Origin: Candidatus Peribacteria bacterium | GTDB lineage: Bacteria; Patescibacteriota; Gracilibacteria; UBA1369; LOWO2-01-FULL-3 | Length of the DNA: 64,000 nucleotides | Direction of reading: 5' to 3' | Assembly (NCBI GenBank): GCA_943356465.1 | Contig: CALREX010000005.1 | Location: 62,001-126,000, forward strand | Part shown: positions 1 to 64,000 of the stretch, piece after piece | Layout: each line of letters opens with the position of its first letter | Position numbering within the stretch: the first letter of the stretch is position 1 | Notes under the pieces: generated by a model | Seen by the model: only the letters and a program-made list of their open reading frames with translations | Database searches by the model: none | What the model was told of the DNA's origin: nothing | Position numbers and translations under genes: made by a program

Positions 1-336
1 GAAAACCCCTATTCTAAAATACTTGCACATCCAACGGGACGCCTCATAAACAAAAGGTCTCCTATGGAATTTGATATGGAAAAAATAATAGATGCATGTA
101 TTCAAAATCATGTAGCTATAGAGATAAATTCTAGTCCTTCACGGCTTGATTTACCTGATAAATTCATAAAAATTGCAAAAGATAAAGGCGCTAAATTTGT
201 TATAAATACTGATTCTCATAGCACAGATCAACCTGACCTTATGGAGTATGGAGTTTCGAATGCAAGACGTGGATGGCTTACAAAAGATGATGTCTTAAAC
301 ACAAAAAGTTTTGAGAAATTTGACACCTATTTTTAA
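1..336 (+). CDS. polX: C-terminal part of DNA polymerase X family protein (PHP domain end)
   Basis: The reading frame is open from base 1, so the gene begins outside the window. The 111 visible residues match the end of the PHP phosphoesterase domain at the C-terminus of bacterial PolX: a LAHPTGR segment, an EINSSP segment, the VINTDSHS motif carrying metal-binding Asp and His, and the terminal ARRGWL...VLNT signature. Family knowledge: PolX pairs a Pol beta-like polymerase with a PHP 3'-5' exonuclease for base-excision and gap repair. The N-terminal polymerase part is not visible, so a free-standing PHP protein cannot be excluded, but the RRGWL/VLNT ending is typical of PolX. The last bases of the gene also carry the promoter of the next gene. 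Confidence 0.85.
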   Translation, partial: ENPYSKILAHPTGRLINKRSPMEFDMEKIIDACIQNHVAIEINSSPSRLDLPDKFIKIAKDKGAKFVINTDSHSTDQPDLMEYGVSNARRGWLTKDDVLNTKSFEKFDTYF

Positions 337-347
337 AAATGTATAAT
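320..347 (+). promoter_or_regulatory. Sigma70-type promoter for the lipoprotein and glycosyltransferase genes
   Basis: TTGACA (320-325), a 16-bp spacer and TATAAT (342-347) match the vegetative consensus exactly. The promoter lies inside the 3' end of polX and about 40 bases before the ATG at 386. A second TATAAT at 371-376 has no good -35 partner. Confidence 0.75.
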
Positions 348-385
348 TTCTCTTGTGGACTCCCTTATTCTATAATTTCATTAAA

Positions 386-835
386 ATGAAAAAAGGTTTA
401 TTAATTCTTATATCAACTGTTCTTTTGTTGTCCGGATGTAAATTAACAAATTTCTTTAGGAGTGAAAAAGATCGTTTTGTTGGTGCAACTTCTGAAGCAC
501 TTTGTTTGATTTTCACTTCAGAAAATCCTATGGCTCCTTCTAAGGACACTTCAGATAAAGTAAAAGCTATATACTCAAATTATGGATTTAATGCTGACGA
601 TCAGACAGGGATGGAGGCTATAACAAAAAAGTACGAGCAGGATCAGGAAGTGAAAGATATTACTGCTGAAGCTTTGAAAAAATGTTCAGGAATCGATGTA
701 AATGCTCCAGCTAAAGATAGCTCTACAGCGCCTGTTACCGATGGATCAAAAAATGATGTAGTGCCAAAGGCAGATGATTCTAAGATAAAGACTGAAGATG
801 CTACTAAAACACCAGCCGTGAAACCAGCTAAATAA
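386..835 (+). CDS. Small lipoprotein with low-complexity tail
   Basis: About 149 residues. I chose ATG 386 over upstream 353 because it gives a classic lipoprotein signal (MKKGLLILISTVLLLSGC): short Lys-rich n-region, hydrophobic core and an LSGC lipobox, so the mature protein should start at Cys19 and be lipid-anchored. The middle is mostly helical and charged. The last 40 residues are rich in Ala, Pro, Thr, Asp and Lys and end in KPAK, an ending shared with two other small envelope proteins here (11461-11652 and 27776-28066). No enzymatic family is recognised. It follows its own consensus promoter, and its stop codon directly abuts the ATG of the glycosyltransferase, so the two are co-transcribed. 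Confidence 0.75.
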   Translation: MKKGLLILISTVLLLSGCKLTNFFRSEKDRFVGATSEALCLIFTSENPMAPSKDTSDKVKAIYSNYGFNADDQTGMEAITKKYEQDQEVKDITAEALKKCSGIDVNAPAKDSSTAPVTDGSKNDVVPKADDSKIKTEDATKTPAVKPAK

Positions 836-1924
836 ATGAAAATAGCTTTAGTTCATGATTTTTTGCTTAAGCTTGGAGGTGCTGAGCGTGTTCTTAAAGT
901 ACTTGCAGAAATGTTCCCGACAGCACCTATTTTTACTTTACTTTATGACGAGAAAAAAGTAGGACATATTTTCCCAAAGGAAAGAGTCCGCACTTCTTCT
1001 TTGCAAAAATATCCAAGTTTCATAAGAAAGCGTTATCGTCTCTTGACTCACAAAATTCCACGTGCGATTGAAAATTTTAATTTTGAAGAGTTTGATTGTG
1101 TCATAAGTTCAAGTGGGGCTTATTCGCATGGGATTATTACTCCTTTGAACACTAAACATATTTGCTACTGTCATTCCCCTATGCGATATGCATGGGATTA
1201 TAGCAATGAATACCGCGAAGAAAATGATATTAAAGGGTTTAAGGCTTTTCTTTATGCACCGTTGATTAAATATTTACGAGAATGGGATGCTGTCTCCGCA
1301 GACAGGCCGGTAAAATATCTCTCAAATTCCAGACATGTGCAAAAGCGTATCAGTAAATATTATAAAATGGATAGTGACATTGTTTATCCACCCGTTGAAA
1401 CAGAGATATTTAGAGCGAAAGAAGAAAATTCAAATTACTTCTTGATTGTTTCCACCTTAACTCCGTACAAAAAAATTGATCTAGCTATTCAGCTTTTCAA
1501 TAAAATAGGCCGAAAACTAGTCATAATAGGCGACGGACCTCAAAGAGAATATCTCGAAAGCATTGCCGGTGAGAATATAGATTTTCTTGGATTTAAAGAT
1601 GATGAAACTGTGAAAGAATATATGGAAAATTGTCGTGCTTTTATATTCCCCGGTGAGGAAGATTTTGGAATTACCCCTGTTGAAGCAATGGCTTGTGGCA
1701 AACCTGTTTTGGCTTATGGAAAAGGTGGAGTTACCGAGACTGTTGTTTCCGGTAAGACCGGAGAATTCTTTTTTGAGCAAACTGTTGAGGCGATGGAGGA
1801 TGGACTTGCAAGGCTTATGTATAATGAAAAATTCTATTTGCCCCATACTATCCGCCGACATGCTCAAAATTTTTCAAGAGAAATATTTGAAAAAAAGATT
1901 AAATATGCAATAAGAATGTGCTAG
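836..1924 (+). CDS. Glycosyltransferase family 4 (GT-B fold, WbaZ-like)
   Basis: 362 residues. It starts MKIALVHDFLLKLGGAERVL, the typical GT4 opening with the glycine-rich acceptor-side loop. The C-terminal Rossmann half contains a GDGPQ loop, the EX7E-type motif GEEDFGITPVEAMACGKPV (near residues 277-295) and the GGVTETV loop, which in this family bind the sugar nucleotide. The internal segment CYCHSPMRYAWD is characteristic of WbaZ/mannosyltransferase-like GT4 enzymes of polysaccharide synthesis. No signal peptide is present, so it acts on the cytoplasmic face, probably in surface glycan or glycolipid assembly. The donor and acceptor cannot be read from sequence. The ATG directly follows the lipoprotein stop (TAA-ATG), so translation is probably coupled. 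Confidence 0.88.
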   Translation: MKIALVHDFLLKLGGAERVLKVLAEMFPTAPIFTLLYDEKKVGHIFPKERVRTSSLQKYPSFIRKRYRLLTHKIPRAIENFNFEEFDCVISSSGAYSHGIITPLNTKHICYCHSPMRYAWDYSNEYREENDIKGFKAFLYAPLIKYLREWDAVSADRPVKYLSNSRHVQKRISKYYKMDSDIVYPPVETEIFRAKEENSNYFLIVSTLTPYKKIDLAIQLFNKIGRKLVIIGDGPQREYLESIAGENIDFLGFKDDETVKEYMENCRAFIFPGEEDFGITPVEAMACGKPVLAYGKGGVTETVVSGKTGEFFFEQTVEAMEDGLARLMYNEKFYLPHTIRRHAQNFSREIFEKKIKYAIRMC

Positions 1925-1927
1925 TAT
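1919..1927 (+). promoter_or_regulatory. Possible extended -10 promoter for dnaX
   Basis: TG-N-TAGTAT (TG at 1919-1920, hexamer 1922-1927) is an extended -10 element about 22 bases before the dnaX ATG. No good -35 box stands at 17 bp, as is common for extended -10 promoters. It is short, so chance occurrence is possible. Confidence 0.35.
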
Positions 1928-1948
1928 GCTCTTCCAAGCAGAAAACAT

Positions 1949-5532
<3,584 letters not shown>

Positions 5533-5555
5533 TTATAGATTAATTCAATGAAAAA

Positions 5556-5930
5556 ATGATCCCTCAAAACAATAATCAAATAGATCCCGAGACACAAAAG
5601 GTGCTTAATACTCCTTTAACCATACCTTCAGGAAATGACCTTAAGGATGAGGAATTCTTGAGCTTTGTTCTCGATTTGCTGTCAAAAGGTAAAATTGATC
5701 TATATAAACCGGACACTTTGATAAATCATACTGTTTACGACCAACTTCCTGTAGACAAAAAGGGGAAAGCGGATATTGAAGCATTTAATATATTGTCCAA
5801 GATTAGAGAGATTAAAGGGCTTAGTGATGCAGGTTTCCGCGGCACTTTTCAGATGCAAAATCTTGTGCATAGCGTAAGAAATATCAAAGAAAGGCTTGAA
5901 ATAGAGGGTGGTGATGTATTTATAATCTAA
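5556..5930 (+). CDS. Conserved-looking hypothetical protein, small soluble
   Basis: 124 residues with no signal peptide or membrane segment. It begins with a polar tail rich in Asn and Gln, followed by a predominantly helical body (EFLSFVLDLLSKGKIDLYKP, then helices ending in VRNIKERLEIEGGDVFII). I do not recognise a family. It is followed after three bases by another small helical protein (5934-6359), so the two form an operon behind a good promoter. Real coding is supported by the promoter and the tight coupling. The C-terminal hydrophobic FII could be a buried strand or an interaction tail. Confidence 0.7.
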   Translation: MIPQNNNQIDPETQKVLNTPLTIPSGNDLKDEEFLSFVLDLLSKGKIDLYKPDTLINHTVYDQLPVDKKGKADIEAFNILSKIREIKGLSDAGFRGTFQMQNLVHSVRNIKERLEIEGGDVFII

Positions 5931-5933
5931 TAG

Positions 5934-6359
5934 ATGTCACAAGTTTCACAACAAATAGTTATAGATAAAAAGAAAACTGCTGAGCAGTACCTTAAGGAAG
6001 CAGAATCATTTTATATTATCCCTAAAATTATCAGGGAAAAATTTCCTGATCTTATAAAACTTATTTTCGAGACTGAATCAATGAATACAGAGGAACGTGA
6101 ATACTGGCTGCAAATTATGCCAATCATGTCTGAGGAACAAATCACAAAATTCATGGGTATTCTTATAAACGAAAGAGATCAGTTGGCAAAACTTGATCAA
6201 GAATACGCTACAGAAGTCGCTCCGTCTACACAACAAGCTCAAGCTCCTGAATTAAAAATCAAAGAAAAGTTTGCTGAGATCAAAGAAAAAGAAACTTTAA
6301 GTAAAGTAGCAGAGAAAAAGGAAGAGGAAGAATTACTAAAGAATCTTCAGACTTTGTAA
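5934..6359 (+). CDS. Hypothetical helical protein, partner of the upstream gene
   Basis: 141 residues, soluble, no signal peptide. The first two thirds are helical with an acidic segment around SEEQITKFMGILINERDQLAKLDQEYA; the C-terminal 45 residues are a Lys/Glu-rich likely coiled coil. No family recognised. The start codon lies three bases after the stop of the 5556 gene, and the stop lies two bases before the convergent sortase stop, with no terminator visible. The regular helical pattern suggests a small scaffold or regulatory protein, but no function can be assigned. Confidence 0.7.
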   Translation: MSQVSQQIVIDKKKTAEQYLKEAESFYIIPKIIREKFPDLIKLIFETESMNTEEREYWLQIMPIMSEEQITKFMGILINERDQLAKLDQEYATEVAPSTQQAQAPELKIKEKFAEIKEKETLSKVAEKKEEEELLKNLQTL

Positions 6360-6361
6360 AT

Positions 6362-7213
6362 TTATCGTTTTATTTTGCCGTCGATCGATTTTTCGAGGTC
6401 TTCTATGGGCTTTGCTGTCACTACAAGTCTCTTGAGGTTTGTTCCAACAGGAGTACATGTTATAAGCGTCAAAGTACTTTCTGGTGTTTGTTTTAAGATA
6501 GATATATCACTTGGAAGAACGACTTTTATGTCGCTTACTTCATATATATATTTTTTGCCTTCCCAATACATTACTATTTTATCCCCCACTATGACCTCAT
6601 GCAAAAGTGCAAAAACATCTTTAAATCGACCAGGATCCCATGGGAAATATGAGCTATGTCCTGTTATTGCCATGTTTCCTGATTCGCCAGGCACACTTGT
6701 TCCTGGATAATGTACAACTCCTTGTTGCAGAGCACCTTGCATCTCTTTTTCAAGTGCATTCCAATCGCGTCTGATAAGACTTTCGCTGCTTATTCTTACC
6801 ACTGGTATATTCTGATTTATTCGCGGAATTATAAGCCTATTATCGCTTGGAGATATTTCTATGTTTAAAGGAGGTATATTTTGTGTATTTAGTGTGTTTG
6901 CTTGAATTATTTTTGCAGATGGTGTGACATCTTTTTTTTCTGTAAGTTTATTTAAAGGACTTTCAACTTGTGTACCTGTAAACTTTTGAACTTCGTTTTT
7001 TGCAATTTCGTAGTATGCAGACCAATTTAATGCCAATATACCGATTCCCAATATAACCGCACTTGCTATGATCTGACGCGCTGCATCTTTAAGTATTGTT
7101 TTAAGTGTCCTTTTTTCTTCTTGCTCTTCAGCTTTTTGTGCTTGGACTTCATGCTGAACATGTATTTCAGGAACCTCGTGAGGACTTATATGTATTTTGA
7201 AATATTCTGTCAT
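6362..7213 (-). CDS. Sortase family transpeptidase (membrane anchored)
   Basis: 283 residues. A polar cytoplasmic N-terminus, one membrane segment (about 46-64) and an extracellular beta-barrel sortase domain with the three catalytic residues: His186 in ITGHSSYF, Cys253 in LITCTP and Arg262 in LKRLVV. Sortases cut sorting signals and attach proteins to cell-envelope acceptors. The TLITCTP form is closest to class D/E-like sortases of non-Firmicute lineages, which is an inference from motif style. No substrate with an obvious LPXTG-type signal is in this window. A divergent promoter region separates it from the rel gene. Confidence 0.92.
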   Translation of the reverse strand: MTEYFKIHISPHEVPEIHVQHEVQAQKAEEQEEKRTLKTILKDAARQIIASAVILGIGILALNWSAYYEIAKNEVQKFTGTQVESPLNKLTEKKDVTPSAKIIQANTLNTQNIPPLNIEISPSDNRLIIPRINQNIPVVRISSESLIRRDWNALEKEMQGALQQGVVHYPGTSVPGESGNMAITGHSSYFPWDPGRFKDVFALLHEVIVGDKIVMYWEGKKYIYEVSDIKVVLPSDISILKQTPESTLTLITCTPVGTNLKRLVVTAKPIEDLEKSIDGKIKR

Positions 7214-7242
7214 TTATTTTTGTTTTTGTTTGAATCTAGATA

Positions 7243-7270
7243 TTGTACTCTTTTTTAAGCCATTTTTCAA
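7243..7270 (-). promoter_or_regulatory. Sigma70-type promoter for the sortase gene
   Basis: On the minus strand, TTGAAA (7270-7265), 16-bp spacer and TACAAT (7248-7243). It stands 29 bases before the sortase ATG. Confidence 0.55.
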
Positions 7271-7325
7271 TGCTCTAATCATTTAAAAAGTTGACTAAAT
7301 GGTGATTTTATGACATTCTTTTTTC

Positions 7326-9626
7326 ATGGTACAAAGAGATTATAGTAAGTATTTCGATCTTAATGCGTTGATTAAAGGTATTAAGAAATATCTTCCTGAT
7401 CTTGATGAAAAAAAATTTCAAAAAGCCTTTGAGTTCGCTGAGAATGCCCATTTTGGACAAATGAGGAAAGACAATGAAACACCATATATTGTGCATCCTT
7501 TTATGGTTGCGTCAATTTTGACGGAAATACATGCCGGTCAGGATGTGCTTATAAGTGCCCTTCTTCATGACGTGCCTGAGGATACGAGCCATGATATAAA
7601 TGAAATCAAAAAGCTTTTTGGTGAAAAAGTGGCATTTCTTGTCGATGGTATTACTAAATTGACCAAAGTGCACTATCAAAGCAATATGGCCGAAAGAGAT
7701 GTTGAATCTCTTAAAAAACTTCTGCTTCATAGCATCAAGGATCCTCGTGTGATACTGATAAAACTTGCTGACAGGCTTCATAACATGAGAACACTTCATT
7801 TTATCGATAAACCTGAGAAACGTTTAAGAATTTCGAAGGAGACTCTTGAAGTTTATGTCCCTATAGCCAATCTCATTGGTATTCAGGCTTTTAAATCAGA
7901 ACTGGAGAATTTGTGTTTTAAATATATTTTTCCGACGGAATATGAAAAATTGAAAGATAAAATTGAAGCAAATAATATAAAACATAAAAGTACGGTTGAT
8001 AGGTTCATTAAAGATCTTGCTGCAAACCTGAAAGCGGCGAAGATTAAGGCTGAAATTTATGAGAAAGAGAAGAATTTGTACAATATATATAAAAAAATAA
8101 AGCTTGAGGGAAAAACTATTGATGAAATAAAAGACAGGCTTGCGGTGAGGGTTGTTGTTGATGACATGTCTAATTGTTATCAAGCGCTTGGAATAATACA
8201 TGGCGTATACGTACCTAAAGTCGGTAGATTTAAGGATTATATTGCCAACCCAAAAATGAACGGTTACCAAAGTCTTCATACAACTGTTTTTGGTATTGAT
8301 GGAATTCTTACTGAAATACAAATAAGAACCACTGAAATGCAGGAACAAGCTGATTTCGGCCTAATCCCTTCACTATTAAACAAGAGAAATAAGGATAATG
8401 TCTTTTCAACTTGGATAAGTGATGTTCTTGAGTCTGACACACGATTACATGGCAGTGAAAATTTTCTTGAACAATTAAAATCCGATGTATTCCAAGATAA
8501 AATTTTTGTTTTTACTCCAAAAGGTAAACGTATAGATTTGCCAAAGGATGCATCCGCCATAGATTTTGCTTATGCTGTTTGGGATGACTTGGGCAATCAT
8601 GCATGTAAGGCCGAAATAAACGGACGTGTTTTCCCTATTCTTACTGAATTAAAAACAGGAGATACTGTTGAGATTATAACTTCCGACGAATGTACTCCTG
8701 AAATATCTTGGCTTTCTTTTGCTAAAACAAATTTTGCAAAATCCAAAATAAGAGAATATCTCGGAGATATAACAGATGAATCGAAAGTTAAGGAAGGGAA
8801 AAAAATACTTCAACAAGAGTTTGATATAGCAGGACTTGGTTTAATTAATAATTTTAATTTCAAAAAACTGAAAGATGCACTTTACGCTAATTTACAAAAA
8901 GATTTTAAAAATATACAAAGTGTATTTATCGCTATAGGCGAAGGAAGTCTTAAGGCTATTGATGTTATAAGATCGTTAACAAACGATGAATATAGCGGTG
9001 TAAAAGTGAATCTTAAAATTTTTGCAAAGAATAGATTTGGTCTTCTTAAAGATGTTTCCGAAATTCTTTATAAATATTCATCTGATATGAATTATATAAA
9101 AGGATACGCATCAAACAGACAAGAAGATGCTTATTTTAATGTTCAAATCATAGTGGATGACATGGAAAATATAGAAAAGATTTTTCATGAACTCGATAAA
9201 ATGGATGGATTTAAATATGCATATAGAGTTTCATATCTTGGTGTTTACTCAACTTATGTTTTTGCTATTTTCACAATTGCCTTATGGATTGTTCATCCTG
9301 TGTTAATAAAATATATAAATAATATCCCATCCGCTAAAAATTCCCCTGTTGTTTTTAATGCAATTTTGGATGCCGGTCTTCTTGGGCTGTTCTTATGTGT
9401 TTTCTATTTAACAGATATAACAAAAAAGTTTTTTCCCATCGTTAGAAATAAGAAAATGTTTTTGGCGTTTTCTTTGGGCATGCCAATTTTGGCTTCTATA
9501 TTAGTGTTGCTTGAATTATTTTATTTTGATTTGCAATTAAGCTGGACTACTTTGATGATCGAAATAGTCATGATCTATGCTTATCTTGGATTCAGTTTTG
9601 TGAATTTCAAGAAATATATTAATTAG
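7326..9626 (+). CDS. RelA/SpoT-type (p)ppGpp synthetase/hydrolase with a C-terminal four-helix membrane domain
   Basis: 766 residues. HD hydrolase domain (about 35-190) with His81-Asp82 in LLHDVPEDT and the KLADRLHNMRTL motif; synthetase domain (about 225-345) with RFKD at 301-304 and NGYQSLHTTV; TGS domain (391-452); ACT-like domain (about 561-640). RFKD is the charge signature linked with bifunctional Rel enzymes. Two oddities: the usual AAHW.YK block after EIQIRT is replaced by LIPSLLNK, and after the ACT domain come four strongly hydrophobic segments (about 640-662, 672-698, 712-738, 742-764). The alarmone enzyme would thus be tethered to the membrane. Family role: making and degrading (p)ppGpp in starvation. 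Whether the synthetase is still active cannot be judged here. Confidence 0.9.
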   Translation: MVQRDYSKYFDLNALIKGIKKYLPDLDEKKFQKAFEFAENAHFGQMRKDNETPYIVHPFMVASILTEIHAGQDVLISALLHDVPEDTSHDINEIKKLFGEKVAFLVDGITKLTKVHYQSNMAERDVESLKKLLLHSIKDPRVILIKLADRLHNMRTLHFIDKPEKRLRISKETLEVYVPIANLIGIQAFKSELENLCFKYIFPTEYEKLKDKIEANNIKHKSTVDRFIKDLAANLKAAKIKAEIYEKEKNLYNIYKKIKLEGKTIDEIKDRLAVRVVVDDMSNCYQALGIIHGVYVPKVGRFKDYIANPKMNGYQSLHTTVFGIDGILTEIQIRTTEMQEQADFGLIPSLLNKRNKDNVFSTWISDVLESDTRLHGSENFLEQLKSDVFQDKIFVFTPKGKRIDLPKDASAIDFAYAVWDDLGNHACKAEINGRVFPILTELKTGDTVEIITSDECTPEISWLSFAKTNFAKSKIREYLGDITDESKVKEGKKILQQEFDIAGLGLINNFNFKKLKDALYANLQKDFKNIQSVFIAIGEGSLKAIDVIRSLTNDEYSGVKVNLKIFAKNRFGLLKDVSEILYKYSSDMNYIKGYASNRQEDAYFNVQIIVDDMENIEKIFHELDKMDGFKYAYRVSYLGVYSTYVFAIFTIALWIVHPVLIKYINNIPSAKNSPVVFNAILDAGLLGLFLCVFYLTDITKKFFPIVRNKKMFLAFSLGMPILASILVLLELFYFDLQLSWTTLMIEIVMIYAYLGFSFVNFKKYIN

Positions 9627-10713
9627 CGAATCTGAAATGTACGCTATCTCCATCTTGCATTACGTATTCCTTACCTTCCATTCTTAAAAGACCAAGTTCT
9701 TTTGCTCTTACCTCGCTTCCGGCTTCCAAAAGTTTTTGCCAATTTATAATTTCAGCTTTTATGAAACCTTTTTCAAAATCTGTATGAATTACTCCTGCAG
9801 CCTGAGGTGCCAGAGTTCCTATATTTATCGTCCATGCGTGTGATTCTTTTGGTCCTGTAGTGAAATATGTTATAAGACCAAGTGTTTTATATGCTGTACG
9901 GATTAATGCGTTTAAGCCGGTTTCTTTTAGTCCAAGCTCTTTTAAATATTCGTATGCTTCTTCTTCGTTTAAATCTCCAAGCTCTTCTTCTATTTTTGCA
10001 CAAATCGGAATGATTTTGCTTTCATCCTTTACGTCAAGCATTTCCGCGAATTTTTTTATATCTGCATTTTTTATCTCTTCTTCGCTAAGATTTATGATGT
10101 AAAAATTTGGCTTCATTGTGAGCAAATGTAGATCTCTTATTTCTTTTTTTTCATCTTCGCTCAAATCTATATCAACAGCCATCACGCCTTTTTGCAAATT
10201 TTCCAAGACTTTTTTTATCAATTCCGCGTATGTTTTTTTTTCTTTGTCTCCCGACTTTGACTCTGAAATTGCTTTATCCAGCCGCTTTTCGGTTGTTTGT
10301 ATATCTGCGATTATTAATTCTGATTCTATGACTTCTTTGTCTATTTTTGGATCAACATTTCCATGTACATGGATTACATTTGAATCGTTAAAAACTCTTA
10401 CTATGTGTGCAATTGCGTTACATTCTCTTATGTGTGAAAGAAATTTATTTCCGAGTCCTTCCCCCTGACTTGCCCCTTTTACAAGACCTGCAATGTCCAC
10501 AAATTCTATTGTCGCAGGAATTGTTTTTTCAGATTTTGAAAATTCCGATAATTTTTTTAATCTAAAATCAGGGACTTCAACTATTCCTACGTTTGGATCT
10601 ATAGTGCAAAAAGGATAATTTGCCGCCTGTGCACATTTTGTTCTAGTTAATGCGTTAAATAGCGTTGATTTTCCTACGTTTGGTAAGCCTACAATTCCTA
10701 TTTTGAGAGACAT
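9619..10713 (-). CDS. ychF: Redox-regulated ATPase YchF (Obg-family P-loop protein)
   Basis: 364 residues, full length. Opens MSLKIGIVGLPNVGKSTLFNALT, the Walker A of TRAFAC GTPases, with G3 DIAGLVKGAS. The NKxD specificity motif is replaced by NLSEE, as in YchF/OLA1, which prefers ATP. A coiled-coil insertion (about 130-200) and the C-terminal TGS-like domain (TYFTTGPKE...HTDFEKGFIKAE) are intact. The protein binds ribosomes and is linked to translation and oxidative stress. It overlaps the upstream dehydroquinase gene by 16 bases and the end of convergent rel by 8 bases. Confidence 0.97.
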   Translation of the reverse strand: MSLKIGIVGLPNVGKSTLFNALTRTKCAQAANYPFCTIDPNVGIVEVPDFRLKKLSEFSKSEKTIPATIEFVDIAGLVKGASQGEGLGNKFLSHIRECNAIAHIVRVFNDSNVIHVHGNVDPKIDKEVIESELIIADIQTTEKRLDKAISESKSGDKEKKTYAELIKKVLENLQKGVMAVDIDLSEDEKKEIRDLHLLTMKPNFYIINLSEEEIKNADIKKFAEMLDVKDESKIIPICAKIEEELGDLNEEEAYEYLKELGLKETGLNALIRTAYKTLGLITYFTTGPKESHAWTINIGTLAPQAAGVIHTDFEKGFIKAEIINWQKLLEAGSEVRAKELGLLRMEGKEYVMQDGDSVHFRFAN

Positions 10714-11405
10714 TTTTTTAGTTCTTTAACTGTTAATTGTCCTTCCGCTGTCATATCTTTTTTATCCAGCGGAGCGTACATTAAATAATTTCCGAGTAAA
10801 TGTCCAGCAATGCGAGAAAATTTGCCTTTTTCGCCCATGCACAGGCATATCGCCTTTTCTCCTTCTGATACAAGATCTGATAAAAGTTTAAAAATTCTAA
10901 AATTATCCGTTATGTTTTTTGCAAATGTAGCGATCTTGATAATGTCCGTGTTTTTGCTTTTCATTTTTGAAATTATTTTTCGAAGATCTGAATCTTTTGG
11001 TGTTTTTTTAAAATCGTGAAACGACATGATTATTTTTATTTTTGGGTTTATTTGTCTTATTTTATCGATTATCGATTTCTTTGTTTTTAAATCTATATCT
11101 ATATATTCTATATTTTTTCTCAATATTATTTTTAGATTCTCATGATTCCCCTGCCATTTATATATTATTGGAGATTTTTTACTTTTCATTATTTCGTTAA
11201 ATTTTTCCGCTGAAAAATCAGAAATTTCATCAAACCATATTTCGCTTACATCAGCCGTTTTCTGAGCGGCGAGCATCATTTTAATGGCTTCTTTACTACT
11301 AATTTGTCTTATTGGCACGCAAATCATGGCTTTATTAAAACCATTTCCGTGTATCTTTGTCAACTTTAACTTTTTTACATTTTCTCTATAATACGTATAA
11401 TTCAT
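10698..11405 (-). CDS. aroD: Type I 3-dehydroquinate dehydratase-like protein
   Basis: 235 residues as drawn; an internal ATG at 11327 (MICVPI) matches the usual family start and may be the true one. (beta/alpha)8 fold signatures: MSFHDFKKTP with the catalytic His, DIIKIATFAKN with the Schiff-base Lys, CLCMGEKGKFSRIAG and the C-terminal TAEGQLT loop. The enzyme dehydrates 3-dehydroquinate in the shikimate pathway. No other shikimate gene is in the window. It overlaps ychF by 16 bases in the same direction, so it sits first in a two-gene operon. Sequence is divergent but all active-site motifs are present. Confidence 0.85.
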   Translation of the reverse strand: MNYTYYRENVKKLKLTKIHGNGFNKAMICVPIRQISSKEAIKMMLAAQKTADVSEIWFDEISDFSAEKFNEIMKSKKSPIIYKWQGNHENLKIILRKNIEYIDIDLKTKKSIIDKIRQINPKIKIIMSFHDFKKTPKDSDLRKIISKMKSKNTDIIKIATFAKNITDNFRIFKLLSDLVSEGEKAICLCMGEKGKFSRIAGHLLGNYLMYAPLDKKDMTAEGQLTVKELKKCLSK

Positions 11406-11460
11406 TGCGTTGTGACGTTGTCACTTCCAAACATATATTAATTTTTAACCTAAGATAGGT

Positions 11461-11652
11461 ATGAAAAAGATTGTACTATCTCTAGCTCTAGTAGCTATGC
11501 TTTCTCTAGTTGGATGCTCAGCTTTGAACAAAAGCGCAGCGCCTGCTACAGACGCAAACAAAGCTTCTGACACAACTGTTGTTGTACCAGAAAAAGCTCC
11601 AGTTGCTCCAGTTACTCCTGATGCTAAGGCTCCAGTAACTCCAGCTAAGTAA
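11461..11652 (+). CDS. Very small lipoprotein with Pro/Ala/Val-rich tail
   Basis: 63 residues. Signal MKKIVLSLALVAMLSLVGC gives lipid-modified Cys19. The mature part is only about 45 residues, mostly Ala, Pro, Val, Thr, Asp and Lys, with repeated APV/VTP units and the ending TPAK. It has its own intrinsic terminator directly downstream, which supports a real monocistronic gene. Function unknown; the composition suggests an extended, unstructured surface or periplasm-facing peptide. It shares its C-terminal style with the lipoprotein at 386-835 and the membrane protein at 27776-28066. Confidence 0.8.
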   Translation: MKKIVLSLALVAMLSLVGCSALNKSAAPATDANKASDTTVVVPEKAPVAPVTPDAKAPVTPAK

Positions 11653-11671
11653 TTCTAGAATTACTTTCAAA

Positions 11672-11702
11672 AAAGAGCCCCGTTCTACGGGACTCTTTTT
11701 TT
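11672..11702 (+). terminator. Intrinsic terminator after the small lipoprotein
   Basis: AGAGCCCCG - TTCTA - CGGGACTCT forms a 9-bp stem with one C/A mismatch, followed by a run of seven T. It ends the 11461-11652 transcript. Confidence 0.85.
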
Positions 11703-11720
11703 GTTTTAAATTTTTATTAC

Positions 11721-12092
11721 CTAGAAGAAAACTTCTTCTTTTATTCCCGCCTCTTTTCTTTCCCTTATTGATTTGTGTTTTCTTTCTCTTCTCATTAAAG
11801 AAAGATGTTTTTTGACCTGAGACATTAATCTGTCTTTTGCGAGATCTACGGCTTTGGTTATCAAATGGCTGGCTTCTGTTGCTACAATTTGTTTTGTAGG
11901 CAATATTACTGACAACTCAACCTGATAAGCATCGTGCTTATCGAATTTCTCTATGTTTGCCTTTAGAAGGGTCGCGTTATCCGGAAACGTTTTGAGAAGA
12001 TTTTCTATCATCTCCTTTTTGGTTTCCACATACTGCGCAAAAGAGCCTTCTTCGGCCTTTGTGAGGTTCTTGTGAAAGAAAGTTATTTCCAT
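11721..12092 (-). CDS. hpf: Ribosome hibernation promoting factor family protein (HPF/RaiA)
   Basis: 123 residues, short form. Opens MEITFFHKNL, with the beta-alpha-beta-beta-beta-alpha layout of the S30AE domain and a very basic C-terminus (HLSLMRRERKHKSIRERKE) that would contact 16S rRNA. The family binds the decoding region of the 30S subunit and inactivates ribosomes in stationary phase or stress. The long HPF dimerisation domain is absent. The gene lies downstream of the SLH-cupredoxin gene in the same direction with a gap of about 100 bases, so it may have its own promoter. Confidence 0.85.
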   Translation of the reverse strand: MEITFFHKNLTKAEEGSFAQYVETKKEMIENLLKTFPDNATLLKANIEKFDKHDAYQVELSVILPTKQIVATEASHLITKAVDLAKDRLMSQVKKHLSLMRRERKHKSIRERKEAGIKEEVFF

Positions 12093-12190
12093 AAAGATTT
12101 TTTGTTATGGATTACGTTTTCATAATAGTCTTTTTTATGAAAAGAGCTATCGTTATTTTTTGTAAAACATGTTGCTGTATGCTTTTTTGA

Positions 12191-13153
12191 TTACTCTGTC
12201 ACTGTGACGGTACCTTTCATGCTTGGATGAATATTGCAGTGGTAATTGAATGTTCCTACTTTTGTGAAGGTATAAGTATAAGTGTCCCCTGGTTTTAAAA
12301 TACTGCTGTTTGGACCTGTTCCTGAGTCTACTGTGACTGTGTGAGAAACACTATCTCTATTTATCCATGTCACTTTAGGGTTAACTCCTGCTATAACCAC
12401 CCCTTTTACACTTAATGTGCTTGGGCTAAAACTAAAATCTTTGATTTCTATAATCCTGGTATCTTCCGTGTTCGATTTCGATTTTGGAGTTAGTCCTTCC
12501 GTGTATTTTACATTTCCATTGTCGTGTGAAGCTTTTGATTTATAAAGAATTACAGCCATTGCACCTCGAGTCATATTCATATCAAGTGCAAAACCATAAG
12601 GATAATCTGTGAGTGTATCCTGTGGCATCAAACATAGAGAATCAAGAACACCAATGTATTTCGCATACCATACGTTTGTATCAGATAGAGTAATGCCACT
12701 ACATTTGTATAAATTTTTCCCATTGTTGTATAAGGCATCTACATCAAAATATGCATTTGCAACTATTTTTGAAGCTTCTGCTACATTTATTGTATTGTTC
12801 GGCTTGAAAGTTCCATCGCTGTAGCCATCTATGATGTGATCGGCGTAAGCTTCTCTTACATAATTTATGTACCATGCCTTCTCGTCGATGTCTGTGAATG
12901 GCAATTTCGTGATGGTAGGACCGTGCATTCCGGTAGCCTCATAAAGCATTTTTAGAAATTCGGCTCTTGTAACGCTATTTCCCGGTCTAAATGTCCCATC
13001 GCTATATCCTTGAACAGCACCTATGTCCTGTAACCATTGGACCGCTTGCATTTGAGCAGAGTCTTTTACGTCATGAAATGAGGCAAATGCTATATTTGAA
13101 ATAAGTGTGATGGCTGAAATAAATGCTACGAAAAGTGAAATAATTTTTTTCAT
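12191..13153 (-). CDS. Secreted S-layer-homology protein with C-terminal cupredoxin domain
   Basis: 320 residues. Signal peptide (about 1-24, ending SNIAFA), then SLH repeats: FHDVKD...VQWLQDIGAVQGYSDGTFRPGNSVTRAEFLKML, PFTDIDEKAWYINYVREAYADHIIDGYSDGTFKPNNTINVAEASK, and a weaker third repeat. After a linker, residues about 227-320 form a plastocyanin-like domain with a complete type I copper set: His271 (SHTV), Cys306, His309 and Met312 (YHCNIHPSM). SLH repeats bind cell-wall polymers, so this would be a copper electron-transfer or copper-binding protein held on the surface. No obvious redox partner is adjacent. Confidence 0.88.
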   Translation of the reverse strand: MKKIISLFVAFISAITLISNIAFASFHDVKDSAQMQAVQWLQDIGAVQGYSDGTFRPGNSVTRAEFLKMLYEATGMHGPTITKLPFTDIDEKAWYINYVREAYADHIIDGYSDGTFKPNNTINVAEASKIVANAYFDVDALYNNGKNLYKCSGITLSDTNVWYAKYIGVLDSLCLMPQDTLTDYPYGFALDMNMTRGAMAVILYKSKASHDNGNVKYTEGLTPKSKSNTEDTRIIEIKDFSFSPSTLSVKGVVIAGVNPKVTWINRDSVSHTVTVDSGTGPNSSILKPGDTYTYTFTKVGTFNYHCNIHPSMKGTVTVTE

Positions 13154-13209
13154 AGGAAAAAATTTAGAAGATTACATGATGCAAGTTTAGCAGGAAAAAT
13201 CTAATATTT

Positions 13210-16200
13210 CTAGGCTGTGATTGTTGAAACATCAGCTGTCAGTACATCTTCTATTGATTCCGGTTGAACTGTTTTTAATTTTTCGATTAATTTTAAAGCC
13301 ATTGCTCGTGCCTTTAAAAAAGCGGCGTCAGGATCTTTTGCAATCAATTCTTTATTTTCATTTATGAAAGATGTTCTTATTGATTGAAGAAGCGTGCTTA
13401 TTGCATGGATAAGTTGTTGGTTTACTTCTTCATTACTGTCTAATCCCATTACTTCAAGCAATTCGCCTGCCGCGCTATCAGTTTGATCTTCGAAACTAAA
13501 ATCTTCACGCATCTTATAAAAATCATAAACAAACAGTGAAGTTATAAGGTTGCGATAATAATTTTCAGAAACTATTTTTGACCAATCTTGGTTTTCAAAT
13601 TCTGCCTGTTGGCCATTTTCATAACGTGGATAGTTTGATTCTAAAGTACGACCTACTTCTATTTGATCAAGATGTGAAAGTTTTTTAATTAATGTTCCCT
13701 TGCCTGCAATTTGAGCGGCTTTGGCATCTTTGACGGTCAGAGGAATTGCAATTTTTGATAGACCTTGCATGTCACTGCCGGTAAGCGGTTTTGCGATCGG
13801 TCTTTGCCTTGGCTCATCCGGATTTTGTTTACCTGCTGTCACGATTGTTGCGTTTCCATTCATACAGATACCTGAAACGTCTTGTAATGCTTCATGAGAA
13901 TAAATAACGGTATTTCCTTTTGCGCCCATGGCCAGTTTGCCTGCAGAACCTCTACATGAGAGATTCAAATCAGAAGCATATGATCCTCCGCAATCTCCGA
14001 TATATCCGTGAACAATGATAGTTGCGCCATTTGCTGACATACCTACGCTGCCATCTCCGTGAGCTGGTTTCTCCTCACTTCCTACAACGATTCTTAATTT
14101 ACTTTTACCTTCACCTGCTCCAAAAAGATAGTTACCATTTACCAGTGCCCCAAGATTGTGTCCCGAAACTCCGCTTGTTAATCTTACTTCGACACTTTTG
14201 ACAGTCTTTTCAAATTCCTCAGGGAAATGATGATAAATTGCATTTAAAGCGCTTAAAACTCCCATGTCCTTGTCGGTAAGCGGCTTATCGATGGTTATAA
14301 CAAACGGCTCTTTTTGTTCTTTTGTTTTTAGATGTTCAACTAATGCTTGAGCAACTTGTCTTTGTGCCCCTTTGTACGTATCAATAGTGAAAAAGTTTTG
14401 CTGTGAAACTATTGCGCGTGGACTTTTTATTGAAAGATTTGCGTCTGTTGAATGACTTGTGCGCGAGAAAAAATTGTCTCTAAGAGCATGAACATTGCCA
14501 TCTCTTTGAAAGTTTTCCAAAAGTTCCATGATTCTATCACCTGTAATTAATCTTTCTAAAAATTCCTGATGGTTTCTATCGAGATTTCCGGCTCTATATT
14601 CAGCCATAAGCTGATCTCTGTCAAAATTAACTTCTTGTCTACCTGAAAAGTTTTTATAACTTTGTTTTAATTTTTGATTAGCTATACCTGCAAAACCTAT
14701 AAAACTTGCGAGCTGTTCTTTTGGTAAATATGGAACGATGTTTACAATATCTCCAACCAACAAAAAGGCGTTCCTGGAAAAATCTTCTACGGAAACTCCT
14801 TCGGCATTTAAAGAAAGATAATTTTGTATTATTTTACTAAGTCCAGCGTGATCAAAATCTGTTTTGCTTATAAATTTGCCAATATCCAGTCTTTGGCTTA
14901 CATTACATGCCCGATCAACTTCGTCATCAGTATATGGATGACCATCCAGTTCTCGTATATATTCAGATCCTTCGACTTGAACACCTTCTATTATTTTTAA
15001 TAAATCTCTTTTCCCTCCAGCTTCTTCTATTGTTGTAGCACCAACATTTTTCAATAAAACTTTCATTGTACGCATAAATGCAAGCATGAATCTTTTTGCT
15101 CTTTCTTTTTGTGTTTTTACATTAACTTCTTTTGAGTCCGGATCTTCCTCTGTGCCATAGTCCATTATTCTTAATTTTCCTCTTTGCTTTGTACGTTGAT
15201 CTGTTAATACAGGGCCGCACATTCCTGTGTTGCAATGCCTGCAATTTCCGATAATACATTTCATTGCTCTGAGCATTGCTGTACATAATGTCCAACCATC
15301 AACGTTACCTTCCAATGTTTTTTTAAATGCATCGACCGGAGTGGTATTGCTTGAAGCCCAATTTACCGTCATCAAACCAAGCATATCCTGCCAGATGGCA
15401 TCCAGTTTTTTTGCTTCTGTTATCCAAGGATGGGCGGCACGATTTGTTGCTACAGGACGATTTCCTGTGCCTCCTCTCCAGTCTGAGTCTGTAGCAACCG
15501 CTCCAGCTTTTATTTCTCCGAAACGGGCCGGCACCATATATGGATCTGATGCACTCTTGCTCCAAACCATAATTTCTTCATCACCAAGTTCCGGAATTTC
15601 TCCGCCCGCTTCTCTGCAAATTGTGTATATTCTTTCTCTTAATTCTTCAATACTGTCGCCGTCGGCGTGATTGAAGAAAGATTTTATAGCATCGTGTGGC
15701 GTTACACCGCGTATTTTTGCTATCAAAAAGATTGTTTTGGTAAGCATTCCGCCATATCCGGATTTTGCATATTGAGCGTTTTTTATGCCGATTATACTCA
15801 AAAATCTACAAAGTTTTTGTAGTTTTCCATCCTCCATGTCTTGCAAATCTTTTAAAACATATTCAGAGTTAATCAGTTGTGACATAACTTTTTCTATCTC
15901 ACTAATTTCAGTCTCTTCAAATTGCCCTTCTTGTATTCCTTTTATTTTGAGAATTCCTTCTTTCTGTAAAACTCCACGATCGAAGAGATCACCGTCATTT
16001 GTTTCAATACCAAAGCGTCCTGAAGCATATTGGCCGCAAATGTGCATAAGGAATAATCTAAATTCCTGTGCAATACCACCTTCACCAATGCCAGCCAAAA
16101 TCAAAGTTTCTTTATCATTTAAAAATGGAATTTTGCCTTCTTGTGATTCATGACGAATTTCATAAATTGCCGCAAGCATCGCAAGCCATGTCTCGATATT

Positions 16201-19107
16201 GTTTGCACCAATGGACATGTGTCCTATTGTTACAGCCATAAAATCCAAAACTCTGAGATCTATATCTTTCAATTCTTCGTCACTAAATTCACGTAAATTT
16301 GCAAGGCCGTCAATTGTGACCATATCTTCCATTGTAACTATAGGCATTCCCTCATATTCTTGTGCCTCAAATTTGTAAGAGGCTCCTTCACGTGTCATTC
16401 TATCGAGGATTGCTAATGTTTGTGTATTCCACCTCTCCCAACCACTTGTATATTTTGGCAAGTCATCCGGTTTCATGTCTTCTTTCTGCCCGTATTGTAA
16501 AAGGCGTGATCTTTGGAATAAATCCAAAGCTGAGAGATCAAGTCCTCCGGCGCGCATTCCAGGTAGATTGCCTATGTATGCATTTAGGTCATCGGCAATT
16601 CCAAGTTCGTGTTCTGTTCCCGGTGCAGTTCCTTTCAATGCCATTATGTCATGGAAACCGCTTGATCCTGAGGTAATAGCCAGATCTTCATTCATTCCGA
16701 TAAGTGTATTTAATCCTCTTTGCATCATTTCCGGTCTATCGGAAGTTAGCTGTCCGTTTAGTTTATCCGGACTAAATAATCCGAGGCCACCATCAATCAT
16801 TAATTTTGGACAAACCGCATCTGCTCCATGAGCCAAACATTCTTTAACCACTTCTGCATTTGGAATACCATGTAAATCCGCAATTATATTCACCCTTGAA
16901 CGCAGGCTTTCTTTTATAGTATTTCCATTGGCGTCTTTTACCTCTATTGAAAATTGTTTAAGAGCATTGTGAATTACAGAGCAAGCGATGTCTCCAGGAA
17001 TTGGAATTTCATCATCACTGATCGTGTCGTCCAATATAATATTTTCTGTCCCTTCTGCTGCCAATGTTTTGGCTTCCTGTATTAACCTTTTTAAGCCTGC
17101 TTCCAATTTTTCAGATTTACGGTAACACGCTTTGATTCTTTTTTGATTAGTGAGTGCATCTACGGTAATCGTGCCATATTTTGTAGCTATTTCTGCGAGT
17201 AATTGTTTTCCCTCAGGTGTTTCTTCCAAAATACTAGAGCCGACCAGAATTGGAGTACTCAAAATGAGTGGCTCGCTGTCTCCGTTTGAAAGCAATGTGC
17301 TGGAACTGAATTCTATACGATTATCTCTCCCGGGGGATACAATGAAAGCCTTATGTTCGGAGCTATGTCTGGCTATGTATGGGTTTCTTGTCAGTGCGCC
17401 ATCCGGATTTGCATTTCCAAGACCAATTGAATGATAACTTCCTGTATTGCTATAAACCGCCAGCCTGACAACATCGCTATGTTCAAATCCATATAACCCA
17501 AAGTTATTTGAAATATTTCTTGGCAACTTTTCGGAATAAAGCTCTTCTGCAAAAGGTGTCTTAGCGACTTTTGGGCTACCATTTTGTGTTACTACTGAAA
17601 GCTGTTTTTGATCAAATCCTATTCCTGGCATAAATACTGTAGATTTTTCGCTATCACCATTTGTGGCGGTAGGATTAGGAATATGGAAATCCATGCCGGA
17701 ATTTGTAATTTCACCTGTATTTGGATCTATACTTAGAGTTTCGCTTGCAGGCACGGGACGAATTTCTGCAATATCATCCGGATGACAGGCGTTTATTATC
17801 GCTCCGCCGTTGCTTGCGATGTAAACGTTGTTATCATAATCTTTTGCTATCCATAGGACTCTTGTACGGTCAGGTGTTACCCTGATATATTCCTCTGTTG
17901 AAACGATAGTTGCAGCAGAACCTTGATATGACAGTTCCGGAAATGCTAAACGGGCTAATGTGAAAAATTTCCTTTCATTTGCAGGCATACTTTTGATCTG
18001 CTCCAAGGAGGGCGGTCTTTCGAAGAAAGAAATCACAAGTGGATCTATACCGTGATTTTTACAACAATCATAAAGATAAGTATGGAGTTTTGCCACTACG
18101 GAAGAATCCACACTGTCGATATGACTATATGCAAATTTCTTTGGAGTAACTCCTTTTTTCCCGTATGTTTCGAAGAAAAGCCTTTCGTATTTATGAACAC
18201 CAGGATCCCGAAGTCTTTCTTTAATAGTAAAAGGATTAACCAAATCGCCGTTATGCATGCTCCAGATTTTGTTTTGAACACGCGGCTGGCTGCTTGATAC
18301 TCCAGGTCTGCTTACTTGAGTCGGATATCTATCGTGAAGTGCAAATTGTGTAGACGGAAATTCTTCCAAATCGTCTTGAAAGAAAGTATCGAATTCTCTG
18401 GCTTGTCCGCTTAATCTATAGCATATCAATCCCGATGATTCTTCAGTGACCTCGCTCCATGACATTACTGTTACCCCAGGTGTGTTTCCTCTAAAAGACT
18501 GTTCAAGCTCGACTGCACTTTTTTCCGTTGGATTGTTTACAAAAATTCTTAGGTAGGTCAAAGGAATTTGTGATGGGTCTGTATCTGCAAATGTGCTTTT
18601 GAATGTTCTGAAGCTTAAGCCTCTTGGATTTGTGGCAATGCTTTCCACGTATAGTGGTTTTGCGCCTGTGGCTTCTATACCACGCAGAATACTATCAAGG
18701 TTTGGATTTAAACTATGGATTTGAATAACTTCCAATTTTTTTGCTCCTGACATATCAACTGTGCGATCATCCGGCCCAAAAAGCCGCACTCTGTTTTGTC
18801 TATTCCCTGCGCCTTGTAAAATAGAATGGACTTTTCCATGTGTCATACCATTCATTACCAGCCCACTACCTCCACCTCCTCTGTATTCGCCTTGTGTCTC
18901 ACGTAATTTACCAGCCACTCTGTGATATTCCACTCCATCTTTTTGATTCCAATTTAAAACGGCCAAAGAACATTCGCTTGTGTTTGGCTCTCTATCAGCT
19001 GCCGACTCTGACTGCTGGATTCTGTTTTCATGCAATTTTCCCAAACCTGGATGTTTGAAAATGAGTCTATTTTCTCTTGAATTAAACCGGCTATTTATAT
19101 GCAACAT
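13210..19107 (-). CDS. Giant, highly divergent glutamate synthase large-subunit-like protein (GltB-like)
   Basis: 1965 residues, against about 1500 for usual GltB. The full domain order can be traced by motif. Class II amidotransferase: candidate nucleophile Cys46 (SECSLAVLNW), then RYPTQ (about 255) and HNGDLVN (about 285). Central domain: IPGDIACSVIHNAL and LAHGADAVCPKL (about 704-780). FMN/synthase domain: GHMSIGANN, GEGGIA, HADGDSIEELRERIY and SDWRGGTG (about 1204). Cys cluster CIIGNCRHCNTGMC (about 1286) where GltB binds a 3Fe-4S centre. C-terminal GXGXG-like beta-helix (about 1645-1755). The cluster spacing differs from the usual C-x5-C-x4-C. Canonical reaction: glutamine plus 2-oxoglutarate to two glutamates. 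No GltD partner or ferredoxin lies nearby. A related FMN-dependent amidotransferase with another substrate is possible. Confidence 0.8.
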   Translation of the reverse strand: MLHINSRFNSRENRLIFKHPGLGKLHENRIQQSESAADREPNTSECSLAVLNWNQKDGVEYHRVAGKLRETQGEYRGGGGSGLVMNGMTHGKVHSILQGAGNRQNRVRLFGPDDRTVDMSGAKKLEVIQIHSLNPNLDSILRGIEATGAKPLYVESIATNPRGLSFRTFKSTFADTDPSQIPLTYLRIFVNNPTEKSAVELEQSFRGNTPGVTVMSWSEVTEESSGLICYRLSGQAREFDTFFQDDLEEFPSTQFALHDRYPTQVSRPGVSSSQPRVQNKIWSMHNGDLVNPFTIKERLRDPGVHKYERLFFETYGKKGVTPKKFAYSHIDSVDSSVVAKLHTYLYDCCKNHGIDPLVISFFERPPSLEQIKSMPANERKFFTLARLAFPELSYQGSAATIVSTEEYIRVTPDRTRVLWIAKDYDNNVYIASNGGAIINACHPDDIAEIRPVPASETLSIDPNTGEITNSGMDFHIPNPTATNGDSEKSTVFMPGIGFDQKQLSVVTQNGSPKVAKTPFAEELYSEKLPRNISNNFGLYGFEHSDVVRLAVYSNTGSYHSIGLGNANPDGALTRNPYIARHSSEHKAFIVSPGRDNRIEFSSSTLLSNGDSEPLILSTPILVGSSILEETPEGKQLLAEIATKYGTITVDALTNQKRIKACYRKSEKLEAGLKRLIQEAKTLAAEGTENIILDDTISDDEIPIPGDIACSVIHNALKQFSIEVKDANGNTIKESLRSRVNIIADLHGIPNAEVVKECLAHGADAVCPKLMIDGGLGLFSPDKLNGQLTSDRPEMMQRGLNTLIGMNEDLAITSGSSGFHDIMALKGTAPGTEHELGIADDLNAYIGNLPGMRAGGLDLSALDLFQRSRLLQYGQKEDMKPDDLPKYTSGWERWNTQTLAILDRMTREGASYKFEAQEYEGMPIVTMEDMVTIDGLANLREFSDEELKDIDLRVLDFMAVTIGHMSIGANNIETWLAMLAAIYEIRHESQEGKIPFLNDKETLILAGIGEGGIAQEFRLFLMHICGQYASGRFGIETNDGDLFDRGVLQKEGILKIKGIQEGQFEETEISEIEKVMSQLINSEYVLKDLQDMEDGKLQKLCRFLSIIGIKNAQYAKSGYGGMLTKTIFLIAKIRGVTPHDAIKSFFNHADGDSIEELRERIYTICREAGGEIPELGDEEIMVWSKSASDPYMVPARFGEIKAGAVATDSDWRGGTGNRPVATNRAAHPWITEAKKLDAIWQDMLGLMTVNWASSNTTPVDAFKKTLEGNVDGWTLCTAMLRAMKCIIGNCRHCNTGMCGPVLTDQRTKQRGKLRIMDYGTEEDPDSKEVNVKTQKERAKRFMLAFMRTMKVLLKNVGATTIEEAGGKRDLLKIIEGVQVEGSEYIRELDGHPYTDDEVDRACNVSQRLDIGKFISKTDFDHAGLSKIIQNYLSLNAEGVSVEDFSRNAFLLVGDIVNIVPYLPKEQLASFIGFAGIANQKLKQSYKNFSGRQEVNFDRDQLMAEYRAGNLDRNHQEFLERLITGDRIMELLENFQRDGNVHALRDNFFSRTSHSTDANLSIKSPRAIVSQQNFFTIDTYKGAQRQVAQALVEHLKTKEQKEPFVITIDKPLTDKDMGVLSALNAIYHHFPEEFEKTVKSVEVRLTSGVSGHNLGALVNGNYLFGAGEGKSKLRIVVGSEEKPAHGDGSVGMSANGATIIVHGYIGDCGGSYASDLNLSCRGSAGKLAMGAKGNTVIYSHEALQDVSGICMNGNATIVTAGKQNPDEPRQRPIAKPLTGSDMQGLSKIAIPLTVKDAKAAQIAGKGTLIKKLSHLDQIEVGRTLESNYPRYENGQQAEFENQDWSKIVSENYYRNLITSLFVYDFYKMREDFSFEDQTDSAAGELLEVMGLDSNEEVNQQLIHAISTLLQSIRTSFINENKELIAKDPDAAFLKARAMALKLIEKLKTVQPESIEDVLTADVSTITA

Positions 19108-19238
19108 GTTTGATAAATTGACCTTTTGTGTCTTAATTTAACAGATTGTTGTTTTTTTGAAAGTTCATTGCCACATTTCTTGCTGACCATAAGGTGTTTT
19201 TTTGGTATAATAAACGTTAAGCGTATGGTGCTTGCTAA

Positions 19239-19886
19239 CTATTGAAATTTTCGAGTTTCCGGTCCTTTGAATTTCGCCTTAAAATCCTCCAGTTTGGAGT
19301 AAAATGCTTTTAGAAATTCATTCTTGAAAATTAACTGAGGCTTTCGTACATGAGGCACTGCTCTTCCGATGTGTTTAACATCTACCAATACCGGGCGGTA
19401 ATGATCTTTTGCAACCCTTTGAACAAGCAAATTTTGTCCACGAAAAAAAACATCAGTTGAAATTAAATCATATTCAACCATAGCTTCCGCAATTTTATCT
19501 ACATGCTCCCAAAATGCTTCATTATCTACAGGCCCATATTCCAACATAGACGCGGAATATTGTCCGTCAAAATCTCTTGGCCTAGTCGCTACTAATTGAG
19601 TCTTTTCCGGATCACTTGGATCGACCCTCAAATCTATTACTTCAGGCATGTATTGCCTGAGTACTGTCGGAAATTTATTTATAATTCTATTTTCCCTTCT
19701 ATTCAGATCAGTTTCTCCATATCTAAATAAAAGGAATAACCTCGTTTTTAAAGTTAAACTTATTTCTAGAATGGGTATTCTTCTGGTAACCATTTCTCTT
19801 TGTACTTTGGCGCATAAATCGGGATTGTCTGCTACAGCGAAACAATCTCGATATGCTCCCTCGCCAATTTTGTCTCCTAATTTCAT
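19239..19886 (-). CDS. YrbL-like kinase-fold protein
   Basis: 215 residues, soluble. The N-terminus KIGEGAYRDCFAVADNPDLCAKV matches the glycine-rich loop and following Lys of the YrbL (PhoP-regulated) kinase-like family. Later segments fit the C-lobe: ISTDVFFRGQNLLVQ resembles the catalytic-loop region and PVLVDVKHIGRA the metal-binding Asp region. It is compact and lacks a standard HRD/DFG pair, so activity is uncertain. It sits directly upstream of the giant GltB-like gene in the same direction with 131 bases between. A regulatory link to that gene is only an inference. Confidence 0.7.
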   Translation of the reverse strand: MKLGDKIGEGAYRDCFAVADNPDLCAKVQREMVTRRIPILEISLTLKTRLFLLFRYGETDLNRRENRIINKFPTVLRQYMPEVIDLRVDPSDPEKTQLVATRPRDFDGQYSASMLEYGPVDNEAFWEHVDKIAEAMVEYDLISTDVFFRGQNLLVQRVAKDHYRPVLVDVKHIGRAVPHVRKPQLIFKNEFLKAFYSKLEDFKAKFKGPETRKFQ

Positions 19887-19964
19887 GACTAAAAAGATAG
19901 AAGACAGGAAAATACATAATCTGTTTTAAAAAATCAAATTTGTGTGTTTGTATTGTGTCAAGAA

Positions 19965-19976
19965 ATGGTGCCGAAG
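19965..19976. repeat. att-like direct repeat, left copy (matches tRNA-Phe 3' end)
   Basis: ATGGTGCCGAAG here is identical to 20620-20631, which is the 3' end of the minus-strand tRNA-Phe gene (acceptor strand, discriminator base, CCA and one flanking base). The two copies bracket the toxin-antitoxin genes, as attL/attR sites of tRNA-targeted integration would. Confidence 0.55.
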
Positions 19977-20049
19977 TCGTAGAGGATGTCCGGACCGGAT
20001 TGTCTTCAATAAACGCATACCTTCCTATTTACTTATAGACCCAATAATG

Positions 20050-20101
20050 ATATTATTCATAGTGCATTAAATAATACTTTATAAAGTACTATGAATAATA
20101 T
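20050..20101. promoter_or_regulatory. Inverted repeats overlapping the antitoxin start: probable autoregulatory operator
   Basis: A perfect 14-bp inverted repeat, ATATTATTCATAGT (20050-20063) and ACTATGAATAATAT (20088-20101), spans the antitoxin ATG at 20091. Inside lies a separate perfect 14-bp palindrome TACTTTATAAAGTA (20075-20088). Type II antitoxins usually repress their own operon through such sites. The right arm includes the first codons, so it is partly constrained by coding. Confidence 0.65.
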
Positions 20102-20348
20102 TGTAACAGCTCAAGAACTTAAAACCAAAGGTATGGCAGCTCTTAACGAAAGAGCTAAGAAATTCAGTGAAACTTTCATAACCATTCGTGGCGAGAAAAG
20201 TTTTGCTGTACTTACTATGGATCAATATAGTTATTTACGTGAATGTGAACTTGAAGCTGCCTTAAAAGAATCCGAAGCGGATTTAGCCAGCGGCAAGTTT
20301 AAAGTAAAAAGTGTCGCAAGCCACATAAAAGATTTGAAGAATGTATAA
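20091..20348 (+). CDS. Type II antitoxin, Phd/YefM-like
   Basis: 85 residues. N-terminal Phd/YefM-type DNA-binding region (MNNIVTAQELKTKGMAALNERAK...GEKSFAVLTMDQYSYLRE) followed by an acidic helical tail that would wrap and neutralise the toxin. It overlaps the toxin gene by 8 bases, the usual coupled arrangement. The start codon lies within an inverted repeat that is probably its operator. The module is bracketed by a repeat of the tRNA-Phe 3' end, which suggests acquisition. Confidence 0.85.
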   Translation: MNNIVTAQELKTKGMAALNERAKKFSETFITIRGEKSFAVLTMDQYSYLRECELEAALKESEADLASGKFKVKSVASHIKDLKNV

Positions 20349-20613
20349 ATTGATTATTACCGAAAGTTATCAAAAAAGAGCAAAGAAATTTTTTGCTAAA
20401 CATCCGGAGATTTTAAAACAATATGAGAAAATTTTAAAGATACTTTGCCTAAACCCTCAACATCCTTCACTTAGGTTGCATAAATTATCAGGAAGATTAG
20501 CTGGTCTTTGTAGTGTTTCCGTTACTATTTCATATAGACTGATTATTCACTTTATCATAAAGGACGACAAAATTGTACCAATTGATATTGGGTCACACGA
20601 TGAGGTTTATTGA
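20341..20613 (+). CDS. Type II toxin, RelE/YafQ-like mRNA interferase
   Basis: 90 residues. Compact RelE-superfamily fold: MYKLIITESYQKRAKKFFAKHPEI, then NPQHPSLRLHKLSGRLAGLCSVSVTISYRLII and the C-terminal DIGSHDEVY, whose His and Tyr match the active-site end of RelE/YafQ toxins. These cut mRNA in the ribosomal A site. Paired with the upstream antitoxin through an 8-base overlap. The stop lies only 7 bases before the 3' end of tRNA-Phe on the other strand. Confidence 0.88.
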   Translation: MYKLIITESYQKRAKKFFAKHPEILKQYEKILKILCLNPQHPSLRLHKLSGRLAGLCSVSVTISYRLIIHFIIKDDKIVPIDIGSHDEVY

Positions 20614-20619
20614 TTAAAG

Positions 20620-20631
20620 ATGGTGCCGAAG
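20620..20631. repeat. att-like direct repeat, right copy (inside tRNA-Phe 3' end)
   Basis: ATGGTGCCGAAG, the partner of 19965-19976. This copy is the functional tRNA-Phe 3' end plus one base. Confidence 0.55.
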
Positions 20632-20695
20632 GGCAGAATCGAACTGCCAACGCCTGCCTCTTCAGGGCAGCGCTCTACCACTGAGCTACTTCGGC
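20621..20695 (-). tRNA. tRNA-Phe (anticodon GAA)
   Basis: Read on the minus strand: 7-bp acceptor stem GCCGAAG/CTTCGGC, D-arm GCTCAGTGGTAGAGC, anticodon loop CTGAAGA with anticodon GAA, T-arm containing GTTCGATTC, discriminator A and encoded CCA. All stems pair. Its 3' end is duplicated at 19965. Confidence 0.97.
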
Positions 20696-20731
20696 TTAAA
20701 AGTTTTACAAAGGGATTTTAAGTGTATAGCT

Positions 20732-20759
20732 TTGATAAATCAATGTATTTTGTTATAAT
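20732..20759 (+). promoter_or_regulatory. Sigma70-type promoter for the 20782 gene
   Basis: TTGATA (20732-20737), 16-bp spacer and TATAAT (20754-20759). Its position inside the longer frame beginning at 20722 argues that translation starts at ATG 20782. Confidence 0.7.
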
Positions 20760-20781
20760 TGCTCCCTTTTTTAAATTATAT

Positions 20782-21774
20782 ATGGAAATTCAAGAAGGAG
20801 AATTAAAGGAAAAACTGATTTCATGGATCGATTCTGCGGACACAAGACCTGTGGATGAACAGCAATATGATTTGACGGAAAAATTTCTTTTGCCGGACAT
20901 GGAAGCTGTAATTAAAGAATTGACTGATTTGAGAAAAGCATTTGATGCAAAAATAAAGATTGTTCTAAAAAGAATGCTATCCGACCTGCCTCCTCAATAT
21001 GCAAATGATCCTTCGCTAAGAAATCCCAGAAATTATCCTGTTGGATTTTGCGACACAATTTCCGATGGGATTTGGGTTGAGATCTTGAAAGGCATGAGAT
21101 TTCCATCGACTGCAGGTATAAAAGCGCTTTCTCATTTCTCCCATCGTGGCGGGCATTTGAAGAAAATTGCCGGAATACAGCATGGTAGATTTTTCCAAAA
21201 TGCTTTGCAGGCCGGTTCACTTTTTGTTGACACAGCAAATGACAGTGTCGATAAAACAAAACCTCCGGTTAATATTTGTGATTTGTCGCAGTCCGGATTT
21301 GCCAATATCGATGATTTTTCTTCGCAGGCCGATATTATAGAGAAATACTGGGGAGATAGAATTTTTCCGCAAAGAATTTTTCCTTTCCTTACTCCTTTAT
21401 ATCCGATTATTCATATTTCAAAATTAGGAAGAGTAGAAATTTTGCCAATAACCCGCGGTGTTATTGCAAAAAATGTTTTTGCTGACTTTGGGTTAGCCGA
21501 GGATTTTATTTTTAGGAGTCGTTTTGCCGGAGAAGAACTACCTGCAAAATTACATGCAAAAATGGAACGGAATTTTTCATGGGATGAAGATAATTATGAT
21601 TTTGACTGTGGAACTGCTCGCGGTGATATTTTTTATCGCAATGGAGCTCCTGATGACTTGGTGAGAGAGGTTTTTGAAAGACTGCGCAATGTCGACAGCG
21701 AATACTTACTTGAACTGATTGGTGGCTCTACGAGTTCTGTTCGTGATTTTAATCGGCTTAAAATTCAATTATAA
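20782..21774 (+). CDS. Orphan protein of unknown function
   Basis: 330 residues from ATG 20782; the upstream ATG at 20722 is rejected because a consensus promoter lies between. Soluble, no signal peptide. The first 75 residues are helical (ELKEKLISWIDSADTRP...DMEAVIKELTDLRKAFDAKIKIVLKRM). The central part has several His and aromatic residues (HFSHRGGHLKKIAGIQHGRFFQ, then GSLFVDTANDSVDKTKPPV) and an ISKLGRVEILPITRG strand segment. I do not recognise the family. The conserved-looking Gly/His/Asp motifs suggest an enzyme or binding protein rather than a scaffold. It lies just past the tRNA-Phe/toxin-antitoxin locus, so recent arrival is possible. Confidence 0.7.
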   Translation: MEIQEGELKEKLISWIDSADTRPVDEQQYDLTEKFLLPDMEAVIKELTDLRKAFDAKIKIVLKRMLSDLPPQYANDPSLRNPRNYPVGFCDTISDGIWVEILKGMRFPSTAGIKALSHFSHRGGHLKKIAGIQHGRFFQNALQAGSLFVDTANDSVDKTKPPVNICDLSQSGFANIDDFSSQADIIEKYWGDRIFPQRIFPFLTPLYPIIHISKLGRVEILPITRGVIAKNVFADFGLAEDFIFRSRFAGEELPAKLHAKMERNFSWDEDNYDFDCGTARGDIFYRNGAPDDLVREVFERLRNVDSEYLLELIGGSTSSVRDFNRLKIQL

Positions 21775-21851
21775 AATTTTATTATCATGTTGTATCTATT
21801 GCATGGTAAACTGTGCACTGCATTTTAATATTTTTAATACTTCATTTTTGT

Positions 21852-22946
21852 ATGATAGATAAATATAAACTAAAAAAACTTGCGGCTATAGTTGTAAATT
21901 ATTCTCTTGTCATAAAAAAAGGTGAAAGGGTTTTGCTGAGAGGATACGGATTTGAGAGCTATCCGTTGATTAAAGAAATTTACGAAGAATGTGTGAAGGC
22001 TGGTGCGATACAAATCGATGTAAAATTTTCAAATGACGAACTAAGCAAAATATTTTTTAAATATGCAAATGACAATCAGCTCAAACACTTGAGCGATTTG
22101 GACAAGCAGGTAGCCGACAGTTATGATGCAATGGTGCAAATTCTTGCTGATGAAAATCCTTATGAAATGAAAGAAGTTGATTTTAAAAAGCTAAATGTAA
22201 GCCAAGAAGCTAGAAAACCTTTGAGCGATATCCTGCATAGAAAGAGATGGTGTTTGCTTGCATATCCAAACAACACATCTGCAGTAATGGCGAATAGAAG
22301 CCTTGAGGAGTGGGAAGATTTTATTTTGGACAGTTGTCTTCTTGATTGGAAGAAAGAAGAAAAATTACAGCAAAAATTTATAGATCTTGTCAGTAAAGTT
22401 AAAAAAATCAGAATTATCGGAGATGAAACTGATTTGGAAGTTTCTGTCGCCGGACAAACATGGATCACCTGTTGTGGAAAGTGTAATTTGCCTGATGGCG
22501 AGATTTTCACTTCACCTGTCCGTGATTCAGTAAATGGAGTTATCAAATATAACGTGCCGACGCATTACCAATCACATGATTTTAATTGGGTAAAGCTTAC
22601 TTTGAAAGATGGAAAAGTTGTGAAAGAAGAATCAGATCACAAGATTGCTCTCACAAAACTGCTTGATACAGATAAAGGTTCCAGATATTTCGGAGAATTT
22701 GCTTTTGGGCTTAATGATCAAATAAAAACATGGACGCGTCAAATTCTTTTTGACGAAAAAATGGGTAAAAGTTTGCACATGGCTCTTGGCAAATGTTATG
22801 ATGAGTGCCCAAATGGAAATGATTCGAGCGTGCATTGGGATTTGATATTTAATTTCAAGTGGGCGAATGCGGAAATATATTTTGACGGCAAAAAAGTCTA
22901 TTCAAAAACAAAATGGTGCGATAAAAAATTTGATTTCTTAAATTAA
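21852..22946 (+). CDS. M29 family metallo-aminopeptidase
   Basis: 364 residues from ATG 21852 (MIDKYKLKKLAAIVVNYSL, the usual family opening; the upstream 13 residues are rejected). C-terminal motifs of M29 aminopeptidases are in order: LPDGEIFTSPV, a following Glu region, FGEFAFG, HMALG and SVHWDLIF, which supply the Glu, Glu, His, His and Asp ligands of the two metals. The enzyme removes N-terminal residues from peptides in the cytoplasm, useful for recycling peptides in a cell that probably imports amino acids. The DsbA-like gene follows after five bases. Confidence 0.9.
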   Translation: MIDKYKLKKLAAIVVNYSLVIKKGERVLLRGYGFESYPLIKEIYEECVKAGAIQIDVKFSNDELSKIFFKYANDNQLKHLSDLDKQVADSYDAMVQILADENPYEMKEVDFKKLNVSQEARKPLSDILHRKRWCLLAYPNNTSAVMANRSLEEWEDFILDSCLLDWKKEEKLQQKFIDLVSKVKKIRIIGDETDLEVSVAGQTWITCCGKCNLPDGEIFTSPVRDSVNGVIKYNVPTHYQSHDFNWVKLTLKDGKVVKEESDHKIALTKLLDTDKGSRYFGEFAFGLNDQIKTWTRQILFDEKMGKSLHMALGKCYDECPNGNDSSVHWDLIFNFKWANAEIYFDGKKVYSKTKWCDKKFDFLN

Positions 22947-22951
22947 AAAAT

Positions 22952-23695
22952 ATGAAAAAAGGTTCAAACAGATTACTTCCCGTCTCGATACTTATATCTG
23001 CTATTCTTGTTTCCGGCTCTCTCTCTTATTTCGGGTATGCTTATAGCAATAGACTTACAGATGATGTTTTCAATGCAAAGGTCGAAGAAGGCATCAAGGC
23101 TTTTATTGCAAAGCAACAGGCTGCTCAGCCGGAGGACAAAACCGGCACTGTCGTCACTGGTGATTTCACTGATGACGATGCTGTTCTTGGTGACAAAAAT
23201 GCACCTGTCACAATGATCGAATTTTCCGATTATCAGTGTCCTGTATGCCAAAAATTTCATGCAGAAATATTCCCAGCATTGAAGGAAAAATATATAGATA
23301 CAGGCAAGATGAAACTTGTTTATAGAGATCTTCCTCTTACTTCTATCCATCCAAATGCTTATCCTGCAGCTCTTGCTGCTGAGTGTGTAAAGGATCAAGG
23401 TGGAGACAACATGTATTACAAGATGCACGAAAATATGTTTAAGGCTGAACTTAGCGCAGATTTGACCTCGGATGTTCTTCAAAAAGCCGCTAAAGATTCC
23501 GGTGCTGACGTAACTGAATTCAACAAATGTGTTGCTTCTGACAAATTCAAGGATGAAATCGCAAAGGATTCAAAGGATGCCTCAGATCTTGGATTTAGAG
23601 GTACGCCAGGATTCCTTATCAATGGCTATATGATGGATGGGCTGTATAGCCTTGAAGCATACGAACAAGTGATTGATAAGGCTTTGGCGAAATAG
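22952..23695 (+). CDS. DsbA-like thioredoxin-fold oxidoreductase, membrane anchored
   Basis: 247 residues. N-terminal membrane anchor (about 8-32), a short linker, then a thioredoxin fold with the active site FSDYQCPVCQKFH (Cys96 and Cys99), an inserted helical domain and the cis-Pro loop GFRGTPGFLING. This is the DsbA/BdbD class that makes disulfides in exported proteins, acting outside the membrane. No DsbB or VKOR partner is in the window. It runs head-on into folA with 8 bases between the stops. Confidence 0.92.
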   Translation: MKKGSNRLLPVSILISAILVSGSLSYFGYAYSNRLTDDVFNAKVEEGIKAFIAKQQAAQPEDKTGTVVTGDFTDDDAVLGDKNAPVTMIEFSDYQCPVCQKFHAEIFPALKEKYIDTGKMKLVYRDLPLTSIHPNAYPAALAAECVKDQGGDNMYYKMHENMFKAELSADLTSDVLQKAAKDSGADVTEFNKCVASDKFKDEIAKDSKDASDLGFRGTPGFLINGYMMDGLYSLEAYEQVIDKALAK

Positions 23696-23703
23696 ATCAC
23701 TCT

Positions 23704-24222
23704 TTATTTCCAAAGCATAAACTTCATTTTCACTCCATTTTCTTCTTCTTCCTTTATAAGAGTTTTGTTTGAAAATTTGGCTGGGATTTGAGGGAAATAC
23801 GTGTCACATTCGTAGGAATTTTCTATAAATGTGACATAAATACCTGTTAGATTTGGATAGTCCAATGATTCTTTGAAAAGTGTTGCACCACCGATTATGA
23901 AAATTGTTTCGATGTCGTCCCCTGCTGAAGCAATGGCTTCATCTAGAGATTTATAAATATCCACACCTTCTATTTTTAGAGATATATCTCGTGTAAGCAC
24001 TACATTCTTTCTGTCTTTAAGAGGGCGATATTTCTCAGGCAAAGAATACCAAGTATTTTTGCCCATGATTACCATGTTCTTTTTGCTCGGATCTTTTGTC
24101 TTTAAAGTAATTTCTTTGAAATACTGCGTTTCTGTTTTGAAATGCCATGGCATCGAATTGTCCTTGCCTATGCCGTTTTTGCAATCTACGGCAACTATGA
24201 TGTAAATTTCTTTGTTGCTCAT
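23704..24222 (-). CDS. folA: Dihydrofolate reductase
   Basis: 172 residues. Opens IIVAVDCKNGIGKDNSMPWHF with the substrate-loop Trp-His pair, then VIMGKNTWYSLPEKYRPLKDRKNVVLTRD (NADPH-binding Arg/Thr segment) and IFIIGGATLFKESL. It regenerates tetrahydrofolate with NADPH. It sits eight bases after thyA, whose reaction consumes methylene-tetrahydrofolate and yields dihydrofolate. Confidence 0.96.
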   Translation of the reverse strand: MSNKEIYIIVAVDCKNGIGKDNSMPWHFKTETQYFKEITLKTKDPSKKNMVIMGKNTWYSLPEKYRPLKDRKNVVLTRDISLKIEGVDIYKSLDEAIASAGDDIETIFIIGGATLFKESLDYPNLTGIYVTFIENSYECDTYFPQIPAKFSNKTLIKEEEENGVKMKFMLWK

Positions 24223-24230
24223 GAATTTTA

Positions 24231-25046
24231 TTATACAGCCACAGGGAATTTTATAAAGGCCTCGTGTGTATAATCCTTCAATTCAAAATCTTCAAATTTT
24301 AAATCCCAAAAAGGCTTTTTTGCTATTACCAATTGTGGCAATACATGAGTCTTTCTTTTTATTTGTTCTTTGATTCCATCAAGATGATTTGAATAAATAT
24401 GGGTATCTCCAGTCGTATGAACAAAATATCTTGGAGTTAAATTACATTCTTGTGCGACCATCATAAGAAGTGTCGCATAGCTCGCAATATTGTACGGCAC
24501 GCCAAGTGCAACATCCGCACTTCTTTGATAAAGCTGTACATCCAGATATTCTCCGACAACGTAAAACTGAAAGAATGCATGACATGGTGGAAGTGCCATC
24601 CTATCCAAGTCCGCAACATTCCATGCGCTTACAATTATTCTTCTGGAATCAGGATTATTTTTGATCGTATCTATAGCGATTTGTATCTGATCTATGTAGC
24701 TTTTTTTGTATGTTTCTTTATTTTCATCTAAAGTAAACTTTTCCCATTTTCTCCATTGATACCCATAAATCGGTCCTAGATTTCCATCTTTATCTGCCCA
24801 TGCATCCCAAATTGGAGTGTGCTGTGTCAAATCTTCATTTATATTTGTAGATCCTTTTAAAAACCAGAGTAATTCTCTTAGAATAGCTCCGTAGCTTACT
24901 TTTTTCGTAGTAACCATCGGGAATCCTTCGCGCAAATCGTATTTTTTTTGCGTTCCAAAAATCGAAATAGTTCCTGTACCGGTTCTATCTTTTTTTTCTA
25001 CTCCATCTTTCAAAACTTCTTGTACAAGCTCCAAATATTGCTTCAT
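24231..25046 (-). CDS. thyA: Thymidylate synthase
   Basis: 271 residues from ATG 25046 ([26 protein letters not shown]). A longer in-frame start would run through dcd in another frame and is rejected. Motifs: [31 protein letters not shown], catalytic Cys in [28 protein letters not shown] and [10 protein letters not shown]. Converts dUMP to dTMP. The start overlaps the dcd stop as ATGA. Confidence 0.97.
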
Positions 25047-25591
25047 AAATTTACTTTTACTGTGTCTGTATCTTTGTGAATTTTGCTTCCTGTTGTTTTG
25101 TTTTGCCCCTGATATTTTCCGCTGTATGGATTTTTCGCTGGCGCATCCATGCTGCAACAAACTAGTTGGCATATACGTTTGCCGGCCTGTAGTTTTATTG
25201 GAAGAGAGCTCGCGTTGTATAGCTCAAGGGTTATGCGTCCTTCAAATCCCGGATCAACCCATCCTGCGTTTTGGATAAAAAGCCCGATTCTTCCAATCGA
25301 ACTTCTGCCTTCTACGAAGGCCGTTATGTCAGTTGGCAGTTTTATATATTCTTGAGTTGTAGCCAGCAAAAATGATTTTGGCGGGATTATTATACTCTCG
25401 CTATTTATTTCTCTGTATTGAACTTCCGAGTCCAAAGTTATCACCTCCATCTGATTTTCCTGAATAATCAAGAAATGAGTACCGAGCCTCAAATCAACCG
25501 ATGCAGGCTGTATTGATTTTTCATCAATTGGATCGATTACAATAATTTTCTCTTTTATTAAACGCTCTAAAGTTTGGTCTGAAAGAATCAT
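25043..25591 (-). CDS. dcd: dCTP deaminase
   Basis: 182 residues. [14 protein letters not shown] opening, [12 protein letters not shown], and the signature region [33 protein letters not shown] with the catalytic Glu in the last block. Deaminates dCTP to dUTP, or directly to dUMP if it is the bifunctional type; the two cannot be separated safely by eye. No separate dUTPase gene is seen nearby. ATGA overlap with thyA. Confidence 0.93.
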
Positions 25592-25619
25592 TTTTATTTG
25601 TTATGTGAACAAGAAATTT

Positions 25620-26708
25620 TTATCTTATTTGAAGCGTTTTGTCTAATATTTCCAAGAATTCTTTTAGTATATTTTTGCCATTTAGGCTATTTGTCAGCTT
25701 TCCTTTGATGTAAACCTGTGCTGTTTGTTTTTCTTGATCTCCAGGTAACATTATTGCGATATCTGCTTTCTTGCATTCCCCAGGTCCATTCACGACACAA
25801 CCCATTACTGCGAGATGAAGATCTTTTGCGTTTTTATATTTTTTTGCGTGATCATTTATTTTTTCCACCATTTCTTGAAAATATTTTTTATTTGTTCTGC
25901 CACATCCAGGACAACTTGTTATGTGCGGGCCAAAATTTCGTAATCCTAATGTTTGCAAAATATTTTTACATACTTCCACTTCCTTTGTTCTGCTTTCATT
26001 TTTTCCCGGAGTGATTGAAACTCTTATCGTGTCTCCGATGCCTTTTTGTAAAAGTATTCCTGTTGCAACAGAACTTGATACAATCCCCTGAATACCAGTC
26101 CCCGCTTCAGTAAGACCTATATGAAGTGCATAAATCTTTTTATTCTTCTTCATTTCTTCTGAAAGTCTTTCATGATCTTTGATAAAATCAACCGCATCCG
26201 AACTTTTCAAACTTAGTACAATTTTATTTCTTTTGAGTCCTGTTTTTTCCGCTTTTTCCGCATATTGCAAAATTGCCTTTACTATATCACCATCAAACGA
26301 TCCCTTATTTAAGCCTATCCTTACGACCTTATCATTTTCTATCGCTATCCTTATGAATTCTTCGAAAGATTTTTCATTTGCGGGATTTATCCTGTATTTA
26401 TCTATACTTTTTGTAAGAAGCGGATATTTGTTTAGCAAAATATGTCCGTTAAAATGAAAGTCTCCTATCAGTGCAATATCGTTGTATCCTTTTGCATCTA
26501 AGATTTTTCTTATTTCAGGTACCGCTTTTGCAGAAGCCTCATCATTTATAGTCATTCTCACCATCTCAGCTCCCGCATCATAAAGCTCTATGCATTGTTG
26601 TACTGTTGCACCTATATCAGAGGTGTGAGTATCTGTCATGGACTGAATCACAACCGGAAGTCCTCCTCCAATTTGCACTTTTCCTATTTTTACTATTTCT
26701 GATTTCAT
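25620..26708 (-). CDS. ispG: 4-hydroxy-3-methylbut-2-enyl diphosphate synthase (MEP pathway)
   Basis: 362 residues from ATG 26708, two bases after the mnmA stop. TIM-barrel part with PVVIQSMTDTHTSDIGATVQQ and IALIGDFHFNGH, then the C-terminal cluster domain with CPGCGRTN and the later Cys in MGCVVNGPGECKKADI, the three ligands of the 4Fe-4S cluster. Carries out the reductive ring opening of MEcPP in isoprenoid synthesis. No other MEP gene is here. Confidence 0.96.
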   Translation of the reverse strand: MKSEIVKIGKVQIGGGLPVVIQSMTDTHTSDIGATVQQCIELYDAGAEMVRMTINDEASAKAVPEIRKILDAKGYNDIALIGDFHFNGHILLNKYPLLTKSIDKYRINPANEKSFEEFIRIAIENDKVVRIGLNKGSFDGDIVKAILQYAEKAEKTGLKRNKIVLSLKSSDAVDFIKDHERLSEEMKKNKKIYALHIGLTEAGTGIQGIVSSSVATGILLQKGIGDTIRVSITPGKNESRTKEVEVCKNILQTLGLRNFGPHITSCPGCGRTNKKYFQEMVEKINDHAKKYKNAKDLHLAVMGCVVNGPGECKKADIAIMLPGDQEKQTAQVYIKGKLTNSLNGKNILKEFLEILDKTLQIR

Positions 26709-26710
26709 TT

Positions 26711-27763
26711 TTAATCTATTACCGCCGACCCCAAGCATAGATCATTTCTATAGAAAACCGCAAACTGTCCTTTTGCTATGCCCTGGTCATTTTTATTGAT
26801 TTTAACCTTTGCTCTTTTTGAATTTATTTTCATGATTTTTGCTATATACATTTTTTCTCCATGGCGAAGTTTTACTTTCAAATTTGTATTTGAAGGCAAA
26901 TTTCCGCCAAAAAAATTGTAATCCGAAATCTCGAACTCATTCCTTTTTTTAGTTTTGTCGTGATAGTTTTTTGAGATAAAAACTATATTTTTTTTGAGAT
27001 CTTTTTCGACGACATACCATGGCCCTCCTCCAAGCTGGATGCCCTTTCTCTGGCCTATTGTGTAGTAATACGTGCCTTCGTGTTCTGAAAGTTTTTTACC
27101 TGTTTCGTATTCCACCATATCTCCTTTTTTCTCCCCCAAATAATGTTTCAAAAAGTCGCTGTATTTTAATTTTCCAAGAAAACAAATTCCCTGACTGTCT
27201 TTTCTGTTTTTATTTGGAAGATCAAATTTTTCCGCATATTTCCTGACTTGTTTTTTATTTAAATTTCCTATTGGAAATTCTGCGCGTGCCAACTGTTTTT
27301 GGCTTAATCGTGCCAAGAAATAAGTCTGATCTTTTATTTTGTCCGGAGAAGTTTTTAGATAATACTTCCCCGTTTTTTTCACAACTTGTGCATAGTGTCC
27401 TGTCGCAACTTTGTCGAAACTCTTGTCTATTTTATTTATGAAAAGTCCGAATTTAATATTGTTGTTACACATAATATCCGGATTTGGAGTGCGCCCTTTC
27501 TTCACTTCTTCGATTGTGTATTTCACGACAGTATCAAAATATTCCTTTTGCATTGGAACTATTTTCAAAGGAATTTTTTCTTTATTGCATACTTCTCGCA
27601 CATATTTCAAATCTTCCTCCCATGGACAGTGCCCCATGAATGACATCTCATCCTCAAGCCATATTTTCAAGTAAAAGGCCGTGATATCACAGCCTTTTTT
27701 TTGCAATAATTTAAGCGCTACCGAACTGTCCACTCCTCCTGAAAGGAGTACCGCTACTTTCAT
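26711..27763 (-). CDS. mnmA: tRNA-specific 2-thiouridylase MnmA
   Basis: 350 residues from ATG 27763 (MKVAVLLSGGVDSSVAL); three upstream residues are possible. PP-loop SGGVDSS adenylates U34; the two catalytic cysteines are in PDIMCNNNIKF and QGICFLGK; the C-terminal beta-barrel includes QRKGIQLGGGPWYVV. It makes the 2-thio group of wobble U34 in tRNA for Lys, Glu and Gln. Tightly followed by ispG. Confidence 0.96.
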   Translation of the reverse strand: MKVAVLLSGGVDSSVALKLLQKKGCDITAFYLKIWLEDEMSFMGHCPWEEDLKYVREVCNKEKIPLKIVPMQKEYFDTVVKYTIEEVKKGRTPNPDIMCNNNIKFGLFINKIDKSFDKVATGHYAQVVKKTGKYYLKTSPDKIKDQTYFLARLSQKQLARAEFPIGNLNKKQVRKYAEKFDLPNKNRKDSQGICFLGKLKYSDFLKHYLGEKKGDMVEYETGKKLSEHEGTYYYTIGQRKGIQLGGGPWYVVEKDLKKNIVFISKNYHDKTKKRNEFEISDYNFFGGNLPSNTNLKVKLRHGEKMYIAKIMKINSKRAKVKINKNDQGIAKGQFAVFYRNDLCLGSAVID

Positions 27764-27775
27764 GATTTTCAATAA

Positions 27776-28066
27776 TTATTTTGCAGGTGCTGGTGCTACA
27801 GGTGTTGTCTGAGCAGCAGGACCTTTCTTTTCCCATCCTTCTCTCATTTTTTCAAAACCTCTTCCCCCAAGTTCCGCTGTCAATAATCCTCCAACCAAAC
27901 CAATAACCAACAATGAAATGGCCCATGTAAACATTTTCTTTTTATCCAAAACTCTAAATGCCCAGATCAAAAACAGGACAACTCCGAGAAATGTAAATAA
28001 ACAAAATACTGCGTGAACATGCATTCCAAACCATGGATATGCAAAGTTTTGTTGCCAAGCCATCAT
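27776..28066 (-). CDS. Small two-helix membrane protein with PAK-ending tail
   Basis: 96 residues. Two membrane segments (about 16-38 and 47-65), then a Gly-rich and charged stretch and a Pro/Ala/Thr tail ending APAPAK. No signal cleavage site is expected. Function unknown. It has a -10-like TATAAT on the minus strand at 28096-28091, about 25 bases before the start, and is followed after 12 bases by mnmA, so it probably leads the mnmA-ispG-dcd-thyA-folA transcript. Confidence 0.7.
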   Translation of the reverse strand: MMAWQQNFAYPWFGMHVHAVFCLFTFLGVVLFLIWAFRVLDKKKMFTWAISLLVIGLVGGLLTAELGGRGFEKMREGWEKKGPAAQTTPVAPAPAK

Positions 28067-28144
28067 ATGAATGAAGGTTATGTTGTAATTATTATAAGAC
28101 TATCCCTCCTGTACAGAATGTCAAGATTAATTTAGCCTAAGCCA

Positions 28145-28173
28145 TTGACAGTCCTTTTTTAGCACTCTAAGAT
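28145..28173 (+). promoter_or_regulatory. Sigma70-type promoter of htrA
   Basis: TTGACA (28145-28150), 17-bp spacer and TAAGAT (28168-28173). The -10 lies entirely within the spacer of the CIRCE operator. Confidence 0.75.
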
Positions 28174-28185
28174 AGCGGGTGCTAA
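28159..28185. promoter_or_regulatory. CIRCE operator (HrcA binding site)
   Basis: TTAGCACTC - 9 bases - GGGTGCTAA matches the CIRCE inverted repeat (TTAGCACTC-N9-GAGTGCTAA) with one substitution and exact 9-base spacing. It covers the -10 box, so bound HrcA would block RNA polymerase. It predicts heat-shock control of htrA by an HrcA gene located elsewhere. Confidence 0.92.
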
Positions 28186-28207
28186 TTATTTACTAACCCA
28201 TGTATAT

Positions 28208-29407
28208 ATGGAGAAAGGTTTAAGCAAAAGTGTTCTTACCGGAGCTATTTCCGGCGGAGTTACTGCGCTTATCGTTGTTGGGGTTGTTGGTGGTTTATAT
28301 CAACCAAATCAAAATCCTTCTACTGATAAAGCTGTTAATTCTAAAAATATTGTTCAAAGCGTTACTTCCCAAGAACAAATGATAATAGATGCTGTAAAAA
28401 AGGCTAAAAACTCTACAGTATCAATAGTCATTACAAAGGATGTACCTGTTCTTGAGCAATACTATTCAAATCCTTTTGGCGAGAATAGTCCTTTTAATTT
28501 CCAAATTCCTCAATATAAACAAAATGGAACTGAAAAAAAAGAAGTTGGGGGTGGTAGCGGCTTTTTAGTTTCATCAGATGGATATATTGTTACAAACAGA
28601 CATGTAGTTTCTGATGAAAATGCTGAATATACCGTAATCATGAATGACGGAAAAACAAAATATCCAGCAAAAGTTATCGCAAAAGATTCCTTGAATGACG
28701 TAGCTGTTGTAAAAATTGAAGCAAAAGATTTGTCATTCTTGAATTTTGCTGACAGTGAAACTCTTCAGGTCGGACAGACTGCTATCGCTATAGGAAGCCC
28801 TCTTCTTGAATTCAAAAATTCTGTTTCTGTCGGAGTTGTTTCAGGATTATCCAGAAAAATCACAGCCGGAGACGGACGAGGTATGTCTGAACAACTTGAT
28901 GGAGTTATTCAAACAGATGCGGCTATAAATCCTGGAAATTCAGGTGGACCTCTTCTAAACAGCAGCGGAGATGTTATTGGAGTGAATGTTGCTGTTGCCA
29001 GTGCGGAAAATATAGGATTTTCATTACCTTCGAATATTGTAAAAAGTATTTTTGATTCCGTGAAAAAGACAGGAAAAATAGTTCATCCATTCTTGGGAAT
29101 AAGATTTGTACCTGTGACAAAAGCTCTTAAAGATGCGAATAATTTATCTGTAGATTACGGTGTACTTGTAATGCACGGGCAAAAACCTGAAGATATTGCT
29201 GTAGCGCCAGGATCACCTGCCGACAAAGCCGGTATAGCAGAAAATGATATAATTCTTGAAGTCGATGGGACAAAGCTTGATGACGGCGTTTCCTTGCCAA
29301 ATTTGATTGCGAAGAAAAATATAGGTGACACTGTACAAATAAAAATCATGCACAAGGGAGAAGAAAAAACTATCCCTGTAAAACTAGAAGAAAAAACTGA
29401 GAAATAA
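28208..29407 (+). CDS. HtrA/DegP-type serine protease with one PDZ domain
   Basis: 399 residues. N-terminal membrane anchor (about 10-30), trypsin-like domain with catalytic His132 (TNRHVV), Asp164 (NDVAVV) and Ser245 (GNSGGP), then a PDZ domain (about 290-390). DegS/HtrA-like layout with a single PDZ. Acts outside the membrane in degradation of misfolded exported proteins. Controlled by a CIRCE element, which is unusual: CIRCE is best known in front of groE and dnaK operons. The 3' end overlaps the convergent DUF1624 gene by 38 bases. Confidence 0.95.
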   Translation: MEKGLSKSVLTGAISGGVTALIVVGVVGGLYQPNQNPSTDKAVNSKNIVQSVTSQEQMIIDAVKKAKNSTVSIVITKDVPVLEQYYSNPFGENSPFNFQIPQYKQNGTEKKEVGGGSGFLVSSDGYIVTNRHVVSDENAEYTVIMNDGKTKYPAKVIAKDSLNDVAVVKIEAKDLSFLNFADSETLQVGQTAIAIGSPLLEFKNSVSVGVVSGLSRKITAGDGRGMSEQLDGVIQTDAAINPGNSGGPLLNSSGDVIGVNVAVASAENIGFSLPSNIVKSIFDSVKKTGKIVHPFLGIRFVPVTKALKDANNLSVDYGVLVMHGQKPEDIAVAPGSPADKAGIAENDIILEVDGTKLDDGVSLPNLIAKKNIGDTVQIKIMHKGEEKTIPVKLEEKTEK

Positions 29408-30098
29408 ATATCGAGGCTAGTATTATATTTATCAGGATGAGTATTATCGGGACGTGGATAAGATATATTGCAAATGAGTGACGTCCTAGAAAAAGCACCG
29501 GACGCAAAAATTTTGGACATTTAGTATCAATGATCGGGGCATTATCTCTATAGAGGTAATGCCCTATTTCAAGCCCAAAACATGGCACTGCTATCCATGG
29601 AAATATCGGAAAATAATCTAGTGAAGATATTGTCATGTTCTTGAATCCAAGTATAAAAAGAAAAATATTTTCAGATGGAATATCTTTTATGAAAAGCCAG
29701 ATTGATATGACTGCAAGACCTGAAATCAGCCCCATGTATTTTTTGTTTTTTATCGCAGGCAAAATAAAAATACTGATTGTTATCAAATGAAGAATTCCAA
29801 ATATTATGAAATAATCACGAACAAAAATGTATGTAAGAATCGTTATTGTAACTGCTCCAGCAAATATTTTTAACGCTCTTTTTATTTGATCTGCATAAGT
29901 TTTTTTTGAGATTGCCATCGAAACTCCAACAAGTCCCAAAAATGTAAACTGCACGAATTTCAGATATGGCTGCCATAAATCCGATAAAATATTTGTATGT
30001 GCAAAATTTAAAAAATTTAATGCGAAGATGGCGTGATATAAAATCATTCCTACCACAGCGATACCTCTGAACAAGTCTATTTCCTGAAATCTTTTCAT
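29370..30098 (-). CDS. DUF1624 / heparan-alpha-glucosaminide acetyltransferase-like membrane protein
   Basis: 242 residues with seven or so hydrophobic segments. The opening RFQEIDLFRGIAVVGMILYHAIF is the DUF1624 signature with the conserved Arg and His; LGRHSFAIYLIHVPI near the end matches the terminal helix of acyltransferase-3-like families. Such proteins are thought to move acyl groups across the membrane. It follows the pseudouridine synthase after three bases and overlaps htrA tail-to-tail by 38 bases. Confidence 0.85.
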   Translation of the reverse strand: MKRFQEIDLFRGIAVVGMILYHAIFALNFLNFAHTNILSDLWQPYLKFVQFTFLGLVGVSMAISKKTYADQIKRALKIFAGAVTITILTYIFVRDYFIIFGILHLITISIFILPAIKNKKYMGLISGLAVISIWLFIKDIPSENIFLFILGFKNMTISSLDYFPIFPWIAVPCFGLEIGHYLYRDNAPIIDTKCPKFLRPVLFLGRHSFAIYLIHVPIILILINIILASIFISQFFLLVLQG

Positions 30099-30101
30099 TG
30101 A

Positions 30102-30767
30102 TTATCTTAGAATTTTTAACGTTTCTGCAAATTCTTCAGGTAAATCAGCCCTGAAGTGCATTTTTTTGCCTGTGATCGGATGAACAAAATCCATTTCTGA
30201 TGAATGCAGAAAAAAGTGTCTAAATGGCACAATCTTCTGATATTTTACATATTCACTTCTGTCCATATAATCCCGATCCATGAGAAGTGCGTGGTCAAGG
30301 ATCCTGAAATGTTTTCTTATCTGGTGAAATTTTCCGGAAGTTATTTTTACTTCAACCAATGATGCTTTTACAGTTCTAAATTCCCTTAAAACAATATACT
30401 CGGTTTTTGCCGGGATTTTTGTTTTTGGGTCTTCTCTGGATGGTAATGGAATTTTTATTTCGCCTGCTTTCTTTTTTAAAATTCCTGTAACTATCGCCAG
30501 ATATGTCTTTTCTATCTTATCTAATCTTTGTCTTTGCATGATTGCCATGAAAACTTCTTTTGTTTTCGCAAAAATGACGAGACCGCTTGTGTCTCTGTCA
30601 ATTCTGTTTACCGGACGAAGTCTTATTCTTTCTTCCTGATATTTTCCTTTCAGTTCATCCAGCAGATTTTTCTGCTTGTTTCCTTTTGCCGCTACAGTCA
30701 AAAGTCCACGAGGCTTTGAAACCACGAGGACTGACTTATCTTCAAAAATGATTGTTTTACTTGGCAT
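30102..30767 (-). CDS. RluA-family pseudouridine synthase
   Basis: 221 residues, catalytic domain only (no S4 domain). Motif RPVNRIDRDTSGLVIFAKTKE contains the catalytic Asp; GKFHQIRKHFRILDHALLMDRDY and the C-terminal HSSEMDFVHPITGKKMHFRADLPEE are typical. It isomerises uridines in rRNA or tRNA; which position cannot be told. Start MPSKTIIFEDKSVLVVSKPRGL. It lies between the receiver gene (9 bases upstream) and DUF1624 (3 bases downstream) in one transcript. Confidence 0.92.
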   Translation of the reverse strand: MPSKTIIFEDKSVLVVSKPRGLLTVAAKGNKQKNLLDELKGKYQEERIRLRPVNRIDRDTSGLVIFAKTKEVFMAIMQRQRLDKIEKTYLAIVTGILKKKAGEIKIPLPSREDPKTKIPAKTEYIVLREFRTVKASLVEVKITSGKFHQIRKHFRILDHALLMDRDYMDRSEYVKYQKIVPFRHFFLHSSEMDFVHPITGKKMHFRADLPEEFAETLKILR

Positions 30768-30776
30768 GTGCGGATA

Positions 30777-31262
30777 TTAGCACATAATTGGGGGTTTGGC
30801 GATATTTTCTAACTCCGCAATTACCTCAAGTATAAAGTGCTGGAAGTTTGCCCTAATTCTCATGCAGTCGGGAAATTCCGGTACAAGCTCGACTTTGTGA
30901 TAAAAGATCTTATTTGCGAGATCTCTAAACTCTTGGCCATGTCCTTTTGAAAAAGCTATCCTGAAAACTTCAGGATGTTGACGGGCCATCAACTGCGCCA
31001 CCTGAAATCCTCTGTAATTTTCATAAGTAATCCCATCATCCTTAAGTGGCTGATATCCGTTCGAATTTATACTTCTGTCTAGTAGTGCTATTCTTACCCT
31101 TTTATCAGTTAAGGTTTGTATGGCCGACTCCAATGTCTGCGGAGCTACAATCTCCCATCCCTCAGGTAAAACAGGTCGCAAGGTATTTACCGCTAAATCG
31201 CGAAATTGTTGTTCATCGTCGACAACAAGGATTCTACTTGTTGCGTTACTTTGATTTGTCAT
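30777..31262 (-). CDS. Stand-alone response-regulator receiver domain
   Basis: 161 residues from ATG 31262 (MTNQSNATSRILVVDDE); 12 further upstream residues are possible. Receiver motifs: acidic pair VVDDE, phospho-acceptor Asp in IALLDRSI, Ser in RIAFSKG and Lys in FYHKVEL. An insertion of about 15 residues (NSNGYQPLKDDGITYEN) follows the phosphorylation site. There is no output domain and no histidine kinase in the window. It heads a minus-strand run with RluA and DUF1624, so a link to envelope or RNA modification would be speculation. Confidence 0.8.
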   Translation of the reverse strand: MTNQSNATSRILVVDDEQQFRDLAVNTLRPVLPEGWEIVAPQTLESAIQTLTDKRVRIALLDRSINSNGYQPLKDDGITYENYRGFQVAQLMARQHPEVFRIAFSKGHGQEFRDLANKIFYHKVELVPEFPDCMRIRANFQHFILEVIAELENIAKPPIMC

Positions 31263-31317
31263 AAGGTGTGATTTTAGTCTATTTTTATTTTTTGTCAATG
31301 CGTGGTATTATTTGGGT

Positions 31318-32556
31318 ATGAAAATTGGAATTATAGGTGCAGGAGCGGCTGGAATGATGACTGCGGCGACTATAGCTGAAGGATCAAGTAATGCAGATGT
31401 TTTCTTGATTGAAAAAAATGACGGTATTGGGAAGAAAGTTGAGATTACCGGAGGTGGAAGATGTAATGTAACTACAGGCTTTTCTGATATAAAAGAAATT
31501 TTAAAAAAATATCCAAGAGGTGCAAATTTTTTGAAGTTTGCAATGTATAATTTTTCACAAGCTGATGTTTTTGCGTGGGTTTCTTCGCATGGCGTACCTT
31601 TGAAAATCGAGGAAGATATGCGTGTTTTTCCAAAATCAAATAACGGTAAAGATATAACAAAACTTTTCAATAAAATTTTTGAAGAAAAAAAAGTAAATGT
31701 TTTGCTTAAACACAATGCTTCTGATGTTATAAAAAAAGATGATAAATTTTTTGTAAAATTTTCTGACGGGAAAGAATTGGATTTTGATTTTATTGTTTTC
31801 ACCAGCGGTGGCAATGCTTACAGTCATACCGGATCCACCGGTGATGGATATGCTTTTTCTAAAGCCTTAGGACATAAGATTACTGACCTTGCTCCGAGCC
31901 TTCATGCCTTTACTTTTGCTGAAAAACGCATGCCTGACCTTGCCGGAATCTCTTTCAAACATGTGAGTTTAAAAATTAAAGGAGAAAAAACTTATGAATT
32001 CACCGGGCCATTTGTCTTTACACACAGAGGAATTTCAGGGCCCGCTGTGTTTGCCCTTTCATCGATGGCCGCTCATGAAAAATTTGAGACTAAAGATGAT
32101 TCTTATTTGTTTATAGATTTTTTCCCTGAAAAAAAATATGAAGATGTTTTTGCTGAAATAAATCGATATGCCATAGAAAATCAAAAAAAAGAATTTATAA
32201 ATGTTTTGAAAAATTTTGTTCCAAAAGCACTTGCTGAAATAATGTGTGAAGATATGGAAATTGGTACAAAAAAGTGCATGGATGCGAGTAAAAAAGATTT
32301 GAATAAAACTGTAGAGTTTTTGAAAAATATGAAATTCAAAATTTCTGGAAAATCTCCGGGCGATGAATTTGTAACTGCAGGAGGAGTGGATTTACGAGAT
32401 ATAGACTCTAAAACAATGGAATCAAAAATTTGTCCGAATTTGTATTTTGCCGGAGAAATCCTGGATATTGATGGATTTACAGGCGGATTTAATTTACAAT
32501 CAGCTTGGTCTACCGGCAGACTTGCCGGAGAGAGTATTATTAAAAAAATATCATGA
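31318..32556 (+). CDS. YhiN/HI0933-type FAD-dependent oxidoreductase
   Basis: 412 residues from ATG 31318; two upstream residues via TTG are less likely. N-terminal dinucleotide fold MKIGIIGAGAAGMMTAATIAE, EITGGGRCNVTTG, an SGGNAYSHTGSTGDGYAFSKALGH segment, and the C-terminal FAD-binding block LYFAGEILDIDGFTGGFNLQSAWSTGRLAG. This is the HI0933 flavoprotein family, whose physiological substrate is not settled. Its stop overlaps the ATG of the MFS gene (ATGA). Confidence 0.92.
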   Translation: MKIGIIGAGAAGMMTAATIAEGSSNADVFLIEKNDGIGKKVEITGGGRCNVTTGFSDIKEILKKYPRGANFLKFAMYNFSQADVFAWVSSHGVPLKIEEDMRVFPKSNNGKDITKLFNKIFEEKKVNVLLKHNASDVIKKDDKFFVKFSDGKELDFDFIVFTSGGNAYSHTGSTGDGYAFSKALGHKITDLAPSLHAFTFAEKRMPDLAGISFKHVSLKIKGEKTYEFTGPFVFTHRGISGPAVFALSSMAAHEKFETKDDSYLFIDFFPEKKYEDVFAEINRYAIENQKKEFINVLKNFVPKALAEIMCEDMEIGTKKCMDASKKDLNKTVEFLKNMKFKISGKSPGDEFVTAGGVDLRDIDSKTMESKICPNLYFAGEILDIDGFTGGFNLQSAWSTGRLAGESIIKKIS

Positions 32557-33752
32557 AAAACTGGTTTAAAGGAATAACAAGAAATGTCGTTTTATTGGGA
32601 TTTGTGAGCCTTTTTACAGACTTGACTAGTCAAATGATTTTTCCTTTGATTCCTCTTTATCTTACTTCTGTTTTGGGTGCAAGTGCGACAGTTGTCGGAA
32701 TTGTTGAAGGAGCGGCAGAGACAACGGCATCTTTGCTAAAAGTAGTTTCCGGATATTTCTCAGATAAATTGCAAAAAAGAAAACCTTTTATATTTTTGGG
32801 ATATGGACTTTCTTCCATCACAAAACCTCTTTTTGCGCTTGCCACTTTTTGGCCTTTGGTACTTGGTATCAGAGTTATAGAAAGAATCGGAAAAGGAATA
32901 AGAGGTGCGCCGAGAGATGCGATCGTTACTGATTCATGCGAACCACAATATTATGGCAAAGCTTTCGGATTCCAAAGAGCAATGGATGGGGCGGGAAGTG
33001 TACTTGGAGCTATCATGGCATGGTTGCTTTTACCAATTTTGGGATACAAAAACTTGTTTCTTTCTTCTTTTTGGCCAGGACTTATTGTGATTTTCTTTAT
33101 TTTTCTAGTAAAAGAAAAAAAATATGAAAAAGTTCCTGAAGCTGAAAAAAAGACTTTAAAATTAAGCATAAAACTTTTACCAAATAATCTAAAACTTTTT
33201 GTTTTGGTTTCAGCAATTTTTGCATTGGGACAGTTCGGCTATGCTTTTTTACTTTTGAAGGCTAAGAGTCTTGGATTTTCGGATAGCAACTCGATTTTGC
33301 TTTATGTATTTTTCTATCTTATTTATACAATTGTTACCACTCCGGCCGGCGCGCTTTCTGATAAATTTGGGAGAAAAATAATTTTAGTTATAGGATTTTT
33401 ACTTTTTGCATTAACTTCTTTTGGCCTTATATTCGCGAATAGTATGCCTTCTCTTTTACTTGCCTTCGCGGTTTATGGAATTTTCTATGCAATGGTGGAT
33501 GGTGTACAAAGAGCCTTTGTTGCCGACACTGCACCAAAACATTTGAAAGCAACAGCACTCGGACTTCTTCAAACTGCTATAGCACTTACTGCACTTCCAG
33601 GAGGACTTATTGCCGGACTTTTATGGGATAAATTTGGGCCTAATGCGACGTTTATTTACGGCGGAACATTATCAATTATTTCTTTGGTACTGTTCTTATT
33701 TGTTAAAACAAAAGATCAAGCTCCGGAAGTTATGCCTGTTACTGAAATTTAA
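32553..33752 (+). CDS. Major facilitator superfamily transporter
   Basis: 399 residues with about 12 membrane segments. The loop-2 motif DKLQKRKP and the duplicate loop DKFGRK in the second half are MFS signatures; RIGKGIRGAPRDAIVTDS is typical of a subfamily related to drug/sugar exporters in uncultured bacteria. Substrate unknown. Translationally coupled to the flavoprotein gene through ATGA. It overlaps the convergent Gmad2 gene by 14 bases. Confidence 0.93.
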   Translation: MKNWFKGITRNVVLLGFVSLFTDLTSQMIFPLIPLYLTSVLGASATVVGIVEGAAETTASLLKVVSGYFSDKLQKRKPFIFLGYGLSSITKPLFALATFWPLVLGIRVIERIGKGIRGAPRDAIVTDSCEPQYYGKAFGFQRAMDGAGSVLGAIMAWLLLPILGYKNLFLSSFWPGLIVIFFIFLVKEKKYEKVPEAEKKTLKLSIKLLPNNLKLFVLVSAIFALGQFGYAFLLLKAKSLGFSDSNSILLYVFFYLIYTIVTTPAGALSDKFGRKIILVIGFLLFALTSFGLIFANSMPSLLLAFAVYGIFYAMVDGVQRAFVADTAPKHLKATALGLLQTAIALTALPGGLIAGLLWDKFGPNATFIYGGTLSIISLVLFLFVKTKDQAPEVMPVTEI

Positions 33753-34227
33753 CGGGCAGTTTAAATTCTTGAGCGTTATCTTTTAATCCTGACGGATTAC
33801 TATTTTCGAAAATCAAGAAACCTGTCTTTGATGAAGTTTTATCAAAAGAGATTTGTCCTTTGAATGGGACAAAATCTTCCGTCATCCAATTCCCAACAGC
33901 CTTTACAGTCCCACTCCCTATCTCTTTCCTCTGTTCGTCTATAACTTTTACCGGAGACACTGCTTCAAAAAACCATGTGCCTTTTGCACTTCCTTCTATA
34001 GAAACCGGCGTTGAAATTAATGCGTTTGCCAGAGGTTTTGTGACCGTTATATTTTCATTTACCGGTGTTGAAGTTTCCAGAGATTTTTCATATTTTGCAT
34101 TTTCCATTTTCACATTATCAACGCCTTTTTCTTCCGTCTCACTTTTGTTTTGCATAAATGCCGCAACACCGTAAATTATTGCTATTCCTAAAACCATGCC
34201 GAGCAGAAAGAATGTAAATTTTTTCAT
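33739..34227 (-). CDS. Membrane-anchored Gmad2 (Ig-like) domain protein
   Basis: 162 residues. N-terminal membrane anchor (about 4-25), a charged linker, then a Gmad2 immunoglobulin-like domain: ITVTKPLANALISTPVSIEGSAKGTWFFEAVSPVKVIDE...GQISF. These domains occur on extracellular sides of envelope proteins and in spore-germination proteins; here it is probably an envelope binding or structural module. The start lies one base after the argH stop, so it is the last gene of the glycerate/argH run. Confidence 0.85.
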   Translation of the reverse strand: MKKFTFFLLGMVLGIAIIYGVAAFMQNKSETEEKGVDNVKMENAKYEKSLETSTPVNENITVTKPLANALISTPVSIEGSAKGTWFFEAVSPVKVIDEQRKEIGSGTVKAVGNWMTEDFVPFKGQISFDKTSSKTGFLIFENSNPSGLKDNAQEFKLPVKFQ

Positions 34228-34228
34228 T

Positions 34229-35572
34229 TTATTTTGTTAATTTTTTTGCTTCTTGTCTGAGTTTGTCGAGTTGTAGATTCCCAGCTCCTCCTTGATGTTT
34301 AGACTCTTTCAACATTTTTACAATATTGTCTTTGTTGATTATTATCTTGTCCAAATTCAATCCTACTTCTCTGTATGCATCTCTAAACATTTTACCTTTT
34401 TTTACCAATTCAAAAGCTTTATGTGTGGCAAAAAGTTCAGGAGTCATATCTTCATACAAAGCATCTTCATTCGGAATCAGTTTTTTCACGATTATTGACG
34501 CAACCTGAAGTGACATTTCTGTGTAACGTAAGCCCAAAAACAAAGGTCTTTTTATTTCCTGTCCATCTCTGTGATAACCTGAGACTTTGTTTAAAATATT
34601 CATTGTGATTTCATTTCTACAAGAAATTACCGTTGCTGTTCGTCCTCTTATCAGCTCTGCGACATCGAGATTTTTCTTTTGTGGCATGATCGAAGAACCT
34701 GTTCCTATTTCATCTGTGATTGTGAAAAATTTGAATTCCTGCGTCGTGAAAAGAAGGAAATCACTAGCCATTTTGTTTAACGTAAGCATTATCTGGCAAC
34801 ATGCCTCAAGTACCATGCCTTCGATTTTTCCGCGTGAATTATGACAATAAATCACGTTGCTCTGTGTACGTGATAACCCCAAATCTTTTGACAATTTATC
34901 TCTATCAAATGCAAATGGAGAACCGTATCCAGCACCACTTCCGAGCGGATTTTGATCCACCAAAACATCGCTTATTGCAGACATTATTTTAATGTCGTCG
35001 AGTAGGCTTTCCGCAAAAGATCCATACCATGTGCCAAGCGTTGTCGGCATGGCTTTTTGCATGTGCGTAAATCCAGGCATTGGCACAAATTCATGTTTTT
35101 GCGCCATGTCTATAAGGTCATTTACAAGCGCCAAAGAAAATGATTTCATCTCTTTCATTTTCTCTTTCATAAAAAGTCTCATCGTAACCAAAATCTGATC
35201 ATTTCGTGAACGTGCTGTGTGAATTTTTTTACCGATATCTCCGTGATGATCAGTCAAATAATTTTCTATTTTTGTATGACAATCTTCATCTTCGACTTTT
35301 AATTGAAATTTTCCAGCCTTATACAGAGCCATTATTTCATCAAGTCCTTTTTCTAAAATCTTCAGATCAGCGTTCGTCAAAATGCCATGTCTGTGAAGCA
35401 TTTTTCCATAAGCATATGATCCTTGAACATCATAAGGAATAAGCTCCTGATCGTAGATAACATCGTCACCGGAATTATATAACTCGATCATTGGGTTTAG
35501 AGTAAAACCTTGTTTCTGCCAAAGTTTTTTCTGTACAGACTCTTGTTTTGTTTTTGTGATTTTTTTCGTCAT
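34229..35572 (-). CDS. argH: Argininosuccinate lyase
   Basis: 447 residues. Fumarase/aspartase-superfamily enzyme with ArgH-specific blocks: LWQKQGFTLNPMIELYNSG, HTARSRNDQILVTMRLFMKE, PGFTHMQKAMPTT, NPLGSGAGYGSPF and the mobile catalytic loop GSSIMPQKKNLDVAELIRG. It splits argininosuccinate to arginine and fumarate. No argG or other arginine gene is nearby, so it may act in a short salvage route or on fumarate supply. It sits between a CodA-like amidohydrolase and the Gmad2 gene in one operon. Confidence 0.95.
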   Translation of the reverse strand: MTKKITKTKQESVQKKLWQKQGFTLNPMIELYNSGDDVIYDQELIPYDVQGSYAYGKMLHRHGILTNADLKILEKGLDEIMALYKAGKFQLKVEDEDCHTKIENYLTDHHGDIGKKIHTARSRNDQILVTMRLFMKEKMKEMKSFSLALVNDLIDMAQKHEFVPMPGFTHMQKAMPTTLGTWYGSFAESLLDDIKIMSAISDVLVDQNPLGSGAGYGSPFAFDRDKLSKDLGLSRTQSNVIYCHNSRGKIEGMVLEACCQIMLTLNKMASDFLLFTTQEFKFFTITDEIGTGSSIMPQKKNLDVAELIRGRTATVISCRNEITMNILNKVSGYHRDGQEIKRPLFLGLRYTEMSLQVASIIVKKLIPNEDALYEDMTPELFATHKAFELVKKGKMFRDAYREVGLNLDKIIINKDNIVKMLKESKHQGGAGNLQLDKLRQEAKKLTK

Positions 35573-35584
35573 GGCAAAGATTTG

Positions 35585-36589
35585 TTAGTTAAGTTTCATG
35601 GTTTTGCGTCCGTTGATTGTGGCCATTTGTGCCAATTTTTCTATGTCGTAAAATCTAATTGCGCTCGCAAGTGAAATAACTTCTTCAAATAAATCTCCAT
35701 TATCTTCCGGTACGAAAATGTCTGAAATATTGTCCGTGCCGAGAGATACGTTTACTCCATGTGCCAGCATTTCGTCGGCTTGTGCGATGGAATTGTGAAG
35801 TGGAGCTATCTTGTCTTTGTGCTGTTTCATGCTGATCGCAGCTTTTGGACAAACTGTGACATTTACTCCAAGACCTGACATTTTTTCATATATTCTTTTT
35901 CTATCCGCTTCCATTTGCGCCGCGACTGAAATCGCGTGAACAAAAGTAACACGTCCCTGCATTCCCGCTTTTTCTATTGTCTCTAAAACCCATTCACTGT
36001 CTTTTTCTTCCGGATTATTTTCCTGATCTATGTGCATGTCGATATCTTTGTCGAAGTTTTTTGCCATGCTTATGAGAAAATCCAAATGTTTTTTATCTCC
36101 ATCATTTTTATTTCTATCTCTCGATGGAAGTCCTCCGACTACGTCACAGATAGCACATGCTTGCTCAAAGAGATCCATTTTCTCTTTGCTAGGCTCTGTC
36201 CTGTCTTCGTTCATGAAGCCTTCAAGTGGATGCGCTACTAATTGAAGTACAAATTTTCCTTTGTATTTTTCCCTCACTTTTGCGGCAGAGTTTACTACCA
36301 GCATTCCAACTATACTGTCGGCATCAACGTGCGTTCTGCAAGCCGTAATTCCTTGCTTCATAAAATCTTCAATGCAGTATGTGAGCCTTTCTATAAGAGA
36401 TTCCTCTGTATGCTTTCTTTTTATCTCGCGATTAAGCACCCATTTTTCCTCCATCAATGCTGAAGCCTGCTTCCAGATTTCAGGAGTCAGCGTATATGCG
36501 CGATCAAGATGTGCATGGCAATTAGCCATTCCTTTAGTCTTTTTGACCTCCTCAAAAAAAAGTTCTTTGAATGGAAATTTCTGTATCAT
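35585..36589 (-). CDS. Cytosine-deaminase-like amidohydrolase
   Basis: 334 residues from ATG 36589; a TTG 18 bases upstream is less likely. TIM-barrel metal hydrolase of the CodA-like group: NCHAHLDRAYTLTP (HxH), CRTHVDAD, IDMHIDQENNPEE (metal His plus the Glu/Asp region), a His in TFVHAIS and the metal Asp in LGTDNISD. All metal ligands appear present. Substrate could be cytosine or another ring amide; the gene neighbours do not decide it. Follows glycerate kinase and precedes argH by 12 bases. Confidence 0.82.
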   Translation of the reverse strand: MIQKFPFKELFFEEVKKTKGMANCHAHLDRAYTLTPEIWKQASALMEEKWVLNREIKRKHTEESLIERLTYCIEDFMKQGITACRTHVDADSIVGMLVVNSAAKVREKYKGKFVLQLVAHPLEGFMNEDRTEPSKEKMDLFEQACAICDVVGGLPSRDRNKNDGDKKHLDFLISMAKNFDKDIDMHIDQENNPEEKDSEWVLETIEKAGMQGRVTFVHAISVAAQMEADRKRIYEKMSGLGVNVTVCPKAAISMKQHKDKIAPLHNSIAQADEMLAHGVNVSLGTDNISDIFVPEDNGDLFEEVISLASAIRFYDIEKLAQMATINGRKTMKLN

Positions 36590-36616
36590 TGCAAAATTTT
36601 TTAACAAAAATCTGTT

Positions 36617-37990
36617 TTATTTATTCTCGTTGTATTTGGAAGAAATTGCAAGAGTGTTTTGATTCAAAATCACCGCAATATCCCCAACATTTGTGCCGGA
36701 AGGACCTGTGTAGATGAGGCAATCTAAGTTTTTCAGGGCACTATATGAATCGTTATTCTTCAGATATTTTTCGATATCTATATTCTTTTCTTTGCAAAGT
36801 CTTTTTAAGTCACCTGTGATTATTGCACCGGCGACTGGAACAGGTGCTATACCATCTACTCCGTCTGTCGCTAATGTCATAAGTTTTGCTGTTTCCGGAA
36901 TTTCTTTTATCGCGCTAAGTGCTAATTCCTGATTTCGTCCGCCAAATCCTTTCCCAATAATTTTCACTACTGTTTCACCACCAAAAATATAAATTTTGTT
37001 TTTTTCCGATGGTGGTTTCTTTTGATTTTTAACTTTTTCAAAAAGTTTTTTTGGTATTAATTTCGCTTCTCCTTCAAGAAAATCTGGAAAGATTTCGACT
37101 GAATATTTTTTCTTTTCCAAGAATTTTCGCAAATGTTTTAGTGCAACTGTATTACTTCCGATTACATAATTTTTTACTTTTTTATTGTTTATAGATTTTG
37201 GAGTTTCGTTTACTTCAAGTACTTTTTCGGCTTTTGTGTTCTTTATTCCGTATTTTTTTAAAATATTTAGTGCGTCACTTGAAGTACTTTTATCAAGGAC
37301 TGTTGGACCTGAAGCGATTATGTCCAAATCATCGTTTTTTACATCCGAAATGTATAGAGCGATTAGATCCGCCGGCATTATTTTTGCCGCCAGATTTCCT
37401 CCTTTTATTGCTGACAAATGTTTTCTGACTGTGTTTATTTCGTGAATTGTTGCTGTCGATTTCAGGAGTTGTTTTGTTATTTCCACTTTATCTTTCAGGC
37501 TTAATGGAGCGATTGGTGCAGGCAACATTGCTGATCCTCCGCCGCTGATGAGGCAGATTACGAGTACTCTTTCTTTTGTTTTTTTTGCGTGCTTACTAGC
37601 TTTTTCTGCAATTTTTAAAATTTCTTTTGTGCCTTTTAGGCCATTCTCATCCGGAAACGGATGTCCTGCGCGATTTACAATTATTTTCCCGAGTTTTTTT
37701 GTGATTGCTTGCGGCACATTTATAAATCCCTCCGTTATGCGGTTTTTTAAAAGTTTATTTATTTCTTTTGCCATGAAATAAGTGGCTTTTCCTGCTCCGA
37801 TGACGAAGATTTTTTTATAATTCTTTAAATCAAAAATTTGCCCCTCTATTTTAAGTTTTTCTCCTTTCAAATGTATAGAGTTTTTTATCAAATTTTCAGG
37901 AGACAAAAAGCGCAAGGCCTCATCGGCTAAATCCAAAAGGAGACGTGAATCCGGAAAGGCTTTCAGAAGTTTTGTTTTGTTTTTTATCAT
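36617..37990 (-). CDS. Glycerate 2-kinase (GckA/MOFRL family)
   Basis: 457 residues. N-terminal DUF4147 domain with GAGKATYFMAKEI, ICLISGGGSAMLPAPI and LSAIKGGNLAAKIMPA, and C-terminal MOFRL domain with GKGFGGRNQELALSA and ATDGVDGIAPVPVAGAI. Phosphorylates D-glycerate, in this family usually to 2-phosphoglycerate. The gene upstream encodes a hydroxypyruvate/glyoxylate reductase that makes glycerate, which agrees with the assignment. Confidence 0.93.
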   Translation of the reverse strand: MIKNKTKLLKAFPDSRLLLDLADEALRFLSPENLIKNSIHLKGEKLKIEGQIFDLKNYKKIFVIGAGKATYFMAKEINKLLKNRITEGFINVPQAITKKLGKIIVNRAGHPFPDENGLKGTKEILKIAEKASKHAKKTKERVLVICLISGGGSAMLPAPIAPLSLKDKVEITKQLLKSTATIHEINTVRKHLSAIKGGNLAAKIMPADLIALYISDVKNDDLDIIASGPTVLDKSTSSDALNILKKYGIKNTKAEKVLEVNETPKSINNKKVKNYVIGSNTVALKHLRKFLEKKKYSVEIFPDFLEGEAKLIPKKLFEKVKNQKKPPSEKNKIYIFGGETVVKIIGKGFGGRNQELALSAIKEIPETAKLMTLATDGVDGIAPVPVAGAIITGDLKRLCKEKNIDIEKYLKNNDSYSALKNLDCLIYTGPSGTNVGDIAVILNQNTLAISSKYNENK

Positions 37991-38059
37991 ATGGCAAATT
38001 TCAGGTTATATCATACACTACCATAAATTATTCAACAATTTTATGTGAAAACTGTAACT

Positions 38060-39034
38060 TTATTTTGCCAACACTTCCTGATTTAAAATAGACACAGGTG
38101 CTTGCCCTTCGATCAAAACTCCAATAATATTTTGTGCTGCAACTTCAGACATTTTTGTCCTTGCTTCCCATGTAGCTGAGGCTGTGTGTGGAGTCATTAC
38201 CAAATTTTTGCATTTCTCAAGTCCTGCCAAACGTCTTGGTTCTTTTTCGAAAACGTCAATTCCAGCACCCCTTATTGTCCCCTCTTGAAGAGCTTTTAGA
38301 AGCGCCTCTTCATCAACAACCGGCCCACGTGCGGTGTTTATCAAGTATGCACTTTTCTTCATCATTTTTAATTCTTTTTCTCCGATGAAGTGTCTTGTAT
38401 TTTCATTTAATGGCACGTGTACACTCACAATATCTGATTCTCTCAAAAGTTCGTCCAATTCAACTTTTCTTGCTCCTCCTGTGCTTTTTTCGCTGTGATC
38501 CATGTAAATAATTTTGCAATCGAATGCTTTTTCCATCATTTCTCCAAGTTTTTGACCGATTCTTCCATATCCGATAATTCCAACCGTTTTGCCTTCAAGC
38601 TCTGTTCCAAGCATGTACATCGGCCCCCAGCCAGGGAATGAATCTTCTCTCATCACCATGTCTCCTTCGTTTGTTCTTTTCGCGACCGACATTATCAAAG
38701 CAAGTGCGTGTTCTGCTGTAGATTGAGTTAAAACCTCAGGAGTATTCCCAACTGCAATGCCTCTTTGCGTGGCCTGCGGAACCTGGATATTGTCGTATCC
38801 TACTGCGAAATTTGAAATTACTTTTAAATTTGGAACTTGATCCATGAGTTCAGCATCCATTTTGTCTGTCAAAATCGTCAAAACACCATCACAGTCTTTT
38901 AGTTCTTCTATCAATTTATCTCTTGGAATCGGGCTATCTTCTCTTCTTACTTTCAAATCGAAGTGTTGTTCAAGCATTTTAAGACCCGCTTCCGGAATTT
39001 CTCTTGTGACGAATACTTTTTTTCTTGAATCCAT
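38060..39034 (-). CDS. D-2-hydroxyacid dehydrogenase, glyoxylate/hydroxypyruvate reductase type
   Basis: 324 residues from ATG 39034 (MDSRKKVFVTREIPEAGLKML). NAD(P) fold motif VGIIGYGRIGQKLGEMM, substrate Arg in INTARGPVVDEEAL, Glu in IDVFEKEPRRL and catalytic His in MTPHTASAT. The sequence is of the GyaR/GRHPR type. Together with the downstream glycerate kinase it would carry hydroxypyruvate to phosphoglycerate, feeding lower glycolysis. A 69-base gap separates the two genes. Confidence 0.92.
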   Translation of the reverse strand: MDSRKKVFVTREIPEAGLKMLEQHFDLKVRREDSPIPRDKLIEELKDCDGVLTILTDKMDAELMDQVPNLKVISNFAVGYDNIQVPQATQRGIAVGNTPEVLTQSTAEHALALIMSVAKRTNEGDMVMREDSFPGWGPMYMLGTELEGKTVGIIGYGRIGQKLGEMMEKAFDCKIIYMDHSEKSTGGARKVELDELLRESDIVSVHVPLNENTRHFIGEKELKMMKKSAYLINTARGPVVDEEALLKALQEGTIRGAGIDVFEKEPRRLAGLEKCKNLVMTPHTASATWEARTKMSEVAAQNIIGVLIEGQAPVSILNQEVLAK

Positions 39035-39147
39035 TGTATTAGTGTTAAGATAAACCAAAGGGTCTTTATACCCCCTCTGTTGTCAATTAAAACATCTTTA
39101 GAAGTTAAATGCAATCAATTTTTAAAAATGTCAAATACGGCTTCTAG

Positions 39148-40806
39148 CTATGCAAACTTTGTCATAATTTCATTTAAAAATCCAACGGGATGTTTTCTTA
39201 ACATAAGGGATGACAAATCTTTTTGCATTTGGATTGTTACAGGATTTTCATCTCCCGCTTGAAAAATAATCTCACCTTGTGCATTTCTTATTGTTCCAAC
39301 TCCTTTGAATCCCATTGCCGTACCTGTAGATACTACTTCTGCTGCTCTTTTTAATTCATTAAGTGTTACCGCTCTTTCTTCTACCTTCCATCCTTTTGCA
39401 GCAGCCAATTTTCCAAGTAGTGCTACCGTCGTGCCATCCAAAATATCTCTTTTGTCAGGCATTGCAATAGTATGGTGACCTCTTGATCCGTGATATACAA
39501 CTGCAAAATTACTTCCTGTTCCTTCCTGTAATCGTCTGTTTTCTCCACGGAAATTTCCTGTAAATAACGCTTCATGATAATCAACTGAAGGATCTTGCGC
39601 TTTCAAATCTGCTACTGCTTGTAAAAATGTTCTCACCGGTCCTTCATAATTTCTCACATCTTTTCTTTTTGCCGCTTCTTTACTTACAGGACGATCACCA
39701 AGCTGGACTATGTTTAACATATCGACTGTCTTATATGGACCTATAGGGGATCCTTCAAGAGCGATTTTTCTTCTTGCCGTAACCAAAGGCGGAGCAAATC
39801 CGTCTGAATTTGCGGTGAATCTCAGATAATATCTATTTCCAAATGTTTCTGAGTTTGGATCTTCAGGATTCGCAATGTTTGCGTCAGCTGATGGAACCCA
39901 TCTTTTATTTGCTATCAAATGTTCCTGCAACATTTGACGAATCATCTGGTCTGACGCTCTATTAAATCCTATTTCTTTTATATTCCTTAGCAATCTCTCG
40001 ATATGAGCATCCGGATTTAGTATGTAAATTCCATCCTCAAATTGGTATGCAACAATTCCTGTTATGGCTCCTGATGCATAATTTTCCGGAGTTTGCCATG
40101 GATGTCCCGTGTAACTACCAAATGGTACATTTTGTGCTGTCCAATCCTGTGTATTCGGATCGAAAAATGCAAGTGTCTGAAAGTCAACAGCATGTGATGC
40201 AAACACCAATGGTTTTGAATTTATATCACCGGTTGTTATTTTTTTATCAGTTCCTGACATTGTTCCCGGAGGTATATGACTTACCACTATATCTTCTCTT
40301 TGCACTCCGTTATCATATTTTGAAGCCCTGCTTATTCTTCCGTAAAAATCTTGGGATGTACGTGAAACCTCATTAACTGTTTCTTCTGTTACAGGAAGTC
40401 CGTATGGATCCTGTTTATCTTTTGAGTGAGAAGTGACAGATAGTGAAGAGCCTGAAGCTATTGGAAGATCTGCATGTGGATTTACAAAATGTTGTGCGCT
40501 TTGTATATCTTTTCCTCTGAAAAGTATTCCAGCCGCATCTACTTCCCCTGCTTTTAGTTGTGGCAATACTCTTGTTTTCCAATTTCCTCTGCTTGCCGGA
40601 TTTCTTAATTCCGGGACCCATTGTCCAGCTCTATTTTTATAAACTTCCACATAACCTTCAATCGTTTGAGCCACATCTAATCTACCTTGAAATTCTTGAG
40701 AAACCTTATCTGGTTTTACCATACCGTGAATTTGTTTACCGTGTTCGTCCAATTCAGGATAGAGAGCAGGATCAGGAGTATTTGGTTTTATTTGTTCGTG
40801 TGACAT
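39148..40806 (-). CDS. Branched-chain-aminotransferase-like PLP enzyme (fold type IV) with long N-terminal extension
   Basis: 552 residues from ATG 40806 (MSHEQIKPNTPDPALYPE). From about residue 230 it follows the BCAT pattern: FGSYTGHPW, DAHIERLLRNIKEIGF, NRYYLRFTANSDG, then KDVRNYEG where the Lys aligns with the PLP lysine of BCAT (K-x3-NY). Next come NRRLQEGTGSNFAVVY (normally VEE.G..N.F), ILDGTTVALLGKLAAAKGWKVEERAVTLNEL and VSTGTAMGFKGVGTI. The first 230 residues match nothing I know. It may transaminate branched-chain or other amino acids with glutamate. No ilv or leu genes are near, so the physiological role is open. Divergent from typA. Confidence 0.75.
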   Translation of the reverse strand: MSHEQIKPNTPDPALYPELDEHGKQIHGMVKPDKVSQEFQGRLDVAQTIEGYVEVYKNRAGQWVPELRNPASRGNWKTRVLPQLKAGEVDAAGILFRGKDIQSAQHFVNPHADLPIASGSSLSVTSHSKDKQDPYGLPVTEETVNEVSRTSQDFYGRISRASKYDNGVQREDIVVSHIPPGTMSGTDKKITTGDINSKPLVFASHAVDFQTLAFFDPNTQDWTAQNVPFGSYTGHPWQTPENYASGAITGIVAYQFEDGIYILNPDAHIERLLRNIKEIGFNRASDQMIRQMLQEHLIANKRWVPSADANIANPEDPNSETFGNRYYLRFTANSDGFAPPLVTARRKIALEGSPIGPYKTVDMLNIVQLGDRPVSKEAAKRKDVRNYEGPVRTFLQAVADLKAQDPSVDYHEALFTGNFRGENRRLQEGTGSNFAVVYHGSRGHHTIAMPDKRDILDGTTVALLGKLAAAKGWKVEERAVTLNELKRAAEVVSTGTAMGFKGVGTIRNAQGEIIFQAGDENPVTIQMQKDLSSLMLRKHPVGFLNEIMTKFA

Positions 40807-40874
40807 AATTATGTAAATTTTAAAACGAGGCATTATTTTATATCGTTTATTTTTTTATACAAGAGAATTTTCCC

Positions 40875-40902
40875 TTGTGTTAAAGCTATTTCCGTGTAGA
40901 AT
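40875..40902 (+). promoter_or_regulatory. Sigma70-type promoter for typA
   Basis: TTGTGT (40875-40880), 16-bp spacer and TAGAAT (40897-40902), 25 bases before the ATG at 40928. It lies inside a longer in-frame extension, supporting the later start. Confidence 0.55.
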
Positions 40903-40927
40903 GGTTTGGCTTTATCAGCAAAATATT

Positions 40928-42727
40928 ATGGATATTCGAAATATTGCCATCATAGCGCACGTAGATCACGGAAAAACCACACTTGTGGATGCTCTGTTAA
41001 AGGCCGGAGGTGCTTTCGAAGATTATCAGCATGTTGATAAGTGCGTAATGGATTCTTATGATCAGGAAAAGGAAAGAGGAATCACGATTTATGCCAAGAA
41101 TGCAGCTATTTTCTACAAAGGGACTAAGATCAATATCGTTGATACTCCCGGGCATGCGGATTTCGGATCAGAGGTGGAACGTATGCTTCGTACAGTAGAT
41201 GCCACTCTTCTGCTTGTGGATGCCTATGAAGGCCCTATGCCACAAACAAAATTTGTCTTAAAAAAATCTCTTGAGCTTGGACTTAAAGTTCTTGTTGTTA
41301 TAAACAAAATCGACAAGCCTATGGCTCGTCCTGATGCAGTAGTTGATCTTACTTTTGATCTTTTCTCTTCTCTTGGTGCGAATGATCAACAGCTTGATTT
41401 CCCTTATATCTATACAATTGCGAGAGAAGGAATTGCTATCAGACAGCTTACAGACGAGAAAAAGGATATTACTCCTCTTTTTGATTTTATTCTTGAACAC
41501 GTAAAACCTGTTGAAGTAAATCTTGAAAAACCTTTCCGTATGCAGCCTGCAACGCTTGCTTATGATAATTTCATAGGTCGTTTGGCTATCGGAAAAGTAA
41601 CTGATGGAAAAGCTGTAGAAGGGACGAATGTTACTGTTATCGGTTACGATGGTAAAAAAAGAAAAGGAAAACTTACAAAAATTTTCACATTTAAAGGACT
41701 GAAAAAAGTTGAAACACCTGAAATTGTATCTGGAGATATCGTTGCTATTGCCGGAATTCCGGATATCAGTGTAGGAGAAACTATTAGTACTGATGAAAAT
41801 GCCGAGGCTTTACCAGCCATAAGGATTGATCCTCCTGCTATTGCTATTGAATTTTTAGTAAATGACTCACCTTTTGCGGGCAAGGAAGGGAAATATGTGA
41901 CAGGTCGTCATATTCGTGAAAGGCTTGAGAAAGAGCTTGAGACAAATGTAGGATTAAAAATTGAAAATGTTCCAAACTCTGATGCTATAAAGGTTTATGG
42001 ACGTGGAGAAATGCACATTGCAGTTTTGATTGAAACTATGAGACGTGAAGGGTTTGAGCTGCAAATCTCACAACCTGAGGTTATTATGCAGGAAATAAAT
42101 GGTGAAAAATGTGAACCTATCGAATATGCTGTTTTAAATGTACCTGATGACATGAGTGGAAAAGTGATTGAGGCTTTGTCTAAGAGAAAAGGTGAGCTTA
42201 AGAGCGTAAAATCTGAAAATGGAAATACCGCTCTTGAATTTGAAATTCCTACACGTGGATTACTCGGATTCCGTTCACTATACATGGTAATGACTCGTGG
42301 AGAAGGTACGCTTTATCATTCTTTTGATCATTTTGCGCCTTATAAAGGGCAGATCGATAAACGTGGAGTTGGATCAATGATTTCCGCCGAGACCGGCAAG
42401 GCTATGGCTTATTCTCTATGGAAACTTCAAGAAAGAGGACCTCTATTTATCACTCCTACTACTGAAATTTACGAAGGTATGATTATCGGTGAACATAATC
42501 AAGGTACTGATATCGTTGTAAATGCTATCAAGAATAAAAATCTTACAAATATTCGTGCATCCGGTTCAGATGATGCTATCCAGCTTACTCCTACAATCGA
42601 AATGACTTTGGAAAAAGCTATCGAATACGTAAAAGAAGGTGAATACGCTGAAATCACTCCAAAGAATATTCGTCTACGAAAGAAGCTTTTAACTGAGAAT
42701 GATAGAAAACGTGGAAAGAGAGCGTAA
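40928..42727 (+). CDS. typA: Translational GTPase TypA/BipA
   Basis: 599 residues from ATG 40928 ([23 protein letters not shown]). G1 [11 protein letters not shown]2 region [11 protein letters not shown]3 [10 protein letters not shown]4 NKIDKP, followed by the beta-barrel, EF-G-like domains III and V, and the TypA-specific C-terminal domain ([48 protein letters not shown]). Ribosome-binding GTPase linked to 50S assembly and stress or cold growth. Confidence 0.97.
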
Positions 42728-42731
42728 AGCT

Positions 42732-43994
42732 TTATCTTCCTCTGTTTGCACCTCTGCCTCTTCTGAATTGGCGTTTTTTGAAGAAATGTCTTTTTTCTGA
42801 AGGATGAGATCTTCCTTGTGAAGCATTAGGTAAATCTTTTGCGTCTCCGAAAACTTTCATCTTAGTTTTTGTAAGCATTTCTATTCTGAAAATTTTATGT
42901 CTTTGATCAGCTGTCGCAATTGATATTGCACGACCTTTTTGGCCTGCCCTTCCTGTACGACCGATTCTGTGTACATAATCTTCAGGGCTTTCCGGTAAGT
43001 CAAAATTTACTATCAATTGGATACCTGTAACATCTATTCCTCTTGATGCAATGTCTGTAGCTACAAGCACACGATATTTTCCTGTCTTAAATCCATCCAA
43101 AGCCTGTCTTCTTTGCATAAGAGACCTATTTGAATGAATCTCTGTAGCCTTATGCCCCATCATTTCCAGCTCCTTGCATATTTTTTGAGCACCGTATTTT
43201 GTTCTTGAGAAAACCAATACCGACCCTGTGTGTTCGTGCAAAAGTTTCTCAAGCAATTGCATTTTTTGATCTTTTTTCACGAAGAATATTTCCTGTTCAA
43301 TATTATCCCCTACTGATCCTGCACGTGCTACTTCTATACGCACCGGAGTTTTCATATATGTTGTTGCAATAGCCGCAATATCATCCGGCATTGTTGCTGA
43401 GAATAGTAGAGTTTGGCGCTCTTTCGAAGCTTCCATCTCTTTCAAAATTTCCTTTATTTGTGGAGCAAAACCCATATCCAACATTCTATCCGCCTCATCC
43501 AATACAAGTACTTTACATGCATGAAGCCTGATATTTCTTTTTTCCAAATGATCGATAATTCTACCCGGTGTTCCAATAATTACCTGTGGATGTCTTCGAA
43601 TTGCTGCTATTTGAGGGCCAAATGCGGCTCCTCCGATCAAAACTGCTGTAGTAATTCCAAGAGATCTTCCAACTTTTTGGAAAACTTCGTCAACCTGCAA
43701 GGCAAGTTCACGAGTTGGAAGTACAATCAGCGCTAGCGCTTTGTCTTCTATTATTTTTTGCATAATAGGTATTCCGAAAGCTAGAGTTTTACCTGTTCCT
43801 GTTTGCGCAATACCGATTACGTCGCTTCCCTCAAGTCCGATTGGAATCGTTTTTTGTTGAATAGGAGTTGGAACTGTGAATTTTAAATCTTCAAGTTTCT
43901 TTAGAATTTTTGGATTGATTTTCATGTCTGAAAATTTTGCTTCCGGTAATTTTACCGTAGCCTCGTCCTTCTTTGTTTCTGCCTGAAATGTCAT
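42732..43994 (-). CDS. rhlE: DEAD-box RNA helicase, RhlE type
   Basis: 420 residues. Q motif FTVPTPIQQKTIP, motif I AQTGTGKT, PTRELALQV, motif II DEAD, motif III SAT, and motifs V-VI ATDIASRGIDV and HRIGRTGRAG. The C-terminus is a short Arg/Gly/Lys tail (KKRQFRRGRGANRGR) for RNA binding. Unwinds structured RNA, helping ribosome assembly or RNA decay. Converges on typA with four bases between stops. Confidence 0.95.
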   Translation of the reverse strand: MTFQAETKKDEATVKLPEAKFSDMKINPKILKKLEDLKFTVPTPIQQKTIPIGLEGSDVIGIAQTGTGKTLAFGIPIMQKIIEDKALALIVLPTRELALQVDEVFQKVGRSLGITTAVLIGGAAFGPQIAAIRRHPQVIIGTPGRIIDHLEKRNIRLHACKVLVLDEADRMLDMGFAPQIKEILKEMEASKERQTLLFSATMPDDIAAIATTYMKTPVRIEVARAGSVGDNIEQEIFFVKKDQKMQLLEKLLHEHTGSVLVFSRTKYGAQKICKELEMMGHKATEIHSNRSLMQRRQALDGFKTGKYRVLVATDIASRGIDVTGIQLIVNFDLPESPEDYVHRIGRTGRAGQKGRAISIATADQRHKIFRIEMLTKTKMKVFGDAKDLPNASQGRSHPSEKRHFFKKRQFRRGRGANRGR

Positions 43995-44086
43995 CTAATT
44001 TTGTATTTATATACTTAGACTGTTAAATTACATGAAAAATACCTTTGTGTCAACAAGGAAAGCACTTGGTTCAAGAAATCGCTTAT

Positions 44087-45703
44087 TTATGCCGCCTGAT
44101 TAAATGTGCCATGCATTCTTTTGGCTCGCTTTTTCATTCTTTTTTCCACTTTTGAAATTACTTTAGGATCGTTATCTACATAGTAAGAATGTAGCAATCG
44201 TTCAGCTTTCTTCCACTTGTTGGAGTCTATAAGATAAGAATATCTTCGGCGGGCTCTGGAATGTGAAATCATATGAACATCTATACCAGAAGAAGTCAGC
44301 ATTAGATCTGTGAAGCCTCTAACATCTCTTGCATCCGGATTGTTCATCAATTCGCTTCCTGTCAGAGAAACAGTAGCTTTTTCCTTGTCCCAAAGGAAAT
44401 TTTCTATTTTATATATTTCTCCACTTATGTTTATCATTTCCAATTCACTTTGAATTCTTCGAATCTTTTCTCTGCATTCTTCTTGATCTGCTGCATCTTT
44501 TGGCAACACCGTTGTAAATGTCATGCTTGTTCCGTCTGTTCCAATCTGATCGATCGATAATTCATATTCTGCGAATTTTGCTGATATTGCTGCAGCAAAT
44601 CCATCTTGATCGGCCATTTGTGAAAGAGTGATTGTTATCGCATCTATGCGTGGATTGCTTACGATAGTTTTGAATAAACGTTTACCAACTGTTTCACCTT
44701 TTGTTATGTTTGTTCCGAAATCAGGATCAAATTTCTGTATATTACGTATGTGTAGATCAAGTTCATGTTTGGCCGCAAGTGCAAGCGCTCCCACATTGAT
44801 TAAGCCGCTACCCGCAGAAGCATTTTCGAGTGCCTCATAGTATGAAATGTCACGATGTAGTTTTGGCTTATGTTTGCCTTCTTTTTTGCCTTCTTTCACC
44901 TTCAAGTTTTTAGGATTAGCTGTGTAGTAGCCATCCACGTCTTTCCAGAACCTTGTTTCTGTCAAATCTTCGCCCATGTCTTTTACTGCAAGTGCTGTGT
45001 CTACAGCCATAATATCGCTATATCCACGTCCTTGATGAGGGATCAATCCTTTTGGTGTTCCTGTCATATGTCCTTCCAAAATTCTTATTACATTTTGTCT
45101 TGTTTCTGTTCTGAGTGCTTCCGTAATACCCTTTTTCTTGGCTTCGTGCAGTCTTTCCGGCGTGATCGGACCTTGTTCCAATATTTTTTTATCCGCTGTC
45201 ACATTTTCGAAATGTCGAGATAATTTTCCTTCCTGCTCAAGGTAAATATTCAAAAATGCCGCGGACATGTGTTCTCCAAAGCCTATTACCTGATCGCGAA
45301 TTTCGAAAGAACCTTCTTTTGGTTTAAGTACATTTGACACTTGTTTGTGTGTCATCAAAGATTGTATTAAAGTCCCAAAATCGGTTTCGTATTTTGCTTT
45401 TACCTCTGCCGCACGTTCTCCTGGGAAAAACTTTGCGATCATTTCGTCGTGTTTTGCCTGTACCGGCAAAAAAGCGGTATCGATATCCTCTTCTGAGTAA
45501 TCCGTGCCGCTAATACGGTCCATCGCTTTTGTAAGAAGATCTGTAACTCCTTCAAATGCAGATACGACAAGAACCATGTTTTCATTGCGTGATTCAAGTG
45601 TGTCGACGAGCTGTTTTACTACGTCCAGCTGCGACATATTCGCACCACCAATTTTATTTACAGTGGTAGGTTTATGTGTACTTATTGAGGCTGTTTCTAT
45701 CAT
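44087..45703 (-). CDS. Divergent aspartokinase-like enzyme with two ACT domains
   Basis: 538 residues, longer than usual monofunctional aspartokinases (about 400-460). Amino-acid kinase signatures: NKIGGANM with Lys17 (usual KFGGTSV), NMVLVVSAFEGVTDLL, GFGEHMSAAFLNIYL, GRGYSDIMAVDTALAV (usual GRGGSD) and DVDGYYTANPK. C-terminal ACT repeats include ITITLSQMADQDGFAAAISAKFAEYELSIDQI and a second copy around KATVSLTGSEL. The last 60 residues are very basic and not part of the core family. Expected reaction: ATP plus aspartate to aspartyl phosphate; substituted motifs leave room for another amino acid. A 154-residue helical protein gene precedes it by eight bases. No asd or lys/thr genes are nearby. 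Confidence 0.82.
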   Translation of the reverse strand: MIETASISTHKPTTVNKIGGANMSQLDVVKQLVDTLESRNENMVLVVSAFEGVTDLLTKAMDRISGTDYSEEDIDTAFLPVQAKHDEMIAKFFPGERAAEVKAKYETDFGTLIQSLMTHKQVSNVLKPKEGSFEIRDQVIGFGEHMSAAFLNIYLEQEGKLSRHFENVTADKKILEQGPITPERLHEAKKKGITEALRTETRQNVIRILEGHMTGTPKGLIPHQGRGYSDIMAVDTALAVKDMGEDLTETRFWKDVDGYYTANPKNLKVKEGKKEGKHKPKLHRDISYYEALENASAGSGLINVGALALAAKHELDLHIRNIQKFDPDFGTNITKGETVGKRLFKTIVSNPRIDAITITLSQMADQDGFAAAISAKFAEYELSIDQIGTDGTSMTFTTVLPKDAADQEECREKIRRIQSELEMINISGEIYKIENFLWDKEKATVSLTGSELMNNPDARDVRGFTDLMLTSSGIDVHMISHSRARRRYSYLIDSNKWKKAERLLHSYYVDNDPKVISKVEKRMKKRAKRMHGTFNQAA

Positions 45704-45711
45704 TTGCTTGA

Positions 45712-46176
45712 TTAGAATATGCCGTCTTTACTACTTAATACCTTTTGCAAAAGATATAGCGTCTGATCATCATGATCAGCAGGAATTTGGCATGCAGCTG
45801 CTGCGAGTGCTCTTGCATTTAATCTACCTGTGACATCATCTGTTTCAGATGTTTGCTTTTCTGCTTTTGGTCTATTTGCAATTTTTACAAGTGCTGATTC
45901 AAGCACCCATCTGTATGCCATATCTGCGTTAAAATTGTCTTTATTTGTGGCAAAATCCAAAAATAGATTACGTGCAACAGTGATTGATTCTCTTGTCGGT
46001 TCTTCTCCGATTAATGCAATAAAACAATCTGTCATTGCGTTTATTGTAGATATTACTTCTTCCGCAGTAAGATTAGGTTGATCAAATGCTGCGATTGCTG
46101 CTTGTAGTTGCGCTATTTGTGTTTCTTTTTCTGAAAATAGTGCTTCATCTGCGACTGCTCTTGGTTCTCCTGCCAT
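45712..46176 (-). CDS. Small helical protein encoded just before the aspartokinase-like gene
   Basis: 154 residues, almost entirely helical, acidic, no signal peptide or membrane segment (EKETQIAQLQAAIAAFDQPNLTAEEVISTINAMTD..., then NADMAYRWVLESALVKIANRPKAEKQTSETDD). No family recognised. The stop lies eight bases before the aspartokinase ATG, so the two are co-transcribed, which suggests a partner or regulator of that enzyme (inference). The C-terminal 30 residues look like a separate short helical hairpin. Confidence 0.65.
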   Translation of the reverse strand: MAGEPRAVADEALFSEKETQIAQLQAAIAAFDQPNLTAEEVISTINAMTDCFIALIGEEPTRESITVARNLFLDFATNKDNFNADMAYRWVLESALVKIANRPKAEKQTSETDDVTGRLNARALAAAACQIPADHDDQTLYLLQKVLSSKDGIF

Positions 46177-46289
46177 ATGTTTTTAATTAAAAATTGAGAT
46201 TATAGACTATCACGATATGTTTTTTTGTCAATTGCTGTTAAAAGATCCCAAATAATGCTATAATATTTGGATAATTTTATAATTCGTTT

Positions 46290-47903
46290 ATGTCTATTGA
46301 ATCAGGCAATCAGTTTTCTGAATCACCTAAGTCCACAAAGATAAGGGCGAGCTATACACGAAATTTTCTGAATGAAAATGAAATTTCTCTGTCAGATTTT
46401 ATTTCCAATGCCGGAAAAGTTGGAGTTGTTATTGAAGAAAAGGATTTCACTGATGATCAATTACTTGTGAATAAAGTTGTGGCTATTCAAAAACAACTTG
46501 GATTTTCTGAAAGTGATGACAGCCATGGGCAGGATGGAATGTTTGGTCCTTATACGATGGAACAACTAAGAATAAAGATAGGTGCTCAAGCTGAAAGGAA
46601 AGATCTTTCCGGAAAAGTTGCAGAAGGTACACCGCAAGTAGTAGCAGGTATGGATGATGCAGGAAAACAAGATCGAGTTGTTGTCGCCGCTGAAGATACC
46701 ACGCCAAAACCACCTGAGAAGAAAGATGATAGCGCTGACAGAGAAAAATCCCGTCCAAAAGAAATTCCTCCCGAACTTTGGAAAAAATATCTTGATCATC
46801 AAAGAGAACTTGTAAAAATGCTTAATCCTGCAAAAGTTTCCCTTATTCCATATACTCCTCCAACAAAAGAAATTCCTGCGAAAGGAAATATGCTGGCAAT
46901 TGCACTTGCAGGCGATTGGGATGCGAAATTGGCGGGAAGATACAAAGATGCGAAAGATAAAATCGCTTATATGAGAAACAGTAAATCTCCAAATTTAGCT
47001 GAATTTCAAAGTCATCTTAAAGAATGGGATATAGATCTTGTTGTTGGACTTGGAGATATGAAGCCTGACGTCATGAAAGACGGACAAGATCAGCATGATC
47101 CAAGCAACTATGATAGTCTTATAGATGGAGTTATTGGTGGGCTGAAAGGATTTGATAAGGTTACAAAAAAGGAAGGACAAGCTATCGCATGGGCTGCAAT
47201 TATGGGAAATCATGATGTTATAGAAAAAGGACGAAAAGTTTCATATCGTGATCTTACTCCTCTTTTCAAAAAAACTTTGGAAAATTATCAAGAAGCTCGT
47301 GTCGATGGAAATGTCGAGGCATTCAGTTTTCAGGCGCAAAAAGATACGAATTTAACAGTTATTTGTTTTAATAAAGGAACAAGATTTATTTCTGAAGATC
47401 AAATTAAATTTTTTGAAAAAATTTGTAAGGAGGCTTCAGCAAAAGGACATAGTGTTATGTTTGCAAATCACATTCCACCATTTCAACATTCTTATGGTTG
47501 GGGGCTTGCACATGAGGGAAAAGAAAGCGGAAGATATTTAACTCAATTCGGACGTATTCAACAAATTGCGAGAACTTATATAGAAAATAAAGGCAGAGCT
47601 TTTTATATCGTAAATGGCGATAATCATCTATCAAATGTTTATGGAAATGCCATAGATCCAGGTGCACTTGCTGCGAATTATTGGTATCTGGATGACGGTG
47701 ATGCTACAAATGGAAGAGGAAAATCTGCGCTTCGGTCTGTGCCTTCTTCTGCAGTTTTGCATATTGATAAAAGTACTGGTTTTATAAAAGGTGTTTATTT
47801 CAGAACCCCGAGGTCTGATTTTGGCGATCTTGCCCCTGATAAACATGCACTCGCGTGGGGAGTGAATCGTGTGGAAAGTGATTCGAATATTGCGAAAAAA
47901 TAG
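46290..47903 (+). CDS. Cytoplasmic metallophosphoesterase with N-terminal peptidoglycan-binding-like repeat
   Basis: 537 residues, no signal peptide. Residues about 45-95 (VNKVVAIQKQLGF...GQDGMFGPYTMEQLRIKIG) resemble a PG_binding_1 module. A charged linker follows, then a calcineurin-like phosphoesterase domain with LAGDWD, VGLGDM, MGNHDV, NHIPPF and NGDNHLS, which supply the Asp, His and Asn ligands of a two-metal site. A TATAAT box (46259-46264) lies 25 bases before the ATG. The gap and own promoter suggest a single-gene transcript. Substrate unknown. A wall-binding module on a protein with no export signal is odd; non-classical export is possible. Confidence 0.78.
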   Translation: MSIESGNQFSESPKSTKIRASYTRNFLNENEISLSDFISNAGKVGVVIEEKDFTDDQLLVNKVVAIQKQLGFSESDDSHGQDGMFGPYTMEQLRIKIGAQAERKDLSGKVAEGTPQVVAGMDDAGKQDRVVVAAEDTTPKPPEKKDDSADREKSRPKEIPPELWKKYLDHQRELVKMLNPAKVSLIPYTPPTKEIPAKGNMLAIALAGDWDAKLAGRYKDAKDKIAYMRNSKSPNLAEFQSHLKEWDIDLVVGLGDMKPDVMKDGQDQHDPSNYDSLIDGVIGGLKGFDKVTKKEGQAIAWAAIMGNHDVIEKGRKVSYRDLTPLFKKTLENYQEARVDGNVEAFSFQAQKDTNLTVICFNKGTRFISEDQIKFFEKICKEASAKGHSVMFANHIPPFQHSYGWGLAHEGKESGRYLTQFGRIQQIARTYIENKGRAFYIVNGDNHLSNVYGNAIDPGALAANYWYLDDGDATNGRGKSALRSVPSSAVLHIDKSTGFIKGVYFRTPRSDFGDLAPDKHALAWGVNRVESDSNIAKK

Positions 47904-47911
47904 GATTTAAA

Positions 47912-48664
47912 TCAGATCAAAAATCCAATCTGGCGTGTGATGGTATTCTCATGGCAGGCTAAAAGTCGGTTACGTACTGAATCGGCCAACTCTGACGGAT
48001 CCATAGTTCGTTGATTATTTAACACATGTACACCATGCCACTCTTCAGCTGGATGAACTGGGCTTGATTCATTTATTGCAAAATTAGTTCTATTTATTTG
48101 ATTATCACTATGTTTTGTGCCTCTTTTTCTATCCTGCTCTGTTTGCATAAGATGATCTATTCTTGCTTTAACTATGAGGATATTAGGAATTATTCCTTGA
48201 TACTGAAAATATTTCAATGAAACATCTCGGCCCAAGCTTGTTGTTAAAGATGCGCCCGGGAATATGATCCTTTGATCTTTATTTTGCTTTGCTTTTTTCG
48301 CTGCACTTTGAAGAGCCGAATGTTGTGCACAGTAAGAGATGACAGATTCAAAAACTCTTGGTTGTGTAGATAGAACATGTAAAAGTTGAGACTCTGACAT
48401 TCTGAGAAGATTCAGGACTTCACCTCGTAGATGTCTTGATGTTTCGAATCCAGGAAGGTGAGTAGATGCTATAAAATGCCCAAGGATTTCACGAAGTGTT
48501 CTACTGTCATCACTTCCTGTGTGTAATGCTTCTATTATTCTATTCTTGTGATCATCTACTTCTTCCGTATGAAAATCTCCGGAATCAGCAAGCGCACTGC
48601 AAAGACTGCTTTTGCCTGCACCAGGAAATCCAGCTACACATACAATATTTACTCGTTCTCCCAT
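47912..48664 (-). CDS. P-loop kinase-like protein
   Basis: 250 residues. Walker A GFPGAGKSSL near the N-terminus, followed by an acidic EVDDHKNRIIE segment, in the style of small nucleotide or metabolite kinases (AAA_33 or zeta-toxin-like P-loop group). A middle helical region and a KARIDHLMQTEQDRKRGTK segment that could be the Arg-rich lid. A TATTAT box (minus, 48676-48671) lies seven bases before the ATG, so the transcript may be leaderless. Substrate unknown. Confidence 0.65.
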   Translation of the reverse strand: MGERVNIVCVAGFPGAGKSSLCSALADSGDFHTEEVDDHKNRIIEALHTGSDDSRTLREILGHFIASTHLPGFETSRHLRGEVLNLLRMSESQLLHVLSTQPRVFESVISYCAQHSALQSAAKKAKQNKDQRIIFPGASLTTSLGRDVSLKYFQYQGIIPNILIVKARIDHLMQTEQDRKRGTKHSDNQINRTNFAINESSPVHPAEEWHGVHVLNNQRTMDPSELADSVRNRLLACHENTITRQIGFLI

Positions 48665-48724
48665 AAAACTATAATATTTAACAGGAGTGCGATGGTAACA
48701 CTAAATTACTGACGTGTAAAGTGT

Positions 48725-49003
48725 CTAATTCCCGCCAACATAATCAAAATAGCACTTTTCACAGTAGACTATAAATTCGCTATCCTTTGGATAACTGCTT
48801 GTGAGATTTATGCTGCACTTATCACATGTTCTTTTGAATAATCGTTTTTCATTTCTTAGGCTACTTCTTTTTTCACGTCTACATTCGGGGCAGTTTGATG
48901 GCATTGGGATGCCTTTTTTCTTATATAAAGCACTTTCCTGCTCTATCACAAGAAATTCTTTTTTACATTTTTCACATTCGAATTTTTGGCTTTTTTCTAT
49001 CAT
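48725..49003 (-). CDS. Small zinc-ribbon protein
   Basis: 92 residues with four CxxC knuckles: CEKC, CPEC, CDKC and CEKC, forming two likely zinc ribbons. Between them are basic stretches (CRREKRSSLRNEKRLFKRTC). The whole chain is homologous to the last 90 residues of the upstream protein (49014-50270), with the same cysteine spacing and the ending YC..CY(F/W). It looks like a duplicated or split-off C-terminal domain. Probably nucleic-acid or protein binding; function unknown. Confidence 0.75.
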   Translation of the reverse strand: MIEKSQKFECEKCKKEFLVIEQESALYKKKGIPMPSNCPECRREKRSSLRNEKRLFKRTCDKCSINLTSSYPKDSEFIVYCEKCYFDYVGGN

Positions 49004-49013
49004 TTTTTTAATA

Positions 49014-50270
49014 TTAACCGATGTGTTTCCAATAACAACTTAAACAATAAACTCTGTATTTCGTGTCCAGAGGATATATGGTTATCAGTGTTTTCTTGCA
49101 TGCATCACATGTGTTTTTGTACATTTTTCTTTCTGGTTTTAAATCATATCTTTGTTTCATGCGACATGAAAAACAATAAACTGGATATACTATTTTCTTT
49201 TTTTCATAAAATTCTATCTCTTGATTTGTAAGATCAAAATTTTCTTCGCAAATCAAACATTTTCTTTTTGTATCTTTACTGTCGTCCAATAGTGCGGGAT
49301 TTTTGGCTTTTGTTAGATCTTTATGTATTAGGTCATATATTGTATATATTCCATTTTCTAGAAGTATTTTTTTTATTTCCGCTGTTGTTTTTTTATAAAA
49401 ATCTTCATCTACTTCCTGATTCAAAATATAAAATTTTCCTGTTTTGTGATTCAAATAGTTACATCCGAAAAGATGATCTCCTTCGAAACAGTTCGTAGAG
49501 TATTCACAATCTTTTAAACGGCTGCAAAAATAAACGTGGTTGCAGTTGAAAAGATAATCCACATAAGCGCAATCATAACATAACTCCAAAACCGTAGGTA
49601 CCGGACCGCAGTCGTAACTGTCGTTTGTGCCTTTATCGAGGTTTGCCTGAGTGATGTACCCACTATCTTCAGTATGACGTGTGTCGAAGCAACAGAAACT
49701 ATTTTTGCTGTGATAGATGTAATCTCCTGTACAATTTTGAGTGTCTAATTGATGAGTGAACATCCTTGGGATTTTTCTTTTTAAATCTTCCGTTTTTTTT
49801 GCAATAACTTCCAAAGTTTTTTTATTACTTAAATTTAGATTTTTTAAGGCTTCTTCGTATTTTTCTTTCGTGTATTGTTCGTTAAAAATGCAATATTGCT
49901 TGTCCCTTAACCCCACACATCCGATACAATTTTTACATCTTCGTACGTCATAACAAAAACTTATGTCATTTCCGTTATTACAGTCCTGACAAAAATTTGA
50001 ATTGTAACAATTGTTGCAATCAATGCATTCATAGCAAAGTTCACAATTTTCACAAAAGGTACAATCTCCTGAATCGTTTAATGCACGTCCATCTTCGCAA
50101 TAATAGGCGTTACGACTATTACCTGTGTTGAAGCACATATAACAGTCTTTCGACATTGTAAGAATGTCTCCGTAATCGCAATTTTCACTGCCACGTGTCC
50201 ATGATCCACATTGCGGAGATTTTAAAAATAGGGCTCTGAAATCCTGAATAAAAGTCGATGGATTTATCAT
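49014..50270 (-). CDS. Long Cys-rich repeat protein with C-terminal zinc ribbon
   Basis: 418 residues with dense cysteine motifs. Residues about 20-120 are a string of CxxC/CxxxC knuckles (CTFCENCELCYECIDCNNC, then CKNCIGC); a helical charged linker (about 130-165) follows; a second Cys repeat block at about 178-275 (NCTGDY, CYDCAYVDYLFNCNHVYFC, DCEYSTNC); and two C-terminal ribbons like the 92-residue neighbour. No signal peptide. The short regular repeats suggest a beta-helix-like stack. Related proteins occur in Patescibacteria, from memory, with no known role. Only ten bases separate it from the small ribbon gene and one base from mgtA upstream. Confidence 0.72.
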   Translation of the reverse strand: MINPSTFIQDFRALFLKSPQCGSWTRGSENCDYGDILTMSKDCYMCFNTGNSRNAYYCEDGRALNDSGDCTFCENCELCYECIDCNNCYNSNFCQDCNNGNDISFCYDVRRCKNCIGCVGLRDKQYCIFNEQYTKEKYEEALKNLNLSNKKTLEVIAKKTEDLKRKIPRMFTHQLDTQNCTGDYIYHSKNSFCCFDTRHTEDSGYITQANLDKGTNDSYDCGPVPTVLELCYDCAYVDYLFNCNHVYFCSRLKDCEYSTNCFEGDHLFGCNYLNHKTGKFYILNQEVDEDFYKKTTAEIKKILLENGIYTIYDLIHKDLTKAKNPALLDDSKDTKRKCLICEENFDLTNQEIEFYEKKKIVYPVYCFSCRMKQRYDLKPERKMYKNTCDACKKTLITIYPLDTKYRVYCLSCYWKHIG

Positions 50271-50271
50271 T

Positions 50272-52788
50272 TTATGTTGCTGTTTTTACGTATCTATAAA
50301 AAATTCTTTTGCCGATTTCCACTGTTATGAGATATGCAATGACTATTATTGATATCGCAAATAATACATCTGAAGACAGCGGAGAGAATCCGAATATTTT
50401 TCCGAGAGAAGTATATGGCAATATCGCTCCAAGTATAACAACCAACAGCGTACCGAAAATCAAACTTGCTGTAGCTGTGCTCTCTATGAATGGTGTCTTT
50501 TTTGTCCTTATTATGTGGATAATCAATGTTTGGGTAGCCAAAGATTCTATAAACCATCCTGTCTGGAATGTTGCTGCATTTGCATTGAATACCGCATATA
50601 AGACATAAAATGTTATGAAATCATAAATCGAGCTGATAAGTCCAAAAACAATCATAAATTTTTTGATAAAACTTATGTCCCAATGTTTTGGAGAAGTCAC
50701 GTATTCGTCGTCTACTTTGTCATTTGGTATTGGTAATTGTGAAAAATCATACATCAGGTTATTAAGTAAAATTTGAATCGGCAACATCGGCATATACGGC
50801 AAAAATATGACGGCGCCGATAATGCTAAACATATTCCCAAAATTTGAGCTTATGCTCATCATTATATATTTCATTGAATTACCGAAAGTTTTTCTTCCTT
50901 CTAATATTCCTTCAAGTAATTCTTTTAAGTTTTTGTGTGTAAGCACTATATCTGCCGATTCTTTTGCGATATCAACTGCATTTTCAACTGAAATTCCTAC
51001 GTTTGCCGCTTTCAAAGAAGGTGCATCATTTATTCCGTCACCCATATATCCTACTATGTGACCATTGCTTTTTAATGCATTTATTATTCTATTTTTTTCG
51101 TCTGGAGAAAACCTCGCGAAAATTGTATTTTTTTCTACTGAAACTTTTAGCGCATCATCTGTCATGCTCGAGATTTCCGCACCAAACAATATTCCACTGA
51201 TTTCTATATCCAACTCACTACAAATTTTTTGCGTAACTAATTCATTGTCGCCTGTAATAATTTTTATTTTTACTCCTGAATTAGCGATATTTTTCAATGT
51301 TTCTTTAACATCAAATTTAGGAGGATCAAGAAATGCAATAAAACCAAGTAACGTAAGATCTTTCTCGTCTTTTACTTCATATATATGTTTTTGATTTTTT
51401 ATTGTTTTTTTTGCAACCGCCAAAACTCTATATCCTTCTGCACTAAGTTTCTTGTATTCAACTAAAATTTTATTTTTGTTTGAGCAGTTTTTACATACAT
51501 TTAAAATTGCCTCAGGAGCTCCTTTGCAAATCAAAAAGCGTTCTTTCTCGTTTTCAACTACAACGCTCAATCTTTTTCTGAAAAAATCGAATGGAATCTC
51601 ATCTATTTTTCTGTATTTCACTGTGCTTATTTTTTCATATTTTAAGACTGCATCATCAAGTGGGCTTTTGATACCTGTTTGATAATGACTGTTTAAATAA
51701 GCGTTTATCAAAACATCCTGAGATTCTTTTCCCTTTATATCAATGTATTTTACCAATACGATTTTGTCTTCTGTTAATGTTCCTGTTTTATCCGTACATA
51801 GAATATCCATGCTCCCAAAATTCGGGATAGCCATGAGCTTTTTAACTATGACTCCTTTCTTTGACATTCTTACCGAACCTATACTCATGGTTACAGAAAG
51901 TATCATTGGTAAAAGCTCAGGGGTAAGTCCAACAGCGACTGCAACTGCCAACAAAAATGATTCCAGAATATCATGCTTTAATATCGAATTAATTAAAAAA
52001 ACCATTAAGACCACAACGAATGTAACCTGCAAAATAAGCGTGCTGAATTCTTTTATTCCTTCGATAAATCCAGATTCATCTTCTTTTTGATTTAGATTCC
52101 TTGAGATTTTTCCAAATTCCGTATTAGCGCCTGTTTTTAAAACAATCGCCATTGCTGTACCTGTCGTAACATTTGTGCCTGTTAGTATTATATTATCAAG
52201 CTCTTGAAATGAATGTTTTTTTGATTTTATTAACGCTCCTGTTTTTTCTACAGGAAATGATTCTCCCGTCAGAGCAGATTGATTTACGAAGAAATCTTTG
52301 CATGAAATCACTCTTGCGTCCGCAGGTATTAGATCTCCTGCTTCCAGAGAAATTATATCTCCGATACAGATATTTTTTATTTCTATGATTTGTATTTTTC
52401 CCGATCTTATTATTTTTGCTTTGCTGCTCAAATGTTCCTGCAATTTTCTTGCTGCATTGCCCGCCTTTCGCTCCTGATAAAAATCCAGTACTGTACTTAA
52501 TATTACGATAAATACTATTATGATGGCATCAGCAACTTCTTGAATGAATGCCGATACTATTGCTGCGATAAGGAGTATTATAATCATCGGATCTTTGAAT
52601 TGTGCAAGTAATTCAAAAAGCCAAAAACTATTTTTATCTTCTACAAGTACATTTCGTCCGTACTCCTTCAAACGTTTTTCTGATTCTTTTTGTGTTATTC
52701 CTTTTAAAGAAGATTTTAATTCTTTTATTACGTCAATTGACGGCATTGCAGAATAATAGCTTAAAGTCTTGCTTTTTGAATGGATCAT
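50272..52788 (-). CDS. mgtA: Magnesium-translocating P-type ATPase (P3B, MgtA-like)
   Basis: 838 residues. Cation ATPase N-domain (LKGITQKESEKRLKEYGRNVL), actuator loop TGES, phosphorylation motif DKTGTLTEDK, nucleotide-binding KGAPEAIL, hinge GDGINDAPSLKAANVGISV, and membrane segments on both sides. The FGSMDILCTDKTGTLT and MIILSVTMSIGSVRMSKKGVIVKKLMAIPNFG blocks fit the MgtA subgroup. Imports Mg2+. A shorter start at 52746 (MPSIDVIKEL) is possible. No Mg2+ sensing leader was recognised. Confidence 0.93.
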   Translation of the reverse strand: MIHSKSKTLSYYSAMPSIDVIKELKSSLKGITQKESEKRLKEYGRNVLVEDKNSFWLFELLAQFKDPMIIILLIAAIVSAFIQEVADAIIIVFIVILSTVLDFYQERKAGNAARKLQEHLSSKAKIIRSGKIQIIEIKNICIGDIISLEAGDLIPADARVISCKDFFVNQSALTGESFPVEKTGALIKSKKHSFQELDNIILTGTNVTTGTAMAIVLKTGANTEFGKISRNLNQKEDESGFIEGIKEFSTLILQVTFVVVLMVFLINSILKHDILESFLLAVAVAVGLTPELLPMILSVTMSIGSVRMSKKGVIVKKLMAIPNFGSMDILCTDKTGTLTEDKIVLVKYIDIKGKESQDVLINAYLNSHYQTGIKSPLDDAVLKYEKISTVKYRKIDEIPFDFFRKRLSVVVENEKERFLICKGAPEAILNVCKNCSNKNKILVEYKKLSAEGYRVLAVAKKTIKNQKHIYEVKDEKDLTLLGFIAFLDPPKFDVKETLKNIANSGVKIKIITGDNELVTQKICSELDIEISGILFGAEISSMTDDALKVSVEKNTIFARFSPDEKNRIINALKSNGHIVGYMGDGINDAPSLKAANVGISVENAVDIAKESADIVLTHKNLKELLEGILEGRKTFGNSMKYIMMSISSNFGNMFSIIGAVIFLPYMPMLPIQILLNNLMYDFSQLPIPNDKVDDEYVTSPKHWDISFIKKFMIVFGLISSIYDFITFYVLYAVFNANAATFQTGWFIESLATQTLIIHIIRTKKTPFIESTATASLIFGTLLVVILGAILPYTSLGKIFGFSPLSSDVLFAISIIVIAYLITVEIGKRIFYRYVKTAT

Positions 52789-52836
52789 TTTTTTATTTTC
52801 AAACTGTAACGAGTATGAGGGAGGCTCATTACTTTG

Positions 52837-53388
52837 TCAATTTTGAGAATCTAAAGTTTGGATTCTATTTCCTCTGATTGTTGCTCCTATGTACTTGCGA
52901 CTTTTTTGTTCTTGTGCCCATACTGTTGAAGCTATTACTTTTGTATTTGGATCTGTGTTAAAAAAAACTGCTTGTCCCTTTCCAAGAAAGTATACTTTTA
53001 TTAAATCTATAATTTGACGTGCATTTTCATCGTTATCAATAACTTTTCTTTCAATAAATGTACTGACAGTATCTTTTTGTTTGTTGTAAACAAATGCAAT
53101 TTTTGCAAACTCATCGTCCTTTAAAGGCTCGCCAGCCAGTTGAAAAAATCCTCTCCCAAGAGAGATATCTGTGGCTCCATTAATCAAATTCCTGCCGTTT
53201 ATTATTCCGGTAAAATAAAAAATATTTGGATTTGTAGGCGCAAGCACTCCCTGCAATTTTATCCTTGTATGTAGACGATTTGAATTAATCATTGCTTGAA
53301 TCTCTAATTCTTCCAGAGTCTCCATAGGAGCAGATGGAGTTTCAAAGGTGAAAAGAACTTCTCCTGATTGTCTTGCCGTATTTCCCAC
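52837..53388 (-). CDS. Orphan soluble protein
   Basis: 183 residues with no signal peptide or membrane segment. Mostly beta-strand pattern (EVLFTFETPSAP, RIKLQGVLAPTNPNIFYFTGIINGRNLING, FFQLAGEPLKDDEFAKIAFVYNKQKDTVSTFIERKV), then a helix and a strand (QIIDLIKVYFLGKGQAVFFNTDPNTKVIASTVWA). No family recognised. It has its own well-spaced promoter and no close operon partner. Composition resembles the other orphan genes here. Confidence 0.65.
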   Translation of the reverse strand: MGNTARQSGEVLFTFETPSAPMETLEELEIQAMINSNRLHTRIKLQGVLAPTNPNIFYFTGIINGRNLINGATDISLGRGFFQLAGEPLKDDEFAKIAFVYNKQKDTVSTFIERKVIDNDENARQIIDLIKVYFLGKGQAVFFNTDPNTKVIASTVWAQEQKSRKYIGATIRGNRIQTLDSQN

Positions 53389-53417
53389 GCTTGTATTTTT
53401 TAGATTGCAAGTGTGTT

Positions 53418-53446
53418 ATACTATGCCGATAGTGGCTTTTTGTCAA
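53418..53446 (-). promoter_or_regulatory. Sigma70-type promoter for the 52837-53388 orphan
   Basis: On the minus strand TTGACA (53446-53441), 17-bp spacer and TAGTAT (53423-53418), 30 bases before the ATG. Confidence 0.6.
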
Positions 53447-53483
53447 TGTGATGATTGATACCTAAAAAAATGTACCAAGATTT

Positions 53484-53520
53484 AAAAAAAGACCACTACT
53501 TTTTATCGTAATGGCCTCTT
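53484..53520 (-). terminator. Intrinsic terminator of the cold-shock gene
   Basis: On the minus strand GGCCATTAC - eight-base loop - GTAGTGGTC (nine pairs with two G/U), followed by seven T. It ends the csp transcript about 30 bases after the stop. Confidence 0.8.
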
Positions 53521-53550
53521 TAATTGGCGGTTTTAAGTGCCCATTCAACT

Positions 53551-53748
53551 TTAAGCACGTTGAACATTAACAGCGTTAAGCCCTTTTGGGGACTCTTCTG
53601 TTTCGAAAGAGACTTGGTCTCCCTCCTGAAGCTCGTTGAATGTTACTCCAACTAGAGAATTGCTGTGAAAGAATAAATCTTTCTGTAGACCTTCTCCTGT
53701 GATAAAGCCGAAGCCTTTATCTGTAATCTTTTTGATCGTTCCGACCAT
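53551..53748 (-). CDS. Cold-shock domain protein
   Basis: 65 residues, a single CSD: MVGTIKKITDKGFGFITGEGLQKDLFFHSNSLVG contains RNP1 (KGFGFI) and RNP2 (LFFHS), and the C-terminus ends LNAVNVQRA. Single-strand nucleic-acid binding chaperone of RNA. A possible promoter on the minus strand (TTGACA 53832-53827, 17-bp spacer, weak TTAAGT) would give a leader of roughly 50 bases. It is closed by an intrinsic terminator, so it is monocistronic. Confidence 0.93.
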   Translation of the reverse strand: MVGTIKKITDKGFGFITGEGLQKDLFFHSNSLVGVTFNELQEGDQVSFETEESPKGLNAVNVQRA

Positions 53749-53872
53749 AAGTGTTGCGTTAAAATATTAGATACAAAGGATTTTTGGTCTTTTGCTAAAT
53801 GTAACTTAACATTAAATCAAGCGGCTTGTCAAATCTCGTTTTGCCACATGTTTACATATTTGGACTGTTTTT

Positions 53873-54655
53873 CTATCTAGCTAGCAAAATGAATTTATTG
53901 CCTTCGTGAGCAGGACGATAAAGTTGTCCTTCTCTTATTGATCTGGCATGCGGTCTAAATGGAGGAATAACATAAACATCATAATCTTTTGGAGACATTG
54001 CAAGCACTCTATTTCCTGGAATTCCTGTTTGAGATCTTTTAATGATATCAAGAAATACTTGATGATAAAATTTTTCTTGTGCATCAGCTCCATCTCCAAA
54101 ATCAAAAAATAAAGTCCTGATTGTATTCCAAGCTTGAGAAATTTCGTCAATTGTACTTTGTCTACCTAATGCGAGTCTCTCTGTTACTCTACGAATGTGT
54201 TCCATAATTGGAAGACTTTGACCTTCAACAATTTTTTCATTTAAATCAGCTACATGTATTGGGACTGGTTCTAATACTCTATCAAGTTCAAGTAGTTGAG
54301 GAATATGTCTCATTAGTGAATCTGATATTGCCCTTGAAACATCTTCCGGTCTGGCAAAGAGAGTCGGTATTGTTGATCCTAATGATAGATTAACAGCATA
54401 AAATCCACCATGCATATGCCAACCACAACTTGCCAGATTTCTATTAGCTTTTTGTGGTCTTTGACAAAGTTCATGTAAGGCATCTGGACTTAATGTACCT
54501 TTGGTAAAACCTACGACACCAGGATGCCTTGTTCTAATCTCATTTATAGCATCAACCACATCTTCGAAGCCGATTGGTGTGCTCGGAGTTACCTCCAAAA
54601 GTGACGTGTCATCACTTGAAGGATCTACTTTATGGTTTTCGTTTAGAATGGACAT
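53873..54655 (-). CDS. Orphan soluble protein, divergent from the PP2C gene
   Basis: 260 residues, no signal peptide. Starts with an acidic Ser/Asp/Thr-rich segment, then a body with DVVDAINEIRTRHPGVVGFTKGTL, a CGWHMHGGFYAVNLSLG strand segment with two His, helical middle (SLMRHIPQLLELDRVLEP, IMEHIRRVTERLALGRQSTIDEISQAWNTI) and a C-terminal beta part (VLAMSPKDYDVYVIPPFRPHARSIREGQLYRP). No family recognised. Its promoter stands back-to-back with that of the PP2C fusion gene, so the two could share control. Confidence 0.65.
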   Translation of the reverse strand: MSILNENHKVDPSSDDTSLLEVTPSTPIGFEDVVDAINEIRTRHPGVVGFTKGTLSPDALHELCQRPQKANRNLASCGWHMHGGFYAVNLSLGSTIPTLFARPEDVSRAISDSLMRHIPQLLELDRVLEPVPIHVADLNEKIVEGQSLPIMEHIRRVTERLALGRQSTIDEISQAWNTIRTLFFDFGDGADAQEKFYHQVFLDIIKRSQTGIPGNRVLAMSPKDYDVYVIPPFRPHARSIREGQLYRPAHEGNKFILLAR

Positions 54656-54684
54656 TCTAAAAAATTTGATTTAAGTTGCTGTAT

Positions 54685-54712
54685 ATAATAACCGTTTTTC
54701 TCAAATTGTCAA
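54685..54712 (-). promoter_or_regulatory. Promoter for the 53873-54655 orphan
   Basis: On the minus strand TTGACA (54712-54707), 16-bp spacer and TATTAT (54690-54685). Confidence 0.65.
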
Positions 54713-54720
54713 GAATTGAT

Positions 54721-54748
54721 TTGACTGTTTTGTGATATAGGGTGTAAT
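54721..54748 (+). promoter_or_regulatory. Promoter for the PP2C fusion gene
   Basis: TTGACT (54721-54726), 16-bp spacer and TGTAAT (54743-54748). It is back-to-back with the divergent promoter, the two -35 boxes only eight bases apart. Confidence 0.6.
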
Positions 54749-54769
54749 AGAGAAAAACTGACTAATAGT

Positions 54770-56113
54770 TTGGCTTCACGCGAATTTCTTGCAATGGTGG
54801 AAGATATGGCCGGATCAAAGACAGGGCTTGGACTGCGTACTGCCCATGGTCCGGTTTTTGAAATAATGCGCATAGACAATACAGTTGGTGGTAATTATAT
54901 ACCTTGTCGCTTAAGTCGTGAGGTTGTGGCGAATGGTGAATCGTTGCCTGAACCATTTAAATTTTATCTTGATTTTACTGTAAATGCACGTGCCGCAGAC
55001 ACAGACTTTGAAGAAGCGGAAGAGGATTGTTTCGAATGTGCTCAATGGAAATGTTCTACTGCGCTTGCAAATAATCCAAATCTTAAAGGGCGATTGTTGT
55101 CACGTAATAGTGATATGCCTCATTATGCGTGGAAAGATAAAGAATTGGTTATGATGGCTTCCAGTATTGGAAAATTCTTTTTCTTAGATCAACCTGTATA
55201 CAGCAACAGTATTGAGTCAAGAATGTTTGACCCCTCTACCGTTACTACTCAAGAAATTGACTTTGCGCTTGCTAAATTATTCGGGGATTCTATTCCGACC
55301 GACGAAATTATTCCTGACGAATCTGTTCCATCCGAATTCAGGGAATATGAAATCGGTCATGAACCTGTGGACGAGATAGCTACAAATTCCCTGAATAATC
55401 CAAAGTTTGTCAAAATAAAAAATGGCACGATTGCTTATGGAACAGATAAAGGTGTTGGTTATAAAGATCACAATGAAGATGTTGTCGTTGTAAATTCTGA
55501 AAAGAACGGCTTTGCAGTCGTTGATGGCATGGGAGGACAAGGGCATGGAGAGGAAGCGGCGGGCTTACTTGCTATTGAACTTAAACGTGGGTTTCAAAAA
55601 GGTAAGAATTTTGATGACGTTCATGTTAAAGCGCATAGGAGTATGGTTAATGCGAATGTCCGCAGTGGTGGTGCATGTTATATAGGGGCAAAAATTGAAG
55701 GTGATAGGCTGAATATCGGTCAGGCAGGCGATGTAAAGCTCATGGTTATTGGTGTCGATGGCAAAATAAAATATGAAACCACGGATCAGGGATTTGGAAA
55801 TATAGTAACCAATGCGGTTATGGGCAATTCACATAGTAATGGAACAACAAAATTGCATAGTGTCGATCTTGCTGTCGGGGATCGCATTCTCGTAGGATCT
55901 GATGGGCTGTTTAATAATATTCCACCTGAAGAGATTGCTGAATTTGTTAGTGGTAAAACTATTCAAGAAGCAATACAAATTTTGAATTTGCATGCCAAAG
56001 AAAGGATGCGTGATGCGGTAGAACTGAAAGCAGCAGGACTCAAGGTCAATGTATCTGATGGAAAACCGGACAATATAAGTATTGTAATATACGATGTTGA
56101 GAATTTGGGGTGA
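54770..56113 (+). CDS. PPM/PP2C-type Ser/Thr phosphatase with unknown N-terminal domain
   Basis: 447 residues from TTG 54770; ATG 54794 is an alternative start and both lie after the promoter. Residues about 1-215 are an unknown domain with a DCFECAQWKC cysteine group. From about 216 the PP2C fold is clear: GTDKGVGYKDHNEDVVVV, VDGMGGQGHGEEAAGLLA, IGQAGDVKLMVIG, RILVGSDGLFNNI and GKPDNISIVIYD, which supply the metal Asp residues. It would remove phosphate from Ser/Thr on proteins; no partner eukaryotic-type kinase is adjacent, though a YrbL-like kinase-fold gene is at 19239. No signal peptide, so cytoplasmic. Confidence 0.85.
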   Translation: MASREFLAMVEDMAGSKTGLGLRTAHGPVFEIMRIDNTVGGNYIPCRLSREVVANGESLPEPFKFYLDFTVNARAADTDFEEAEEDCFECAQWKCSTALANNPNLKGRLLSRNSDMPHYAWKDKELVMMASSIGKFFFLDQPVYSNSIESRMFDPSTVTTQEIDFALAKLFGDSIPTDEIIPDESVPSEFREYEIGHEPVDEIATNSLNNPKFVKIKNGTIAYGTDKGVGYKDHNEDVVVVNSEKNGFAVVDGMGGQGHGEEAAGLLAIELKRGFQKGKNFDDVHVKAHRSMVNANVRSGGACYIGAKIEGDRLNIGQAGDVKLMVIGVDGKIKYETTDQGFGNIVTNAVMGNSHSNGTTKLHSVDLAVGDRILVGSDGLFNNIPPEEIAEFVSGKTIQEAIQILNLHAKERMRDAVELKAAGLKVNVSDGKPDNISIVIYDVENLG

Positions 56114-56163
56114 TGGTTGTTTTTTTTTGGAGCTGCTTTATGGAACTAATTCAGACTTGGATA

Positions 56164-56953
56164 TCACTTTAATATCAATAGAATCAATCCAATCATTCTA
56201 TCCTTGTCTTTTGGATTACTTTCAGCGACTAAAATCGTTAATGCGGTAAGAGCTTCCGATGTCATGCGCAGTGGATTTAATATCCCTGTTTTTTTCAGAA
56301 ACCAAACGAATGTAAAAGCACCAGAACGCTTGTTACCATCAATAAACGGATGATTTTTAACTGTAAAATACAAGAGATGGGCGGCTTTTTCTTCTATTGT
56401 CCTGTATAAATCTTTTCCTCCAAATGACTGCACTACATTGCCCCATATTCCATCGATGTTTTGTTCTTTTCTTGCGATACCAAATAGATCGCCCGCCTGT
56501 CCACTTTTTGTGAGTCTTATTTTCAGATCCAAAAGCGCATTCGTCAGTTCATTTGCTGTGATTTGAAATTCTTTTTTTGTTTATTGTATAGCCGTCAACA
56601 ATGTGCTGATGCAGAGTTTTGGTTGCCCACTTACGAAACTTTGTAGCGTTTATCGAATTTACTCTATATCCGATCGAGATTATCAAATCAAGATTATAAT
56701 ATTCAATTTTTCTGGAAATTTTTCTTTTTCCTTCTGACTGAACTGTTTCCAAAATGGAAACAGTTGATTTTTTGTTTAACTCTCCTGTCTTAAAAATATT
56801 TTTAACATGTTTTGAAATTGCAGCTTTTTGTACATTAAAAAGTTGTCCAATCTGCTGTTGAGTAAGAAAAATTGTCTCCTCTGTTTTATCCAGTCTCACC
56901 TCTATGCCTCCAGTTTTTGATTGATAAATCACAATCTTGTTTTCTTTTTCCAT
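56164..56953 (-). pseudogene. RhuM-Fic fusion gene broken by a one-base frameshift
   Basis: Two frames together rebuild one RhuM-family protein. The first (56953-56549) holds the RhuM N-terminal region: FLTQQQIGQLFNVQKAAISKHVKNIF (helix-turn-helix-like) and YYNLDLIISIGYRVNSINATKFRKWATKTLHQHIVDGYTINKK, then a stop. The second (from 56532) continues with a Fic domain: GNVVQSFGG, EEKAAHLLYFTVKNHPFIDGNKRSGAFTFVWFL, containing the intact Fic motif HPFxxGNKR. Removing one A from a seven-A run (plus 56572-56578) joins them as NKKEFQITANELTNALLDLK. Fic domains transfer AMP or similar groups. It may be a true pseudogene, a phase-variable tract, slippage or a sequencing error. No antitoxin is seen. Confidence 0.82.
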
Positions 56954-57060
56954 ATATTTGGTATTTAAAAATAAATATATGAAAAATCTTAGCCTTGTGA
57001 GATTAAATTTTCGTTAAAAATTCTTAAAATTTTTGTGAAAGATATATGAAGACCCTTTTT

Positions 57061-57135
57061 TGGAGCGAGTAACGAGAATCGAACTCGTGTTTCGACCTTG
57101 GCAAGGTCGCGTAATAGCCATTATACCATACTCGC
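57061..57135 (-). tRNA. tRNA-Gly (anticodon GCC)
   Basis: Minus-strand cloverleaf: acceptor GCGAGTA/TACTCGC, D-arm region GTATAATGGCTATTAC, anticodon stem GACC/GGTC with loop TTGCCAA (anticodon GCC), T-arm GTTCGATTC, then T and encoded CCA. Confidence 0.96.
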
Positions 57136-57153
57136 AGGCTTTCTAAATATTTT

Positions 57154-57191
57154 AAAAAGATGCGGAGGAATAATAGTTATCATTCCTCCGC
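57154..57191 (-). terminator. Intrinsic terminator after pnp
   Basis: On the minus strand GCGGAGGAAT - ten-base loop - ATTCCTCCGC, a perfect 10-bp stem, followed by a TCTTTTT run. It separates pnp from tRNA-Gly. Confidence 0.9.
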
Positions 57192-57204
57192 CGGTCAACT
57201 TTTT

Positions 57205-59412
57205 TTAGTGTTTTTTTACTCTGCGAACTGAGGACGTGCCATCTACAAGATCATCGTCGATGCCATTGCTATAATTTGATTGTGTAACCGTTCCTCCTGT
57301 TTTAGGGGCAGCTCCTTCTGTCAAAGTAGCTTTTCTTGAGAGATTATATCTGCCTTGATCGTCAACCTGCATCAGTTTTACCTTTATCGGATCGCCTAAT
57401 TTCACTACGTCTTCAACTTTATTTACTCTCTTTGCATCAAGCTCTGAAATGTGAACCAATCCTTCTTTTCCCGGAACAAATTCAACAAATGCACCAAAGT
57501 CCATAATTCTTGTGACTTTTCCATCAAATGTATCCCCGACTTTTGGAATATATGTGATTTTACCAATCCAATCCAAAGCTTTGTTTCCCTTTTCCTGATC
57601 CGGAGCTGTGATTGTGATAATTCCTTCGTCACTGATATCCATCTCAACATCACATTCCGCAGTGATTCTTTGAATTGTTTCACCACCTTTTCCGATAATA
57701 ACTCTGATCATATCAGGGTCAACTTTTACAGTCATTATAAGCGGAGCATATTTTGAAAGCACTTTTCTTGGTTCCGGCAATGCCTCAACCATCTTAGCCA
57801 TGATGAAATCACGACCTTCTTTGGCTTGTGCAAGCGCATTTTTAAGCAATTCAATTTGTAATCCTTTAATCTTGATATCCATTTGAAGAGCTGTGATTCC
57901 GTCACGTGTTCCTGTGACTTTGAAATCCATATCTCCTGCAAAATCTTCCATTCCTTGAATGTCTGACAAGATTTTATAAGCACCTGTTTCTTTGTCGGAA
58001 ACAAGTCCCATAGCGATTCCGGCAACCGGTTTTTTGATAGGTACACCCGCGCACATAAGTGAAAGCGTAGATCCGCAGACAGAAGCCATTGAGCTTGAAC
58101 CATTACATTTGATAATTTCTGAAACCAACCACATTGTATATGGGAATACTTCTTTTTCAGGAAGTACAGGAAGTAGAGCTCTTTCAGCTAAATCCCCGTG
58201 TCCGATTTCACGTCTGTTTGGACCGCTCATACGTTTGATTTCTCCTGTTGCGTACGATGGAAAGTGATAATGATGCATGTAGTGCTTCACTTTATCTTTA
58301 TCCATTGTGTCAACGATTTGGGCGTCAGTAGGCCCTCCAAGCGTTGTGATTGTTAAAGCTGTAGTTTCCCCTCTTTGGAAAATTGCTGATCCATGAGTTC
58401 TTGGCAAAACATCCAAAACGATACTGATAGGACGTACTTCTGTAAGGCGTCTACCGTCCAAACGAATTTCTTTTTCAAGAATATTTTTTCTCATATTCTT
58501 CTCCATCAATTTGTTTAGAATTTCTGCGATTTCTTTTTGTGAATATGTTTTTTCTTCTATTTCTTTTGCAAAGTGTGCGAAAAGCTTGTCTTCGATTGCA
58601 TGAATTTTAGTTTTTACTTCTTTTTTTGTTGTTCCGGAGATTGAATTTAATTCTTCAACTGAAACTTGTTCTGCAACTTTTGCTATGAGCTCCTCGTTTG
58701 CAACGTGTAAAACAGGAAGTATTTTTGTGATTTCAAATCCTTTCACGTAATCCAATTGGAATTGGCATATTTCTTTGATATATTTGTGAGCTTCCGCAAG
58801 CGCCTCAAGTACGATTTCTTCAGTAACTTCTTTCATTCCCGCTTCAACCATTGTGATGGCATCAAGCGTTCCTGCAACGATCAAATTCATTTGACCTTCC
58901 TCACATTCCTGGTATGTAGGGTTGATAATAATTTTTCCATCTTTGTATCCTACTCTGACCGCACCTAGAGGTCCTTCAAATGGCGCACCACTCATCATAA
59001 GTGCTACCGAGGCTGCATTCATAGCCGTTGTAGCCGGATCCACTTCAAGATCTGCTGAAAGAGCACTACATATAAGTTGTACTTCATTTGTTGTCCCTTT
59101 TGGAAAAAGCGGACGAACTGGTCTGTCGATCATTCTTGAGATCAAGATCGCATTTTCTGAAGGTCTTCCTTCACGTTTAATAAAACGGCTTCCTTTGATT
59201 TTTCCTGCCGCATACATATTTTCTTCGTAATCGACTGTCATAGGGAAAAAATCCGCTCCTTCCAGTCCTTTTTCATTCATCAAAGCATTCGCCATGATAA
59301 CTGTGTCTCCAAGAGAAACAACAGCACATCCGTTTGCATACGACGAAATTGGGGAATTCGTGATCTTAAATTCTCTCCCCGCGAGAGTCATAACACTTGT
59401 TTTTGGTTCCAT
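57205..59412 (-). CDS. pnp: Polyribonucleotide nucleotidyltransferase (PNPase)
   Basis: 735 residues. Two RNase PH-like domains (N-terminal FFPMTVDYEENMYAAGKIKGSRFIKREGRPSE; C-terminal RREIGHGDLAERAL and DKETGAYKILSDIQGMEDFAGDMDFKVTGT with catalytic Asp residues), a helical linker, KH domain with GKGGETIQRI (about 560-615) and S1 domain GDTFDGKVTRIMDFGAFVEF (about 620-690). Phosphorolytic 3'-5' RNA decay. It lies downstream of rpsO in the same direction, the conserved rpsO-pnp order. Confidence 0.98.
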   Translation of the reverse strand: MEPKTSVMTLAGREFKITNSPISSYANGCAVVSLGDTVIMANALMNEKGLEGADFFPMTVDYEENMYAAGKIKGSRFIKREGRPSENAILISRMIDRPVRPLFPKGTTNEVQLICSALSADLEVDPATTAMNAASVALMMSGAPFEGPLGAVRVGYKDGKIIINPTYQECEEGQMNLIVAGTLDAITMVEAGMKEVTEEIVLEALAEAHKYIKEICQFQLDYVKGFEITKILPVLHVANEELIAKVAEQVSVEELNSISGTTKKEVKTKIHAIEDKLFAHFAKEIEEKTYSQKEIAEILNKLMEKNMRKNILEKEIRLDGRRLTEVRPISIVLDVLPRTHGSAIFQRGETTALTITTLGGPTDAQIVDTMDKDKVKHYMHHYHFPSYATGEIKRMSGPNRREIGHGDLAERALLPVLPEKEVFPYTMWLVSEIIKCNGSSSMASVCGSTLSLMCAGVPIKKPVAGIAMGLVSDKETGAYKILSDIQGMEDFAGDMDFKVTGTRDGITALQMDIKIKGLQIELLKNALAQAKEGRDFIMAKMVEALPEPRKVLSKYAPLIMTVKVDPDMIRVIIGKGGETIQRITAECDVEMDISDEGIITITAPDQEKGNKALDWIGKITYIPKVGDTFDGKVTRIMDFGAFVEFVPGKEGLVHISELDAKRVNKVEDVVKLGDPIKVKLMQVDDQGRYNLSRKATLTEGAAPKTGGTVTQSNYSNGIDDDLVDGTSSVRRVKKH

Positions 59413-59418
59413 ATTTTT

Positions 59419-59446
59419 TTGGGTTATGGAGATATATAATACCCAA
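59419..59446 (-). promoter_or_regulatory. Hairpin just upstream of the pnp start
   Basis: On the minus strand TTGGGT...ACCCAA can pair across about 16 bases, ending six bases before the pnp ATG. Such a hairpin could block ribosome entry; there is no Shine-Dalgarno site. Six pairs only, so confidence is modest. Confidence 0.4.
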
Positions 59447-59451
59447 GTTGG

Positions 59452-59481
59452 AACCTTCCTTAAGTTACAAGGTTTAAGGAA
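59452..59481 (-). promoter_or_regulatory. Two mutually exclusive hairpins between rpsO and pnp
   Basis: An 8-bp stem TTCCTTAA (59456-59463) / TTAAGGAA (59474-59481) competes with a 6-bp stem AACCTT (59452-59457) / AAGGTT (59469-59474). In other bacteria the rpsO-pnp spacer carries an RNase III or PNPase control hairpin. No T run follows, so it is not a terminator. Confidence 0.45.
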
Positions 59482-59579
59482 ACGAGTATTCGTTTGCTTG
59501 AATCTTGCTACTTAACCGAAGGACTTCCTGACTTAGGTTTGACTAAAAATTTTAAAGAACGTTTTCCCTTTTTATCGGA

Positions 59580-59843
59580 TTACTTTCTTAGCTTCAATTC
59601 TTTCAGAATTTTCTCGTAAGCATCTTTGTCATGGAGTCTCATGTAGTTTAGGTGTTTTCTCCTTTTTCCTACAAGTCCGATGAGACCTCTCCTTGAGTGA
59701 TCGTCCTTTGCATGTGCTTCAAGGTGACCTGAAAGTTCATTGATTCTCTCTGTCAAAACTGCTATTTGCACTCTTGACGAACCAGTGTCTTTTTCGTGTA
59801 CACCATATTTTCCAATGAGGACTTTTTTCTTTGCTCTATCCAT
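59580..59843 (-). CDS. rpsO: 30S ribosomal protein S15
   Basis: 87 residues, typical length. Motifs HEKDTGSSRVQIAVLTERINELSGHLEAHAKDDHSRRGLIGLVGKRRKHLNYM are near-perfect S15, with the rRNA-binding DHSRRGL loop. Binds 16S rRNA early in 30S assembly. Upstream of pnp with a structured 167-base spacer. Confidence 0.98.
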   Translation of the reverse strand: MDRAKKKVLIGKYGVHEKDTGSSRVQIAVLTERINELSGHLEAHAKDDHSRRGLIGLVGKRRKHLNYMRLHDKDAYEKILKELKLRK

Positions 59844-59901
59844 GATTTTCGAGTAAAAATGTATATAAAATTGATAGCGGATGTTAGTTTACACAAAAAA
59901 A

Positions 59902-59929
59902 TTGATTTTGGCAAGAGTTAATGTAAAAT
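59902..59929 (+). promoter_or_regulatory. Promoter giving a probably leaderless mRNA for the 59937 gene
   Basis: TTGATT (59902-59907), 16-bp spacer and TAAAAT (59924-59929). Normal spacing puts the transcription start at about 59936-59937, on the ATG itself. Confidence 0.6.
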
Positions 59930-59936
59930 GATCTCC

Positions 59937-60875
59937 ATGGACTATAAAAAAGTTATCGTAGATTCGTGGATTTACACTCAGAGCAATAAGAAGCTAATCG
60001 TCTGGTTTGGCTTTATTCCATCAATATTAACAACTACTGTAGGTATAGGGTATATCGCCTATCAGATTTTTGCATTCAAAAAATCTTATATTTTCGGAGA
60101 CGAACAAGGCAGCGCCCTTAAAGATGTTATTACTTTTATATGGGATTTTATTCATACTCATCTTACTTGGACGGTTCCGCTTGTTGTGGTGCTTGTAATT
60201 TTTGGTGTTTTTTATTTTCTTTTTCCAACTCTTGCAAGGGCGGCATCACTTCAAATGATAGCAAGACAGAGGAACGGACAAGAAGCTTCCATCGGAACAG
60301 GTTTAAAATATGGAATAATGTCTTTTTTGCAATTGTTTGAATACCATATGGTTATCAAGACATTTTCCTTTTTCTCTTTACTGATAGAGATGTCATTTGT
60401 GGTCAGAAATCTTGGTCCTGTTATGTTTAAGCTTTTGTTACCAGTTTTCCTACTGATGATAATAATAAGTTTCGTGCTTATGCTGCTTTTCACATATGCT
60501 GATTTTTTTATTGTTATAGATGGAAAAGGTGTTTTTGATTCCATGAAGGCCAGTGCGAAATTGGTTGTTTTAAGCTGGAAACACACTTTTTTGATAACTA
60601 TTCTTATGATACTTATAGGCGTAAGAGTGTTTATACAAGCCGTGATGGTCTTCACCATTCCTGCTCTTATTATTGCGATTACCGGATATATTGCGACGGT
60701 TACCCTGCCGATTACAGGACTGCTTATAGGTGGAATTGTCGGCTTGATATGCCTGTTTTTGGCATCTTATCTAAACGGGGTTATTGATATTTTTTCATAT
60801 ACTGTTTGGACATATACCTTCCTGGATTTGACTTCCGAGAAACATCTTTCCGCTAGAGAGGCTGTAAATGAGTAA
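59937..60875 (+). CDS. Polytopic membrane protein of unknown function
   Basis: 312 residues from ATG 59937 (MDYKKVIVDSWIYTQSNKKLIVW); an upstream ATG at 59928 falls inside the -10 box and is rejected. About five or six membrane segments, starting at residues 22-42 and 80-105, with further ones in the second half; helices 4-6 are long and rich in Ile/Leu. The layout, with a short polar segment in each half (DSMKASAKLVVLSWKH; EKHLSAREAVNE at the end), resembles DUF-type glycerophosphodiester phosphodiesterase membrane-domain relatives, a weak match. Function not assigned. It faces away from rpsO. Confidence 0.72.
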   Translation: MDYKKVIVDSWIYTQSNKKLIVWFGFIPSILTTTVGIGYIAYQIFAFKKSYIFGDEQGSALKDVITFIWDFIHTHLTWTVPLVVVLVIFGVFYFLFPTLARAASLQMIARQRNGQEASIGTGLKYGIMSFLQLFEYHMVIKTFSFFSLLIEMSFVVRNLGPVMFKLLLPVFLLMIIISFVLMLLFTYADFFIVIDGKGVFDSMKASAKLVVLSWKHTFLITILMILIGVRVFIQAVMVFTIPALIIAITGYIATVTLPITGLLIGGIVGLICLFLASYLNGVIDIFSYTVWTYTFLDLTSEKHLSAREAVNE

Positions 60876-60895
60876 AAATTGGCTTGCCTTAAGGT

Positions 60896-60924
60896 TTGAC
60901 GTTTTGGTGTTTTTGTTGTATAAT
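60896..60924 (+). promoter_or_regulatory. Sigma70-type promoter for the PAS protein gene
   Basis: TTGACG (60896-60901), 17-bp spacer and TATAAT (60919-60924), 32 bases before the ATG. Confidence 0.75.
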
Positions 60925-60955
60925 AGATGTGTGAAAATAAAAATAAACCGTATAA

Positions 60956-61621
60956 ATGATTCATTTGTCACAGAATAAAAAAATAGCGTTTTCTGCTTTC
61001 GGCTTGTTTCTTGTGTCATTTGCGATGATGGCTTTATTCCTGAGAAATAGTGGTGAACTTGGCCAAGGGGAAGCCAATGTTTTAAATGCTCAAGAATCAG
61101 CCATCGTTCACCTTACGGATGATGGAAAGGCTGATTATGTTAAAAGTATAGGAGCTACTAATGATCCTCTTGTTGTTATAAATGCGGAAGGGAGCGTAGA
61201 GTACTCAAACGGAGCATTTTGCAGTATGATTGCTGTAAAATGTGAAAAATTTCATAATGTTTTGTTTTTCGATTTTATAAATTCGAAAGATCTTTCCGGT
61301 TTTGTTTCAATTCATGGAAAACTTTTGCAAACCGGAGAAAAAATTGACGGTATAGGGCCGTTTAGACTACTGAAAGGTAAACGTGAAATTATAGTTTTGT
61401 TTGATGCAAAACCTCTACTTAAGGACGGAAAAGTTTTTGCAGTTTCTCTCTATGCAAAGGATATTACAAATAAAGTGAAAGAACTTAATAAAGAAAAAGG
61501 GGCAACTACTGAAAACAATCAAGAAAATCAAAATTCGAATTGGATTGAAAATATTTATCCCAATTTAAAGGAGATAAAAGATAATATGGATATTAAATTA
61601 ATGGTGAATAAGCTGGGCTAA
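60956..61621 (+). CDS. Membrane-anchored PAS-like sensory domain protein
   Basis: 221 residues. N-terminal membrane helix (about 9-28), then a PAS-like domain: DPLVVINAEGSVEYSNGAFCSMIAVKCEKFHNVLFFDFINSKD ... GIGPFRLLKGKREIIVLFDAKPLLKDGKVFAVSLYAKDITNKVKE. The terminal DITNKVKE resembles the end of PAS domains that normally lead into a kinase or cyclase, but here the protein stops after about 45 more residues with an Asn/Gln/Glu-rich tail. There is no output domain, so it may sense for a partner. Followed by an intrinsic terminator. Confidence 0.78.
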   Translation: MIHLSQNKKIAFSAFGLFLVSFAMMALFLRNSGELGQGEANVLNAQESAIVHLTDDGKADYVKSIGATNDPLVVINAEGSVEYSNGAFCSMIAVKCEKFHNVLFFDFINSKDLSGFVSIHGKLLQTGEKIDGIGPFRLLKGKREIIVLFDAKPLLKDGKVFAVSLYAKDITNKVKELNKEKGATTENNQENQNSNWIENIYPNLKEIKDNMDIKLMVNKLG

Positions 61622-61649
61622 AGGCTTTTTCTTGATTGAATACAAATAT

Positions 61650-61676
61650 CCGAGTAGAATTCTGCTTGGTTTTTTT
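61650..61676 (+). terminator. Intrinsic terminator after the PAS gene
   Basis: CCGAGTAGAATTCTGCTTGG folds into a stem of about eight pairs including G/U, with an AATT loop, followed by seven T. It lies 14 bases before the leuS ATG. Confidence 0.75.
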
Positions 61677-61689
61677 AATTTCAAATTTT

Positions 61690-64000
61690 ATGTACCAGGC
61701 ACGAGAAATTGAGCAAAAATGGCAGAAAAAATGGAAAAAAAGTGAACTTTTTAATACAGATCTGAAATCAAAAAAACCGAAATTCTATAATCTTGTGATG
61801 TTTCCATATCCATCAGGAGACAAACTTCACATAGGACATTGGTATAATTTTGCACCTGTAGACAGCTATGGAAGATACATGAGGATGAAAGGATTTAACG
61901 TTCTTCAGCCTATGGGATTTGATAGTTTTGGGCTTCCTGCCGAGAATTATGCTATCAAGACAGGTGTACATCCAAAGATCAGTATCTCCAAAAATATTGA
62001 GAAAATGATTACTCAGCTCACGGAAATGGGAGCGATGTGGGATTGGAGTAAAAAAGTCGTAACTTCTTCACCAGAGTATTATAAATGGACTCAGTGGATT
62101 TTCTGTAAACTTTATGAAAAAGGCTTGGCATACAAAAAAAATGCACCTGTAAACTGGTGTCCTTCATGCCAAACAGTACTTGCTAACGAACAGGTTAAGG
62201 ATGGAACTTGTGACAGATGCAGAAGTGAGGTTACAAAAAAAGATCTTAGCCAATGGTTTTTCAAAATAAGTGATTATGCTGATAAACTTTTGGATTACGA
62301 AGGATTAGATTGGCCGGAAAAGACAATCTTGATGCAGAAAGATTGGATTGGAAAAAGTGAAGGATGTAATATAAATTTTCCACTTGAAGACAACAGCGAC
62401 ATTTTGACTTGTTATACGACTCGTGCGGATACGATTCATAGTGTGACATTTGTAGTTATTGCTCCCGAACATCCGCTTGTAGATGAGCTTGTTAAAGGTA
62501 CAAAATACGAGAAGGAGGTTTCTGATATGCGTAAAAAAATCAACAAACAAACTCTCATAGAAAGAGCTTCTGTGAGCGGAAAAGATAAGCTTGGATGTTT
62601 TCTTGGAAAATATGTTATCAACCCAGTAAATGGAGAAAAAATTCCTGTTTATATGGCCAGTTTTGTTTTGATGTATGGGACAGGAGTTGTAATGGCTGAT
62701 GCACATGATCAGAGAGATTTTGAATTTGCGAGAAAGCATAATATCCCGCTTAAGTTTGTGATTTCCAAGGATGGAAATGAGATAAATCCCGATGATTTTG
62801 AAGGTGCTTACACTGAAGATGGAATTTTATTTAATTCAGGGAAATTTAGCGGAATGAATAACCGCGAGGCTTTGCCTAAAATAATGAATTATATTGAAGA
62901 AAAAAGGCTCGGCAATAAAACTATAAATTTCAAACTTCGTGACTGGCTTCTTTCACGACAACGATATTGGGGCGCACCGATTCCTATTGTTTACTGCAAT
63001 AAATGTGGAGAAGTTTTGGTTCCTGAAAAAAATCTACCCGTGAAATTACCTGACGACATAGATTTTGCTCCAAGTGGAGACGGCAAATCACCTCTTGAAA
63101 AACATGACGGTTTCAAAAATTGTAAATGTCCGAAATGTGGAGGAAAAGCTACTCGAGAAGTTGATACTATGGATACTTTTGTGTGTAGCAGTTGGTATTA
63201 TTTGAGATATCCTTGTCATGATTTTGATGATAAGCCGTTTGATAAGGCGACTTTAAAAAAATGGCTTCCTATAGACATGTATTGTGGTGGACCAGAGCAT
63301 GCTTGTATGCATCTTTTGTATGCGCGTTTTATTAATATGGTTTTAAGCGACCTTGGTTATGTGCCTTTCAAAGAACCTTTCAGAAAGCTCGTGCACCAAG
63401 GAATGATTACGAAAGATGGCGCTAAGATGAGTAAATCCAAAGGAAATGTCGTTAGTCCTGATAAATTTGTTGAAAAATATGGAAGTGATGTTTTCAGGAT
63501 GTACTTGATGTTTATGGGACCTTTTACTGACGGCGGCGACTGGAATGATAAGGGAATTACCGGTATTGCAAGATTTGTAGAAAGATTTTGGAATTTGATA
63601 AATGAAGGAAGTGAAAAAGTTTCAGATAAGGATTTGCTGAAGAAAAATTTGCATAAACTTATAAAAAAAGTTGGAATTGATATTGATAGTTTTCATTTTA
63701 ATACTGCGGTTTCCGCGTTTATGGAATTTTTGAATTTTGCTGTAAAAAATGGAATCGATGCAAAATCTAAAAAAGTTTTGGTGCAATTGATTGCACCTAT
63801 GGCCCCTCATCTTGCCGAAGAATGTTTTGAAGTTTTGGGAGGAAAATATAGTGTTGTTGACAGCAAATGGCCGGAATATGAAGAAAAATTAACTATCGAT
63901 GATAGTGTAAAAATTGGCGTGCAGGTAAATGGAAAAATTCGCGGAGAAGTTGAGATTTCAAAAGATGCTAGTAAAGAGGAAGCCCTTGATGCAGCGCGTA
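61690..64000 (+). CDS. leuS: Leucyl-tRNA synthetase, 5' part
   Basis: 770 residues are visible; the frame is open to the end of the window, so the C-terminus is missing. Start MYQAREIEQKWQKKWKKSELF. Class I motif HIGH at residues 47-50 (PYPSGDKLHIGHWYNF), the zinc-type region NWCPSCQTVLANEQVKDGTCDRC, the editing domain (TTRADTIHSVTFVVIAPEHP; GTGVVMADAHDQRDFEFA), a second CNKCG...CPKCGG pair, the DTFVCSSWYYLRYP block and KMSKS at about 579-583. Attaches leucine to tRNA-Leu with post-transfer editing. In the editing site MADAHDQRD replaces the more common AVPAHDQRD. Confidence 0.97.
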   Translation, partial: MYQAREIEQKWQKKWKKSELFNTDLKSKKPKFYNLVMFPYPSGDKLHIGHWYNFAPVDSYGRYMRMKGFNVLQPMGFDSFGLPAENYAIKTGVHPKISISKNIEKMITQLTEMGAMWDWSKKVVTSSPEYYKWTQWIFCKLYEKGLAYKKNAPVNWCPSCQTVLANEQVKDGTCDRCRSEVTKKDLSQWFFKISDYADKLLDYEGLDWPEKTILMQKDWIGKSEGCNINFPLEDNSDILTCYTTRADTIHSVTFVVIAPEHPLVDELVKGTKYEKEVSDMRKKINKQTLIERASVSGKDKLGCFLGKYVINPVNGEKIPVYMASFVLMYGTGVVMADAHDQRDFEFARKHNIPLKFVISKDGNEINPDDFEGAYTEDGILFNSGKFSGMNNREALPKIMNYIEEKRLGNKTINFKLRDWLLSRQRYWGAPIPIVYCNKCGEVLVPEKNLPVKLPDDIDFAPSGDGKSPLEKHDGFKNCKCPKCGGKATREVDTMDTFVCSSWYYLRYPCHDFDDKPFDKATLKKWLPIDMYCGGPEHACMHLLYARFINMVLSDLGYVPFKEPFRKLVHQGMITKDGAKMSKSKGNVVSPDKFVEKYGSDVFRMYLMFMGPFTDGGDWNDKGITGIARFVERFWNLINEGSEKVSDKDLLKKNLHKLIKKVGIDIDSFHFNTAVSAFMEFLNFAVKNGIDAKSKKVLVQLIAPMAPHLAEECFEVLGGKYSVVDSKWPEYEEKLTIDDSVKIGVQVNGKIRGEVEISKDASKEEALDAAR

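Follow-up and report, generated by a model that had tools for sequence, protein, structure and literature searches.

A highly diverged, stand-alone homolog of the glutamate synthase large subunit in a Peribacteria bacterium

The window, a stretch of 64,000 nucleotides of Candidatus Peribacteria DNA, contains a gene for a 1965-residue protein related to GltB, the large subunit of glutamate synthase. The genome that carries it (G000) is 1.08 Mb in size and 98% complete, and belongs to a tiny lake bacterium that is probably host-dependent; G001, G002 and G003 are its congeners. A sequence-only reading had described a reading frame of this length with traceable GltB motifs, and we found the frame intact and every listed motif present. 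The features of the gene are listed below, with residues of the ferredoxin-dependent enzyme (Fd-GltS) of Synechocystis mapped to the protein via E. coli GltB.

13210-19107, minus strand: GltB-like gene, 1965 aa; uninterrupted reading frame with an ATG start and an ortholog in G003
18973-19107, minus strand: putative propeptide, aa 1-45, with ENRLIFK (alignment; cleavage predicted)
18970-18972, minus strand: Cys46, which aligns with Cys1, the catalytic residue of the glutaminase (invariant column)
17668-18972, minus strand: glutaminase region (class-II glutamine amidotransferase), aa 46-480; hhalign matched aa 139-474 at E 1.4e-8, and dN/dS is 0.07 over aa 241-460
18244-18336, minus strand: glutaminase motifs H-D-RYPTQ ... 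HNGD, aa 258-288 (alignment)
16792-17268, minus strand: central domain, aa 614-772 (Pfam PF04898, Glu_syn_central, E 2.2e-10)
15181-16098, minus strand: FMN/synthase domain, aa 1004-1309 (Pfam PF01645, Glu_synthase, E 2.9e-13; dN/dS 0.041 for aa 1106-1300)
15793-16002, minus strand: insertion of ~60 aa (within aa 1036-1105), between ASGRFG and IKxAQxAK, adjoining the active site; in both orthologs, absent from the other GltBs examined
15748-15786, minus strand: IKNAQYAKSGYGG, aa 1108-1120, with K1109, Q1112 and K1115 equivalent to Fd-GltS K966, Q969 and K972 (residue mapping)
15646-15648, minus strand: Glu1154, equivalent to Fd-GltS E1013, presumably the loop-4 coupling residue (residue mapping)
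15346-15363, minus strand: NWASSN, aa 1249-1254, where the DGG FMN-phosphate loop stands elsewhere (alignment)
15217-15258, minus strand: Cys cluster C-X4-C-X2-C-X4-C, aa 1284-1297; the ortholog has the same four cysteines
13798-14337, minus strand: degenerate GXGXG-like C-terminal domain, aa 1591-1770 (hhalign E 0.0018; 4 of 14 invariants kept; dN/dS 0.051)
13213-13596, minus strand: C-terminal tail, aa 1838-1965, similar to the tail of the L042/L043/L074 subgroup (hmmsearch with the tail alone, E 6e-4; best unrelated decoy E 0.6)

The gene is located in a variable stretch bounded by an S30AE-family gene and by a toxin-antitoxin-like pair with tRNA-Phe. This stretch is nearly empty in G001; its content in G002 is a DUF1003 gene (called by resemblance to a protein of G003 that Pfam identified) and a gene of 472 aa without known family. 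Immediately downstream of the GltB-like gene, a protein with SLH and cupredoxin domains is encoded (12191-13153, minus strand), which is absent at the G003 locus; upstream is a gene for a YrbL-like (PhoP-network kinase-like) protein (19239-19886, minus strand), also not found there. A YafQ/HigB-like toxin gene and its presumed antitoxin (20091-20695), next to tRNA-Phe, form the edge of the stretch. Because the neighbors differ between G000 and G003, the gene has no conserved operon partner. Scans for promoters and terminators yielded nothing in excess of shuffled sequences, and the GC content of the gene is modestly above that of its flanks (0.37-0.41 vs 0.33-0.36).

In a single-sequence search, the gene was present once in its own genome. 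The ortholog in G003 is 84-85% identical and divided between two contig ends; besides it, no further copy was detected in 148 relatives or 380 genomes of the phylum, nor in a pattern-based scan of ~85,000 species genomes, whose reach extends to close relatives only. G001 and G002 (98% complete) lack the gene. Flanking genes grouped G000 with G003 against G001 with G002 (148 supporting columns, vs 13 and 9 for the alternatives), and thus a single gain or loss is enough to account for the distribution. Recent transfer by a phage or plasmid was also considered and is unsupported: a search of viral contigs, phages and plasmids found no close relatives, and the features of the protein indicate the GltBs of Peribacteria.

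Codon comparison of the two orthologs gave an overall dN/dS of 0.102, within the range of the neighboring genes (0.03 to 0.25). The lowest values were found in the synthase/Fe-S core (0.041, aa 1106-1300), the GXGXG-like part (0.051), aa 941-1040 (0.059) and the glutaminase core (0.071, aa 241-460), whereas the propeptide and linkers were laxer (0.1-0.19). The gene is therefore maintained under strong purifying selection, and these values rule out a pseudogene or a decaying gene.

Homology to GltB spans nearly the whole length of the protein, although identity is only ~20%, which bears out the deep divergence proposed earlier. The PF01645 match scored 50 bits against a cut-off of 20.4, and PF04898 was also detected; Pfam GATase_2 and GXGXG gave no match even at E 10. 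Profile-profile comparison recovered the glutaminase region against Peribacteria GltBs (hhalign E 1.4e-8, aa 139-474) and, less strongly, against ordinary GltBs (E 3e-4). The match of the GXGXG part was weak (E 0.0018), though at the expected place. None of the NCBIfam models, including the GltB equivalog, matched the protein, and neither did any PDB sequence when it was searched alone. Its excess over ordinary GltB, previously put at about 460 residues, was measured at ~450-480 aa and is distributed across ~14 insertions; the largest extras are the N-terminal propeptide, the ~60 aa beside the FMN site, inserts of 34 and 51 aa in the GXGXG region, and the C-terminal tail. Structures predicted from alignments of 3-4 sequences had mean pLDDT values of 33.7 and 30.5, too low to be of use.

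The motifs are C46, RYPTQ (260-264), HNGD (285-288), GADAV (761-765), GEGG (1008-1011), HADGDSIEEL (1147-1156), GGTG (1212-1215) and the Cys cluster CIIGNCRHCNTGMC (1284-1297). Of the positions that are invariant in 14 ordinary or Peribacteria GltBs, the protein retains 15 of 26 within the glutaminase part, 7 of 9 within the central domain, 31 of 46 within the synthase domain and 4 of 14 within GXGXG. Those kept include, in E. coli numbering, C12, R217, H237-N238-G239, D279, K931, Q934, K937, R957, E978, K999 and three cluster cysteines; in the glutaminase these correspond to Cys46, Arg260, His-Asn-Gly 285-287 and Asp. Relative to Fd-GltS, equivalents of K966, Q969, K972, R992, E1013, K1034, T1065, C1137, C1143 and C1148 are present, whereas those of E975, P1003, H1007, Y1010, G1060, A1067, the DGG phosphate loop (1105-1107) and G1128 are lost. 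We take the Lys/Gln/Arg set to be the 2-oxoglutarate (2-OG)/FMN site, E1013 to serve loop-4 coupling, and C1137, C1143 and C1148 to be the [3Fe-4S] ligands. Much of loop 4 is altered. Substitutions include DGG to A-S-S, GT to CT, H972A, Y975D, A1032N and Fd-GltS E975 to Tyr, mostly at positions invariant elsewhere, and the FMN-phosphate and loop-4 replacements are identical in both species with this type of protein. The altered cysteine spacing noticed earlier (CX4CX2CX4C vs CX5CX4C) is real: the three aligned cysteines are kept with a spacing of CX7CX4C instead of the CX5CX4C expected for [3Fe-4S], and there is one extra Cys.

Searching 288 genomes of the class with PF01645, and the 89 genomes of the order with a profile, revealed a sporadic family of single-gene, stand-alone GltBs in Peribacteria (L037-L044 and L074; 1252-1774 aa, some truncated where a contig ends). 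These proteins strongly match ordinary GltB profiles (L037 and L043 also match NCBIfam NF008730, below its cut-off) and have pairwise identities of 25-50%, one 91% pair aside, but only ~20% identity to the protein analyzed here. The propeptide motif is shared with Peribacteria GltBs (ENRLIFK vs ENRLIYK, ENHLLYK and ENRLVFN), as is an extra cysteine just ahead of the second cluster cysteine; the cluster is the Peribacteria C-X2-C-X2-C-X4-C with two residues inserted after the first cysteine. The GEGG glutamate (E975 of Fd-GltS) is lost both here and in the L042/L043/L074 subgroup. In the tree, the stem of the orthologous pair is ~3.9 changes per site long (median end branch, 0.57), and because of this very long stem its position is uncertain; grouping with L042/L043/L074 was not rejected (AU p 0.097). 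The protein is the most diverged member of the Peribacteria stand-alone GltB family. The suggestion of a new amidotransferase class was overstated, as relatives also have the fourth cysteine and a similar C-terminal tail, and equivalents of 2-oxoglutarate/FMN-site and coupling residues are kept; it is a variant on the glutamate synthase theme, not a new class. Another substrate or electron donor, also suggested earlier, is conceivable, given the changed FMN-phosphate loop and loop 4 and the lack of the usual reductant genes in the genus.

The gnd/zwf locus is conserved in one Peribacteria family (L037 in G024, L044 in G028, L043 in G008 and L074 in G010); between two species of one genus the GltB at this locus is ~31% identical, whereas Gnd and Zwf are 78% and 88% identical, reflecting either repeated replacement of GltB or exceptionally fast divergence in place. 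A very divergent GltB of 1608 aa (L039:8456-13282, cluster CX5CX3C) lies amid nucleotide-sugar, glycosyltransferase, ABC-transporter and UbiA-family genes and is possibly an amidotransferase of a cell-surface pathway. GltB is split into two or three frames in L075 (G006) and L079 (G014), and a 500-aa remnant occurs in L076 (G009); these represent either ongoing decay or assembly errors.

The absence of a nearby gltD, noted earlier, extends to the whole genome: the N-terminal domain of GltD (PF14691) was absent from G000 and 20 relatives; a control was positive for 9 of 14 genomes. A genome with an ordinary-type GltB is among these 21 without GltD, and therefore its absence is normal in this group. 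Most of the other Peribacteria GltBs adjoin genes for a LOG-like protein, 6-phosphogluconate dehydrogenase (gnd), glucose-6-phosphate dehydrogenase (G6PDH; zwf) and 6-phosphogluconolactonase (pgl), the completeness of the set varying. An example of a stand-alone GltB beside LOG-like (TIGR00730), gnd, zwf and pgl is L037:765-11996, with equivalents in L038, L041, L043, L044, L074 and L079; such GltBs are possibly pentose-phosphate-linked glutamate synthases that work without GltD. In the taxonomic family of G000, G6PDH was found in 9 of 9 genomes with an ordinary-type GltB, 3 of 19 without GltB and neither of the 2 with the present type (Fisher p 3e-5 for 9/9 vs 3/19, uncorrected for kinship). 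This co-occurrence and the gene neighborhood suggest that ordinary-type Peribacteria GltBs draw on pentose-phosphate NADPH via some carrier. A different arrangement was observed on a Shinella plasmid (L093:1785-8680), where the gene for a glutamate-synthase-related protein of 1828 aa precedes a gene for a flavodoxin/FAD-binding (CysJ-like) reductase, which stands in the place of gltD.

Neither G6PDH nor a plant-type [2Fe-2S] ferredoxin was found in the genus. The earlier statement that no ferredoxin gene is nearby holds locally; however, a 65-aa single-cluster [4Fe-4S] ferredoxin is encoded in G003, the carrier of the ortholog, and in G001. In G000 no ferredoxin scored above threshold, and the sole hit was another protein, presumably QueG-like. 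The loop specific to Fd-GltS after GEGG is missing (16 residues from GEGG to ASGRF vs ~40 in Fd-GltS). G000 does encode a flavokinase, which supplies FMN, and glutamine synthetase, which supplies glutamine.

By a narrow balance of the evidence, we favor the view that the protein is a derived but still catalytic stand-alone GltB homolog, a glutamine-dependent FMN/Fe-S synthase with a donor other than GltD and possibly an altered oxo-acid. Removal of the propeptide would expose Cys46, which would hydrolyze glutamine, and the ammonia would travel through an internal tunnel to the TIM-barrel site. There, an Fe-S cluster with Cys ligands would feed FMN, which would reduce the imine of 2-oxoglutarate or of a closely similar 2-oxo acid; a small ferredoxin, or some other soluble carrier, would provide the electrons. 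The data show that the glutaminase, central and synthase parts are homologous to those of GltB (Pfam domains and the glutaminase profile), that the catalytic sites keep most of their residues, that selection is purifying and that GltD is absent; cleavage of the propeptide, binding of FMN and of the cluster, the tunnel, the acceptor and the donor are inferred. The first three of these observations support this interpretation, as do the flavokinase and glutamine synthetase of the carrier and the single-cluster ferredoxin of G003. It is weakened by the changes in the FMN-phosphate loop and loop 4, by the 4 of 14 positions kept in GXGXG, by the lack of G6PDH, GltD and plant-type ferredoxin in the genus, and by the lack of a ferredoxin above threshold in G000.

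The same changes could be read differently. It is conceivable, although rather unlikely, that the protein is a GltB-derived glutamine amidotransferase with another ammonia acceptor, which kept the barrel and cluster while its flavin redox chemistry was altered or lost, reductive glutamate synthesis having been abandoned upon loss of reductant genes in the genus. Identical FMN-phosphate and loop-4 replacements in both species, the insertion adjoining the active site and the G6PDH distribution (9/9, 3/19, 0/2) are consistent with this; the retained equivalents of K966, Q969, K972, R992, E1013 and K1034 and the cluster cysteines argue against it, and no conserved neighbor hints at another pathway. 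Likewise, we doubt that a new catalytic type has arisen on the glutamate synthase scaffold, in which the tunnel and the Fe-S barrel would serve a different acceptor or donor following loss of the NADPH-generating partner pathway. It is improbable that the protein is an ordinary ferredoxin-dependent glutamate synthase with unchanged substrate and reaction that drifted in a reduced, fast-evolving genome: the catalytic set is largely retained, related Peribacteria lack GltD too and G003 has a small ferredoxin, but the stem of ~3.9 changes per site far exceeds the median end branch, the ferredoxin loop is missing and the changes hit positions invariant elsewhere. That the protein is non-enzymatic, with a structural or regulatory role, or that the gene is decaying, as its occurrence in just two of the four genomes of the genus and the low identity might suggest, is very improbable given dN/dS values of 0.04-0.07 precisely in the catalytic cores, an intact frame, and catalytic and cluster cysteines that are the same in both species.

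Glutamate synthase, whose overall mechanism is known, is described as the only amidotransferase that drives ammonia addition by oxidoreduction (PMC8097209), and it is strongly conserved among reference bacteria. In the open-access literature searched, we found no description of Peribacteria glutamate synthases. A homolog that works without GltD, with catalytic and coupling residues mostly kept and the FMN-phosphate loop lost, would reveal what the machine cannot do without, and would also show how nitrogen assimilation was rewired in reduced, probably host-dependent bacteria.

By homology, the protein belongs to the glutamate synthase large-subunit superfamily, and on paper it would function as a GOGAT; it has neither the GltD of the NADPH type nor the ferredoxin loop of the Fd type. 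It shares with the alpha subunit GltB of bacterial NADPH-GltS (PDB 1ea0, 6s6x and 7mfm) the domain order (in GltB, PF00310-PF04898-PF01645-PF01493), the catalytic glutaminase residues, equivalents of Lys/Gln/Arg of the 2-OG/FMN site, the loop-4 Glu and three homologous cluster cysteines. It differs in its ~20% identity, ~450 additional residues, absence of GltD, strongly degenerate GXGXG, loss of the FMN-phosphate glycines and the loop-4 His and Tyr, and CX4CX2CX4C instead of CX5CX4C. Like Fd-GltS (Synechocystis, 1llw/1ofd), it is one polypeptide without GltD; unlike it, the insertion after GEGG is absent, and its genus lacks plant-type ferredoxin. The stand-alone Peribacteria GltBs likewise have no GltD in the genomes searched and share the extra cluster Cys (CX2CX2CX4C) and the propeptide motif, the L042/L043/L074 subgroup also having a similar C-terminal tail and lacking the GEGG Glu (Fd-GltS E975). 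Most of these relatives, however, are encoded next to LOG-like, gnd, zwf and pgl genes, and they retain the invariant residues, whereas the protein described here is encoded at a separate locus.

Follow-up and report, generated by a model that had tools for sequence, protein, structure and literature searches.

The 64-kb stretch of DNA analysed here (the window) raises the question of whether HrcA, a repressor of cytoplasmic chaperone genes, also controls an envelope protease. A CIRCE element, the operator of HrcA, ends 22 bp before the start of an htrA gene. We examined this element, the host genome and the corresponding loci of related and unrelated bacteria.

Operator and promoter upstream of htrA

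The first-pass annotation had placed the CIRCE element exactly over the -10 box of a TTGACA-17-TAAGAT promoter, and this was confirmed by direct reading of the coordinates (Table 1). The complete element is TTAGCACTC-TAAGATAGC-GGGTGCTAA, and its arms match the consensus TTAGCACTC-N9-GAGTGCTAA at 17 of 18 letters. The -10 box, which differs from TATAAT at two positions, is separated from the -35 box by 17 bp and occupies exactly positions 1–6 of the 9-bp loop. The element was the single match to CIRCE with ≤3 mismatches in the window, for which 0.01 matches were expected from shuffles, and a site with ≤1 mismatch is expected by chance only about 0.0008 times per whole genome. These results indicate that the match is not due to chance.

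Table 1. Features of the htrA locus (positions in the window) and CIRCE elements of the host genome.
Feature	Coordinates	Strand	Basis or remark
-35 box TTGACA, htrA promoter	28145..28150	+	sequence; all 6 columns invariant across the four genus members
-10 box TAAGAT	28168..28173	+	sequence; 5 of the 6 columns invariant across the genus
CIRCE, predicted HrcA operator, TTAGCACTC-N9-GGGTGCTAA	28159..28185	.	1 mismatch
Left CIRCE arm TTAGCACTC	28159..28167		
Right CIRCE arm GGGTGCTAA	28177..28185		
Expected transcription start, inside right CIRCE arm	28178..28183	+	inferred from -10 position
htrA, putatively membrane-anchored trypsin-like protease with PDZ domain, 399 aa	28208..29407	+	anchor read from hydrophobic N-terminus
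Divergent small ORF, 96 aa	27776..28066	-	apparently membrane-bound, as read from the translation; starts 92 bp from CIRCE on its far side
CIRCE before dnaK			host genome; 0 mismatches
CIRCE before groES-groEL			host genome; 1 mismatch
CIRCE before htrA			host genome; 1 mismatch
CIRCE before clpB/C			host genome; 2 mismatches
CIRCE before hrcA-grpE			host genome; 3 mismatches

The downstream gene product gave matches to Trypsin_2 (PF13365, 116.7 bits) and PDZ_2 (PF13180, 62.2 bits), and the residues of its catalytic triad (His132, Asp164, and Ser245) were all invariant in an alignment of 11 sequences. The trypsin-like domain, the His-Asp-Ser triad, and the C-terminal PDZ domain are those of the HtrA/DegP family. 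A hydrophobic N-terminal stretch was visible by eye in the translation.

HrcA and CIRCE sites in the host genome

The host assembly comprises 1,083,998 bases in 7 contigs and is 98% complete. The host DnaK shares 71% identity with its counterpart in a named Peregrinibacteria genome (G068) and 70% with that of a genome of the same order, and the identities to the remaining named genomes compared were 53–63%. On the basis of these identities we placed the host with the Peregrinibacteria, which we take to belong to the Patescibacteria.

The proposal that CIRCE/HrcA control extends here to an envelope protease was supported by the search of the genome for hrcA and for further CIRCE sites, together with the conservation in the genus described below. 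An hrcA gene is present (PF01628, 81.6 bits against a cut-off of 22.2) and is followed by grpE. The DNA-binding domain of the encoded HrcA is intact (PF03444, HrcA_DNA-bdg, 25 bits against a cut-off of 21), and residues 3–95 match the solved HrcA structure 1stz with an E-value of 5.8e-19. Five CIRCE sites with ≤3 mismatches were found in the whole genome, and all of them precede stress genes (Table 1). The reversed control pattern gave one match in the same genome; therefore, the weakest sites require corroboration by related genomes, which was obtained. Among the four genomes of the genus, CIRCE was present before dnaK, htrA, clpB/C, and hrcA in all four (hrcA itself was confirmed in two, and the other two were assigned from the identical 27 bases) and before groES in two, the remaining two having no groES site within 3 mismatches in a scan for sites alone. 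The host thus holds hrcA, the operator at promoters, and the core targets groESL and dnaK/hrcA, which are the features of an HrcA/CIRCE regulon. Judged from these sequences, htrA very probably belongs to the HrcA regulon with dnaK, groESL, hrcA-grpE, clpB/C, and probably dnaJ, and the 27-bp element would be a working operator.

The family clpB/C genes (L009:3813-3951, L055, L064, and L068) begin 105–123 bases after CIRCE, and a GTAAAGGATA-like stretch recurs in their leaders, which may be regulatory.

Position of the core promoter within CIRCE

The overlap with the -10 box, which had been presented as a feature of htrA, is real at that gene and is not special to it. We collected 80 CIRCE sites of the order among those listed, the host included, 43 of which had ≤1 arm mismatch. 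In 33 of these 43 sites a hexamer with ≤1 mismatch from TATAAT, on one strand, occupied the first loop position, and 22 of the hexamers were exact; shuffled loops gave a mean of 4.2 and a maximum of 12. The counts at loop offsets 1 and 3 were 0 and 1, respectively. The count at offset 2 was 13, none of them exact, which we infer to be a shifted reading of AT-rich loops. Only 1 of 47 sites from genomes that we classed as non-Patescibacteria carried a -10 box at the first loop position.

The flanks were tested at 53 loci, six of which had been chosen for showing the motif, and a loop -10 box within two mismatches was found in 46. At 42 of these 46 loci a -35 box (≤1 mismatch) lay upstream with a spacer of 16–18 bp (17 bp at 34 loci). 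DnaK, ClpB/C, GroES/GroEL, HrcA, or DnaJ was encoded downstream on one strand at 29 of 30 loci of the order, and at the thirtieth (L048) both strands lacked an ORF. In the host, the composite layout (TTGACA-like -35 box, 16–18 bp, and TATAAT in the loop) occurs at dnaK, groESL, and hrcA, and the clpB/C element is the exception, with no -10 box in the loop. These results indicate that CIRCE over the -10 box is the normal layout in the order.

The same layout bears on the direction in which the operator acts. CIRCE is palindromic and the divergent small ORF begins 92 bp away, so a genuine HrcA operator could have that ORF, or both genes, as its main target and affect htrA in passing; a conserved TGTCAA at about 28119–28124, which reads as a -35 box of the other strand, would fit this explanation. 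However, the -35/-10 pair that shares CIRCE faces htrA, and a -35 box at the right distance on the opposite strand was found at only 1 of the 46 loop -10 loci. Furthermore, in one genome (G003) the ORF listed first in that direction is an mnmA-like gene and not the small ORF, and CIRCE is still kept there. We consider the divergent ORF an unlikely main target, and htrA the gene to which the operator most plausibly belongs. No Pfam family was found for the 96-aa product at E ≤ 0.001.

In regards to other Patescibacteria, a -35 rather than a -10 element was often found in the loop. TTGAC was present in the loop of 10 of 15 sites with ≤1 mismatch from nine other Patescibacteria genomes (shuffled mean, 0.27), three of which (G069, G070, and G084, contributing five of the ten TTGAC sites) were counted as Patescibacteria on the basis of their small genomes and HtrA likeness. 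Among the exact sites listed from other classes of the phylum, TTGAC was in the loop of 11 of 63 (shuffled mean, 0.53) and a -10 box in that of 4 of the 63 sites, and many sites of those classes had neither; for the non-Patescibacteria the TTGAC count was 1 of 47, and neither core element exceeded chance in that group. Where flanks were available, 9 of 11 TTGAC-loop sites had a -10 box (≤1 mismatch) at 16–18 bp, one of the 11 being from a Nostoc genome. Two of three sites from other orders of the same class were dnaK promoters with the -35 box at the usual place and a -10 box one and two mismatches off. The content of the CIRCE loop is therefore lineage-dependent, being the -10 box in the order of the host and often the -35 box in other Patescibacteria.

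A third way of overlap between operator and promoter is seen at dnaJ (L268, host C4:42304-43503, minus strand; L266; L267; and L269). The genus carries a weak CIRCE there, with 3 mismatches in two genomes and 4 in two others including the host, and its right arm extends into a -35 box, TAGACA, located 17 bp before TATAAT.

Conservation of the element before htrA

The expectation that the site would be kept in relatives held for the genus and for only part of the family. HtrA matches were obtained in 47 of 60 relatives, and the CIRCE scan covered 30 htrA loci among the matches listed; a CIRCE with ≤4 mismatches was found at 8 of the 30, and 22 had none. The element lies directly before the htrA orthologue with one mismatch in each of G000–G003 and in G018, three in G022, and four in G014. 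Each of the four genomes of the genus retains it at one mismatch, and 7 of the 11 htrA orthologues of the family have it at ≤4 mismatches; the scan at this threshold found no CIRCE at the other four (G015, G019, G028, and G029). In other groups, no CIRCE with ≤4 mismatches was found within the 600 bases before the match at 80 htrA-type loci among the matches listed, where positions were counted from the match and not from the gene start and some loci had fewer than 600 bases; one 5-mismatch site was seen at -419. Since the site is kept in the genus and part of the family and absent from the 80 loci of other groups, control of htrA by HrcA is most likely specific to this lineage.

The lack of the site in part of the family and its absence from the 80 loci of other groups would also be expected of a decayed or chance palindrome lying on an ordinary htrA promoter that HrcA does not control. 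This explanation is very unlikely given the number of sites expected by chance and the presence of the element in all four genomes of the genus, where 17 of the 18 arm columns were invariant compared with 45 of 140 fourfold sites of htrA (Fisher p = 3e-7). In the intergenic sequence upstream of the -35 box, 55 of 78 columns were invariant in the genus; the whole intergenic region is fairly conserved, and CIRCE is thus not its sole constrained part.

The presence of CIRCE before htrA coincided with the number of HtrA proteins (E ≤ 1e-60): all seven family genomes with one HtrA had the element and none of the four with two did (Fisher p = 0.003). This correlation carries small weight because the rows are related, four being from one genus and three from another. 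The second HtrA paralogues (approximately 40% identical) were considered as CIRCE targets and rejected, as no CIRCE lies near their starts; in G015 and G024 a half-like site with 4 mismatches lies approximately 160 bp before the start, and one second-paralogue locus (L164) was uninformative, with 10 bases upstream in the data. On the HtrA protein tree, the distribution of the element requires at least two label changes, and it fits ancestral gain and loss equally because the tree leaves the forks of the family open.

The eighth locus with CIRCE belongs to a genome of another family (G059), in which the element precedes hsp20 and then htrA. At this locus (L017), CIRCE occupies 893–919 with TATAAT in its loop, and hsp20 and the htrA orthologue lie at 956–1414 and 1480–2721, respectively; a possible HrcA-controlled operon is formed by the two genes.

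Proposed regulation of htrA

We propose that an HrcA dimer would occupy both arms at normal temperature and, by covering the -10 box together with the transcription start predicted near 28180, would exclude sigma-70 RNA polymerase from the htrA promoter. Heat, or titration of GroEL by a load of unfolded protein, would inactivate HrcA, and all promoters of the regulon would fire together; as a consequence, the envelope protease would be made alongside the cytoplasmic chaperones. HrcA binding, repression, and heat induction at htrA are predictions from the sequence. If they hold, envelope quality control would be tied to the state of the cytoplasmic chaperones, as suggested in the first-pass annotation, which is a reasonable expectation.

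Action of the repeat in RNA, through stability of the 5'-leader or as an RNA thermometer, would resemble Bacillus, in which CIRCE lies within the transcribed leader and is linked to mRNA stability, but it is highly improbable here: a -10 box in the loop would place the transcription start within or beyond the right arm, the RNA would lack part of the hairpin and a DNA operator fits better, and this layout is common to 46 of 53 loci (6 of the 53 preselected). For HrcA acting at a DNA operator, the accessible parts of the published reports describe a footprint over the core promoter and start site in Campylobacter (PMC7464140), denaturation of HrcA by heat in Chlamydia (PMC8762339), and, in Bacillus, a dependence of HrcA on GroE (PMC6527527).

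We give about equal weight to accepting and to doubting a broader model, in which CIRCE and the core promoter have merged in Patescibacteria to form a single repressor-promoter module. The spacer would be the -10 box in the Peregrinibacteria-like order and, in several further lineages, the -35 box. With one or the other box as spacer, HrcA would compete directly for the contacts of sigma region 2 or region 4. Carried onto htrA, the module would have made the envelope protease a fixed heat-shock member in those genomes that have no other strong htrA.

Three proteins with sigma-70 region 2 are encoded in the 1.08-Mb host genome (C3:13869, C7:1080, and C1:535). Two of them are possible alternative sigma factors, and another stress route to htrA is therefore possible.

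Comparison with known systems

The regulon of the host resembles the Bacillus-type class I HrcA/CIRCE regulon in the 9-9-9 operator, the presence of hrcA, the core chaperone targets, and the sigma-70-type promoters. It differs from the classical regulon (groESL, dnaK, and hrcA-grpE) in the addition of htrA as a target. CIRCE of Bacillus sits in the leader. In the host, the -10 box has a fixed place within the 9-bp spacer; the Campylobacter element, in contrast, according to the available part of the report, covers the start and the adjoining core promoter (PMC7464140).

With regard to proteases, the HrcA targets lon and clpB of Mollicutes are cytoplasmic, whereas the target in the host is an HtrA with a putative N-terminal anchor. 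The two systems are nevertheless alike, in that HrcA controls Clp/protease genes in a reduced genome (dnaK, clpB, and lon in Mollicutes; Spiroplasma, as far as the accessible text of PMC5138195 goes). The portion available on delta-proteobacteria gives a regulon of groESL, with hrcA-grpE-dnaKJ and rpoH added in some (PMC545781).

Control of htrA/degP is exerted by CssRS in Bacillus and by sigma-E and Cpx in E. coli. These systems and CiaRH share the target gene and its presumed envelope function with the host, but they sense envelope or secretion stress, whereas the host promoter carries the operator of a cytoplasmic chaperone repressor. The link between CiaRH and htrA in pneumococcus is described in the part of PMC10602874 that was available. 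No CIRCE before htrA was found in the accessible parts of PMC6527527, PMC8762339, PMC9004370, PMC10602874, PMC4989314, PMC545781, PMC5138195, and PMC7464140. The open literature holds little on HrcA in Patescibacteria, work on human oral microbiota that is apparently unrelated set apart. The HrcA regulator and the CIRCE operator are already known; as far as the open, non-subscription literature goes, htrA as an HrcA target and the fixed fusion of the loop with a -10 or -35 box are new.

These results give a coherent and testable HrcA regulon for one lineage of Patescibacteria and suggest that HrcA is able to recruit an envelope protease. Moreover, the CIRCE spacer of Patescibacteria carries a core promoter element, -10 or -35 depending on the lineage, and not free sequence, which leads to precise predictions of start sites and mode of repression.

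Other observations in the genomes

A 1252-aa ORF adjoins dnaK at one locus (L007:3551-7309, minus strand), and a related ORF lies by dnaK in G003 (L202); the Pfam search gave no match for it at E ≤ 1e-10. Positions 34229–35572 of the window and L009:219-2036 together encode a Lyase_1 protein that reads as argininosuccinate-lyase-like, an argininosuccinate synthase, and an ornithine/aspartate carbamoyltransferase ORF limited to the C-terminal half. These ORFs represent late arginine synthesis in a reduced genome, and the carbamoyltransferase gene may be split or frameshifted.
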